Part shown: one piece after another, positions 1 through 33,750 of the stretch
How the letters are laid out: every line of letters begins with the position of its first letter
Numbering within the stretch: the first letter of the stretch is position 1
From: Bacteroidia bacterium
Lineage (GTDB): Bacteria; Bacteroidota; Bacteroidia; UBA4408
DNA length: 33,750 nt
Assembly: GCA_020845635.1 (NCBI GenBank)
Contig: JADLFI010000040.1
Location: 1-33,750, forward strand
Reading direction: 5' to 3'
Translations under genes and position numbers: made by a program
The notes under the pieces: generated by a model
What the model saw: the letters and a program-made list of their open reading frames with translations, nothing else
Databases searched by the model: none
Told to the model about the DNA's origin: nothing

Positions 1-127
1 CCCGTAGGGGTGAAATTATAATAGAAAAGAATACAACACACAACCCAAACCCCGTAGGGGTGAAATTATAATAGAAAAGAATACAACACACAACCCAAAC
101 CCCGTAGGGGTGAAATTATAATAGAAA
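1..127. repeat. 50-bp tandem repeat, 2.5 copies, cut by window edge
   Basis: Two identical 50-bp units (1-50 and 51-100) are followed by the first 27 bases of a third (101-127), after which the sequence diverges. From the second unit on, each unit begins with the small hairpin CCCCGTAGGGG (4-bp stem, GTA loop) followed by TGAAATTATAATAGAAA. The inter-hairpin segment is identical between copies, so this is a minisatellite and not a CRISPR array with unique spacers. The array may continue to the left of the window. Short palindromic repeats of this look occur between genes in Bacteroidota genomes as far as I recall; I cannot check copy number here. Confidence 0.9.
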
Positions 128-813
128 TCACCATCATAAAAAATTCGAATAAATAACAGATTTTTAAAAGGCAATTCACGATCACCTCAATAAAAATTAT
201 TGAAAACAACTAAACCGACACCAATGCCAACGCTTCATATCCGCACAACCAACAGACAATCTGGGTGAAAGACAGAAGGGCAGCAGCTAACATATAGGAA
301 TTAAACAAAACTCTGCTTTGATTTAATCCTGTGCCTGACTGCCTTTGGCAGGTTGAATAAAGCTCCCGGAGCTCAGTTGCAAATAAAAAGTATATGGGGT
401 TTTAAATATTAAAAGAGATGCAAATGCAGTTTTAGTCTGTTGTAGGTTTGTGTTATTGGTAATTGAATAATTAATTTTATTCTTTCTTTTTACCTCTTTT
501 ATTTATTTTGATACGTTTATAGTTTATAGCCCAAACAAGCCCATTTCACTTCCCAGCAGCTATTTTAAGCTGTTTGTATCTCTAACTTAACACAAACTAT
601 ATTTTTAAAAAAAAGTTTTTTAGTTTGCTTATAATTGAAATAAATGCGTAGTTTATTGAAGAAAATTAACGGTAAACAAGATATAGGAATAACTAATTTT
701 TGGTAGGAAAACAAAAAAGAAAAAATGTGCAGGGGCAAACTGTTAATTATGGACTATAAATGGTAAATCAATACAAATTCAAATCAGGTTAATCATCAAA
801 AAATAATCAAGCA
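128..813. other. gene-free stretch
   Basis: No convincing reading frame in either direction and no RNA gene that I recognise. It holds three small hairpins: CTGCCTTTGGCAG at 339-351, AGCTCCCGGAGCT at 361-373, and CAGCT/AGCTG arms near 556-571. None is followed by a T-tract, so I do not call terminators. The end of the stretch must contain the promoter of the decayed thioredoxin-like gene at 814, but I see no clear TAnnTTTG element. Confidence 0.6.
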
Positions 814-1162
814 ATGAAAAAAATACTACTGATTTTGACTTTAACTTTGCTCACTCAATCAAGTTTTTCCCAATCTACCAACAATTGGTTAGATGCCGGT
901 TCTGACTGGCATCATGCTACTTACTCTTTCATGCCAAACTATGGATAAAGTTATTGATAAGCTCCAAAATAAAGATTGTTATAATTTAGAGGTAGCGAGA
1001 ATTAATACCGATACCTATGCTAAAGCAGCCGTAAAATATAAAGTAAGAAATGTGCCTACGTTGTTAATATGTAATCAGGGGCAAGTATTATGGCGTCAAA
1101 CCGGATTAACTACTTTGGCCGAAATTGAAATAATAATAAAGGATTTTACTTTTGCAAGATAG
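814..1162 (+). pseudogene. frameshifted thioredoxin-like secreted protein
   Basis: The ATG at 814 opens a clear signal peptide (MKKILLILTLTLLTQSSFSQ), but this frame stops at 946-948. The rest of the protein continues in another frame (open 893-1162) with thioredoxin-fold features: CQTMDKVIDKL after the active-site strand and the cis-proline loop VRNVPTLLI. The frames join at the ATGCC around 931-935, where restoring two bases (ATGTGCC) gives ...HATYSFMCQTMDKV.... In that reading the first Cys of the expected CxxC motif is Ser and the second is kept. I therefore infer a 2-base deletion plus loss of the nucleophilic Cys. The intact protein would be about 116 residues. A sequencing error could explain the frameshift but not the missing Cys. 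Convergent with the transglutaminase-like gene. Confidence 0.65.
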
Positions 1163-1171
1163 TTTATAGAA

Positions 1172-1786
1172 TTAACTATTGGCAATTGATTCGGGGCGAT
1201 TATAAAACAAGGTCTTACAACTTTCTGAATTTTTCATTGATTCCAAAACTGATTTTAAAGGCTGAGCGAATACTTGTGGATAATCAACTTCGCCAAGCTC
1301 AGTACGAATAGGGTAGGCCAGTTTTTCTTCGGTAACCGAAAACGCTGAATTTACACCGGGTTTGTTTCCTCTGGGGTCTAATCTAAACCAACCATAATCT
1401 TGAAGATATACTGCATTTAAACCATGTAAAGCATAACCTGAATCTATAGTACCTTTACGTAATACGCGCTGATAACAAAAACCTGCCGGAATACCCATAC
1501 CACGAAGTAATGCTGCCAAAAGATGCGATTTGGCAAAACAAATACCTTCCTTTTTTTCGAGTGTGTCGTTTGCACTAATAGTTATTATTTCACTGTTGAT
1601 GTCAAACGAGTGTTGAATTTTATCCCTAACCAGCTCAAAGGCAATTTTTGTTTGTACTTTTCTATGACTTGTTATTGCTTGTATTGCTTTTATTTGTTTT
1701 TGTATTAATGCAGAGTTAAAAACTATATAAGGAGGAATTTCATTTAAGTATTCCTGAAGATTATTTGACTTAATTTCAAGTTTCAT
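1172..1786 (-). CDS. transglutaminase-like cysteine protease-fold protein
   Basis: A 204-residue protein with the transglutaminase-like core. The Cys lies in EGICFAKSHLLAALLRGMGI (Cys83, at the start of the helix), the His in YALHGLNAVYL (His121) and the Asp in FRLDPRGN (Asp137), in the order and spacing of the Cys-His-Asp triad. There is no signal peptide or membrane segment, so it is probably cytoplasmic. Members of this superfamily act as proteases or amidases or have unknown substrates; nothing here fixes the substrate. It stands alone, convergent with the decayed gene to its left and divergent from the DUF2269 gene to its right. Fold assignment is secure, function is not. Confidence 0.8.
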   Translation of the reverse strand: MKLEIKSNNLQEYLNEIPPYIVFNSALIQKQIKAIQAITSHRKVQTKIAFELVRDKIQHSFDINSEIITISANDTLEKKEGICFAKSHLLAALLRGMGIPAGFCYQRVLRKGTIDSGYALHGLNAVYLQDYGWFRLDPRGNKPGVNSAFSVTEEKLAYPIRTELGEVDYPQVFAQPLKSVLESMKNSESCKTLFYNRPESIANS

Positions 1787-2103
1787 GGTATGAAAAATTT
1801 ATATGCTTAACAAAATTAGCTATAATCGTTAGAGCAACTACTCTTTATGATTTTATATAGTCAAATCATATTTTATTAGTTGATTTTATAATTAAATAAC
1901 AAATAAAAGTATAATAATACTTTTATTGTACCTGTTAAATTTGTATTAAATTTTATTAAATTACTGATATATTGGAGTATGTGTTGGCAATATAGAGAAG
2001 ATTTAAAACTTTACTTTGTAAATATTGTTATTAACTTTGACACGATTTTTTAATATGCTCAATAAGTTTTCAAATTGTTGAAACATTATTTATTGGTTTA
2101 TTT
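1787..2103. other. AT-rich intergenic region
   Basis: Divergent promoter region between the transglutaminase-like gene (minus) and the DUF2269 gene (plus). No reading frame. It contains TATGAT (1846-1851) and ATCATA (1865-1870), the two halves of the FNR-like palindrome found elsewhere in the window, but 13 bp apart instead of 4 bp. I do not count this as a binding site. Confidence 0.5.
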
Positions 2104-2556
2104 ATGAATTTATACAGAGTACTGGTTTTAATACATGTTTTTTCGGCTATTTTGGGTTTAGGTCCCGGGTTCGTGATGATATATGTTGTTACTAAGGCCC
2201 AAACTCTTACAGAACTTAGGCATGCCTACGTAATACGTAACAGATTGCACAATTTTGTGATGGTTGGCGGCACACTGTTATTACTGACCGGCCTAATAAT
2301 GGGAGCTATGAACCCACTTTTATTTCAATTGAAATGGTATGTAATAAGTTTAATTTTGTTCTTAATAGCATTAGCCTTCGGGCCGGTTGTTTTATCACCC
2401 AAATCAAAGCCAATAAAAGCATTGTTGAAACAAAGCAGTGGCGATGTTATTCCTGCGGAGTATTATAGTATGGCCAAAGATTTGTTTTTTTACGAACGTA
2501 TAGAGAATGTAATATTTTTGATAATAATAGCCCTTATGATATGGAAACCCGTATAA
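2104..2556 (+). CDS. DUF2269-type integral membrane protein
   Basis: A 150-residue protein with four predicted membrane helices (about residues 5-28, 50-70, 77-98 and 130-148). The opening LYRVLVLIHVFSAILGLGPG, with a His in helix 1, is typical of the DUF2269 / predicted integral membrane family. The conserved HNFVMVGGTLLLLTGLIMG lies in helix 2. Function is unknown in the family. The His residues in helices 1 and 2 are compatible with haem or metal binding, but that is speculation. It is followed 43 bp downstream by the DUF2249 gene and is probably cotranscribed with it. Confidence 0.8.
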   Translation: MNLYRVLVLIHVFSAILGLGPGFVMIYVVTKAQTLTELRHAYVIRNRLHNFVMVGGTLLLLTGLIMGAMNPLLFQLKWYVISLILFLIALAFGPVVLSPKSKPIKALLKQSSGDVIPAEYYSMAKDLFFYERIENVIFLIIIALMIWKPV

Positions 2557-2599
2557 TTTTTTAAAGATTAATTTTAAACAACTCTTAATAATTAAAACT

Positions 2600-3364
2600 A
2601 TGACAACACAAGAAGAAATAAAAAATATAGATGGCGAATTAGATGTTAGGGTACTGGTACCAATTAAACGTCATGAATTGCTTATTCAATTATTTAAAGA
2701 TTTGCCTGCCGGACAGCATTTTATTTTTATCAACGATCACGACCCCATCCCTTTGTATTACGAGTTCAGATCAATATATGGTGATGTAGTGGGCTGGGAG
2801 TATTTGAATAAAGGTGGAAGAGATTGGAAAGTAAAAGTAACCCGTACTGAAGATTCGTCCGGAATTGATATGTCAGAAGTATCAACTTTAATTGACTTAC
2901 GTAAAATTGATGAGAAAGATTGGAAACAGGTAGTTTTTCATCGTTATGGAATGATGGAGAAAGATACTACTATGGAACTTATAGCAGCATCAGATCCTGT
3001 TGAAATTCACGGTGTATTTGTAAATAAATATGAAGGTAAGCACTCATGGATATATAAAGAAAAGGAACCGGGCAACATTAGAATTCATATAACCAAAAAA
3101 GATAAAAGTGGCTTGGGAGATGATGGTTATTCAGTTGTAAACGATTTTGATATTCGTCCGTACGAACCTGCCTTACGCCATGAAATGTTTTATAAGGCAT
3201 TTGCTGATATTAAGCCGGGCGAGGCTTTTCAGTTTACTAACGACCATGATCCAAAACCACTGTATTATCAAATGGAGGCTGAAAGTAAAGAACCATTCAG
3301 ATGGGAGTATATCGAGCAAGGTCCTGAAGTATGGAAAGTACGTGTTATAAAAGTAAAGAAATAA
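2600..3364 (+). CDS. triple DUF2249 domain protein
   Basis: A 254-residue cytoplasmic protein made of three DUF2249-like units: about residues 13-83, 95-165 and 182-252. Units 1 and 3 carry the family hallmark: the Asp-Arg start (LDVRVL, FDIRPY), a conserved His (KRHELL, LRHEMF), FxFxNDHDPxPLYY, and a closing WEY...WKV+V. The middle unit keeps the LDLRKID start but has lost NDHDP (it reads AASDPVEIHGVF), so it looks degenerate. DUF2249 proteins often sit beside hemerythrin-like, nitric-oxide and nitrite genes in denitrifiers, but their biochemistry is not established. A strong terminator follows at 3387. The neighbouring nitrate island suggests a role in nitrogen-oxide metabolism; this is inference. 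Confidence 0.8.
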   Translation: MTTQEEIKNIDGELDVRVLVPIKRHELLIQLFKDLPAGQHFIFINDHDPIPLYYEFRSIYGDVVGWEYLNKGGRDWKVKVTRTEDSSGIDMSEVSTLIDLRKIDEKDWKQVVFHRYGMMEKDTTMELIAASDPVEIHGVFVNKYEGKHSWIYKEKEPGNIRIHITKKDKSGLGDDGYSVVNDFDIRPYEPALRHEMFYKAFADIKPGEAFQFTNDHDPKPLYYQMEAESKEPFRWEYIEQGPEVWKVRVIKVKK

Positions 3365-3386
3365 ATATTGTTAGTTTATACTTTTT

Positions 3387-3420
3387 AAAGCCATAGATTT
3401 TGTTTCTGTGGCTTTTATTT
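3387..3420 (+). terminator. intrinsic terminator after the DUF2269-DUF2249 pair
   Basis: An 11-bp stem (AAAGCCATAGA paired with TCTGTGGCTTT, one T-G wobble) with a 7-base loop, followed by TATTTTTA. It starts 23 bases after the stop codon at 3364. Confidence 0.85.
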
Positions 3421-3421
3421 T

Positions 3422-3868
3422 TACAAAATGTATATAACTGTTTATAAGAGTTTGTTGGAGTAGCTAAGGCATTAAAGTAGATTATAAAAGATTTATGGGA
3501 GAAATTACATTAAGAGTTTTCTAAACCCCTTGTCGCATTTTTGTGTGAGATAATACAAATGCGATAATTAAATATTTATACTCACTTCAATAACTACAAG
3601 GAAACTAACTTGTAACCTGAAGATACGGTTTTTTGATTATTAATTCATATCATAAATGCAGAATGATACTGTTATGTGTTATGTTTAAAATAATGATTGA
3701 CTTAATTGGTTACTATTATTATATTATATAAATTGCAACATAATTTTAATGAAATTCTACTAAGTTTATTATTAGTGCCATTAAGTATTTTATCTCTAAC
3801 ATCCGTTGTTGGTTCGAAAATACAAAAGGTTAATTAAGAAATGTTGAAGTGGTATTTCACAAAACAAT
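3422..3868. other. gene-free stretch
   Basis: AT-rich DNA with stops in all frames. No RNA gene, repeat or binding site recognised. Confidence 0.5.
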
Positions 3869-4300
3869 ATGGAAGTAAACAATTCTTATAATACCACGAG
3901 AAACTATACCATTTACTGTGATAATAGCGGCATAAGTGATTCTAATTTTACCTACCATTACGCTTGGTTGCTCGGTTATGTACATAATAATATGAGTTCA
4001 ATAAATCATACAATGGCACGCTATTGGAACCAAATAGGTGACTCTTTGTTGTATATTAACCGTTATACCTATATACATCATAATTCTTTCGGTTCTCTCA
4101 TTACATATTTTAACCATGCTTTTAATGCAGTTTATCCTTATCCATATTTCAAACGTATTTCTATTTTATTACCTTTATGTGACCTTTTGAAAAGTTTATT
4201 CGGGCATTTAGTAGTTTATCAAAAAAGTACTCAAACCTTCCTACATCACAATAACTCCAGGGAGTTTATTATTATTAATAAGGTGGGGTTTAAAAACTAA
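3869..4300 (+). CDS. doubtful ORF, 143 codons, unrecognised
   Basis: Open for 143 codons, which is long for chance in DNA this AT-rich. The translation is unlike a normal bacterial protein, however: very rich in Asn, Tyr, His and Ser at the N-terminus (for example NNSYNTTRNYTIYCDNSG), with a weakly hydrophobic middle and no motif I recognise. The opposite strand in the aligned frame has many stops, so this is not a shadow of an intact minus-strand gene. It may be a fast-evolving or foreign gene, a gene remnant or a chance ORF. It lies 73 bp upstream of the methyltransferase gene on the same strand. Confidence 0.25.
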   Translation: MEVNNSYNTTRNYTIYCDNSGISDSNFTYHYAWLLGYVHNNMSSINHTMARYWNQIGDSLLYINRYTYIHHNSFGSLITYFNHAFNAVYPYPYFKRISILLPLCDLLKSLFGHLVVYQKSTQTFLHHNNSREFIIINKVGFKN

Positions 4301-4373
4301 GCAAAATGGTTGTAGAATTAATAAATTTAAGTGCAGATATTTACCACCTATATTACTTTACAAAACTTTCATT

Positions 4374-5237
4374 ATGATTACAAATATGATTAAATCGCTC
4401 TACCACTACTTGTCTCCAAAGTTTCAGAGTATTCATTTAGATTATAAGGTTGATATGAAACCTCGTTACGGGCATGGATTGCCTCCACATCAACTTTTAT
4501 ATCAGAAAATAAATGCCAATCGCGCTACTTATGAAACATTGCTGAATTATTTCCTGACCTTATCAGACAAGATCCAGAGGATTAAACCAAACCATCAAGA
4601 AAATAACGAAGATAATCCCGCCTGGAACAATGGATTTTTACCCGGACTTGATATGATTGCAATTTATGGGATGCTGGCTCATTATAAACCTTCGCGATAT
4701 ATTGAAGTAGGTTCGGGAAACTCTACCAAGGTGGCTCGCAAATCAATTATTGAAAATGCACTAAATACAAAAATAATTTCAATCGATCCATTTCCTCGAG
4801 CAAACATTGACCATCTTGCTGATACTGTAATACGCAAACCTATTGAGAATATTACTGATTACCGTTTTATTACCGATGAATTGCAAAAGAACGACATCCT
4901 TTTTATTGATAATTCACATAGAGTTTTTCCTAATTCTGATGCCATGATGTTTTTTATGGAATTATTGCCTCAGTTAAAACCCGGAGTTATAGTGCATATA
5001 CATGATATTTATTTGCCTTATGATTATCCTCAATTTATGTGCAACAGGAGTTATAATGAACAATACTTTTTAGCCGCATATATATTGGCCAATCATCATA
5101 AATACCATACTTTATTGCCCAATTATTTTATAAGCGAAGACAAAGAACTATCTGCTATTTTAACTCCCCTATGGAATCATCAGAACCTTAATGGAGTTGA
5201 GAAACATGGTGGTTCATTTTGGTTGCAGATAAACTAA
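4374..5237 (+). CDS. class I SAM-dependent methyltransferase
   Basis: A 287-residue protein. The SAM-binding motif I is YIEVGSGNSTKVARKSI (about residues 109-125), followed by an acidic residue at the end of strand 2 (IISIDPFPRANID) and the later strand NDILFIDNSHR with the Asp typical of the Methyltransf_24-like group. The VIVHIHDIYLPYDYP segment matches the His-Asp/aromatic region of that group. There is no signal peptide. Such enzymes often modify sugars or small molecules; the substrate cannot be told. An alternative start is the Met at 4386 (second Met, MIKSLYHYL). It is a single-gene unit closed by a terminator at 5253. Confidence 0.8.
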   Translation: MITNMIKSLYHYLSPKFQSIHLDYKVDMKPRYGHGLPPHQLLYQKINANRATYETLLNYFLTLSDKIQRIKPNHQENNEDNPAWNNGFLPGLDMIAIYGMLAHYKPSRYIEVGSGNSTKVARKSIIENALNTKIISIDPFPRANIDHLADTVIRKPIENITDYRFITDELQKNDILFIDNSHRVFPNSDAMMFFMELLPQLKPGVIVHIHDIYLPYDYPQFMCNRSYNEQYFLAAYILANHHKYHTLLPNYFISEDKELSAILTPLWNHQNLNGVEKHGGSFWLQIN

Positions 5238-5252
5238 TTTTTTTTCTTAAGC

Positions 5253-5279
5253 TACCTATCTCTAAATAGGTAATTTTTT
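5253..5279 (+). terminator. intrinsic terminator after the methyltransferase gene
   Basis: Perfect 7-bp stem TACCTAT/ATAGGTA with loop CTCTAA, followed by ATTTTTTG. Lies 16 bases after the stop codon. Confidence 0.8.
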
Positions 5280-5391
5280 GATTATGTTTTGTTACTGTAG
5301 TAATAATTCTCAGTAGTTATCTTATTGTATTTTTGTTTAGTTAGATTTATTATAAACTGTATTTTAATGTTTTACAGAAATGATATTATAT

Positions 5392-5399
5392 TATATTTG
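5392..5399 (+). promoter_or_regulatory. -7 promoter element (TATATTTG)
   Basis: Exact match to the Bacteroidota TAnnTTTG -7 element, 20 bp before the DUF4920 gene start. The -33 region is weak (TTTA at 5371-5374, 17 bp upstream). No FNR-like palindrome is present at the position where the other island promoters have one, so this operon may be regulated differently. Confidence 0.5.
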
Positions 5400-5419
5400 C
5401 ACATCAAAATTCTACACCA

Positions 5420-5953
5420 ATGAAGAAATTTATTTTATGGATAGCCATATCGGTAATATTTAGTAATTGCACTAATAATAAGGCAGAGGTTGAGCAACAA
5501 CCGGAAATTTCGTATGCTAAATTTGGAGCTGAAATTACTCCCGATAAAGCCATAAATAAAGCAGAAATGTCTGAAATGTTTAAAAGCCTTAAAGAGGGTG
5601 ATACAGTGTCAGTAAAGTTTAAATCAAACATTATTGATGTGTGTCAGAAGAAAGGTTGCTGGATGAATCTAGATTTGGGAAACAATCAGGAAACAATGGT
5701 TCGTTTTAGGGATTACGGATTTTTTGTTCCCAAAAATGCTGCTAATGCCGAGGCTATTGTTGAAGGCTCTGCTTTTTTAAGTGTAACAAGCATAGATGAG
5801 TTAAAGCATTATGCCAAAGATGCCGGAAAAACAGATGAGGAGATAGCCTCTATTACTGAGCCTGAAACTAAACTATCTATAATAGCAGATGGTGTTCTTA
5901 TCCAAAATATAAGCCAATCTACGGAAGGTGATAATTCAAAATCCGAACAATGA
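5420..5953 (+). CDS. DUF4920 domain lipoprotein
   Basis: A 177-residue predicted lipoprotein: signal peptide MKKFILWIAISVIFSNC with a lipobox Cys at residue 17. The DUF4920 domain (about residues 30-162) shows AKFGAEITPDKAINKAEM, then DVCQKKGCWMNLDL and MVRFRDYGFFVPKN, then the late ELKHYAKDAGKTDEEIASI. The CQKKGCWM motif holds two Cys that could form a disulfide or bind metal. Function of the family is unknown; it resembles a small OB-like periplasmic domain. The stop overlaps the ATG of the next gene by 4 bp (ATGA), so the two are translationally coupled. It probably sits on the periplasmic side of the inner or outer membrane. Confidence 0.85.
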   Translation: MKKFILWIAISVIFSNCTNNKAEVEQQPEISYAKFGAEITPDKAINKAEMSEMFKSLKEGDTVSVKFKSNIIDVCQKKGCWMNLDLGNNQETMVRFRDYGFFVPKNAANAEAIVEGSAFLSVTSIDELKHYAKDAGKTDEEIASITEPETKLSIIADGVLIQNISQSTEGDNSKSEQ

Positions 5954-6390
5954 AAAAGCTACTATTTCTGTTAGGCATAATATTGTTTGTTTTTAGTTGC
6001 AAATCCAATCAGGAAAATGGAGAAGCAGCTACAAAAACTGACAATAATGAGTTTGAGATGTATCAAATGTCTGAAATGGCTGCCTTAATGGAACGTATGT
6101 TTAATGAAAATAGCCTTGTTAAGAAAAAAATTGAAGAAGGTAGTACAGATTTAGGAGTCTTTCCGGAAGATTATTTACGAATACATACCGCTGAACTTAC
6201 CGATTCTACCGACTTTGATGAAGTTTTTAAAGTAGAAGCTGAAAAGTTTATTCAAGCCCAGAAACTTGTATTTAGTGCTTCTGATAAGCATAAAGAAAAT
6301 TTTAATAATATGGTTAGCGCCTGTATTAATTGTCATGAGCAAAAATGCTCAGGCCCAATTCAACGTATTAAAAAGCTTTATATTCAGTAG
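5950..6390 (+). CDS. single-haem c-type lipoprotein
   Basis: A 146-residue predicted lipoprotein (MKKLLFLLGIILFVFSC, lipobox Cys17). A mostly helical body ends in one haem-c motif, CINCHEQKCSGP (about residues 128-132), close to the C-terminus. A helical body with a C-terminal CxxCH is the layout of cytochrome c-prime-like proteins, which bind haem with an open or weak sixth position and often interact with NO or CO. I infer this from layout only. It is coupled to the DUF4920 gene by a 4-bp overlap. Together with the nitrate island this suggests a periplasmic electron-transfer or NO-binding role. Confidence 0.8.
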   Translation: MKKLLFLLGIILFVFSCKSNQENGEAATKTDNNEFEMYQMSEMAALMERMFNENSLVKKKIEEGSTDLGVFPEDYLRIHTAELTDSTDFDEVFKVEAEKFIQAQKLVFSASDKHKENFNNMVSACINCHEQKCSGPIQRIKKLYIQ

Positions 6391-6396
6391 CTTTTT
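6370..6396 (+). terminator. possible intrinsic terminator overlapping the stop codon
   Basis: 8-bp stem AAAAAGCT/AGCTTTTT (6370-6377 with 6389-6396), loop 11 bases. The T-run is part of the right arm. The stem includes the stop codon of the haem-c lipoprotein gene. Confidence 0.55.
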
Positions 6397-6435
6397 CCGA
6401 CTTTTACAATTCACTTTTGCTTAATGATATCAAAA

Positions 6436-6451
6436 TATGATTCAAATCATA
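6436..6451. promoter_or_regulatory. FNR-like palindrome, hemerythrin-moaA operon
   Basis: TATGATTCAAATCATA, inside a longer near-perfect palindrome 6432-6455. It contains the FNR core TGAT-N4-ATCA. The centre is at 6443.5. A (T/G)AnnTTT(G/A) element (GATATTTA, 6473-6480) ends 36.5 bp downstream, the same spacing as at four other sites in this window. This puts the box near -43 relative to a predicted start at about 6487, as expected for an FNR-type activator site. Confidence 0.8.
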
Positions 6452-6499
6452 TTTTGTGTTTCCTATACCAGCGATATTTACAAAAAAAAATAGCGCTAT

Positions 6500-7213
6500 A
6501 TGAATACAAACCATAAAACCCCTGAAACCGTTACAAAAGATTTGGCATTAAAGGCTCATAAGAAAAAGCTAAAAGAAGAAGACCCAATCCTTACCAACGC
6601 CACAAAAGACAGTACTATTAAAGAGCTTTCAGCAATGGATCCGCCATCGGCTTACAGTAAAGAAAATACCATAGGAGCAGAAGTTGAGAGCATGAATATT
6701 TTTTTAAGAAACCTGATTGACGAACATCAAGAGGTAACACAAAAGGTTAAAGATTTTGATGATGCTCTAATTACTTTCCGAAATAGTGGATTCTCATTCT
6801 CTTATGAGGTATCTGAAGCATTTAATAAGTTTTTCGTGTATTTTGATGAGCATATTTTACCACATAATCAAAAAGAAGAGCGCTACTATTTTCCGTTAAT
6901 TCATAAAAAGCTAATTGAATCAGGCGAGCATGGTATTGGCAAGAAACCTAAAACAGCAGTTGATTTAATGGAAGACGATCATGTAAAATTTATTCAGTTG
7001 GCTTCCTTATGTTTTAATCTATTAGGCTTGGCTTCTCGATTACGCGACAATGAATCTCGTGTTATTACCTATGATTTGGCATTTAATTCGGGACGAGAGT
7101 TAGTAGAATTGCTTCGCTTACATATTTTTAGAGAAGATGAAACATTATTTCCTTTATCTCAAAAATTATTAAGTCCGGAGGAGTTTAAATGGTTGAATGA
7201 ACAAACAGTATAG
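6500..7213 (+). CDS. hemerythrin-domain protein
   Basis: A 237-residue cytoplasmic protein. Residues 1-62 are polar and probably disordered; residues 65-230 form a four-helix hemerythrin domain. Likely iron ligands are His76 (LIDEHQEV), His118 and His122 with a nearby Glu (DEHILPHNQKEERYYFPL), His161 (EDDHVKF), and His208 with Glu212 (LLRLHIFREDETLFPL). The family binds O2 or NO, or repairs Fe-S clusters (as YtfE/RIC does), at a di-iron site. It is preceded by an FNR-like box and lies 3 bp before moaA, so it is cotranscribed with an oxygen-sensitive Fe-S enzyme. A role in NO or oxygen protection during nitrate respiration is a reasonable inference. Confidence 0.85.
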   Translation: MNTNHKTPETVTKDLALKAHKKKLKEEDPILTNATKDSTIKELSAMDPPSAYSKENTIGAEVESMNIFLRNLIDEHQEVTQKVKDFDDALITFRNSGFSFSYEVSEAFNKFFVYFDEHILPHNQKEERYYFPLIHKKLIESGEHGIGKKPKTAVDLMEDDHVKFIQLASLCFNLLGLASRLRDNESRVITYDLAFNSGRELVELLRLHIFREDETLFPLSQKLLSPEEFKWLNEQTV

Positions 7214-7216
7214 AAT

Positions 7217-8200
7217 ATGATTGTTGATAGCTTTGGACGCATTCACGACTATTTACGCGTATCTTTAACAGAGCGTTGTAACTTACGATGCTTTTATTGC
7301 ATGCCCGAAGAAGGTATAGTTTTACGCAATAGGGCAGAATTTATGACGGCCGAAGAGTTGTTGAAAATAGCTTCGGTATTTGTAAATATGGGAGTAAAAA
7401 AAATTAGAATTACCGGTGGGGAACCATTGGTAAGGAAAGATTTTAGCCATATCATCAGTAATTTAGGTAAATTACCTATTGAGTTGGCACTAACCACCAA
7501 TGCTGTATTGATTCATAAATACATTTATGACTTAAAGCAAGCAGGAGTTCAAAATATAAATGTAAGTTTAGACTCGCTTAAAGAAAGTAAATTTAATCAA
7601 ATATCAAGACGCAATTACTATCCTCAAATACGCCAAAACATTGATTCTCTCTTACTCGAAGGTTTTAAGGTAAAGATAAATGTGGTTTTAATGAAAGGTA
7701 TTAACGATGATGAAATAATTGATTTTATTGAATGGGCCAACCAATATGATTTACAGGTACGTTTTATTGAGTTTATGCCATTTCAGGGAAACAATTGGAA
7801 TCTTGAGCGTAAAGTATCTTATGCTGAAATTATTGAAAAAGTAAGCGGATATTACGGGTTATCGAAATTACAGAAGCTTACCGATAGCAAGAATGACACC
7901 TGTAAAAACTTTATGATTTTAGGAAACTACGGCTCTTTTGGGATAATTAGTTCAATTACTAACCCTTTTTGCGATAGTTGCAATAGAATTAGATTAACTG
8001 CCGATGGGAAAATAAAAAACTGTTTGTTTTCACAAAGCGAAACTGATTTATTAACTGCTGTACGCAAGGGGGCTAATATTGAGCATATAATCAACGATTC
8101 AATTATGAGTAAGAAAAAAGAAAGGGGCGGTTTAAGTAGTTTCTCCAACGAATTGGTAAAAGAATTGAGAAACAGAACTATGGTAGCTATTGGGGGATAG
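7217..8200 (+). CDS. moaA: GTP 3',8-cyclase MoaA
   Basis: Radical-SAM enzyme of the first step of molybdenum cofactor synthesis; with MoaC it converts GTP to cyclic pyranopterin monophosphate. The 327-residue length is normal. The N-terminal 4Fe-4S/SAM motif is CNLRCFYC (C22-x3-C26-x2-C29), followed by RITGGEPLVRKD. The C-terminal substrate-side cluster is formed by NPFCDSCNRIRLTADGKIKNC (C-x2-C-x13-C). The protein ends in the conserved Gly-Gly tail (VAIGG) needed for activity. It follows the hemerythrin gene by 3 bp, within the FNR-like box operon, and is separated from the other moa genes by two regulators and moeA. Confidence 0.97.
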   Translation: MIVDSFGRIHDYLRVSLTERCNLRCFYCMPEEGIVLRNRAEFMTAEELLKIASVFVNMGVKKIRITGGEPLVRKDFSHIISNLGKLPIELALTTNAVLIHKYIYDLKQAGVQNINVSLDSLKESKFNQISRRNYYPQIRQNIDSLLLEGFKVKINVVLMKGINDDEIIDFIEWANQYDLQVRFIEFMPFQGNNWNLERKVSYAEIIEKVSGYYGLSKLQKLTDSKNDTCKNFMILGNYGSFGIISSITNPFCDSCNRIRLTADGKIKNCLFSQSETDLLTAVRKGANIEHIINDSIMSKKKERGGLSSFSNELVKELRNRTMVAIGG

Positions 8201-8347
8201 AAAGTTTTGTTTTTTAATTCATAAACACAATAAAATTATAGGATTTATTTTGCATTATGAGTTAGAAATATTCCCTAAAATTAGTTTTAAGTTTCTTGTT
8301 ATTTTATTTATTTTGCTTCTTTATTATATTTTATTTTTTGCACTTAT

Positions 8348-9010
8348 ATGAACACATTCCTGCAAAAGTTTTTTAATGATGAATGGCAAGAGTTTATACT
8401 CTTTCACAGTAAAATATTAAAGTACGAGGCTAATGAAACAATTTTTAAAATTGGTGACAAAACTCATGGTATATATATAATCAAAAGTGGAAAAGTAAAA
8501 GTATCAACTTATGCCGGAAATAACGCTGAGCGTATTATAAGGCTGGCTACAAACAATGAAATGATTGGTCATAGGGGTTTTGGTGGTTCGTGGAAATATA
8601 CGGTAACCGCTGTAACATTAGAAAATACTGAATTGTTGTTTGTTCCGCTTAAAATATTTGAGATGGCTTTTAGAGCTAATCCCGATTTTGCTTATCACAT
8701 GATGATGTTTTATGCCATAGAGTTGCGTGAGTCTGAAAGGCTAGCTTCTCAATTGCCGGTAAAAAATGTGGTTGCTTCTGTGTTATACAATAATTTAAAA
8801 ACTTTTGGATATGCTCCTGGAAGCAAAACCGAATTAGCTTATTCTTTATCCAGAAAGGATTTGGCAAGTCAGGCGGGTACACGCTACGAGACTTTAATTA
8901 GGACACTTGCCGATTTGAATAATGAGAAGATTATTAGGTTAGAGAGCAAAACAATTCATATTCTTGATGAAAAAAAACTGATTAAGTTGAAAGATGGTGT
9001 ACTAATTTAA
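8348..9010 (+). CDS. Crp/FNR-family regulator without Cys cluster
   Basis: A 220-residue protein. The cyclic-nucleotide-type beta barrel covers about residues 5-120 (FKIGDKTHGIYIIKSGKVKVST), followed by a dimer helix and a winged HTH (about 165-210; SRKDLASQAGTRYETLIRTLADL). The recognition helix has E-T-L-I-R, the E-x3-R pattern that reads a TGAT-type half-site in FNR. It has no cysteine at all, so it cannot hold an FNR-type Fe-S cluster. It may sense NO through haem, as DNR does, or another ligand; the sequence does not decide. It stands convergent with the second regulator and 148 bp after moaA, with no FNR-like box of its own. It is a candidate regulator of the five boxes. Confidence 0.85.
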   Translation: MNTFLQKFFNDEWQEFILFHSKILKYEANETIFKIGDKTHGIYIIKSGKVKVSTYAGNNAERIIRLATNNEMIGHRGFGGSWKYTVTAVTLENTELLFVPLKIFEMAFRANPDFAYHMMMFYAIELRESERLASQLPVKNVVASVLYNNLKTFGYAPGSKTELAYSLSRKDLASQAGTRYETLIRTLADLNNEKIIRLESKTIHILDEKKLIKLKDGVLI

Positions 9011-9022
9011 AGTATTAATCTC

Positions 9023-9730
9023 TCAATCACATATAGCCGCACAATTTATTAGCTTGTTTATATTGGTAATGATAATACTCTTACCATTTAGCTGAATAAT
9101 CTTTTCCTCATGGAGTAAGGCTAAAGTCCTGATAGTTGATTCTGTTGTGGTGCCGGCCATATCGGCAATATCAGCTCGTGATATTTTTACGTTTAAAGTT
9201 TCACCGTCCATTAAAAAACCAAATGTGTTTTTTAATATAAGTAGCGCTTCGGCCACACGCTCTTTTACAGTTTTTTGAGTAATATCTATAAGGTGCTGCT
9301 CGGCACTTTTTAAATCTTCAGTAAGTAGTTGAATAATTTTTAAAGACATCATAGGATTTTTCTCAATGATACTAAAAAATCGCTCCTTGGATAAAACACA
9401 TATATACGAATCATCCAACGCTATGGCTTTTGCCTGATAAGGAGTGTTTCCTAAAAGCGAACGATAGCCTAATATATTCCCACTGCTGGCAAATCGCACA
9501 ATTTGCTCTTTGCCATCCTTTCCTAATTTGGTAAGTTTTATTTTGCCTTTATAAACACAATACAAATTATTAGCATGCTCGCCTTCGCTAAAAATAATAC
9601 TCCCTTTTTTGAAAAAATTTTCGTTCTTATCTATACTTAACATTCTTTTCTCACCTTGCGAAAGGGCGCAGAAGATATCATTATTATTAGTGCAATTATC
9701 ACAATGAGGAGGGAGGTCAATTGGTTTCAT
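9023..9730 (-). CDS. FNR-like regulator with N-terminal Cys cluster
   Basis: A 235-residue Crp/FNR protein. The N-terminus carries HCDNCTNNNDIFC (Cys10, Cys13, Cys21), resembling the CxxC-x5-7-C of oxygen-sensing FNR. Further Cys in the sensor domain (LYCVYKG, YICVLS) could supply the fourth ligand of a 4Fe-4S cluster. The sensor barrel is about residues 30-150 and the HTH about 180-225 (SRADIADMAGTTTESTIRTLALLHEEKIIQL), with E-x3-R in the recognition helix. It is divergent from moeA across a shared 131-bp region that holds the strong palindrome at 9806 and a weaker one at 9743 just before its start, suggesting autoregulation. It is the best candidate for the regulator of the nitrate island. 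Confidence 0.85.
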   Translation of the reverse strand: MKPIDLPPHCDNCTNNNDIFCALSQGEKRMLSIDKNENFFKKGSIIFSEGEHANNLYCVYKGKIKLTKLGKDGKEQIVRFASSGNILGYRSLLGNTPYQAKAIALDDSYICVLSKERFFSIIEKNPMMSLKIIQLLTEDLKSAEQHLIDITQKTVKERVAEALLILKNTFGFLMDGETLNVKISRADIADMAGTTTESTIRTLALLHEEKIIQLNGKSIIITNINKLINCAAICD

Positions 9731-9742
9731 TGTATTTATATT

Positions 9743-9758
9743 TATGATTTATGTCAAA
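9743..9758. promoter_or_regulatory. weak FNR-like palindrome before the FNR-like gene
   Basis: On the minus strand TTTGACATAAATCATA, sharing 14 of 16 positions with TATGATNNAAATCATA if the two N are free. It is centred 20.5 bp upstream of the ATG of the FNR-like regulator, too close to act as the usual -43 activator site for that gene. Repression of its own gene is a better guess. Confidence 0.4.
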
Positions 9759-9805
9759 ATTAATAATATTAAATAAAAAATAAAACTACAAAACAGGGTA
9801 AAAAA

Positions 9806-9821
9806 TATGATTTTAATCATA
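9806..9821. promoter_or_regulatory. FNR-like palindrome, moeA promoter
   Basis: TATGATTTTAATCATA, centre 9813.5. A perfect TAnnTTTG element (TACTTTTG, 9843-9850) ends 36.5 bp downstream, only 11 bases before the moeA ATG, so the mRNA would be almost leaderless. The site lies in the divergent region shared with the FNR-like regulator. Confidence 0.8.
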
Positions 9822-9861
9822 AAAATAGAACAAATAAGTATGTACTTTTGAAAAAAACAAA

Positions 9862-11037
9862 ATGGTTACTGTTCAAGAGGCTTTTCAACAAATTAATAAT
9901 GCTGTTTCGATACTTAGTGTCGTGGAAATTGACTTATGTAAAGCAAACGGATTTGTACTGGCACAAGATTATTACTCACCTATTTCGTTTCCTCCATTTG
10001 GCCAGTCGGCTATGGATGGTTACGCCCTCCCCAATAACCCTAATCAAACTACTTTTAAACTTAAAGCCGAGTTGAAAGCAGGTGATGCCTCCGGAGATTA
10101 TAAATTGGAGAATGATGAAGCTTGCCGTGTTTATACCGGTTCAATGCTACCTGTCAATACCTATTGTGTAATTAAGCAAGAAGATGTTGAAAGGATAGAA
10201 GATAAGATTTACGTTAAAAAAAGTTTTAGCAAGAATGAGAACGTAAGACCCTTAGGTGAGCAAATTATGAAAGATGAATTGGCAGTTCAGCAAGGAACAT
10301 TGTTAAATCCGGGAACTATTGGTTTTCTGGCAACTATAGGAATTGGAAGTGTAAAGGTTTACCGTAAACCCCGAATAGTTGTTCTCACCACAGGAAACGA
10401 GTTAGTTAAAGTGGGGAATGACTTGAGTGAAGGAAAAATATATGAGTCAAATTCTTTTACTTTAATGGCAGCCCTTGAGTCTTATGGTTTTCAGGCGCAC
10501 CATATAGGAGTTAAAGATGATTATGAGACTACCCGGCAAACCATTGAGAATGCTTTAATAAATCATGATTTAATATTAATTACAGGGGGTATATCTGTGG
10601 GTGATTATGATTTTGTTGGAAAAGCACTCTATGAATTACAGGTAAAAGAGTATTTCTATAAAGTTAAACAAAAACCGGGAAAACCTTTGTTCTTCGGAAA
10701 AAAAGAAAACACTATAATATTTGGCCTTCCGGGTAATCCTGCCTCGGTTCTCACTTCTTTTTATTTATATGTACTCAAGGCCTTACAATTAATGACAGGA
10801 CGTAAAGAAGATTTCTTAAAGCGTGCCTCCTTATATTTAAATCAGGAGTATAGCAAATCTATTAATTTGACTCATTTTTTAAAGGGAAAAGCCTCGCATG
10901 ATATAGTGCATATATTACCTTTTCAAAGTTCGGCAATGTTATCGCCTTTTATTGAAGCTAACTGCATTATAAAACTTGATGAAGGGAAAAGTGATTGGCT
11001 TAAAAATGATAAGGTTGAAGTATTTTTGTTAAATTAG
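9862..11037 (+). CDS. moeA: molybdopterin molybdenumtransferase MoeA
   Basis: A 391-residue enzyme that inserts molybdate into adenylylated molybdopterin. Full-length family architecture: PPFGQSAMDGYALP near residue 50, the MoCF-binding domain (about 170-315) with VVLTTGNELVKVG and ITGGISVGDYDFVGKAL, then KQKPGKPLFFG and FGLPGNPASVLTSFYLYV, and a C-terminal beta domain. Its own FNR-like box and promoter lie directly upstream; the next operon begins after another box at 11045, so moeA is probably transcribed alone or with partial readthrough. Confidence 0.96.
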   Translation: MVTVQEAFQQINNAVSILSVVEIDLCKANGFVLAQDYYSPISFPPFGQSAMDGYALPNNPNQTTFKLKAELKAGDASGDYKLENDEACRVYTGSMLPVNTYCVIKQEDVERIEDKIYVKKSFSKNENVRPLGEQIMKDELAVQQGTLLNPGTIGFLATIGIGSVKVYRKPRIVVLTTGNELVKVGNDLSEGKIYESNSFTLMAALESYGFQAHHIGVKDDYETTRQTIENALINHDLILITGGISVGDYDFVGKALYELQVKEYFYKVKQKPGKPLFFGKKENTIIFGLPGNPASVLTSFYLYVLKALQLMTGRKEDFLKRASLYLNQEYSKSINLTHFLKGKASHDIVHILPFQSSAMLSPFIEANCIIKLDEGKSDWLKNDKVEVFLLN

Positions 11038-11044
11038 TATTTAA

Positions 11045-11060
11045 TATGATATAAATCATT
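11045..11060. promoter_or_regulatory. FNR-like palindrome, molybdenum cofactor operon
   Basis: TATGATATAAATCATT, one mismatch from full symmetry, centre 11052.5. The element TATTTTTA (11082-11089) ends 36.5 bp downstream. The box begins 8 bases after the moeA stop codon. Confidence 0.75.
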
Positions 11061-11115
11061 TTAGGTAAAGGCTTTTCTAAGTATTTTTATCGTTAGGTAT
11101 TTTTTGATATAACGT

Positions 11116-11463
11116 ATGAAAAATAAGCCTCAATACATTGTAAAATCCCGAATTTGGATTGAGTCCGAAGCGGGTACTTTTATTGGAGAAGGGCGCATTA
11201 ATTTATTAAAGAATATTGATGTAACCGGCTCACTTTCTAAAGCTGCACAAAGAATGAAAATGCCGTATAAAAAGGCTTGGGAAATGGTAAATTCAATGAA
11301 TAAACTTTATAAAGAGCCATTAGTGAGTTGCTCGGTTGGCGGTATTAAGGGAGGTGGCTCGGTATTAACCGAATCAGGAAAAAGAATGATTAAATTATAT
11401 ACATTGTTGAACGAGAAAAACCATATTTTTCTAAAAAAAGAAATGGAGAAAATAGAATTGTAA
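11116..11463 (+). CDS. ModE-type winged HTH protein, DNA-binding domain only
   Basis: A 115-residue protein matching the N-terminal LysR-like winged HTH of ModE: IWIESEAGTFIGEGRINLLKNI, then GSLSKAAQRMKMPYKKAWEMVNSMN, then the GGxxGGGSVLTESGKRMI wing. ModE's C-terminal molybdate-binding Mop domains are absent, so it cannot sense molybdate in the usual way. It is the first gene of the operon, with 2 bp to mobA. It may regulate molybdenum genes or may need another protein for sensing. Confidence 0.85.
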   Translation: MKNKPQYIVKSRIWIESEAGTFIGEGRINLLKNIDVTGSLSKAAQRMKMPYKKAWEMVNSMNKLYKEPLVSCSVGGIKGGGSVLTESGKRMIKLYTLLNEKNHIFLKKEMEKIEL

Positions 11464-11465
11464 AC

Positions 11466-12038
11466 ATGAGTGTAACAGCCATCATATTAGCCGGAGGAAA
11501 AAGCACCAGAATGGGAACTGATAAGGGTTTGGTAAATTATAACCAAAAGCCTATGATAGCTCATATTATAAATACTCTTCAAAAAACCAATATTAGCGAT
11601 ATTATCATCATTGCCCATAATGCCGAGTATGAGAAATTCGGTTACCCGGTTTATCAGGATATCATTAAGGATAAAGGTCCTTTAGGAGGAATATACACCG
11701 GACTGCTTAAGTCTAAAACCTCCAGTAACTTAATATTAAGTTGTGACATTCCTTTAATCAGTCATGCCGTGTTAAACCATTTGTTGGCGGTAAAGGTTTC
11801 TTGTCCCATTGTAATATGTAAATATAAAGAACAACAGCATCATCTTATAGGCTTATATAGTTCATCATTGCTTCTATCTTTGACCCAACATTTGCAACAA
11901 AATAGGTTAAAAGTAAGACAGTTTATTGAAGCGCACCCACACAAGATTATTGATATGGAAAAAGCTTTCATTAATTTTGACGAGAAGCAAGTGCAAAACA
12001 TAAATTCAATGCAGGAATTAAAACAAATAGAAAAATGA
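11466..12038 (+). CDS. mobA: molybdenum cofactor guanylyltransferase (MobA-like)
   Basis: A 190-residue nucleotidyltransferase. The GTP-binding signature is IILAGGKSTRMGTDKGLV near the N-terminus, followed by KGPLGGIYTGL and LILSCDIPLIS with the metal-binding Asp. In this setting it should attach GMP to molybdenum cofactor to make the bis-MGD needed by NarG. It overlaps moaD by 4 bp. A MocA-type cytidylyltransferase is less likely because NarG needs guanine dinucleotide. Confidence 0.9.
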   Translation: MSVTAIILAGGKSTRMGTDKGLVNYNQKPMIAHIINTLQKTNISDIIIIAHNAEYEKFGYPVYQDIIKDKGPLGGIYTGLLKSKTSSNLILSCDIPLISHAVLNHLLAVKVSCPIVICKYKEQQHHLIGLYSSSLLLSLTQHLQQNRLKVRQFIEAHPHKIIDMEKAFINFDEKQVQNINSMQELKQIEK

Positions 12039-12274
12039 TTTGTGAAGTAAAATATTTTGGGCAAATAGCCGAAAAGCTTGGAAAAGACAGTGAAAGAATA
12101 GAGGTTGATTTATTTATCCATAATAAATCTGATTTGCTTGCCTCATTTGTTGCCCAATACCCTGAGCTGAAAAATAATTCATTTCAGATAGCGGTAAATG
12201 GGGAACTGATGAATCATTTGCCTGAAACGAGAATTCATACAATTGCTTTATTGCCACCATTTGCCGGTGGCTAA
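12035..12274 (+). CDS. moaD: molybdopterin synthase small subunit MoaD
   Basis: A 79-residue ubiquitin-like sulfur carrier ending in the diagnostic Gly-Gly (LLPPFAGG), which is adenylated by MoeB and then thiocarboxylated. The N-terminus VKYFGQIAEKLGKDSE is typical. Starts inside the mobA stop region and ends 8 bp before moeB. Confidence 0.93.
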   Translation: MICEVKYFGQIAEKLGKDSERIEVDLFIHNKSDLLASFVAQYPELKNNSFQIAVNGELMNHLPETRIHTIALLPPFAGG

Positions 12275-12282
12275 AATTATAT

Positions 12283-13413
12283 GTGATGATAAGCCCCGAA
12301 GAAAATTTTTATTATTCGCGCCAATTAATTATTGATGAAATTGGTTTGGAGGGTCAGGAAAAACTGAAACAAGCCAAAGTAATAGTAATAGGAGCAGGGG
12401 GATTGGGATGCCCTGCATTGCAATACCTTGTTGCAATTGGGGTAGGGCATATTGCCATTGTAGATAGCGATAATATTGAAATTTCAAATTTACACAGACA
12501 GGTACTTTTTTCTGTTAATACAATTGGGGAAAATAAAGCACAAACAGCGCAAAACATATTAAGCAAGCTTAATCCTTTTATAAAAATTGAGGCTTTACCT
12601 GTGCGACTCAGAGCCGATAATGCTATATCATTACTTAATAATTTTGATATTGTAGTAGATTGTACGGATAATTTTGCTACCCGTTTCTTAGTTAACGATG
12701 CTTGTGTGTTGCTGAATAAACCCCTTGTTTCAGGTTCTATATACAAGTTTGAAGGACAAGTTACGGTATTTAATTTTTTAGGAGGACCTACTTTGCGTTG
12801 CATGTATCCTCAAGTTCACGAAAATGAGTTTGAAATGAATTGCTCCTTATCAGGTGTTATTGGTGTTTTGCCCGGTATTATTGGAATGTTGCAGGCCAAT
12901 GAAGTCATTAAAATTATTTTAGGGATGGGTAAGGTATTGTCGGGCGCTGTTTTGTTGTTCAATGCCAAGTTTAATTCTTTTGAAAAATTTGCTTTAAAAA
13001 GAAACCCTCAGATTAATTACGATTTAATTTTTGATAAAGGAGAATTAAACGAAAAAAATTACGCTATGTCAATATGCTCTATAGATAATGAGAGCATAGA
13101 AAACACCAATTCTTTTGAGTTTCTTGAAACTTATGATTTGAATAACTATTCCATCTTAGATGTAAGAAATACAGAGGAAAAGCCACAATTCGAAGCTCAT
13201 GGTGTTATTCAAATTCCATTAAATACACTACAAGAAAATTTGCATTTAATCCCCAAATCACCAAATATACTGGTAGTTTGTAGTTCAGGACTAAGAAGCC
13301 GAAAAGCCATAAAAATATTACAAGAATCATTCAAAGAACAACATTTTCAAAATCTTGAAGATGGCATTTCTTTACAATTTATTGAGATATGGAAAAAGAA
13401 AAAAAGCCTATAA
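12283..13413 (+). CDS. moeB: MoeB-type E1 enzyme with C-terminal rhodanese domain
   Basis: A 376-residue protein. The ThiF/MoeB adenylation domain is about residues 8-245: VIVIGAGGLGCPALQYL (ATP loop), DSDNIEISNLHRQVLF, DCTDNFATRF and SGVIGVLPGIIGMLQANEVIKI. The rhodanese domain is about 275-376 with active-site VVCSSGLRSRKA (Cys333). The E1 domain should adenylate MoaD; the rhodanese would hand over sulfur. Only one Cys of the four expected in the MoeB zinc site is visible (LRCMYP, where CxxC is usual), and the second pair near residue 240 is missing, so the structural zinc seems lost. A second Met at 12286 is an equally good start. It overlaps moaE by 25 bp. Confidence 0.9.
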   Translation: MMISPEENFYYSRQLIIDEIGLEGQEKLKQAKVIVIGAGGLGCPALQYLVAIGVGHIAIVDSDNIEISNLHRQVLFSVNTIGENKAQTAQNILSKLNPFIKIEALPVRLRADNAISLLNNFDIVVDCTDNFATRFLVNDACVLLNKPLVSGSIYKFEGQVTVFNFLGGPTLRCMYPQVHENEFEMNCSLSGVIGVLPGIIGMLQANEVIKIILGMGKVLSGAVLLFNAKFNSFEKFALKRNPQINYDLIFDKGELNEKNYAMSICSIDNESIENTNSFEFLETYDLNNYSILDVRNTEEKPQFEAHGVIQIPLNTLQENLHLIPKSPNILVVCSSGLRSRKAIKILQESFKEQHFQNLEDGISLQFIEIWKKKKSL

Positions 13414-13838
13414 AGAATTGTTTTGTTGAAGGGCCTATTCATAGTTCTTTCATTGCTGATTCAATAGCCAAACATCAGGCTAAGACTAGCATTGGTGCAC
13501 ATCAAATTTTTTTAGGACAGGTTCGGGCTGATGTGATTGATGGAAAAACTGTGTCAGCTATTGAATATTCTGCCTATGAAGAGATGGCCAATAAAGTATT
13601 TCATGAAATAAGAGAAGATACTTTTGCAAAATTTAATTTAACCTGTATGCATATTTACCACAGCATGAATAGGGTAGAGGTGGGACAGATTTGTTTGTTT
13701 GTTTTTGTTTCTTCAGCTCATCGCAAAGATGCGCAGGCTGCTATTGAATATTTAGTTGAAAGAATAAAGAAAGATGTTCCTGTGTTCGGAAAAGAGATAT
13801 TTACGGATAACTCGCATATTTGGAAAGTAAATAAATAA
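13389..13838 (+). CDS. moaE: molybdopterin synthase large subunit MoaE
   Basis: A 149-residue protein, the catalytic partner of MoaD; it transfers sulfur to cyclic pyranopterin monophosphate. Visible hallmarks are GAHQIFLGQVRADVIDGKTVSAIEYSAYEEMA, YHSMNRVEVGQICLFVFVSSAHRKDAQAA and the C-terminal VPVFGKEIF with the active-site Lys. The start lies within the end of moeB (25-bp overlap), implying coupled translation. A start at a later Met would cut into the domain. Confidence 0.93.
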   Translation: MEKEKKPIKNCFVEGPIHSSFIADSIAKHQAKTSIGAHQIFLGQVRADVIDGKTVSAIEYSAYEEMANKVFHEIREDTFAKFNLTCMHIYHSMNRVEVGQICLFVFVSSAHRKDAQAAIEYLVERIKKDVPVFGKEIFTDNSHIWKVNK

Positions 13839-13848
13839 AAATGTAATT

Positions 13849-14763
13849 ATGATTGATATCACACATAAAAATAGAACATTAAGAGAAGCTGTAGCAGGTG
13901 CCATATTATGCGTATCAAAGCCTGAAACTATTGATGCAGTTATAAATAATAAAGTTCCTAAAGGCAATGTTTTTGAAATGGCTAAAACTGCCGGATTGTT
14001 TGCTGTAAAGAAAACAGCCGATATGATTCCCGATTGTCATCCTTTGCCTGTTGAGTTTACCTCAGTAAGTTATACTTTAAACGACTTAGAAATTCATATT
14101 GAAGTAAAAGTTAAGACCATATACCGTACCGGAGTTGAAGTTGAAGCTATGCATGGTGCCAGTGTTGTGGCATTGACAATGTACGATATGCTTAAACCTA
14201 TTGATAAAGGAATAGAAATAAGAAATATAAAGTTATTGAGCAAATCAGGAGGTAAATCAGATTGGAAAGATAAGTATATGGAACTCCACTTGAATGCCAA
14301 TGTTATTGTATGCTCCGATTCTATAAGTGCAGGTAAAAAGGAAGATAAAGCAGGTTTAGCCATAGTGAGCAAGTTAAAATCCGTGGGTGTAGATATAAAT
14401 CATTACCAAATTATTGCTGATGAGAAAGAATCTATTTTCGAACAGGTAATGCAGGCGGTTAATGATAAAGTTAACATACTTGTTTTTACCGGAGGTACCG
14501 GGCTATCTATGCGCGATGTTACCCCCGAGTCAATTATTCCTATGCTAGATCGCAGAATCCCGGGGGTTGAAGAAACTATCAGAAATTATGGTCAAGAGCG
14601 TACACCTCTTTCTATGCTGTCGCGTAGTGTAGTGGGGGTAAAAGGCAAAACTTTAATCATTGCATTGCCGGGTTCTACCAAAGGAGCAACAGAATCAGTA
14701 GAAGCTATATTTCCGGCAGTATTACATATTTTTAGAATATTTAAAGGTACTCGGCACGATTAA
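13849..14763 (+). CDS. moaCB: bifunctional MoaC-MoaB fusion
   Basis: A 304-residue fusion. Residues 1-145 are MoaC (cyclic pyranopterin monophosphate synthase): KGNVFEMAKTAGLFAVKKTADMIPDCHPLP and EVEAMHGASVVALTMYDMLK, with the conserved Lys/His/Asp active-site residues in place. Residues 150-304 are a MoaB/MogA molybdopterin adenylyltransferase domain: VIVCSDSISAGKKEDKAG, LVFTGGTGLSMRDVTPE and IALPGSTKGATESVEAI. It thus joins an early step (with MoaA) and a late step (before MoeA) of the pathway in one chain. Such fusions are known in Bacteroidota. Ten bp after moaE. Confidence 0.93.
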   Translation: MIDITHKNRTLREAVAGAILCVSKPETIDAVINNKVPKGNVFEMAKTAGLFAVKKTADMIPDCHPLPVEFTSVSYTLNDLEIHIEVKVKTIYRTGVEVEAMHGASVVALTMYDMLKPIDKGIEIRNIKLLSKSGGKSDWKDKYMELHLNANVIVCSDSISAGKKEDKAGLAIVSKLKSVGVDINHYQIIADEKESIFEQVMQAVNDKVNILVFTGGTGLSMRDVTPESIIPMLDRRIPGVEETIRNYGQERTPLSMLSRSVVGVKGKTLIIALPGSTKGATESVEAIFPAVLHIFRIFKGTRHD

Positions 14764-14765
14764 TC

Positions 14766-15149
14766 ATGTATAGAAAACATGACATATTAAAATTGGTAGT
14801 TATTGTAGCTGTAATTATATGGTCAATGATACATTTTTACAGCCGTAAAGATAAGTTACAAAGATATGACAATGGTAATATTATAAGAACAGGACAAGTT
14901 ATTAATAATCTTAACGAAGGCCTATGGACATGGTATTATAAAAACGGCAAAGTGCAAATTCAAGGAAATTTTGTGAATGGCAAACGTGAAGGCACATGGA
15001 AAACATACGATTCATTAGGTAATCTGATTATTGAAAGTAATTATAAAAAAAATTTATTAAGCGGTATCTATAAACAATATTCATCAAGCGGAAAACTACT
15101 ACGCAATGATGTTTACAAAGATGATATAATAATAAAAAGCAATCCTTAA
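14766..15149 (+). CDS. membrane-anchored MORN-repeat protein
   Basis: A 127-residue protein with one N-terminal membrane helix (about residues 8-24, ILKLVVIVAVIIWSMIHF), then about four MORN/YwqK-like repeats of the form G.W..YY.NGK...G....G: GLWTWYYKNGKVQIQGNF, GTWKTYDSLGNLIIESNY, GIYKQYSSSGKLLRNDVY. MORN-like repeats mediate binding to proteins or lipid and carry no enzyme activity. The gene starts 2 bp after moaCB and is followed 10 bp later by the unknown gene, so it is part of the molybdenum operon. Its role there is unknown. Confidence 0.75.
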   Translation: MYRKHDILKLVVIVAVIIWSMIHFYSRKDKLQRYDNGNIIRTGQVINNLNEGLWTWYYKNGKVQIQGNFVNGKREGTWKTYDSLGNLIIESNYKKNLLSGIYKQYSSSGKLLRNDVYKDDIIIKSNP

Positions 15150-15159
15150 TATTTACACT

Positions 15160-15615
15160 ATGGGTTTAATTGAAAATGAAGATTTAGCAAACGGTGAATT
15201 TTTAAACGAAGCATTCAGGTTTTGGTTTAATGATAATAATCATATTCGTTCTCCTTTTCCTGAATATATTCACATACCGTTACAACAGGAATCAACCAAA
15301 AAATTCCGCAAATGGTTAAACCACGTTCATCCCGATGCTAAAGATGAAATTAATGATGAGATATTGGCAGAAAAGTTTGAAGAGATTTTATTTGAAACCG
15401 CTCTTAATTTGGTATTGACCGATGATGAAAGAATAACTATTTTGTATCCTTTCTTGCCACGCTTAGGAGATAAAATAAAGGCTAATGATAATTCAGAAAG
15501 TGTCATCTCGGGTAGGGTTATTAAGAAAGAAAATGATAAGAAATACCTTCGACTTAGCTGCACCAAGTTGCTTACCGATATTAAATGGGAAACATCTATT
15601 GAACTACCCGAGTGA
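15160..15615 (+). CDS. unrecognised protein at the end of the molybdenum operon
   Basis: A 151-residue, acidic, probably cytoplasmic protein with no signal peptide, membrane segment or Cys cluster. The first 90 residues look helical and polar (NEAFRFWFNDNNHIRSPFPE, KFRKWLNHVHPDAKDEINDE). The segment LTDDERITILYPFLPRLGDK is followed by a short beta-rich tail (VISGRVIKKENDKKYLRLSC). I do not recognise a family. Its place as the last gene of the operon, directly before narK, suggests a helper in nitrate reductase maturation or a regulator; this is a guess. Confidence 0.75.
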   Translation: MGLIENEDLANGEFLNEAFRFWFNDNNHIRSPFPEYIHIPLQQESTKKFRKWLNHVHPDAKDEINDEILAEKFEEILFETALNLVLTDDERITILYPFLPRLGDKIKANDNSESVISGRVIKKENDKKYLRLSCTKLLTDIKWETSIELPE

Positions 15616-15643
15616 TGTTTTTTTATTATTGAAACATTGTTTT

Positions 15644-15665
15644 CTATCACTAATTAAAGTGATAG
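15644..15665 (+). terminator. possible terminator hairpin before narK
   Basis: Perfect 7-bp stem CTATCAC/GTGATAG with loop TAATTAAA, 28 bp after the stop of the unknown gene. No T-tract follows, so termination is uncertain. It ends 3 bp before the FNR-like box. Confidence 0.3.
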
Positions 15666-15668
15666 TTG

Positions 15669-15684
15669 TATGATGCAAATCATA
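15669..15684. promoter_or_regulatory. FNR-like palindrome, narK operon
   Basis: TATGATGCAAATCATA, centre 15676.5. The element at the conserved spacing (GAATTTTA, 15706-15713) ends 36.5 bp downstream. The narK1 ATG is at 15734. Confidence 0.8.
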
Positions 15685-15733
15685 TTATAAATTCTCCTTT
15701 CATCAGAATTTTACGCTGTAATTTTAATGAGTT

Positions 15734-17254
15734 ATGGCGACTTCAATTCAATCCGAAAGCAAAACTCCCAACCCAAATGTAATACTGTTTCTTACCACCT
15801 TGGCGTTTACTATATGCTTTGCTGCATGGATGTTTAACGGGGTAATGGTAACTTTTTTAGTTGATAAGGGAGTGTTTAACTGGGGGGCTGTACAAATTGG
15901 GTGGCTGCTTGGAATTCCTGTACTTGTTGGTTCTGTAATGCGTTTGCCAATGGGTATATTAACCGATAAGTTAGGCGGCCGATTTGTATTTACAGGCTTA
16001 TTGTTATTTTGTGCAATTCCAATGTTCTTCTTAAGCAAAGCAAATGATTTTGCATCATTTGCTTTGCTGAGTTTTGGATATGGTATGGCCGGTTCAGGTT
16101 TTTCTGTTGGAGTAGCTTATACTTCTGTTTGGTATTCAAGAGAGTGGCAGGGAAGGGCTTTAGGTATTTTTGGCGTTGGCAATGCAGGGTCGGCCATAAC
16201 CACCTTGCTTGCTCCAACTATCTTAAATAAAATAACTAATAATGGCGCTGATATTGAACAATGGCGCATATTGCCTCAAATATATGCGGCTGTGTTAGTT
16301 ATTATGGCTGTGATATTCTTCCTATTTACGGTAAATAAAAAACCTCAAATAGGTCAAAAAACAGTAAATCAAATGCTCAAACCACTAGGCAATGTTCGCG
16401 TGTGGCGTTTTGGTTTATATTATTTCTTAGTATTTGGCTGCTTTGTAGCCTTCTCGCAATGGTTGGTTCCTTACTTTGTAAATGTATATGGTGCCTCTTT
16501 GGTTGTTGCCGGCTTGTTTGCTGCTTTATTCAGTATGCCTTCCGGATTAATACGTGCTGTTGGAGGTTGGATGAGTGATAGGTGGGGCGCACGTAAAGTA
16601 ATGATTTCTGTTTTTATATGGTCCATCTTTTTTAGTGCCCTATTAATTTTCCCTAAGATGGATATTTTAACTCCCGGAAAAGGCGTTATTGCCATTAAAG
16701 ACGGACAAGTTACTTCTGTAACAGAGTCGGTAATTACAGTTGACCAGATTGAATATCCCGTTAAGGTAAAACAACAAGATTATGAATTAAGTCAAGAATC
16801 TTCATCTGTTTTTCCTCATAAAAACACCTGGCAAACACCTGTAGTAAAAGAAGGAGAAATGATTAAAAAGAAACAACTACTGGCCCAAGGAACATCACAT
16901 ATACATTTTAGTGCTAATATGTGGGTATATGCGGTATTGGTTTTGTTGATTGGCATTGTATGGGGCATTGGTAAAGCCAGTGTTTACAAATTTATTCCTG
17001 ATTATTTTCCAAATGATATAGGTGCTGTTGGTGGTATGGTTGGCGTAATTGGTGGACTAGGTGGATTTATATGCCCAATCATTTTTGGGTATTTGTTAGA
17101 GTGGACGGGCTTATGGACAAGTTGTTGGTTTTTGATGCTACTTATTTCTATTGTTTGCTTTATGTGGATGAAACGTGTAGTACGCGGAATTATGAGAAAA
17201 CATGCGCCTCATGTGGCTGATGATATCGAACACAAAAATGAACCTATAAAATAA
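15734..17254 (+). CDS. narK: NarK1-type nitrate transporter with an extra loop domain
   Basis: A 506-residue MFS permease with about 12 membrane helices. Hallmarks are the first-half substrate Arg (GSVMRLPMGILTDKLGGRF), the motif SGFSVGVAYTSVWYSREWQGRALGIFGVGNAGSA, and the second Arg (SGLIRAVGGWMSDRWGARK). Members of the NarK1 group are taken as nitrate/proton symporters. An insertion of about 85 polar residues (about 309-393) lies between membrane helices of the C-terminal half and reads like a small beta-rich domain (TPGKGVIAIKDGQVTSVTES; VKEGEMIKKKQLLAQG). It is paired with narK2 11 bp downstream, as NarK1-NarK2 often are. Confidence 0.9.
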   Translation: MATSIQSESKTPNPNVILFLTTLAFTICFAAWMFNGVMVTFLVDKGVFNWGAVQIGWLLGIPVLVGSVMRLPMGILTDKLGGRFVFTGLLLFCAIPMFFLSKANDFASFALLSFGYGMAGSGFSVGVAYTSVWYSREWQGRALGIFGVGNAGSAITTLLAPTILNKITNNGADIEQWRILPQIYAAVLVIMAVIFFLFTVNKKPQIGQKTVNQMLKPLGNVRVWRFGLYYFLVFGCFVAFSQWLVPYFVNVYGASLVVAGLFAALFSMPSGLIRAVGGWMSDRWGARKVMISVFIWSIFFSALLIFPKMDILTPGKGVIAIKDGQVTSVTESVITVDQIEYPVKVKQQDYELSQESSSVFPHKNTWQTPVVKEGEMIKKKQLLAQGTSHIHFSANMWVYAVLVLLIGIVWGIGKASVYKFIPDYFPNDIGAVGGMVGVIGGLGGFICPIIFGYLLEWTGLWTSCWFLMLLISIVCFMWMKRVVRGIMRKHAPHVADDIEHKNEPIK

Positions 17255-17265
17255 CATTATATTCT

Positions 17266-18630
17266 ATGAATACAACAACAAATTCAAAGTCTTCAACTTG
17301 GCTTTCGCACTGGGATGCAGAAGATAGTAAGTTTTGGGAAAATGAAGGGGAGAAATTTGCCTGGAAAACATTGTGGGTAACCACCATTGCCTTAACCTTA
17401 TCTTTTGCTACATGGTTTATGGTAAGTACTCTTGTAGTAAAACTTCCGGGAATAGGTTTTAATTTTACTCAAGATCAACTTTTTTGGTTAGCAGCTATGC
17501 CAGGTTTGGCAGCAGGTACATTACGCATAGTACATACTTTTCTATTACCAATTTACGGGACCCGTCATGTTGTATCCTTTTCTACATTAATTAAACTTAT
17601 TCCATGTATAGGTTTAGGAATGGCCGTCATGAATCCAACTACCCCATTTTGGGTATTTATGGTATTGGCATTCACTGCAGGTTTTGGTGGTGGCGATTTT
17701 TCTTCATTTATGCCTTCAACCAATTTGTTTTTTCCTAAACGACTTAAAGGAACCGCCCTTGGCATACAAGCCGGTATTGGTAATTTTGGAGTAAGCCTGG
17801 CTCAATTTATGACTCCTGTAATTTTGGGCCTTGCATTTATGAGTTCTCAAACTTTTACAAAGGTAAATCCTGTAACTAAAGAGGTGGAAGGAACTAGTCA
17901 GATTTATTTACATAATGCAGCATTTTGGTATGTGCCTTTTGTATTAATTACTGTTGTTATCAGTTGGTTCATGCTTCGCAGCATACCTATCAAAGCTTCA
18001 TTTAAAGAGCAGTTAGATATTTTTAAAGAAAAACATACTTGGTATTGCACTATTACATATTTTATGACCTTTGGTACATTCTCCGGGCTGTCAGCAGCTT
18101 TCCCAATGATGATGAAAGCCTTATACGGTAATTTTGAGGGAGCACCGGATCCTTTGAAATATGCTTTCTACGGGCCTTTAATTGGTTCTGCCAGCAGGGT
18201 GTTATTTGGATTTGTTTCTGATAAAACCGGTGGTGGTGTATTAACAACTATTTCAGGGCTTGGCCTTATTGTTGGTTCGGTACTTTTAGTGGTAATGGGA
18301 TTGGTAGCACCCACTTCAATAGAGCAGTTTCCTATGTTTGTTTCTATAATGCTTATTATGTTTTTCTTTGCCGGAATAGGCAATGCCTCCACCTTTCGTC
18401 AGTTCCCAATTATTTTTCAGGATAATCCCCGTCAGGCTTCCGGGGTTATCGGTTGGACTGCAGCCATTGCTGCTTATGGCCCGTTTATCTTTTCTATGAT
18501 TATTGGTGTTGTTATTAAAACTTCAGCTAACGCAAATTCATTTTTCTGGGGCTTAACGGTTTTCTTGCTTGTAGCCACTTGGATTAATTGGAATTATTAT
18601 CACAAAAGAGGCTGCGAAAGACCTAGCTAA
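17266..18630 (+). CDS. narK2: NarK2-type nitrate/nitrite antiporter
   Basis: A 454-residue MFS permease, closer to Escherichia coli NarK. The N-terminus (FWENEGEKFAWKTLWVTT) precedes helix 1. Substrate Arg87 lies in AGTLRIVHTF; the nitrate signatures are FTAGFGGGDFSSFMPSTNLF and GTALGIQAGIGNFGVSLAQF; the second Arg is in GPLIGSASRVLFGFVSD. The group exchanges nitrate for nitrite, or takes up nitrate, across the inner membrane. With NarK1 it supplies the inward-facing NarG and removes nitrite. Note that the segment FTKVNPVTKEVEGTSQIY is a loop between helices. Confidence 0.92.
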   Translation: MNTTTNSKSSTWLSHWDAEDSKFWENEGEKFAWKTLWVTTIALTLSFATWFMVSTLVVKLPGIGFNFTQDQLFWLAAMPGLAAGTLRIVHTFLLPIYGTRHVVSFSTLIKLIPCIGLGMAVMNPTTPFWVFMVLAFTAGFGGGDFSSFMPSTNLFFPKRLKGTALGIQAGIGNFGVSLAQFMTPVILGLAFMSSQTFTKVNPVTKEVEGTSQIYLHNAAFWYVPFVLITVVISWFMLRSIPIKASFKEQLDIFKEKHTWYCTITYFMTFGTFSGLSAAFPMMMKALYGNFEGAPDPLKYAFYGPLIGSASRVLFGFVSDKTGGGVLTTISGLGLIVGSVLLVVMGLVAPTSIEQFPMFVSIMLIMFFFAGIGNASTFRQFPIIFQDNPRQASGVIGWTAAIAAYGPFIFSMIIGVVIKTSANANSFFWGLTVFLLVATWINWNYYHKRGCERPS

Positions 18631-18782
18631 ATAGGAAACCGAAAAAAGAATATAAAATATGTTGATATATCTCATAAAATCCCACAATTATTTGTGAGTG
18701 GTTAATAGGTAATAAATATAATGATAAACCGATTTGTTGAGTGTTTAAATAAAATCAAAGAAAATCAATAAAAGCAACATTA

Positions 18783-18798
18783 TATGATACAAATCATA
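18783..18798. promoter_or_regulatory. FNR-like palindrome, nar operon
   Basis: TATGATACAAATCATA, centre 18790.5. The element GAAATTTG (18820-18827) ends 36.5 bp downstream, predicting a start near 18834 and a very short leader before the cytochrome gene at 18848. Confidence 0.8.
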
Positions 18799-18847
18799 TT
18801 TATAAAAATTATTAGCACTGAAATTTGTAAACGAAAAATCATAAGTT

Positions 18848-19405
18848 ATGGAAAAATATCTTTCTGAAAAACTAAAATTGCTAGGGTTACTTTTTGCTTT
18901 CTTTCATGTAAGCCTTGTGTTTAATTCTGCTTATGCACAAATGAGTCCCGAAGTTCTTGAAGGGAAAAATTTATTTGAAGGTCGTGTGCGTTTTGAAAAT
19001 CGAGGTCCCTCATGTATTAGCTGCCACTCGGTAAATAGTAAAGATGTTGCTATGGGAGGTTTGTTAGCTAAAAATTTAACGGATGTTTATACAAGAATGG
19101 GTGAGGGGCTTTCGGCATGGTTGGCCGCACCTCCTTTTCCTGCAATGGCTTCATCATATCAAAACAATCCTTTAACCGACTCGGAGAGAGTTAAATTACA
19201 AACTTTTTTGAAGTATGTAAATGATGCTGACCAAAAAACAAAGGTAGCTGAAGATAAAGGTTATGGAGTTATGCTTACTGCCGGACTTACCGGTGTAGCA
19301 ATCATAATTATTTTTATTGGCATTATATGGCGAGTACGTAAAACTAAAATGGTTAAACAAGAAATTTTTGACAGGCAAATCAAAGCAGTTGATGCAAAAT
19401 TTTAA
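18848..19405 (+). CDS. membrane-anchored monohaem cytochrome c of the nar operon
   Basis: A 185-residue protein with an N-terminal signal sequence (to about AYA-Q at 30), one class I haem-c domain with CISCH at residues 56-60 and a likely axial Met100 (PFPAMASSY), then a C-terminal membrane helix (about 144-161) and a short basic tail inside the cell. It is the first gene of the narGHJI operon, directly behind an FNR-like box. Its position recalls the NarC cytochrome of the Thermus nar operon, though that protein is larger and dihaem. It probably passes electrons on the periplasmic face to or from the cytochrome c domain fused to NarI. Confidence 0.85.
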   Translation: MEKYLSEKLKLLGLLFAFFHVSLVFNSAYAQMSPEVLEGKNLFEGRVRFENRGPSCISCHSVNSKDVAMGGLLAKNLTDVYTRMGEGLSAWLAAPPFPAMASSYQNNPLTDSERVKLQTFLKYVNDADQKTKVAEDKGYGVMLTAGLTGVAIIIIFIGIIWRVRKTKMVKQEIFDRQIKAVDAKF

Positions 19406-19435
19406 ATGAGTAATATATTCTAAAACCCTAATATT

Positions 19436-22400
19436 ATGAGCTGGATAGAAGATTTAATTTCACCTAACACACGTAAGTGGGAGGAATTTTATAGAAACAG
19501 ATGGCAGTACGACCGTATTGTACGCAGCACACATGGTGTTAATTGTACCGGTGGATGCTCGTGGGCAATTCATGTTAAAGATGGTATTGTTGTTTGGGAA
19601 ATGCAACAGGTAGATTATCCTCAGTTTAATAAAGAAATTCCTCCATACGAGCCTAGAGGCTGTCAGCGTGGTATCTCTTATTCATGGTATTTATATAGCC
19701 CTATTCGTGTAAAGTACCCCATTATTAGAGGAGCTTTAATTGATTTATATAAAGAAGAAAAGGAAAAATGCGGAGGCGACCCCGTAAAAGCATGGGCAAA
19801 CCTTCAGGCAGATCCAGAAAAGAGAAAAAGATATCAACGTGCCAGAGGCAAAGGTGGTTTCCGCAGACTAAAATGGGATGAAGTAATTGAAATTATTGCG
19901 GCCTCCAACATCTATACCATTCAAAAATATGGCTCAGACCGTATTATAGGTTTTGCCCCCATCCCTGCCAAGAGTATGTTAAGCTACGCTTCAGGAGCTA
20001 GATATCTACAATTAATGGGGGCTGTTAATTTGTCGTTTTACGATTGGTATTGCGATTTGCCAAACGCTTTCCCCGAAATTTGGGGTGAACAAACAGATGT
20101 TTGCGAATCGGCCGATTGGTATAAATCCAAATTCATTGTTTCCATGGGTGCCAATCTCGGAATGACACGTACACCCGATATTCATTTCTTCTCGGAGGCT
20201 CGCCATAATGGAACTAAAACCGTGGTAATGGCGCCCGACTTTAGTATGGTGGCTAAGCATGCCGACCAATGGATTCCCGTGCATGCAGGATCTGACGGGG
20301 CTTTTTGGATGGCTGTAACTCATGTTATTTTACAAGAATATCATGTGGATAGAAAAGTTCCTTACTTTATTGATTATCTAAAAAAATATACCGATTGCCC
20401 ATTTTTAGTGAAATTAGAGAAAGATGGTGATAAATTATTGCCGGGCAGAATGATTAGAGCTAATGAAATTGCTAAGTATTCGGGTGCCGAAAATGGGGAT
20501 TGGAAATTTTTAAACTATGATTCAAAAACCGGTGAATTAGTTTGCCCTATGGGAACTATGGGATATAGATGGCAAGAGAAAAAAGGGCAATGGAACTTAT
20601 TTTTTAAAGATGGAGAAACCGGTGCTGATTATGACCCTGAATTATCCTTCTTAGAAAAAAATGAAGGTGTTATACAAGTAGAATTTACTGAATTTGGACT
20701 AAATAAAAAAGCATTGCGAGGTGTTCCGGTTAGATACATCACCACCTCTAAAGGCGAAAAAATTGCCGTGGCCACCATTTATGATTTAACAATGGCTCAA
20801 TATGGTATTGGGCGTGGATTACCCGGTGATTACCCAACTTCCTACAATGACGAAAAAGCAGCCTATACTCCTGCGTGGCAAGAAATATTTACCGGTATTG
20901 GCCGTAAAGAAGTAATTCAATTAGCCCGCGAATGGGCAAGTACAGCCGAAACTACCCAAGGAGCTTGTATGGTAATAGTTGGAGCAGGTATTAATCACTG
21001 GTTTCATGGCAACCTTATGTACCGTGCAGCTATTATGGCTCAAATGCTTACCGGATGTAATGGTAAAAATGGCGGAGGTATGAATCACTATGTAGGACAG
21101 GAGAAACTGGCTCCCATGGATTCATGGTCAACTATTATGAGTTCCAAGGACTGGGATACAGCACCACGCCTACAACAAGGCCCTATTTGGCATTATATTA
21201 ACTCTTGCCAATGGCGTTATGATGGCAATCAAAAGTTTTATAACTCATCACCGGATAATAAATTGTCAAACATTCACTCTGCCGATTGGGTAGTTATGTC
21301 TGTGCGCAATGGATGGATGCCATATTATCCACAATATAGCAAACGTAATTTTGATATTGTTCAAGATGCAAAACAAAGCGGTGCCAATACCGAAGAAGAA
21401 ATGAGAAAATATATAGTTGACCAAATTAAATCAGGGCAATTAAAATACTCTGCAGCCGAGCCTGATGAAGAAATTAATTTCCCACGTGTATGGTTCATTT
21501 GGAAAGGCAATGCCATTGGTACTTCTGCCAAAGGTCATGAGTATTTTTTAGACCATTATTTAGGGACTCATACCAATAAGATAGCTGATGAAGTTGCCGG
21601 AGATATTGTTAAAGATATTGCCTATAAAGGAAAAGAGGCTCCAAAAGGAAAAATGGATTTGGTTATTGATATTAATTTCCGTATGGATACCTCTGCCTTG
21701 TATTCCGACATTGTGTTACCTACTGCATCATGGTATGAAAAGGCTGATATTAATTCAACCGACATGCACTCATTTATTCACCCACTCTCAGAAGCTATAC
21801 CTCCTGTTTGGGAATCAAAAACAGATTGGCAGATCTTTAGAGAGTTAGCCCAAAAAGTGCAGGAAATGGCAAAAGTATATTTGCCTGAACCGATGTTAGA
21901 TGTGGTAAATGTTCCTTTATCACACGACTCAAAAGATGAAATTACTCAACCTACCCTGAAAGACTGGTTTAAAGGCGAATGTGAGCCTATTCCGGGAAAA
22001 ACTATGCATAAAATAGTGTTTAAAGAAAGAGATTACACCAAAATTTACGATAAGTTTATTACCCTTGGTGAGGGTGTAGCTAAGAATGGCTTAGGTGCCC
22101 ACGGGAACAGCTATAAATGTGAAGATGTTTATAACGAAATGTTAGAAAATAAGGAACATGTGATAAAACTTAGCAATGGCAAAACTTATCCATCTTTAAG
22201 GGCTGATGTTGAAGCTATTGATGCTATCCTAAAACTATCTACCTTAACCAACGGTAAGCTTACCAAGCGCTGTTACCAGAATATGGCCGAAAAAATTGGT
22301 AACAAAGATATTGCTTCCTTAGGTGATGGGTATGAGCAAATTTCAATGGAATACAGAGATTTACAAGCTCAACCAAAGCGTTATAACTCTTCCCCCTTAT

Positions 22401-23080
22401 GGTCAGGATTAATGCATGAGGGTAGAACCTATGCAGCTTACACCTATAATGTTGACTACTTTGTTCCTTGGCGTACACTTACCGGTCGTCAGCATTTTTA
22501 TCTTGACCACGATGCGTATATTGCCTTTGGCGAACACTTAGCTACTTATAAACCTTCGCCTACACCCGAGGTTTATGGTGACTTACGCAAAACCGTTAAT
22601 GATGGAAAAGCTAAAATGCTAAATTGTTTAACTCCACACGGTAAATGGCATATTCATTCTACTTATGGCGATACACTTAGAATGTTAACTTTATCAAGAG
22701 GTAATGAGCCTTGCTGGATGAGTGAAGAGGATGCCGCAGAATTAGGAATTAACGATAACGACCATGTAGAAGTTTATAACGATAATGGAGTTTATGTGGC
22801 ACGCGCCTGTGTTAGTGCCCGTATTCCAAAGGGAGTTTGTATTGTTTACCATGCTGTTGAGCGTACCTACAACATTCCTAAATCACAAACATTTAGAGGA
22901 AAGAATGGCGAGCCACGCAGAGGTGGTATGAACAATTCTTTTACACGTGTGCATTTAAAACCTAACCTAATGTGTGGTGGCTACGGTCAATTCACTTTTC
23001 ATTTTAACTATTGGGGACCTGTAGGTGTAAACCGTGATACCCATGTTTTAGTTCGCAAAATGCATGTTGTAGAATATTAA
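19436..23080 (+). CDS. narG: respiratory nitrate reductase alpha subunit NarG
   Basis: A 1214-residue molybdoenzyme that reduces nitrate to nitrite with bis-MGD. The FS0 4Fe-4S cluster ligands are His33, Cys37, Cys41 and Cys76 ([20 protein letters not shown]). The Mo-ligand Asp lies in [20 protein letters not shown]. Other hallmarks are [14 protein letters not shown], IIVGAGxNHWxHxNLMYR-type sequence near residue 515, and [15 protein letters not shown]. The C-terminal dinucleotide-binding region is complete ([23 protein letters not shown]). There is no twin-Arg signal, so the enzyme should face the cytoplasm as in E. coli. Thirty bp after the cytochrome c gene and 26 bp before narH. Confidence 0.98.
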
Positions 23081-23106
23081 TATGAACCATCAATAAAATA
23101 AAAACT

Positions 23107-24600
23107 ATGAATATAAGAGCACAAGTTTCTATGGTTTTTCACCTCGATAAATGTATCGGGTGTCACACTTGTTCCATTGCCTGTAAAAATGTATGGACTG
23201 ACCGCAGAGGAGCTGAATATATGTGGTGGAACAATGTGGAAACAAAACCGGGAACCGGTTACCCTACAAAATGGGAGGATCAGGAAATATATAAAGGAGG
23301 TTGGGAGAAAAACGGTGACTCGGTTTCTCTGAAAGGAGCCGGAAGGCTTAAAGGGCTGAAGAATATTTTTCATAACCCTAACTTGCCTACATTAGAAGAT
23401 TACTATCATCCTTGGGCTTATAAATACAGCGATTTGTTTACAGCTCCCGAAGGTAACGACCAGCCTATTGGCAGAGCTGTTTCGTTAGTTACCGGTGAAC
23501 CTATAGATATTAAATCAGGACCTAACTGGGATGATGATTTGAGTGGCACACCGGATTATGCCCGTAAAGATGTTAACTTCAAAGACCTTGATGAGCAAGA
23601 TCAAAAAACCATGTTCCAATTGGAACAAATGACAATGATGTATTTGCCACGCATTTGTAATCATTGTTTAAATCCTGCTTGTGTTGCCTCTTGCCCATCG
23701 GGAGCCATTTATAAAAGAGGCGAAGATGGTGTGGTATTAATTAATCAAGACAGGTGTCGCGCTTGGCGAATGTGTGTTACTGCCTGCCCTTATAAAAAGA
23801 GTTACTATAACTGGCATACCGGAAAATCAGAAAAATGTATTCTGTGTTATCCGCGTCTTGAGTCAGGACAGCCGCCAGCCTGCTTTCATTCTTGTGTAGG
23901 ACGCATCAGATATCTAGGGGTTATGTTATATGATGCTGACAAGATTGAACAGGTGGCTGCTTCTGACGATAAAGATTTAGTTCAAGCCCAGCTAGATATT
24001 TATTTAGACCCAAACAATCCTGAAGTAATTGAACAGGCACGCAAAAATGGTGTGCATGATTCAACGATTACTGCAGCGCAAAATTCACCCGTTTATAAGT
24101 TTGTAAAGCAATGGGGAGTGGCATTGCCATTGCACCCTGAGTTCAGAACTTTACCTAACCTGTTTTACGTGCCTCCTATGTTACCGGCTATGGCTCAAGT
24201 TGATGAAAAAGGGATGTATAATACCAAATCAAATGAGATGTTCCCGGGTATTGACCACAATCGTATGCCAATGAAATATTTAGCTTCATTGTTCTCTAAT
24301 GGTGATACCCAAAAAATTGCCACCATTTATGAAAAACTTTTAAGTGTAAAGATGCACAGAAGAAGTGTAACAGTAGGCGATGTTGACAAGAGTACCTTAA
24401 ACAGCTTATTGGAGCGTTCAAAGGTTTCACCCGATATGGCCGATGCTATATTCCGTTTAACTTCATTGGCTACTTTCGAAGAACGTTTTGTTATTCCTCC
24501 TGCGCACCGCGAAGAATCAATAGAAATGATAGAAGCTACTGCAGATGTTAAGGGCGAAACAGGCTTTGGATTTAAATTAAAACCTACTAGAGGATTATAA
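23107..24600 (+). CDS. narH: nitrate reductase beta subunit NarH
   Basis: A 497-residue iron-sulfur subunit that carries electrons from NarI to NarG. Four Cys groups are seen: CIGCHTCSIACKNVW near residue 16, CNHCLNPACVASCPSGAI, CRAWRMCVTACPYKK and CILCYPRLESGQPPAC...CVGRIRYLG. The Trp in CRAW replaces a Cys and marks the 3Fe-4S cluster, as in other NarH proteins, so the set is three 4Fe-4S clusters plus one 3Fe-4S cluster. Length and C-terminus are normal. Confidence 0.98.
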   Translation: MNIRAQVSMVFHLDKCIGCHTCSIACKNVWTDRRGAEYMWWNNVETKPGTGYPTKWEDQEIYKGGWEKNGDSVSLKGAGRLKGLKNIFHNPNLPTLEDYYHPWAYKYSDLFTAPEGNDQPIGRAVSLVTGEPIDIKSGPNWDDDLSGTPDYARKDVNFKDLDEQDQKTMFQLEQMTMMYLPRICNHCLNPACVASCPSGAIYKRGEDGVVLINQDRCRAWRMCVTACPYKKSYYNWHTGKSEKCILCYPRLESGQPPACFHSCVGRIRYLGVMLYDADKIEQVAASDDKDLVQAQLDIYLDPNNPEVIEQARKNGVHDSTITAAQNSPVYKFVKQWGVALPLHPEFRTLPNLFYVPPMLPAMAQVDEKGMYNTKSNEMFPGIDHNRMPMKYLASLFSNGDTQKIATIYEKLLSVKMHRRSVTVGDVDKSTLNSLLERSKVSPDMADAIFRLTSLATFEERFVIPPAHREESIEMIEATADVKGETGFGFKLKPTRGL

Positions 24601-24620
24601 ATCAATAAATATCAGGTGTT

Positions 24621-25310
24621 ATGCAAAACATAAGTCATTATAATTTACTGGCAAACTTGTTCAGATATCCTGATCATAAGTACAAAACAAATATTATTGA
24701 ATGTGCCAATATGCTTCAAAATATATACCCCGATGCTTTTGAAGAAATGAAACCGTTCTATAATTATATCTTAAGTAAAGATGATGATGAAATTGAAGAA
24801 ATATTTGCTAAAACTTTTCATATTCAAGCTGTTTGTTTCTTAGATATTGGTTATGTTTTGTTTGCCGAAGATTACAAGCGAGGCGACTTTTTAGTGAAAG
24901 TAAAAAGTGAACAAGAAAAAGTTAACAATGATTGTGGCAACGAATTGGCCGACAATTTACCCAACATTCTTACCCTATTACCATTACTCCACGATAAATT
25001 ATTCTTAGCTGAATTTGCAGTAAGAATTGTAAAACCTGCTATTGAGAAAATGCTTGATGAGTTTAACACGGCACGTATGGAACTTAAAGACAAGGTTAGA
25101 CAAAAAAAGCAAAAAGTAATTATTATGGAAAATGTTGAAAATAAAAATATTTTTCAGTATGCACTTCAAGCTTTATATACGGTTATACAGCACGATTTTG
25201 CGCATGTTTCGTACAACGATCCTTTAATTAAACCAACCATAGGCAGCGATTTCTTAAAGAATTGTAACACCGGATGTTCAACTACGCCACAACTTATTAA
25301 AAACAATTAG
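24621..25310 (+). CDS. narJ: nitrate reductase chaperone NarJ
   Basis: A 229-residue, all-helical cytoplasmic protein of the NarJ/TorD family, which binds NarG and guides cofactor insertion and membrane assembly. Family features are the N-terminal LLANLFRYPD and FAKTFHIQAVCFLDIGYVLFAEDYKRGDFLVK, which matches the conserved LYLFEHVHGDSRDRGQAM region in altered form. The C-terminus (FLKNCNTGCSTTPQLIKNN) has two Cys not usual for the family. It lies between narH and narI, 3 bp before the latter. Confidence 0.9.
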   Translation: MQNISHYNLLANLFRYPDHKYKTNIIECANMLQNIYPDAFEEMKPFYNYILSKDDDEIEEIFAKTFHIQAVCFLDIGYVLFAEDYKRGDFLVKVKSEQEKVNNDCGNELADNLPNILTLLPLLHDKLFLAEFAVRIVKPAIEKMLDEFNTARMELKDKVRQKKQKVIIMENVENKNIFQYALQALYTVIQHDFAHVSYNDPLIKPTIGSDFLKNCNTGCSTTPQLIKNN

Positions 25311-25313
25311 GTT

Positions 25314-26720
25314 ATGAAATATACTATTAATAAAATGAAAGCAACAGTAAATCCAATTCCCCAAAAAAGCAACAAACTTATATTCATGTTGCTAATGACC
25401 ATTGTTTTGATAGTGCCCTACAAATCAATGGCCAAAACAGGTCAGGAAATTTATAAAGAATTGTGTGCTGCCTGTCATACCTTAACCGATAAGAGATTAG
25501 TAGGTCCCGGGTTTGCCGGAGTTACTGAAAGAAGATCAGAAGACTGGCTTATTTCTTGGATTAAAGACTCACAGGCAATGGTTAAAGCCGGTGATAAAGA
25601 TGCGGTTGCTATTTTTGAGGAATATAACAAAACTCCCATGCCTGGCTACGCATCACAATTATCTGATGATGAAATTAAAGATTTATTGAAGTTTTTGGCT
25701 GAAGATCATACGGTAGTAGCTGCTACTACAGCAACAAGCGGAGCTTCACCCACTACAGTCGAACCAAAAAAATCAGAGCCTTTGTCAATTTATACCATTG
25801 GGGCAATTATTGTTTTAATTTTATTAGGTTTTTGGCTCTATAAACTTCGCGAAAGCACCAATAAACAAATGCGCGACTTAGGCTTTCATTCCGAACCGCA
25901 CGAAATTCCTAATTATTCTCTTCACCTGTTAATTTATATATCAATTGCCTCTATTTTAATATATTTCTTAATCGAGGCTCTTACCCTAAAATCAGGAATG
26001 ATAGATACAATTATGTTTATAGCTTTTCCTTATTTCTCATTAGGCATTTTCCTTATTGGAAGTATTTACAGATATCTCAACAGAGGTTTTCAAGTATCAT
26101 CACTCTCGTCACAATTCTTAGAAGGACGCAAACTATTCTGGGGTAGCCTACCATTTCACTGGGGCTTATTTGTTCTCTTTTTTGGGCACCTAATAGCTTT
26201 CTTATTCCCTTCTTCGGTTATGGCCTGGAACGGACATCCGGTACGTTTGTTAATTCTTGAGCTATCCTCATTTGCTTTTGGGTTAGGCGCTTTGTTGGGT
26301 TTAATACTATTAATTAAGCGTAGATTGGCGAGCCGAAAATTATTAGTTGTAGCCAATAAAATGGATATGGTTGTATATACCGTATTATTAACACAAATAG
26401 TATCCGGATTAGGGGTTGCATTCTTTGTTCGTTGGGGGTCTTCATGGTTTGCCAGCGTACTTACGCCATACTTACGTTCTATTTTCTCTTTTAATCCTGA
26501 TATTAGTGCAGTGGTAGAAATGCCTATTTGGGTTCAAATACATATTATTTCTGCCTTCTCTATTGTTGCTATTATTCCGTTTACACGCTTTGTACACTTC
26601 CTGGTTGCCCCGTTTGATTATGCTTGGCGCAAATACCAAATTGTAATTTGGAACTGGAATCCAAAATATATCAGAATGTCCAGAAAATGGAATTACGGTA
26701 AGAAAGCAAAAAATCACTAA
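25314..26720 (+). CDS. narI: NarI gamma subunit with N-terminal cytochrome c domain
   Basis: A 468-residue fusion; NarI alone is about 225. Residues 22-40 are a signal-like helix and residues 43-130 a class I cytochrome c domain with CAACH (51-55) and axial Met109 (TPMPGYASQLSDDEI). Residues 132-158 are a linker and 159-176 a membrane helix; NarI proper is about 200-440. The two haem b pairs are present with the E. coli spacing: His282 and His292 (10 apart; FHWGLFVLFFGHL), and His410 and His428 (18 apart; IHIISAFS...RFVHFL). So the quinol-oxidising diheme b core is intact and has an extra periplasmic haem c. An alternative start is the Met at codon 8. Confidence 0.93.
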   Translation: MKYTINKMKATVNPIPQKSNKLIFMLLMTIVLIVPYKSMAKTGQEIYKELCAACHTLTDKRLVGPGFAGVTERRSEDWLISWIKDSQAMVKAGDKDAVAIFEEYNKTPMPGYASQLSDDEIKDLLKFLAEDHTVVAATTATSGASPTTVEPKKSEPLSIYTIGAIIVLILLGFWLYKLRESTNKQMRDLGFHSEPHEIPNYSLHLLIYISIASILIYFLIEALTLKSGMIDTIMFIAFPYFSLGIFLIGSIYRYLNRGFQVSSLSSQFLEGRKLFWGSLPFHWGLFVLFFGHLIAFLFPSSVMAWNGHPVRLLILELSSFAFGLGALLGLILLIKRRLASRKLLVVANKMDMVVYTVLLTQIVSGLGVAFFVRWGSSWFASVLTPYLRSIFSFNPDISAVVEMPIWVQIHIISAFSIVAIIPFTRFVHFLVAPFDYAWRKYQIVIWNWNPKYIRMSRKWNYGKKAKNH

Positions 26721-26793
26721 GAGTCATATATACAACCTAAACCATATTAGGTTTGAAGAAATTGCATAGCGATTGTTATGTAATATTGGGAGG

Positions 26794-26830
26794 GAGGTTA
26801 TTCAATTAAATTTGGATAGCCTCTTTTTTT
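26794..26830 (+). terminator. strong intrinsic terminator ending the nar operon
   Basis: 10-bp stem GAGGTTATTC paired with GGATAGCCTC (two G-T wobbles), loop AATTAAATTT, then seven T. A smaller perfect hairpin (AACCTAA/TTAGGTT, 26734-26753) without a T-tract precedes it, just after the narI stop. Marks the boundary between the nitrate island and the polysaccharide cluster. Confidence 0.9.
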
Positions 26831-27166
26831 ATGTCAAATATATCTCAACAATATCAGCCTATAAACTGTATAAGTATAATTGGGCTAATTCAAATATCGG
26901 TAATGAACACATTAATGCTGAACCTGAAAAATGTCCGGCAGTACACAAAAATATATAATATTTTAAGAGCCTTTCTATTTTTTGTAAATTACGTCTGTTC
27001 GCCTATTCTTTTCATCTCTATTTTATTCTGAGTTTGAGTTCAACAATATTAAGTAAATTCACTATTAAGTAGCCTAATTATAAAAAAATGATTAAGTTTG
27101 CAAGATTTATGAATAATACTTTGCTTAGCAAAGATTATAGGATGGAAAGAATAAAAATTTTATATT
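26831..27166. other. gene-free stretch between the two clusters
   Basis: Short open frames of about 60 codons occur but show no family features. A perfect hairpin CTTTGC-TTA-GCAAAG lies at 27119-27133. TTTG at 27097-27100 and ATACTTTG at 27116-27123 may be a poor promoter for the ABC transporter genes. No JUMPstart or ops element seen. Confidence 0.5.
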
Positions 27167-28006
27167 TTGGAAGTAAAGGTATATAGAAGTTCAAATAAAT
27201 ACAGTTTAATACAAGTACTTAAAGATAGTTTTAAAGGCTATAAAAATTCATTTTATCTTGCCAAACAGCTAGCAAAGCGCGATTTGAGTGCCTTATACAG
27301 ACAGTCGCTGTTAGGTTTTTTATGGGCATTTATTCCCATCATCATGAATGCTGCAGTATGGATTTTTTTACAAAGTACCGGAACAGTTAGATTATCGGAA
27401 ACGGCTGTTCCTTATGCGCTTTATGTTGTTATTGGAACCACCATTTGGTCAATATTTAGTGATTCTTTCACTATGCTAATCAATGATTTAACTGTTAATA
27501 AGGCCGTTATTACCAAAATTAATTTTGATAAAGAGGCTTTAATTTTATTAGGTTTCTTTAAACTGCTGTTTAACAGTGGAGTAAAAATGCTTTTAATTAT
27601 ATTCTTATTGATATATTTTAAAATTAGCATTAGTTTCTCTATAGTTTATTTTCTTCCTCTTTTAGTTCTTTCCATGCTGCTGTTTGTTAGTTTAGGTATG
27701 CTGCTTGTTCCTGTTGGAATGTTGTATCAAGATATAGGCAAAGGTATACCACTTTTAATGCAGCTTTTAATGTACTTAACTCCTGTTGTTTATAACATAC
27801 CCAAAGAAGGTTTAATGAAGAATATAATGGAATGTAACCCTTTTACCTATCTGTTGGTAGAGATTAGAAATACCTTAACCGGTTTCCAGGTTGAGCATTT
27901 TACAGTTATTGGTTTGATATTAATCTCAACCCTATTATTATTTACCTTTGCAAGTATAATTTATAGGGTTTCAATGCCTATCATAACTGAAAGAATGAGC
28001 GCTTAA
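27167..28006 (+). CDS. polysaccharide ABC transporter permease (Wzm-like)
   Basis: A 279-residue ABC-2 type permease with six membrane helices. SALYRQSLLGFLWAFIPIIMNAAVW near residue 45 is the typical amphipathic-plus-helix-1 signature of O-antigen/teichoic-acid exporters. The middle carries VVIGTTIWSIFSDSF, and the C-terminal half LYLTPVVYNIP is in the family position. It exports a lipid-linked glycan across the inner membrane with the ATPase encoded next. The only in-frame start after the last stop is TTG at 27167 (or ATT before it); no ATG fits, so the start is a TTG. Confidence 0.88.
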   Translation: MEVKVYRSSNKYSLIQVLKDSFKGYKNSFYLAKQLAKRDLSALYRQSLLGFLWAFIPIIMNAAVWIFLQSTGTVRLSETAVPYALYVVIGTTIWSIFSDSFTMLINDLTVNKAVITKINFDKEALILLGFFKLLFNSGVKMLLIIFLLIYFKISISFSIVYFLPLLVLSMLLFVSLGMLLVPVGMLYQDIGKGIPLLMQLLMYLTPVVYNIPKEGLMKNIMECNPFTYLLVEIRNTLTGFQVEHFTVIGLILISTLLLFTFASIIYRVSMPIITERMSA

Positions 28007-28019
28007 TTTGAATTTGTGT

Positions 28020-29225
28020 ATGAGTGAAGTGTTAATAAAAGTAGAAGGAGTATCCAAGAAATTTTCTAAAAAGCTGAAAACAAGCTTGTATTATGGACTA
28101 AAAGATGTTTTTGGTAGTGTTTTAGGATTACAACCTTCAGCAGAACTGAGAAAAAACGAATTTTGGGCAATAAGTGATGTGAGTTTTGAAGTAAAAAGAG
28201 GCGAGTGTTTAGGATTAATAGGTCATAATGGTGCCGGAAAATCAACCTTATTAAAAATGCTCAATGGTTTAATTAAACCCGATAAAGGTCAAATAACCAT
28301 GCATGGAAAGATTGGCGCATTAATTGAGTTAGGAGCCGGTTTTAACCCTATACTAACCGGTAGAGAGAATGTTTATAATAATGCAGCTATATTGGGTTTT
28401 ACAAAGAATGAAATAGATAAGAAATTTGATAGCATTGTAGAGTTTGCTGAAATAGGCGAGTTTTTAGATATGCCGGTGCAAAATTATAGCAGTGGTATGA
28501 AAGTGCGATTAGGCTTTGCTGTTGCAGCCCAAATGGAACCTGATATATTATTAATTGATGAAGTTTTAGCTGTGGGGGATATTGGCTTTCACGTAAAATG
28601 TTTAAACAGAATTGCCGAATTATTGCCAAAAACAGCAATCATTTTTGTTAGCCATTCTATGCCACAAGTAACCCGTATTTGTACAAATGGTATATTAATG
28701 AACCGTGGTAAGATTTTACTTAATACTATTAATATTGGTGAACTAATATCTCATTATTATGCTCTTTTTGAAACAGATAACGAAAGTATCATAGGCTCAG
28801 GTAAAGCTACTTTAGAAAGTTTTAACTTGTCTGCATATTCAAGGATTGAGAATGGAATTTGTATTTATGAACAAAATAATTTAGAAATAAATGCTAAGAT
28901 AAAGGTTATACCAAGTATTAAAAGATTTGCCATTCATGCAATTATAGTAGATACCGAGACTAAGCCTGTAGCAATTGCGTCTTCTCTTAGTTCTGATATT
29001 ATTTTAGAAAACAAAAATGGTTCTCATACTGTTAATCTTTCGATTCCTCTAATTTTTTCCGATGGTAAGTATTCAATGTATTTTACACTTGTAGAAGTTT
29101 TAGATAAAAACAGAATAGGAGATACTATGGTAAGTCATAGAGGCATTGGGAAATTTATTGTAAATAAAAAAACATATCCCACTGCTATAGGAATTCAATT
29201 GCCTTGTGAGTGGAGCTTTAATTAA
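28020..29225 (+). CDS. polysaccharide ABC transporter ATPase (Wzt-like)
   Basis: A 401-residue protein. The ATPase domain (about 1-240) has Walker A GLIGHNGAGKST, signature YSSGMKVRLGFAVA and Walker B ILLIDEVLAVGD, with the switch His in VSHSMPQ. Residues about 245-401 are a beta-rich C-terminal domain of the Wzt type, which in O-antigen exporters recognises the chain end of the glycan. This suggests an export route that reads a terminal modification. The ATG at 28020 is preferred over the upstream TTG at 28008, as it gives the usual MSEVLIKVEGVSKKF start. Confidence 0.9.
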   Translation: MSEVLIKVEGVSKKFSKKLKTSLYYGLKDVFGSVLGLQPSAELRKNEFWAISDVSFEVKRGECLGLIGHNGAGKSTLLKMLNGLIKPDKGQITMHGKIGALIELGAGFNPILTGRENVYNNAAILGFTKNEIDKKFDSIVEFAEIGEFLDMPVQNYSSGMKVRLGFAVAAQMEPDILLIDEVLAVGDIGFHVKCLNRIAELLPKTAIIFVSHSMPQVTRICTNGILMNRGKILLNTINIGELISHYYALFETDNESIIGSGKATLESFNLSAYSRIENGICIYEQNNLEINAKIKVIPSIKRFAIHAIIVDTETKPVAIASSLSSDIILENKNGSHTVNLSIPLIFSDGKYSMYFTLVEVLDKNRIGDTMVSHRGIGKFIVNKKTYPTAIGIQLPCEWSFN

Positions 29226-29232
29226 TTCATCA

Positions 29233-30417
29233 ATGATTTATAAAATTAAACAAAAGGTAAAAAGTGTATTAAAGTTTGATAATAGTTTACATAATAGTAA
29301 TACACTTCCTAAAATATTAAATGAGCATAAAACAAACAAATTACATACTATTACCCATGTTTCGGCCTTCAACTACGGCAATGCCGGAGATGTCTTGTTG
29401 CCAATAGCATTACAGGATACCTGGAAAAAAATATTGCCTTCTATACAATGGGAGAATCAACCTGTATATCCTATAGTAAATGACAAATTGGTTGAAAAGA
29501 TTAATACTTCTAAGGGGCTGGTAATAGGCGGTGGCGGGTTGTTTCTAAAAGACACAAACGCAAATCAAATTAGTGGTTGGCAATGGCCATGCTCCATTGA
29601 AATGTTGCATAAAATAAAAGTCCCTATTTTTCTTTTTGCAGTTGGTTATAATCGCTTTAGAAATCAAGATGAATTTGAGCCGTTTTTTTATGAAAATTTG
29701 ACTGCTTTTGCTGAAAAAGCAGTGTATTTAGGAATTCGCAATCAAGGAAGTATAAATGCGTTAAAAGGGTATCTCCCTCAGCAATTGCACCATAAGCTGA
29801 GGTTTCAACCCTGTATGACCACCTTTACAGCTGAATTGTATCCTGAGCTTACAGATTATAAATCAAAAGAAGATTTTATTGCAGTTAATGCAGCCTTTGA
29901 CAGGTCTCATCTTCGTTTTGGTGACAAAATAGGTAATATCTTGACGGACACAGCAAAAGCTATTAAGGAAGCATCTAAACACTACCCAATAAAATTCTAT
30001 TCCCATATGCCTTCTGACGATGCTTTGTTACCTTTTATGCAAAGTTTTGGTATAAAATATGAGCTGGTGCGTTTGAACAATGCACACCCAAGCGACATCA
30101 TAAAAGAGTATGCTAAACCTAAACTTGTTGTGGGCATGAGAGGACATGCACAAATGATACCTTTTGGTTGCAAAACTCCTATAGTTTCTATAGTCTCACA
30201 TAATAAAATGCAGTGGTTTTTAGATGATATAGGACAGCCTGAATGGGGGGCCGATGTTTTATCTCCAAGCTATGGACACGACTTAACAGGTAGAATAATG
30301 TCTTCTTTAGACAACACTAAGCATCAAATTGAATTTATATCTGAAAAACAAAAAGAATTATTCAATATTTCAATAAATAATGTAAAAGATGGGCTTACAG
30401 CTATGCATTTGGTATAG
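29233..30417 (+). CDS. polysaccharide pyruvyltransferase family protein
   Basis: About 394 residues. The family core shows SAFNYGNAGDVLLPIAL (N-terminal nucleotide/PEP-side loop), GLVIGGGGLFLKD, VPIFLFAVGYNRF, LGIRNQGSINAL, and the C-terminal KPKLVVGMRGHAQMIPFGCKTPIVSI with the conserved Arg-Gly-His. Enzymes of this family add pyruvate ketals to sugars, though many act on other steps. A GTG at 29206 would also give an open frame overlapping the Wzt gene by 20 bp; the ATG at 29233, 7 bp after that stop, is simpler. The product is probably cytoplasmic and acts before export. Confidence 0.82.
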   Translation: MIYKIKQKVKSVLKFDNSLHNSNTLPKILNEHKTNKLHTITHVSAFNYGNAGDVLLPIALQDTWKKILPSIQWENQPVYPIVNDKLVEKINTSKGLVIGGGGLFLKDTNANQISGWQWPCSIEMLHKIKVPIFLFAVGYNRFRNQDEFEPFFYENLTAFAEKAVYLGIRNQGSINALKGYLPQQLHHKLRFQPCMTTFTAELYPELTDYKSKEDFIAVNAAFDRSHLRFGDKIGNILTDTAKAIKEASKHYPIKFYSHMPSDDALLPFMQSFGIKYELVRLNNAHPSDIIKEYAKPKLVVGMRGHAQMIPFGCKTPIVSIVSHNKMQWFLDDIGQPEWGADVLSPSYGHDLTGRIMSSLDNTKHQIEFISEKQKELFNISINNVKDGLTAMHLV

Positions 30418-30513
30418 TATATAAGAAAAAGAAAGACCATTTATCATATCATCTTTTATGATTATCGATATACCTCTCATTTCAATTTGTAAAATAAATA
30501 TGAATGATATTTG

Positions 30514-30544
30514 TTTGAGTATATTGGGAATTTTAGTACATTTG
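30514..30544 (+). promoter_or_regulatory. promoter of the nonulosonate genes
   Basis: TTTG (30514-30517), 19-bp spacer, TACATTTG (30537-30544): a full match to the Bacteroidota primary sigma pattern (TTTG / TAnnTTTG). Predicts a leader of about 50 bases before the synthase gene at 30603. No FNR-like box is present. Confidence 0.75.
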
Positions 30545-30602
30545 TGTTTGGTCGATTTTAAAGTGTTTAACCAAAGAAATAAGGAGTATATAAAGGAAAA
30601 CT

Positions 30603-31478
30603 ATGAACCAACCTAAAATAATAGCCGAAATTGGCTGCAATCACAAAGGTGATATGGAAATAGCCCATGAGCTTATTAAAACAGCAGCCGTTTTTTGTAA
30701 AGCCCATGTAGCAAAATTTCAAAAGCGTAATAACAAAGAGTTGCTCTCAGCTGAAGAGTATAATGCTCCGCATCCTAACCCTGCCAATTCCTATGGAAAT
30801 ACCTATGGTGAGCATCGCGAGTTCTTAGAATTTACGGTAGAGCAACATCAGCAGCTTAAGAAATGGTGTGATGAGTATGGAATAGAGTACTCTACTTCTG
30901 TTTGGGATGTTACCTCTGCCAAAGAAATTACCGCAATAAACCCCAAACTGATTAAAATTCCATCTGCTTGTAATTTGAATAAACCTATGCTGCAATATTT
31001 ATGTAATAATTATCAAGGAGAAATCCATTTGTCCTTTGGGATGACCACACAGGAGGAAGAAGAGCGCATAGTAAGTTTTTTTGAAGACCATAAAAGAGCT
31101 AAAGATGTGGTGCTTTATAGTTGCACTTCCGGATATCCTGTTCCATTTGAGGATGTTAGCTTATTGGAAATTACGCGTCTTCGCAAACAGTTTAGTAATC
31201 GTGTAAAAGCTATTGGCTTTTCGGGTCATCATTTAGGAATTGCTGTAGATGCTGCTGCTGTTGCCTTGGGTGCAGAGTGGATTGAAAGACATTTTACTTT
31301 AGACAGAACTTGGAAAGGTACCGATCATGCAGCATCACTCGAACCGGATGGCATGCGTAAACTAGTACGTGATTGTCAGGCAGTTTATAAAGCACTAACT
31401 TATAAATCAAACGAAATCTTAGACATTGAAGATGTTCAGCGTAAAAAATTGAAACGTAATCAAATTAAATGGCAGTAA
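30603..31478 (+). CDS. neuB: sialate/nonulosonate synthase (NeuB family), no SAF domain
   Basis: A 291-residue TIM-barrel enzyme that condenses a hexosamine or hexose (or its 6-phosphate) with phosphoenolpyruvate. Hallmarks are IAEIGCNHKGDMEIAHELI, AKFQKRN, SVWDVTSAKEI, IKIPSACNLNKPML, HLSFGMTT, LYSCTSGYPVP, IGFSGHHLG and the metal His in WIERHFTLDRTWKGTDHAASL. The usual NeuB has about 350 residues with a C-terminal SAF (antifreeze-like) lid; here the chain ends right after the barrel. SAF-less forms occur among 9-phosphate synthases (Neu5Ac-9-P or KDN-9-P type). It overlaps the next gene by 10 bp. Confidence 0.88.
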   Translation: MNQPKIIAEIGCNHKGDMEIAHELIKTAAVFCKAHVAKFQKRNNKELLSAEEYNAPHPNPANSYGNTYGEHREFLEFTVEQHQQLKKWCDEYGIEYSTSVWDVTSAKEITAINPKLIKIPSACNLNKPMLQYLCNNYQGEIHLSFGMTTQEEEERIVSFFEDHKRAKDVVLYSCTSGYPVPFEDVSLLEITRLRKQFSNRVKAIGFSGHHLGIAVDAAAVALGAEWIERHFTLDRTWKGTDHAASLEPDGMRKLVRDCQAVYKALTYKSNEILDIEDVQRKKLKRNQIKWQ

Positions 31479-32635
31479 TTGCATTTATTCCGGTTAGAGG
31501 GGGAAGTAAGTCTATACCACTTAAAAATATAAAACTATTTTGTAGAAAACCTTTAGTGTATTGGAGTGTAAATGCACTACAAGAAACTCATGCTATTGAC
31601 AAAGTAATAGTAGCTACAGACTCGGAAGAAATAAAAAATGCCGTTACTAGCTTTGGATTTACTAAAGTAGAAATATACCATCGTTCGCCAGAAAACGCTA
31701 CTGACACAGCAAGTACCGAAAGTGTGATGTTAGAATATTTACAACAATCCCATCATCATGCAAACGATATTTTTATTTTAGTACAAGCAACTTCTCCACT
31801 TACTCAAAGCAATGATTTTGCAACAGCATTAGAAAAATTTCAAGTGTCAAGTTATAACTCCATGCTTAGTGTTGTAAGGTTTAAACGTTTTCTTTGGAAT
31901 TCTGATGGAACGCCTAAGAATTATGATTATCGCCATCGCCCAAGAAGGCAAGATTTTGAAGGAGAGTTTATGGAAAATGGAGCATTTTATATAAATCATG
32001 TTGGTGACATTATAAAAGATAGAAATAGACTTAGCGGAAAAGTAGGCTTATACGAAATGGAAGAATATACTGCTTTTGAAATAGATGAGCCTGATGATTG
32101 GCAAATCATGGAACAATTAATGTATAGACATATTTTATGTAACCAAGCTTTAAATAATATCAAACTTTTTGCTACTGATGTAGATGGTGTATTGACCGAT
32201 GCAGGTATGTATTATTCAGAGCATGGTGATGAACTGAAAAAATTCAATACACGTGATGGAAAAGGATTTGAATTGCTTAGGAAAATTGGTATAAAGACTG
32301 CCATAATAACCTCCGAAAATACCAATATAGTTGAAAGAAGAGCAGCTAAATTAAAAGCCGATTATTTGTATCAAGGCAGGGAGCATAACGGTAAGTTAGC
32401 GGTGCTAAAAGAAATATGTGAAAAAGAAAACATCACTTTAAGCCAAGTTGCATACATAGGAGATGATATTAATTGCAGGGAAGCATTGCAAAATGTTGGC
32501 ATTGCTGCCTGCCCAAAAGATGCAGTTGATAAAATAAAGAACATACCTAATATAAAAATTATGAATAACAAAGGAGGCGAAGGGGTTGTGAGAGAATTTA
32601 TAGAATTTATATTAACTAATCAAGGATTAAATTAG
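31469..32635 (+). CDS. CMP-nonulosonate synthetase fused to KdsC-like HAD phosphatase
   Basis: A 388-residue fusion. Residues 1-222 are a cytidylyltransferase: IAFIPVRGGSKSIPLKNIK (CTP loop), VIVATDSEEI, FILVQATSPL and ENGAFYINH. Residues about 228-388 are a HAD-type phosphatase of the KdsC group: FATDVDGVLTDAGMYYSEHG with both catalytic Asp, IITSENTNIVERRAAKL, and VAYIGDDINCREAL. It has the layout of vertebrate CMAS, but with the catalytic Asp retained here. It could dephosphorylate a nonulosonate 9-phosphate and activate the acid with CMP for glycan synthesis. The exact sugar (Neu5Ac, KDN or a relative) cannot be told. Confidence 0.9.
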   Translation: MAVIAFIPVRGGSKSIPLKNIKLFCRKPLVYWSVNALQETHAIDKVIVATDSEEIKNAVTSFGFTKVEIYHRSPENATDTASTESVMLEYLQQSHHHANDIFILVQATSPLTQSNDFATALEKFQVSSYNSMLSVVRFKRFLWNSDGTPKNYDYRHRPRRQDFEGEFMENGAFYINHVGDIIKDRNRLSGKVGLYEMEEYTAFEIDEPDDWQIMEQLMYRHILCNQALNNIKLFATDVDGVLTDAGMYYSEHGDELKKFNTRDGKGFELLRKIGIKTAIITSENTNIVERRAAKLKADYLYQGREHNGKLAVLKEICEKENITLSQVAYIGDDINCREALQNVGIAACPKDAVDKIKNIPNIKIMNNKGGEGVVREFIEFILTNQGLN

Positions 32636-32678
32636 GAAATTCATCTTTCTAAAAGATAAGTTACAAGTAGAAAAATTA

Positions 32679-33506
32679 ATGAATATAATTAATCAATATA
32701 CCGAACAACTTATTAACAAAGATGGAATTTTCTTTGCAAAAGATCAATCAGAAATTTCATATCCCAAAGAAGGAAATGAAAACTGCAATCAAATAGAGCA
32801 AAACAGTTTTTGGCTCAATCATAGAAATAACTGTATTAATGAAGCAGTAAAAAAATATTCCCCAAATAATATCTTTTTTGGCATTGGAGGAGGAAATAGT
32901 TTTGTCTCAAAAGGATTGGAAAATGCTGGTATTACAACAGTATTAGTTGAGTCAGTTGTCCAGTGTGTTAATGTCATAAAAAGAGGTTTATCTAACCTAA
33001 TATGCTCTACCTTAGAGGTCGCTTCATTTAAAACAAATTCTATTAACAGTGTAGGATTGTTTGATGTTGCTGAACACATCGAGGATGAATATAAATTCCT
33101 GAAATCTATAAATAAGTTTCTAACCACCATTGGTTTTGTTTATATTACTGTACCTGCCTATAATTTACTTTGGTCGGATGAAGATACCGATACAGGACAT
33201 TTTAGGAGATATACATTAAACAGCCTCAAATCTGTACTTAACAAATCTGGTTTTACAATAAAATATTCTACATACATCTTTTCAATATTGCCATTTCCCA
33301 TTTTTATTGCCAGAACTTTACCTAGTAGGCTAAAATTTAAGAGAAATTCCAATAGTTTGACCAAACATACAAATGAGCCTAAAAATAGTCAAGGTCTTAT
33401 GGGGAGTATTACCAACAAGGTTTGGAATTATGAACTAAATACCTTACGTAAAGGAAAACAGATACCATTTGGAGGTAGTTGTTTTGTTGTAGCTATGAAA
33501 AATTAA
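32679..33506 (+). CDS. class I SAM methyltransferase of the glycan cluster
   Basis: A 275-residue protein. The nucleotide-binding motif I is degenerate (IFFGIGGGNSFVSKGLENAG), then SVGLFDVAEHIEDEYKFLKSINKFL (motif with DVxEH typical of Methyltransf_11/12-like enzymes) and FVYITVPAYNLLWSDEDTDTGHFRRYTLNSL, a signature seen in many glycan-cluster methyltransferases. No membrane anchor, although residues 225-243 are hydrophobic (IFSILPFPIFIARTLP). Forty-three bp after the synthetase fusion. Acceptor unknown; it could cap the glycan or modify a lipid-linked precursor. Confidence 0.82.
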   Translation: MNIINQYTEQLINKDGIFFAKDQSEISYPKEGNENCNQIEQNSFWLNHRNNCINEAVKKYSPNNIFFGIGGGNSFVSKGLENAGITTVLVESVVQCVNVIKRGLSNLICSTLEVASFKTNSINSVGLFDVAEHIEDEYKFLKSINKFLTTIGFVYITVPAYNLLWSDEDTDTGHFRRYTLNSLKSVLNKSGFTIKYSTYIFSILPFPIFIARTLPSRLKFKRNSNSLTKHTNEPKNSQGLMGSITNKVWNYELNTLRKGKQIPFGGSCFVVAMKN

Positions 33507-33536
33507 AAATACTTAGTTATATTTACCAATAAAATA

Positions 33537-33750
33537 ATGAAAAAAGCAATTATCACTCAATCAAACTATATTCCTTGGAAAGGCTTTTTTGACAGCATTG
33601 GCCAAGTGGATGTTTTTGTAGTGTATGATGATATGCAATATACCAAACGAGATTGGCGAAACAGAAACCTGATAAAAACACCACAAGGATTAAAATGGCT
33701 AACCATACCGGTTGAGGTAAAAGGAAAATACTTTCAAAAAATAAAAGATA
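33537..33750 (+). CDS. WbqC-family protein, 5' part only
   Basis: The first 71 codons of a gene that runs off the window. The start [20 protein letters not shown] followed by [21 protein letters not shown] and LKWLTIPV is the clear WbqC-like N-terminus. WbqC-family proteins occur in O-antigen and nonulosonate clusters and are thought to act in sugar biosynthesis, without an agreed mechanism. Thirty bp after the methyltransferase gene, same operon. Confidence 0.88.

Follow-up and report, generated by a model that had tools for sequence, protein, structure and literature searches.

The NarK1-like nitrate transporter encoded in the window (the whole 33,750-nucleotide stretch analyzed here) carries, between TM9 and TM10, an insert that is predicted to fold as a barrel-sandwich hybrid and that we identify with high confidence as a homologue of domain beta-bD1 of the bacterial RNA polymerase beta subunit. 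The first-pass annotation had proposed an extra NarK1 domain between membrane helices at 16658-16915 (residues 309-394). Both the domain and its position proved correct: AF2 predicts the fold with confidence, complete copies are present in 57 of the 80 relatives fetched, and we place the insert at residues 309-392.

Table 1. Features of narK1 and its insert, in positions of the window
Feature	Position	Strand	Basis
narK1-like MFS nitrate transporter gene, 506 aa	15734..17254	+	MFS_1, TIGR00886, NarK/NarU structures, Arg70/Arg274
TM9, residues 286-304, with motif A GGWMSDRWGARK before it (loop 8-9)	16589..16645	+	AF2 model
Pro307, end of TM9	16652..16654	+	Proline in 79/79
Inserted barrel-sandwich domain (predicted), residues 309-392	16658..16909	+	Alignment, AF2, fold searches
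First neck strand, residues 309-319, consensus MxIxSPGxGVM	16658..16690	+	AF2 and alignment
RpoB beta-bD1 profile match, residues 317-388	16682..16897	+	E 6.6e-7 in own genome
Distal loop, residues 343-361, of variable length and sequence, pLDDT partly low	16760..16816	+	AF2 and alignment
GD-box-like stretch PVVKEGEMIKKKQLLAQG, Lys at second Gly of published motif	16838..16891	+	Motif as in PMC11515920, section 2.5
Second neck strand, residues 382-392, consensus LLAxGVTxIFF	16877..16909	+	AF2 and alignment
TM10, residues 396-424	16919..17005	+	AF2 model

The transporter and its insert

The transporter matches MFS_1 in Pfam (E 2e-39) and, in two stretches, the NCBIfam model of NarK nitrate/nitrite transporters, TIGR00886 (E 2.8e-52, 178.1 bits). 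As this score misses the curated cut-off of 311.7 bits, we name the protein NarK1-like. The insert breaks up the match to the model, which may be one reason for the low score; the insert-less NarK2 of the window also falls below the cut-off, at 282.3 bits. The closest solved relatives by sequence are E. coli NarK and NarU (three sequences, E <= 0.01). With the full AF2 model, VIA placed the NarK-type structures 4iu9, 4u4w, 4iu8, 4jre, 4jr9, and 4u4v at Z 35.8-37.8, and all matches listed were MFS-type transporters, as expected with the MFS part being the larger. In keeping with the NarK family, the model has 12 membrane helices, and Arg70 and Arg274 are invariant in 79/79 aligned sequences. 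Both align with arginines of NarK, in which we take the substrate arginines to be Arg89 and Arg305. The position of the gene beside narK2 and narGHI, together with its relatives, suggests net nitrate import by a NarK1-type nitrate:H+ symporter (PMC5217062).

The AF2 model of whole NarK1, built on a 64-row alignment, has a mean pLDDT of 86.9 and a pTM of 0.80, and reveals six beta strands between TM9 and TM10 (residues 309-319, 324-329, 333-336, 339-342, 362-369, and 382-392). By ten-residue block, pLDDT across 311-400 is 78-94, except for 53 at 351-360, and the insert modeled by itself reaches a mean pLDDT of 83.0 and a pTM of 0.65. Helix limits were taken from this model, replacing those of a Kyte–Doolittle scan, whose segments overlapped. 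The segment is thus predicted to be folded; a disordered stretch or a common unstructured loop, which the first-pass annotation had named as the outcome that would speak against a domain, is ruled out by the AF2 prediction and conservation. The fold is missing from the insert-less NarK1 proteins and NarK structures compared, bearing out the view that it is foreign to ordinary nitrate transporters.

In MFS topology, motif A (GGWMSDRWGARK) belongs to the cytoplasmic loop 8-9 ahead of TM9. The TM9-TM10 loop should therefore lie outside, placing the insert on the periplasmic or extracytoplasmic side. The insert starts right after the invariant-proline column of Pro307. In Paracoccus denitrificans NarK1, Pro302, reported to be essential, lies at the end of TM9 that faces the periplasm (PMC5217062). 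Pro307 is probably its equivalent, and in the Paracoccaceae row L061 one possible start numbers the TM9-end proline 302. Insert-less relatives such as L063 and L061 have a short hairpin-like stretch at the insert site, so the domain seems to have been added at the tip of an older TM9-TM10 hairpin, which the two neck strands extend.

Kinship with the RNA polymerase beta subunit

When the window insert was compared with NCBIfam, the matches up to E 10 were RpoB models only (E 5.8e-6 and 1.3e-3). Among 43 members of the insert family, 25 and 11 matched two NCBIfam RpoB models (E <= 0.01) and one matched an RpoB/RpoC fusion model; under E 1e-3, RNA polymerase alone was found, the other matches being weak (PrdC in 3/43, best E 0.0011; ExtJ in 1/43). 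A profile of these 43 inserts (that of the window plus 42 of the 57 complete ones) was searched against the PDB at E <= 10, and all 38 distinct sequences matched were RNA polymerase beta chains (best E 4.2e-4), with E. coli-type chains matched at 712-787. A phmmer search of the PDB with the window insert alone returned nothing, whereas the profile did match. The limits of the insert are consistent with those of beta-bD1, which covers E. coli residues 715-790, is classified as CATH 2.40.50.100, and is absent from the archaeal subunit according to Table 1 of PMC11515920. This absence fits the profile search, in which no archaeal or eukaryotic polymerase appeared among the PDB matches at E <= 10.

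Profile comparison by hhalign between the inserts and 21 RpoB sequences gave a probability of 97.6% (E 2.9e-12). In its own genome, the insert profile recovered NarK1 and then, weakly (E 0.035), one rpoB frame, which itself scores far above the curated NCBIfam rpoB cut-off. In the reciprocal search of the same genome, a 20-row RpoB beta-bD1 profile recovered RpoB (E 9.4e-34) and the NarK1 insert (E 6.6e-7), and the next best match had only E 1.09. This profile scored 54/54 insert-bearing NarK1 rows at 11.1-41.7 bits. Among the controls, 783 of 860 shuffled inserts scored, with a maximum of 10.5 bits, reversed inserts (n = 43) reached at most 4.6 bits, and 2 of 10 insert-less rows scored, both negatively; the lowest-scoring insert exceeds the highest-scoring shuffle by a narrow margin (11.1 vs 10.5 bits). 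Insert and RpoB stay in register throughout the domain, Q-x-P-[IV]-V and G-x-x-V-x-K included.

The fold searches lead to the same place. With the insert model, RNA polymerase entry chains made up 50/50 of the best 50 of 293 Foldseek matches (E <= 10), at E 0.011 to 0.20 and TM-scores of 0.48-0.57, and likewise 50/50 of the VIA matches listed, at Z 8.3 to 7.2 with 61-66 residues aligned and an rmsd of 1.9-3.6 Å; on E. coli chains, VIA puts the insert at 708-796. These Z values are near the level that VIA calls common, and the Foldseek E values start at 0.011, so the weight of the fold evidence is that sequence and structure converge on one place in RpoB. The structure prediction and fold search suggested by the first-pass annotation thus gave a folded segment with RNA polymerase chains as its matches, supporting the barrel-sandwich, hammerhead-type fold that it had named, as a predicted rather than a solved structure. 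The barrel-sandwich fold, named SBHM, is known in the form of beta' inserts (PMC2939025).

The description of the insert as lipoyl/biotinyl-like stands at the level of fold and fails as specific kinship, its nearest relative being RpoB beta-bD1. Pfam matches of the 43 members were weak and mixed: RnfC_N in 17 (best E 0.0012), Peptidase_M23 in 7, Biotin_lipoyl and Biotin_lipoyl_2 in 4 each, and others too. For the window insert, the top family was Peptidase_M23 (E 0.011, under the cut-off). In carrier domains, the modifiable lysine sits at the tip of a hairpin, which we place in the distal loop here. Across the 43 rows, no lysine in this loop (343-361) is conserved at 70% or more (K346 in 27/43); K363 is present in 22/43, and the conserved K379/K380 lie within the GD-box stretch. 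A lipoyl/biotinyl carrier is ruled out by this lack of a conserved distal-loop lysine. The scatter of weak matches over RnfC_N, Peptidase_M23, Biotin_lipoyl, and the NCBIfam PrdC model could also be read as a sign that the likeness to RpoB is convergence among barrel-sandwich hybrids, with the fold itself correctly assigned. We consider this very improbable, as the PDB profile search and NCBIfam under E 1e-3 give RNA polymerase only, and the match holds in both search directions with one register over the whole domain. Moreover, in four phylum samples (296, 199, 299, and 198 genomes), the places found by the insert profile at E <= 1e-5 lay in NarK-size frames (37) or in RpoB-size frames and fragments (68), divided among the samples as 27+7, 8+27, 0+10, and 2+24. 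All 93 loci compared directly were NarK1 (57, some places twice) or RpoB (36), the remaining places being classed as NarK or RpoB by frame length.

Part of this kinship has been reported before. HABAS is the name of a domain group whose insertions include, in section 2.5 of a 2024 report, a "major facilitator superfamily transporter protein" (PMC11515920). That insertion is prior art for the present architecture and lowers its novelty, although "NarK" has no occurrence in the main text of the report. The profile-homology thresholds used there are a BLAST p < 1e-9 and an HHalign probability > 70%; the insert exceeds the latter in the hhalign comparison above and is recovered in the reciprocal search. 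A complete two-glycine GD-box-like motif, defined by our own regular expression, was found in only 3/43 inserts vs 15/21 RpoB sequences. The core with the first glycine is present in 39/43 inserts and 18/21 RpoB sequences, and the second glycine is a lysine in 34/43 inserts, that of the window included. As its GD box is incomplete, we class the insert as a beta-bD1 homologue rather than a full HABAS member. The HABAS insertion of the polymerase beta subunit is also mentioned in PMC12369578, in whose accessible text the word "transporter" does not occur, and a description of an insert in NarK was not found among the papers listed by searches of the open-licence PMC literature.

Distribution, conservation, and possible role

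The fetched relatives are the best 80 of 202 and form a biased set, as the search patterns came from the query and one of them from the insert. Besides the 57 complete inserts, 2 are cut or broken inside (L056 and L058, dropped from the complete count), 19 relatives lack the insert, and 2 were left unaligned (L062 and L069, whose reading frames are broken and shorter than 300 aa); our own copy, L001, was also kept out of this alignment. A separate alignment comprises 53 insert-bearing and 10 insert-less loci. The carriers are labeled Bacteroidota, Desulfuromonadales, other Deltaproteobacteria, Planctomycetota, Calditrichaeota, Hydrogenedentota, Acidobacteria, and Bdellovibrionales, and many are metagenome bins. 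Two bins labeled Euryarchaeota (L041 and L045) have an insert-bearing NarK1 adjoining nar genes.

In the sample of the window's phylum, with at most a few candidates scored per genome, the insert is present in 27/27 NarK1 places (E <= 1e-60) in 25 of 296 genomes. In the sample around the planctomycete locus L036, it is present in 8 places and absent from 16 frames of 402-444 aa, an N-terminal fragment (G433:C41) being uninformative. It occurs in 0/40 NarK1 places of the sample around L063 (Pseudomonas; Pseudomonadota), and in 2 places of that around L006 (Malonomonas), where insert-less NarK1 were uncounted. A tree was built with the insert columns removed and a NarK2 root, using the quick SH-aLRT method with no bootstrap, and leaving out 18 loci that were our own copy, truncated, broken, or near-duplicates (L001, L011, L012, L015, L021, L035, L046, L047, L053, L056, L058, L062, L067, L068, L069, L078, L079, and L080). 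One branch (SH-aLRT 99) sets all 50 insert rows apart from the others, one state change suffices, and no insert-less row lies inside this group, which spans several phyla. As the insert-less rows branch outside, a single gain appears to be the simplest reading; the finer branching and partly the root are unsure because of adjoining long branches.

A neutral or merely stabilizing decoration, inserted once at the loop tip, harmless, and inherited with no specific job, would also leave a single change on the tree. The lower mean pairwise identity of the insert (50%, against 65% in the membrane core) and the lineage-specific additions of the neighboring NarK2 proteins agree with such an account. 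It is nevertheless unlikely in our estimation, since the insert is better conserved than the TM6-TM7 loop (41%), is kept at every NarK1 place of the window's phylum sample, and persists across deep divergence with no loss on the tree; losses are possibly under-sampled, as the fetched set is biased to close relatives and the phylum sample was scored on at most a few candidates per genome at E <= 1e-60. The NarK2 additions are not the same domain: ten NarK2 neighbors of ~530-550 aa (L002, L003, L006, L007, L018, L033, L036, L038, L041, and L049) have instead, between TM6 and TM7, two extra hydrophobic stretches, which would bring the number of membrane helices to 14. A separate polar insert lies between TM5 and TM6 of the NarK2 of L023.

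Within the domain, constraint peaks in the neck. In the 43 rows, positions conserved at 90% or more number 12/23 in the neck (309-320 and 386-396), 11/47 in the barrel (321-342 and 361-385), and 0/18 in the distal loop (343-360). In the barrel, W366-Q367-E368 is near-invariant, with T at 368 in the window. The window protein departs from the consensus at four positions that are at least 88% conserved, namely 319 (I instead of M), 368 (T instead of E), 388 (S instead of T), and 393 (S instead of Q). The peak in the neck and its lack in the distal loop favor a domain that is fixed on the transporter rather than working by its far end, to judge by the alignment. The two triple-helix repeats of the MFS C-terminal bundle have been proposed to move like scissors (PMC4597091), and neck-weighted constraint together with a site at the joint of these repeats favors a periplasmic cap. 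In our tentative proposal, the insert would cap the TM9-TM10 hairpin and steady or tune the outer gate. The long neck strands would prolong the hairpin and keep the barrel close to the outer mouth of the C-terminal bundle, where a rigid extracytoplasmic cap, acting at the joint of the two three-helix repeats, could stabilize or tune the outer-gate opening of the nitrate:H+ symporter. Such a domain would carry no cofactor and be unrelated to transcription in function. Also in favor of this cap is its site right behind Pro307, as the probable counterpart of this residue in Paracoccus NarK1 is essential (PMC5217062). Speaking against it, removal of the TM9-TM10 loop domain of PepT2 left the transport Km unchanged, and a binding role was proposed for that domain (PMC4597091). 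Moreover, the neck conservation could come from folding alone, and W366-Q367-E368 could be a partner site. Taken as one statement, the domain identity, the periplasmic side, and the cap role fall slightly short of an even chance in our judgment. A doubtful extension is that a nitrate:H+ symporter acquired a copy of this polymerase domain in a single event, and that the domain ended up outside the membrane, came to regulate the gate at the scissor joint, and spread across phyla with nitrate-reduction clusters.

The regulatory or docking role suggested by the first-pass annotation is conjecture at this stage. As a docking module, of the kind proposed for the PepT1/PepT2 domain, the periplasmic barrel would bind another protein, such as NarK2, a cytochrome, or a periplasmic nitrite reductase, and cluster this partner at the transporter. 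The insertion loop is the same as that of the PepT1/PepT2 domain, which binds trypsin (PMC4597091), and a near-invariant W366-Q367-E368 would suit a binding surface. Possible partners in the gene cluster of the window are a small cytochrome c-like protein and NarI. The order of genes after narK1 is narK2, the gene for this small cytochrome, narG, narH, a narJ-like gene (named from its place and relatives, with no NCBIfam match at 1e-5), and narI. The cytochrome c-like gene (18848-19405, between narK2 and narG) encodes one haem site and a membrane segment, with no NCBIfam match at 1e-5. NarI (25314-26720) matches TIGR00351 at residues 229-444, and its N-terminal extension combines a signal-like segment and a membrane segment with a single CxxCH site for c-type haem, indicating a cytochrome c-NarI fusion, with weak cytochrome matches (E about 6e-6).

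We rate docking as rather unlikely, because a constant neighbor is lacking and the distal loop is unconserved. In loci extending up to ~5 kb on each side, some of which end at contig ends, 43/59 insert loci have a homologue of NarG, NarH, or NarI (minimum 30% identity and 100 bits), 42/59 have one of NarK2, and only 2/59 (L031 and L050) have one of the small cytochrome, which rules this cytochrome out as the partner. These two homologues have two haem motifs and lie ahead of narG. The 21 insert-less loci have NarG/NarH/NarI in 21, NarK2 in 20, and the small cytochrome in 0, so nar neighbors do not separate insert-bearing from insert-less loci. NarGHI is ruled out as the specific partner by L002-L005, in which no NarG, NarH, or NarI is in view and the insert-bearing narK1 instead lies near a ~740-aa molybdenum oxidoreductase ~22% identical to NarG. 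For the L002 reductase, the NCBIfam model that matches best is that of assimilatory NasC, at E 4e-254 and 845 bits against a cut-off of 1100. In L030, L032, L036, L040, and L042, the nar genes are followed by a five-haem cytochrome gene and then by a ~1000-aa protein with weak NarH similarity, an arrangement presumably akin to the beginning of alternative complex III.

Comparison with known systems

Overall, the insert is a real, predicted well-folded, and widely kept domain, the product of an ordinary event of protein evolution and an interesting test case. For a domain known chiefly from RNA polymerase, these results supply a transporter family, a site, and a likely membrane side. The apparent single gain and the short hairpin of insert-less relatives offer a clean comparison, in which a role of the domain outside can be tested by swaps.

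Compared with beta-bD1, the insert shares the predicted fold, extent, strand order, and sequence signature. However, it sits in what should be an extracytoplasmic transporter loop, its second GD-box-like glycine is mostly lysine, and it has its own near-invariant neck and W-Q-E. The HABAS insertions of PMC11515920 include the same domain group within an MFS transporter, possibly even of the same family; the text of that report leaves transporter name, site, and topology unstated, unlike for the insert here. E. coli NarK and NarU and P. denitrificans NarK1 have the MFS core, the substrate arginines, and the TM9-end proline in common with the window NarK1, whereas they lack the insert, and the aligned Pseudomonadota relatives have a short TM9-TM10 hairpin. 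The extracellular domain of PepT1/PepT2 is likewise a folded beta domain inserted into the TM9-TM10 loop of an MFS protein, but it consists of two immunoglobulin-like domains in an animal peptide transporter (PMC4597091).

Follow-up and report, generated by a model that had tools for sequence, protein, structure and literature searches.

NarI fused to an N-terminal cytochrome c domain in a putative NarC-type respiratory nitrate reductase of Bacteroidota

Introduction

What does a haem c do when it is attached covalently to NarI, the haem b subunit of a respiratory nitrate reductase, and from where was it acquired? These questions are raised by the last gene of a nar operon in a Bacteroidia bacterium, which lies within the window analysed here, a contiguous stretch of 33,750 nucleotides. 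A preliminary description of the gene took the E. coli-type complex as its point of comparison, which proved to be the wrong relative, since the Thermus-type enzyme that contains NarC is closer and is known to carry cytochrome c. The enzyme encoded at this locus is a rearranged form of that known, cytochrome-c-containing nitrate reductase and not a new kind of enzyme; its unusual part is the haem c on NarI. No description of a NarI-cytochrome c fusion was found in the open-access literature, a search that leaves most subscription journals outside its reach.

Results

The operon has the order narK, narK, cytochrome c, narG, narH, narJ, narI, and a block of molybdenum-cofactor genes adjoins it (Table 1). 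The narI frame is open throughout and starts 3 bases past the narJ stop. NarG, NarH and NarI pass the cut-offs of the families to which the E. coli subunits belong. A twin-arginine signal was not seen in the NarG sequence, so its active site should be cytoplasmic. The product of the cytochrome gene that directly precedes narG gave no Pfam or NCBIfam match in profile searches.

Table 1. Coordinates of the nar genes in the window and of the parts of the fused NarI (aa, residues of the fused NarI)
Feature	Position	Strand	Basis
narK-type transporter 1	15734..17254	+	TIGR00886, 178 bits, below cut-off
narK-type transporter 2	17266..18630	+	TIGR00886, 282 bits, below cut-off
Monohaem membrane-anchored cytochrome c, corresponding to domain 2 and anchor of the dihaem NarC of relatives	18848..19405	+	Translation (CxxCH and C-terminal helix); tree
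narG, catalytic subunit	19436..23080	+	TIGR01580, 1431.8 bits, cut-off 1084
narH, iron-sulphur subunit	23107..24600	+	TIGR01660, 663.3 bits, cut-off 524
narJ-like assembly chaperone, divergent	24621..25310	+	TIGR00684, 21.4 bits, below cut-off; lies between narH and narI
narI with N-terminal cytochrome c head, 468 aa	25314..26720	+	Pfam and NCBIfam matches; kept in 8 further full-length copies
Signal helix, about aa 21-40	25374..25433	+	Hydropathy; putative export signal
Class I cytochrome c domain, aa 41-129; CxxCH C51-H55; candidate axial Met M109	25434..25700	+	Pfam PF00034; invariant residues
Low-complexity tether, about aa 130-152 (about 25 residues)	25701..25769	+	Sequence; sits between the cytochrome domain and the first extra helix
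Two extra transmembrane helices, about aa 153-180 and 198-227	25770..25994	+	Hydropathy
NarI core, aa 231-446; haem b ligands H282, H292, H410, H428	26004..26651	+	PF02665; alignment to E. coli NarI

Three further features of this region were observed. Transporter 1 contains an inserted soluble stretch of about 90 aa around VVKEGEMIKKKQLLAQG, which by eye has the look of a biotinyl/lipoyl-type barrel, and the insert recurs in the NarK of loci L021 and L022. A 151-aa open reading frame beside the operon (15160-15615) has no Pfam match and has a clear relative near nar in locus L039 (12338-12793); its product is a conserved nar-linked protein without an assigned function. At 13849-14763, MoaC is fused with a molybdopterin-binding domain of the MogA/MoaB type in one 304-aa protein.

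The architecture of the fused NarI was explored by profile searches and alignment. The signal helix and class I cytochrome c, with CxxCH and an axial Met, that the preliminary description had placed ahead of NarI were both recovered: Cytochrom_C of Pfam matches aa 41-129 with 40.2 bits (cut-off 21.3), and C51, C54, H55 and M109 are invariant among the 8 fused sequences aligned. Nitrate_red_gam matches aa 231-446 with 197.6 bits (Pfam), and the protein passes the NCBIfam equivalog for narI, TIGR00351 (117 bits, cut-off 105.55). All four haem b histidines of NarI are present, as had been claimed, H282, H292, H410 and H428 aligning with H56, H66, H187 and H205 of E. coli NarI. The E. coli spacing that had been attributed to them holds within the pairs (10 and 18 residues) but not between the pairs, which lie 3 residues closer together. 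No CxxCH occurs beyond the head, NarI standing in the place that is occupied in ActA by a pentahaem domain.

The two extra transmembrane helices, like the monohaem cytochrome gene upstream of narG, were missed in the preliminary description. These helices also occur without haem c in the NarI of G015, G019, G463 and other genomes. The loop between them is short and, judging from the sequence, should face the cytoplasm. With the head outside, one helix leading in and the other leading out, hydropathy suggests that the chain returns to the periplasmic side, which is where the N-terminus of E. coli NarI starts.

At the quinol-site positions examined (E. coli numbering), G65 and H66 are kept, and K86 of the E. 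coli protein is replaced by R in this NarI, as it is in all Bacteroidota NarI sequences aligned. Apart from the exchange at K86 these residues are kept, so electrons can probably still enter from quinol, with the haem c as an addition to that route. An AlphaFold2 model of the fused NarI, built from the 8-sequence alignment, had a mean pLDDT of 47 and a pTM of 0.32, too low for reading distances between haems. Given the flexible tether, a static distance between haem c and haem b would not be decisive.

The same domain order had been proposed as something to look for elsewhere in Bacteroidota, and 8 other full-length copies were found (L035-L041 and G511, with L036 and L037 near-identical). These independent copies rule out chance or an assembly artefact as the origin of the fusion. 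The named carriers are metagenome-assembled genomes labelled Crocinitomix (three), Fluviicola, Flavobacteriales, Cyclobacteriaceae and Bacteroidota. A strong NarI match was obtained in 25 of 395 Bacteroidota genomes, with a frame of the fused length only in the genome of the window and one frame at 320, and NarI of this type is present in 43 of 395 genomes of the class, being fused in the window and in G511. G536 carries a NarI of the fused type with a broken head (L060, 1459-2556), in which the half with the axial Met is in frame and the half with CxxCH is missing; no long narG frame was found near it, and the break reflects either decay or misassembly.

In a tree of NarI cores, the fused forms together with those bearing two extra helices are split from short NarI (92.8/81), and the support covers that split only. 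The survey of the order to which the organism belongs comprised 8 genomes, too few to be informative. It was observed that G001 and G002, of the same genus, have no NarI, that G003, also of that genus, has a different, split layout, and that the NarI of the window is closest to copies from other families. This distribution suggests that the operon has probably moved horizontally.

To place the fusion among its relatives, the haem c domains of whole operons were compared. Among 60 relatives surveyed, 10 besides the genome of the window have NarI, unfused in every case and preceded at a distance of about 7 kb by a cytochrome c match. Three layouts were distinguished. In the first, a short NarI accompanies a dihaem NarC (G009, G010, G012, G033, G039, G040 and G050), with a variant in G003, where two separate monohaem genes are found. 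In the second, a NarI of about 320 aa has the two extra helices and no haem c, again with a dihaem NarC (G015, G019, G463, G638 and G655, which were read directly, and G577 and G637, which were placed by the length of the NarI open frame). In the third, a fused NarI accompanies a monohaem NarC (the window, L037, L038, L039, L040, L041 and G511).

Two haem c domains are thus encoded outside NarI in 15 of 15 unfused operons, 14 times in a dihaem gene and once, in G003, in two genes. The upstream gene is monohaem in all seven fused operons in which it is visible; L035 and L036 are fused and stand outside this count, their contigs not being seen to reach the upstream gene. NarC is therefore not dihaem in the window or in the six other fused operons, and a membrane-anchored cytochrome c directly before narG is present. 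By tree, the monohaem gene of the fused operons is domain 2 of NarC. The number of haem c domains per operon is kept at two, whether NarI is fused or not, and one of them sits on NarI here.

The origin of the head was addressed in a tree of 30 heads, in which a split with 97.9/99 support puts fused heads and ActA heads on one side, and NarC domain 1 with two further anchored cytochromes on the other. The motif that follows the haem-binding site is GPG in 8/8 fused heads and 5/5 ActA heads, and GPD in 15/15 NarC domains 1, a difference without exception. Identity of the window's head is 57.7% with the ActA head encoded in the same genome, against 48.5% with the closest NarC domain 1. Once NarI is set aside, ActA of F. 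johnsoniae is the top match in the PDB (6btm_A, over query aa 42-194), and the protein shares with it the signal, the cytochrome c head, the tether and a membrane helix; after the head, ActA continues with its pentahaem domain and the window with NarI. The N-terminal head of ActA is a membrane-anchored mobile domain that was unresolved by cryo-EM and has been proposed as an electron shuttle to cytochrome aa3 (PMC8552683).

We conclude from these comparisons that the fused head was probably acquired from an ActA-type N-terminal mobile head of ACIII, with loss of NarC domain 1. The alternative that NarC domain 1 was simply transferred to NarI inside the operon is disfavoured by the grouping with ActA, by the GPG/GPD difference and by the higher identity to the ActA head of the same genome. 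Nevertheless, forcing the fused heads together with NarC domain 1 gave a pAU of 0.056, which survives the 5% level, and the two kinds of domain are perfectly complementary across operons, so that this origin is retained as a doubtful but serious candidate.

The respiratory context was examined in the genome of the window. It contains norCB, nosZ with an adjoining cytochrome c gene, and the ACIII genes actA-D; a bc1 cytochrome b was sought and not found. In two fused relatives, norCB lies beside nar. NirS, NirK and NrfA were sought in the same assembly, which is 99.99% complete, and none was found; with norCB and nosZ standing without them, the denitrification chain is apparently broken.

Discussion

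The closest known system is NarCGHI of Thermus thermophilus (narCGHJIKT), which has the same gene order, a cytoplasmic-type NarGHI and an anchored periplasmic cytochrome c before narG. Its NarI is the best match of the fused NarI in the plasmid collection (38.9% identity), and both domains of its NarC are matched by the dihaem NarC of the relatives (31%, E = 1e-14). The Thermus enzyme has its two haems c in NarC, together with a plain NarI of about 225 aa, whereas the operon of the window encodes a monohaem NarC and carries the second haem c on NarI. Thermus NarC interacts with NarI and is required for assembly, its loss leaving NarG soluble and immature, and growth on nitrite or NO stops without it, so that NarC was proposed to be an electron bridge from Nar to periplasmic reductases (PMC7694296).

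In Geobacter metallireducens, compared here by description, the nar operons (Gmet_0328, Gmet_1019) are headed by a dihaem c-type cytochrome proposed as a link to non-quinol carriers, and the available part of that study mentions no NarI fusion (PMC2700814). The electron exchange with a cytochrome that had been read from the haem c of the window is hence plausible and in agreement with these homologous systems, but a haem c on a nitrate reductase was already known from them. E. coli NarGHI shares the four haem b histidines and G65 with the window and has no haem c subunit or domain. Another fusion among nar subunits is NarX of Mycobacterium, a fused NarG/J/I-like protein that carries no haem c.

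With moderate confidence, we favour a respiratory nitrate reductase of the NarC (Thermus) type whose two periplasmic haem c domains are divided between two subunits: one domain, of probable ActA-head origin, is fused to the N-terminus of NarI and would act as a tethered electron shuttle. One haem c would be the head, tethered to NarI and provided with its own two-helix anchor, and the other would reside in NarC. The head would move on its linker, dock near haem bD at the periplasmic side, and exchange electrons between NarI and cytochrome partners, either periplasmic or anchored in the membrane, with ordinary menaquinol oxidation continuing alongside at the largely retained quinol site. The covalent tether to NarI argues that the haem of the head works beside the b haems.

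The best guess for direction is that the head forms a branch point, at which electrons may, under nitrate shortage, leave NarI for the NO and N2O reductases that cytochrome c feeds, in line with the proposal made for Thermus NarC. Inward flow from ACIII is somewhat less likely than such an outward flow. The tethered shuttle is favoured on account of the role of Thermus NarC together with the norCB, nosZ and ACIII genes, without bc1, of the genome itself. Several points weigh against it. The direction is borrowed from Thermus, whose NarC has an identity of only about 31%; the search of the genome turned up no nitrite reductase, so the denitrification chain that would use the exported electrons is incomplete; docking and distance are extrapolated, the model having low pLDDT; and the ActA origin is not fully settled, given the pAU of the alternative.

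Electrons may instead enter from ACIII, running from menaquinol through ACIII and the ActA/ActE haems to the NarI head, haems bD and bP, NarH and NarG, which would add a coupling site. The head is indeed closest to the mobile head of ActA, at the identity given above for the genome's own copy, and actA-D are present where bc1 cytochrome b was not found. In Streptomyces, Nar1 depends on the bcc-aa3 supercomplex and is co-purified with it (PMC7931247), which lends this route some support. However, with the quinol site of NarI largely kept, ACIII would be unneeded as a donor, and the ActA head sends electrons away from ACIII, so that the likeness may mean shared acceptors and not docking with ACIII. 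We therefore regard entry from ACIII as possible but unlikely. The fuller proposal, in which the ACIII mobile head was grafted on NarI so that Nar docks with ACIII or its usual acceptors and a quinol-ACIII-Nar chain gains an extra energy-coupling site, is slightly less likely still.

It was also considered that the head and helices mainly stabilise NarI and the assembly of NarGH, electron transfer by the haem being minor. Loss of NarC in Thermus does affect assembly in this way (PMC7694296), and NarI forms exist that have the two extra helices and lack haem c; yet the fused sequences do not vary at CxxCH or M109, and every operon keeps two haem c domains, which a purely structural part would not need. 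A mainly structural role is accordingly improbable. Reverse running as a nitrite oxidoreductase, with electrons leaving NarI through the head for a terminal oxidase, is very improbable: a Thermus-like cluster has that role in Nitrobacter (PMC7694296) and reverse operation is suggested for Geobacter (PMC2700814), but the norCB and nosZ of this genome fit N-oxide respiration.

The preferred reading, a tethered shuttle on NarI, gives the fused operons a wider meaning. They constitute a natural experiment on the role of haem c in NarC-type nitrate reductases, in which two domains are kept and one of them sits either on NarC or on NarI. If it is true that the head is of the ACIII shuttle type, ACIII and nitrate respiration would be linked in Bacteroidota.
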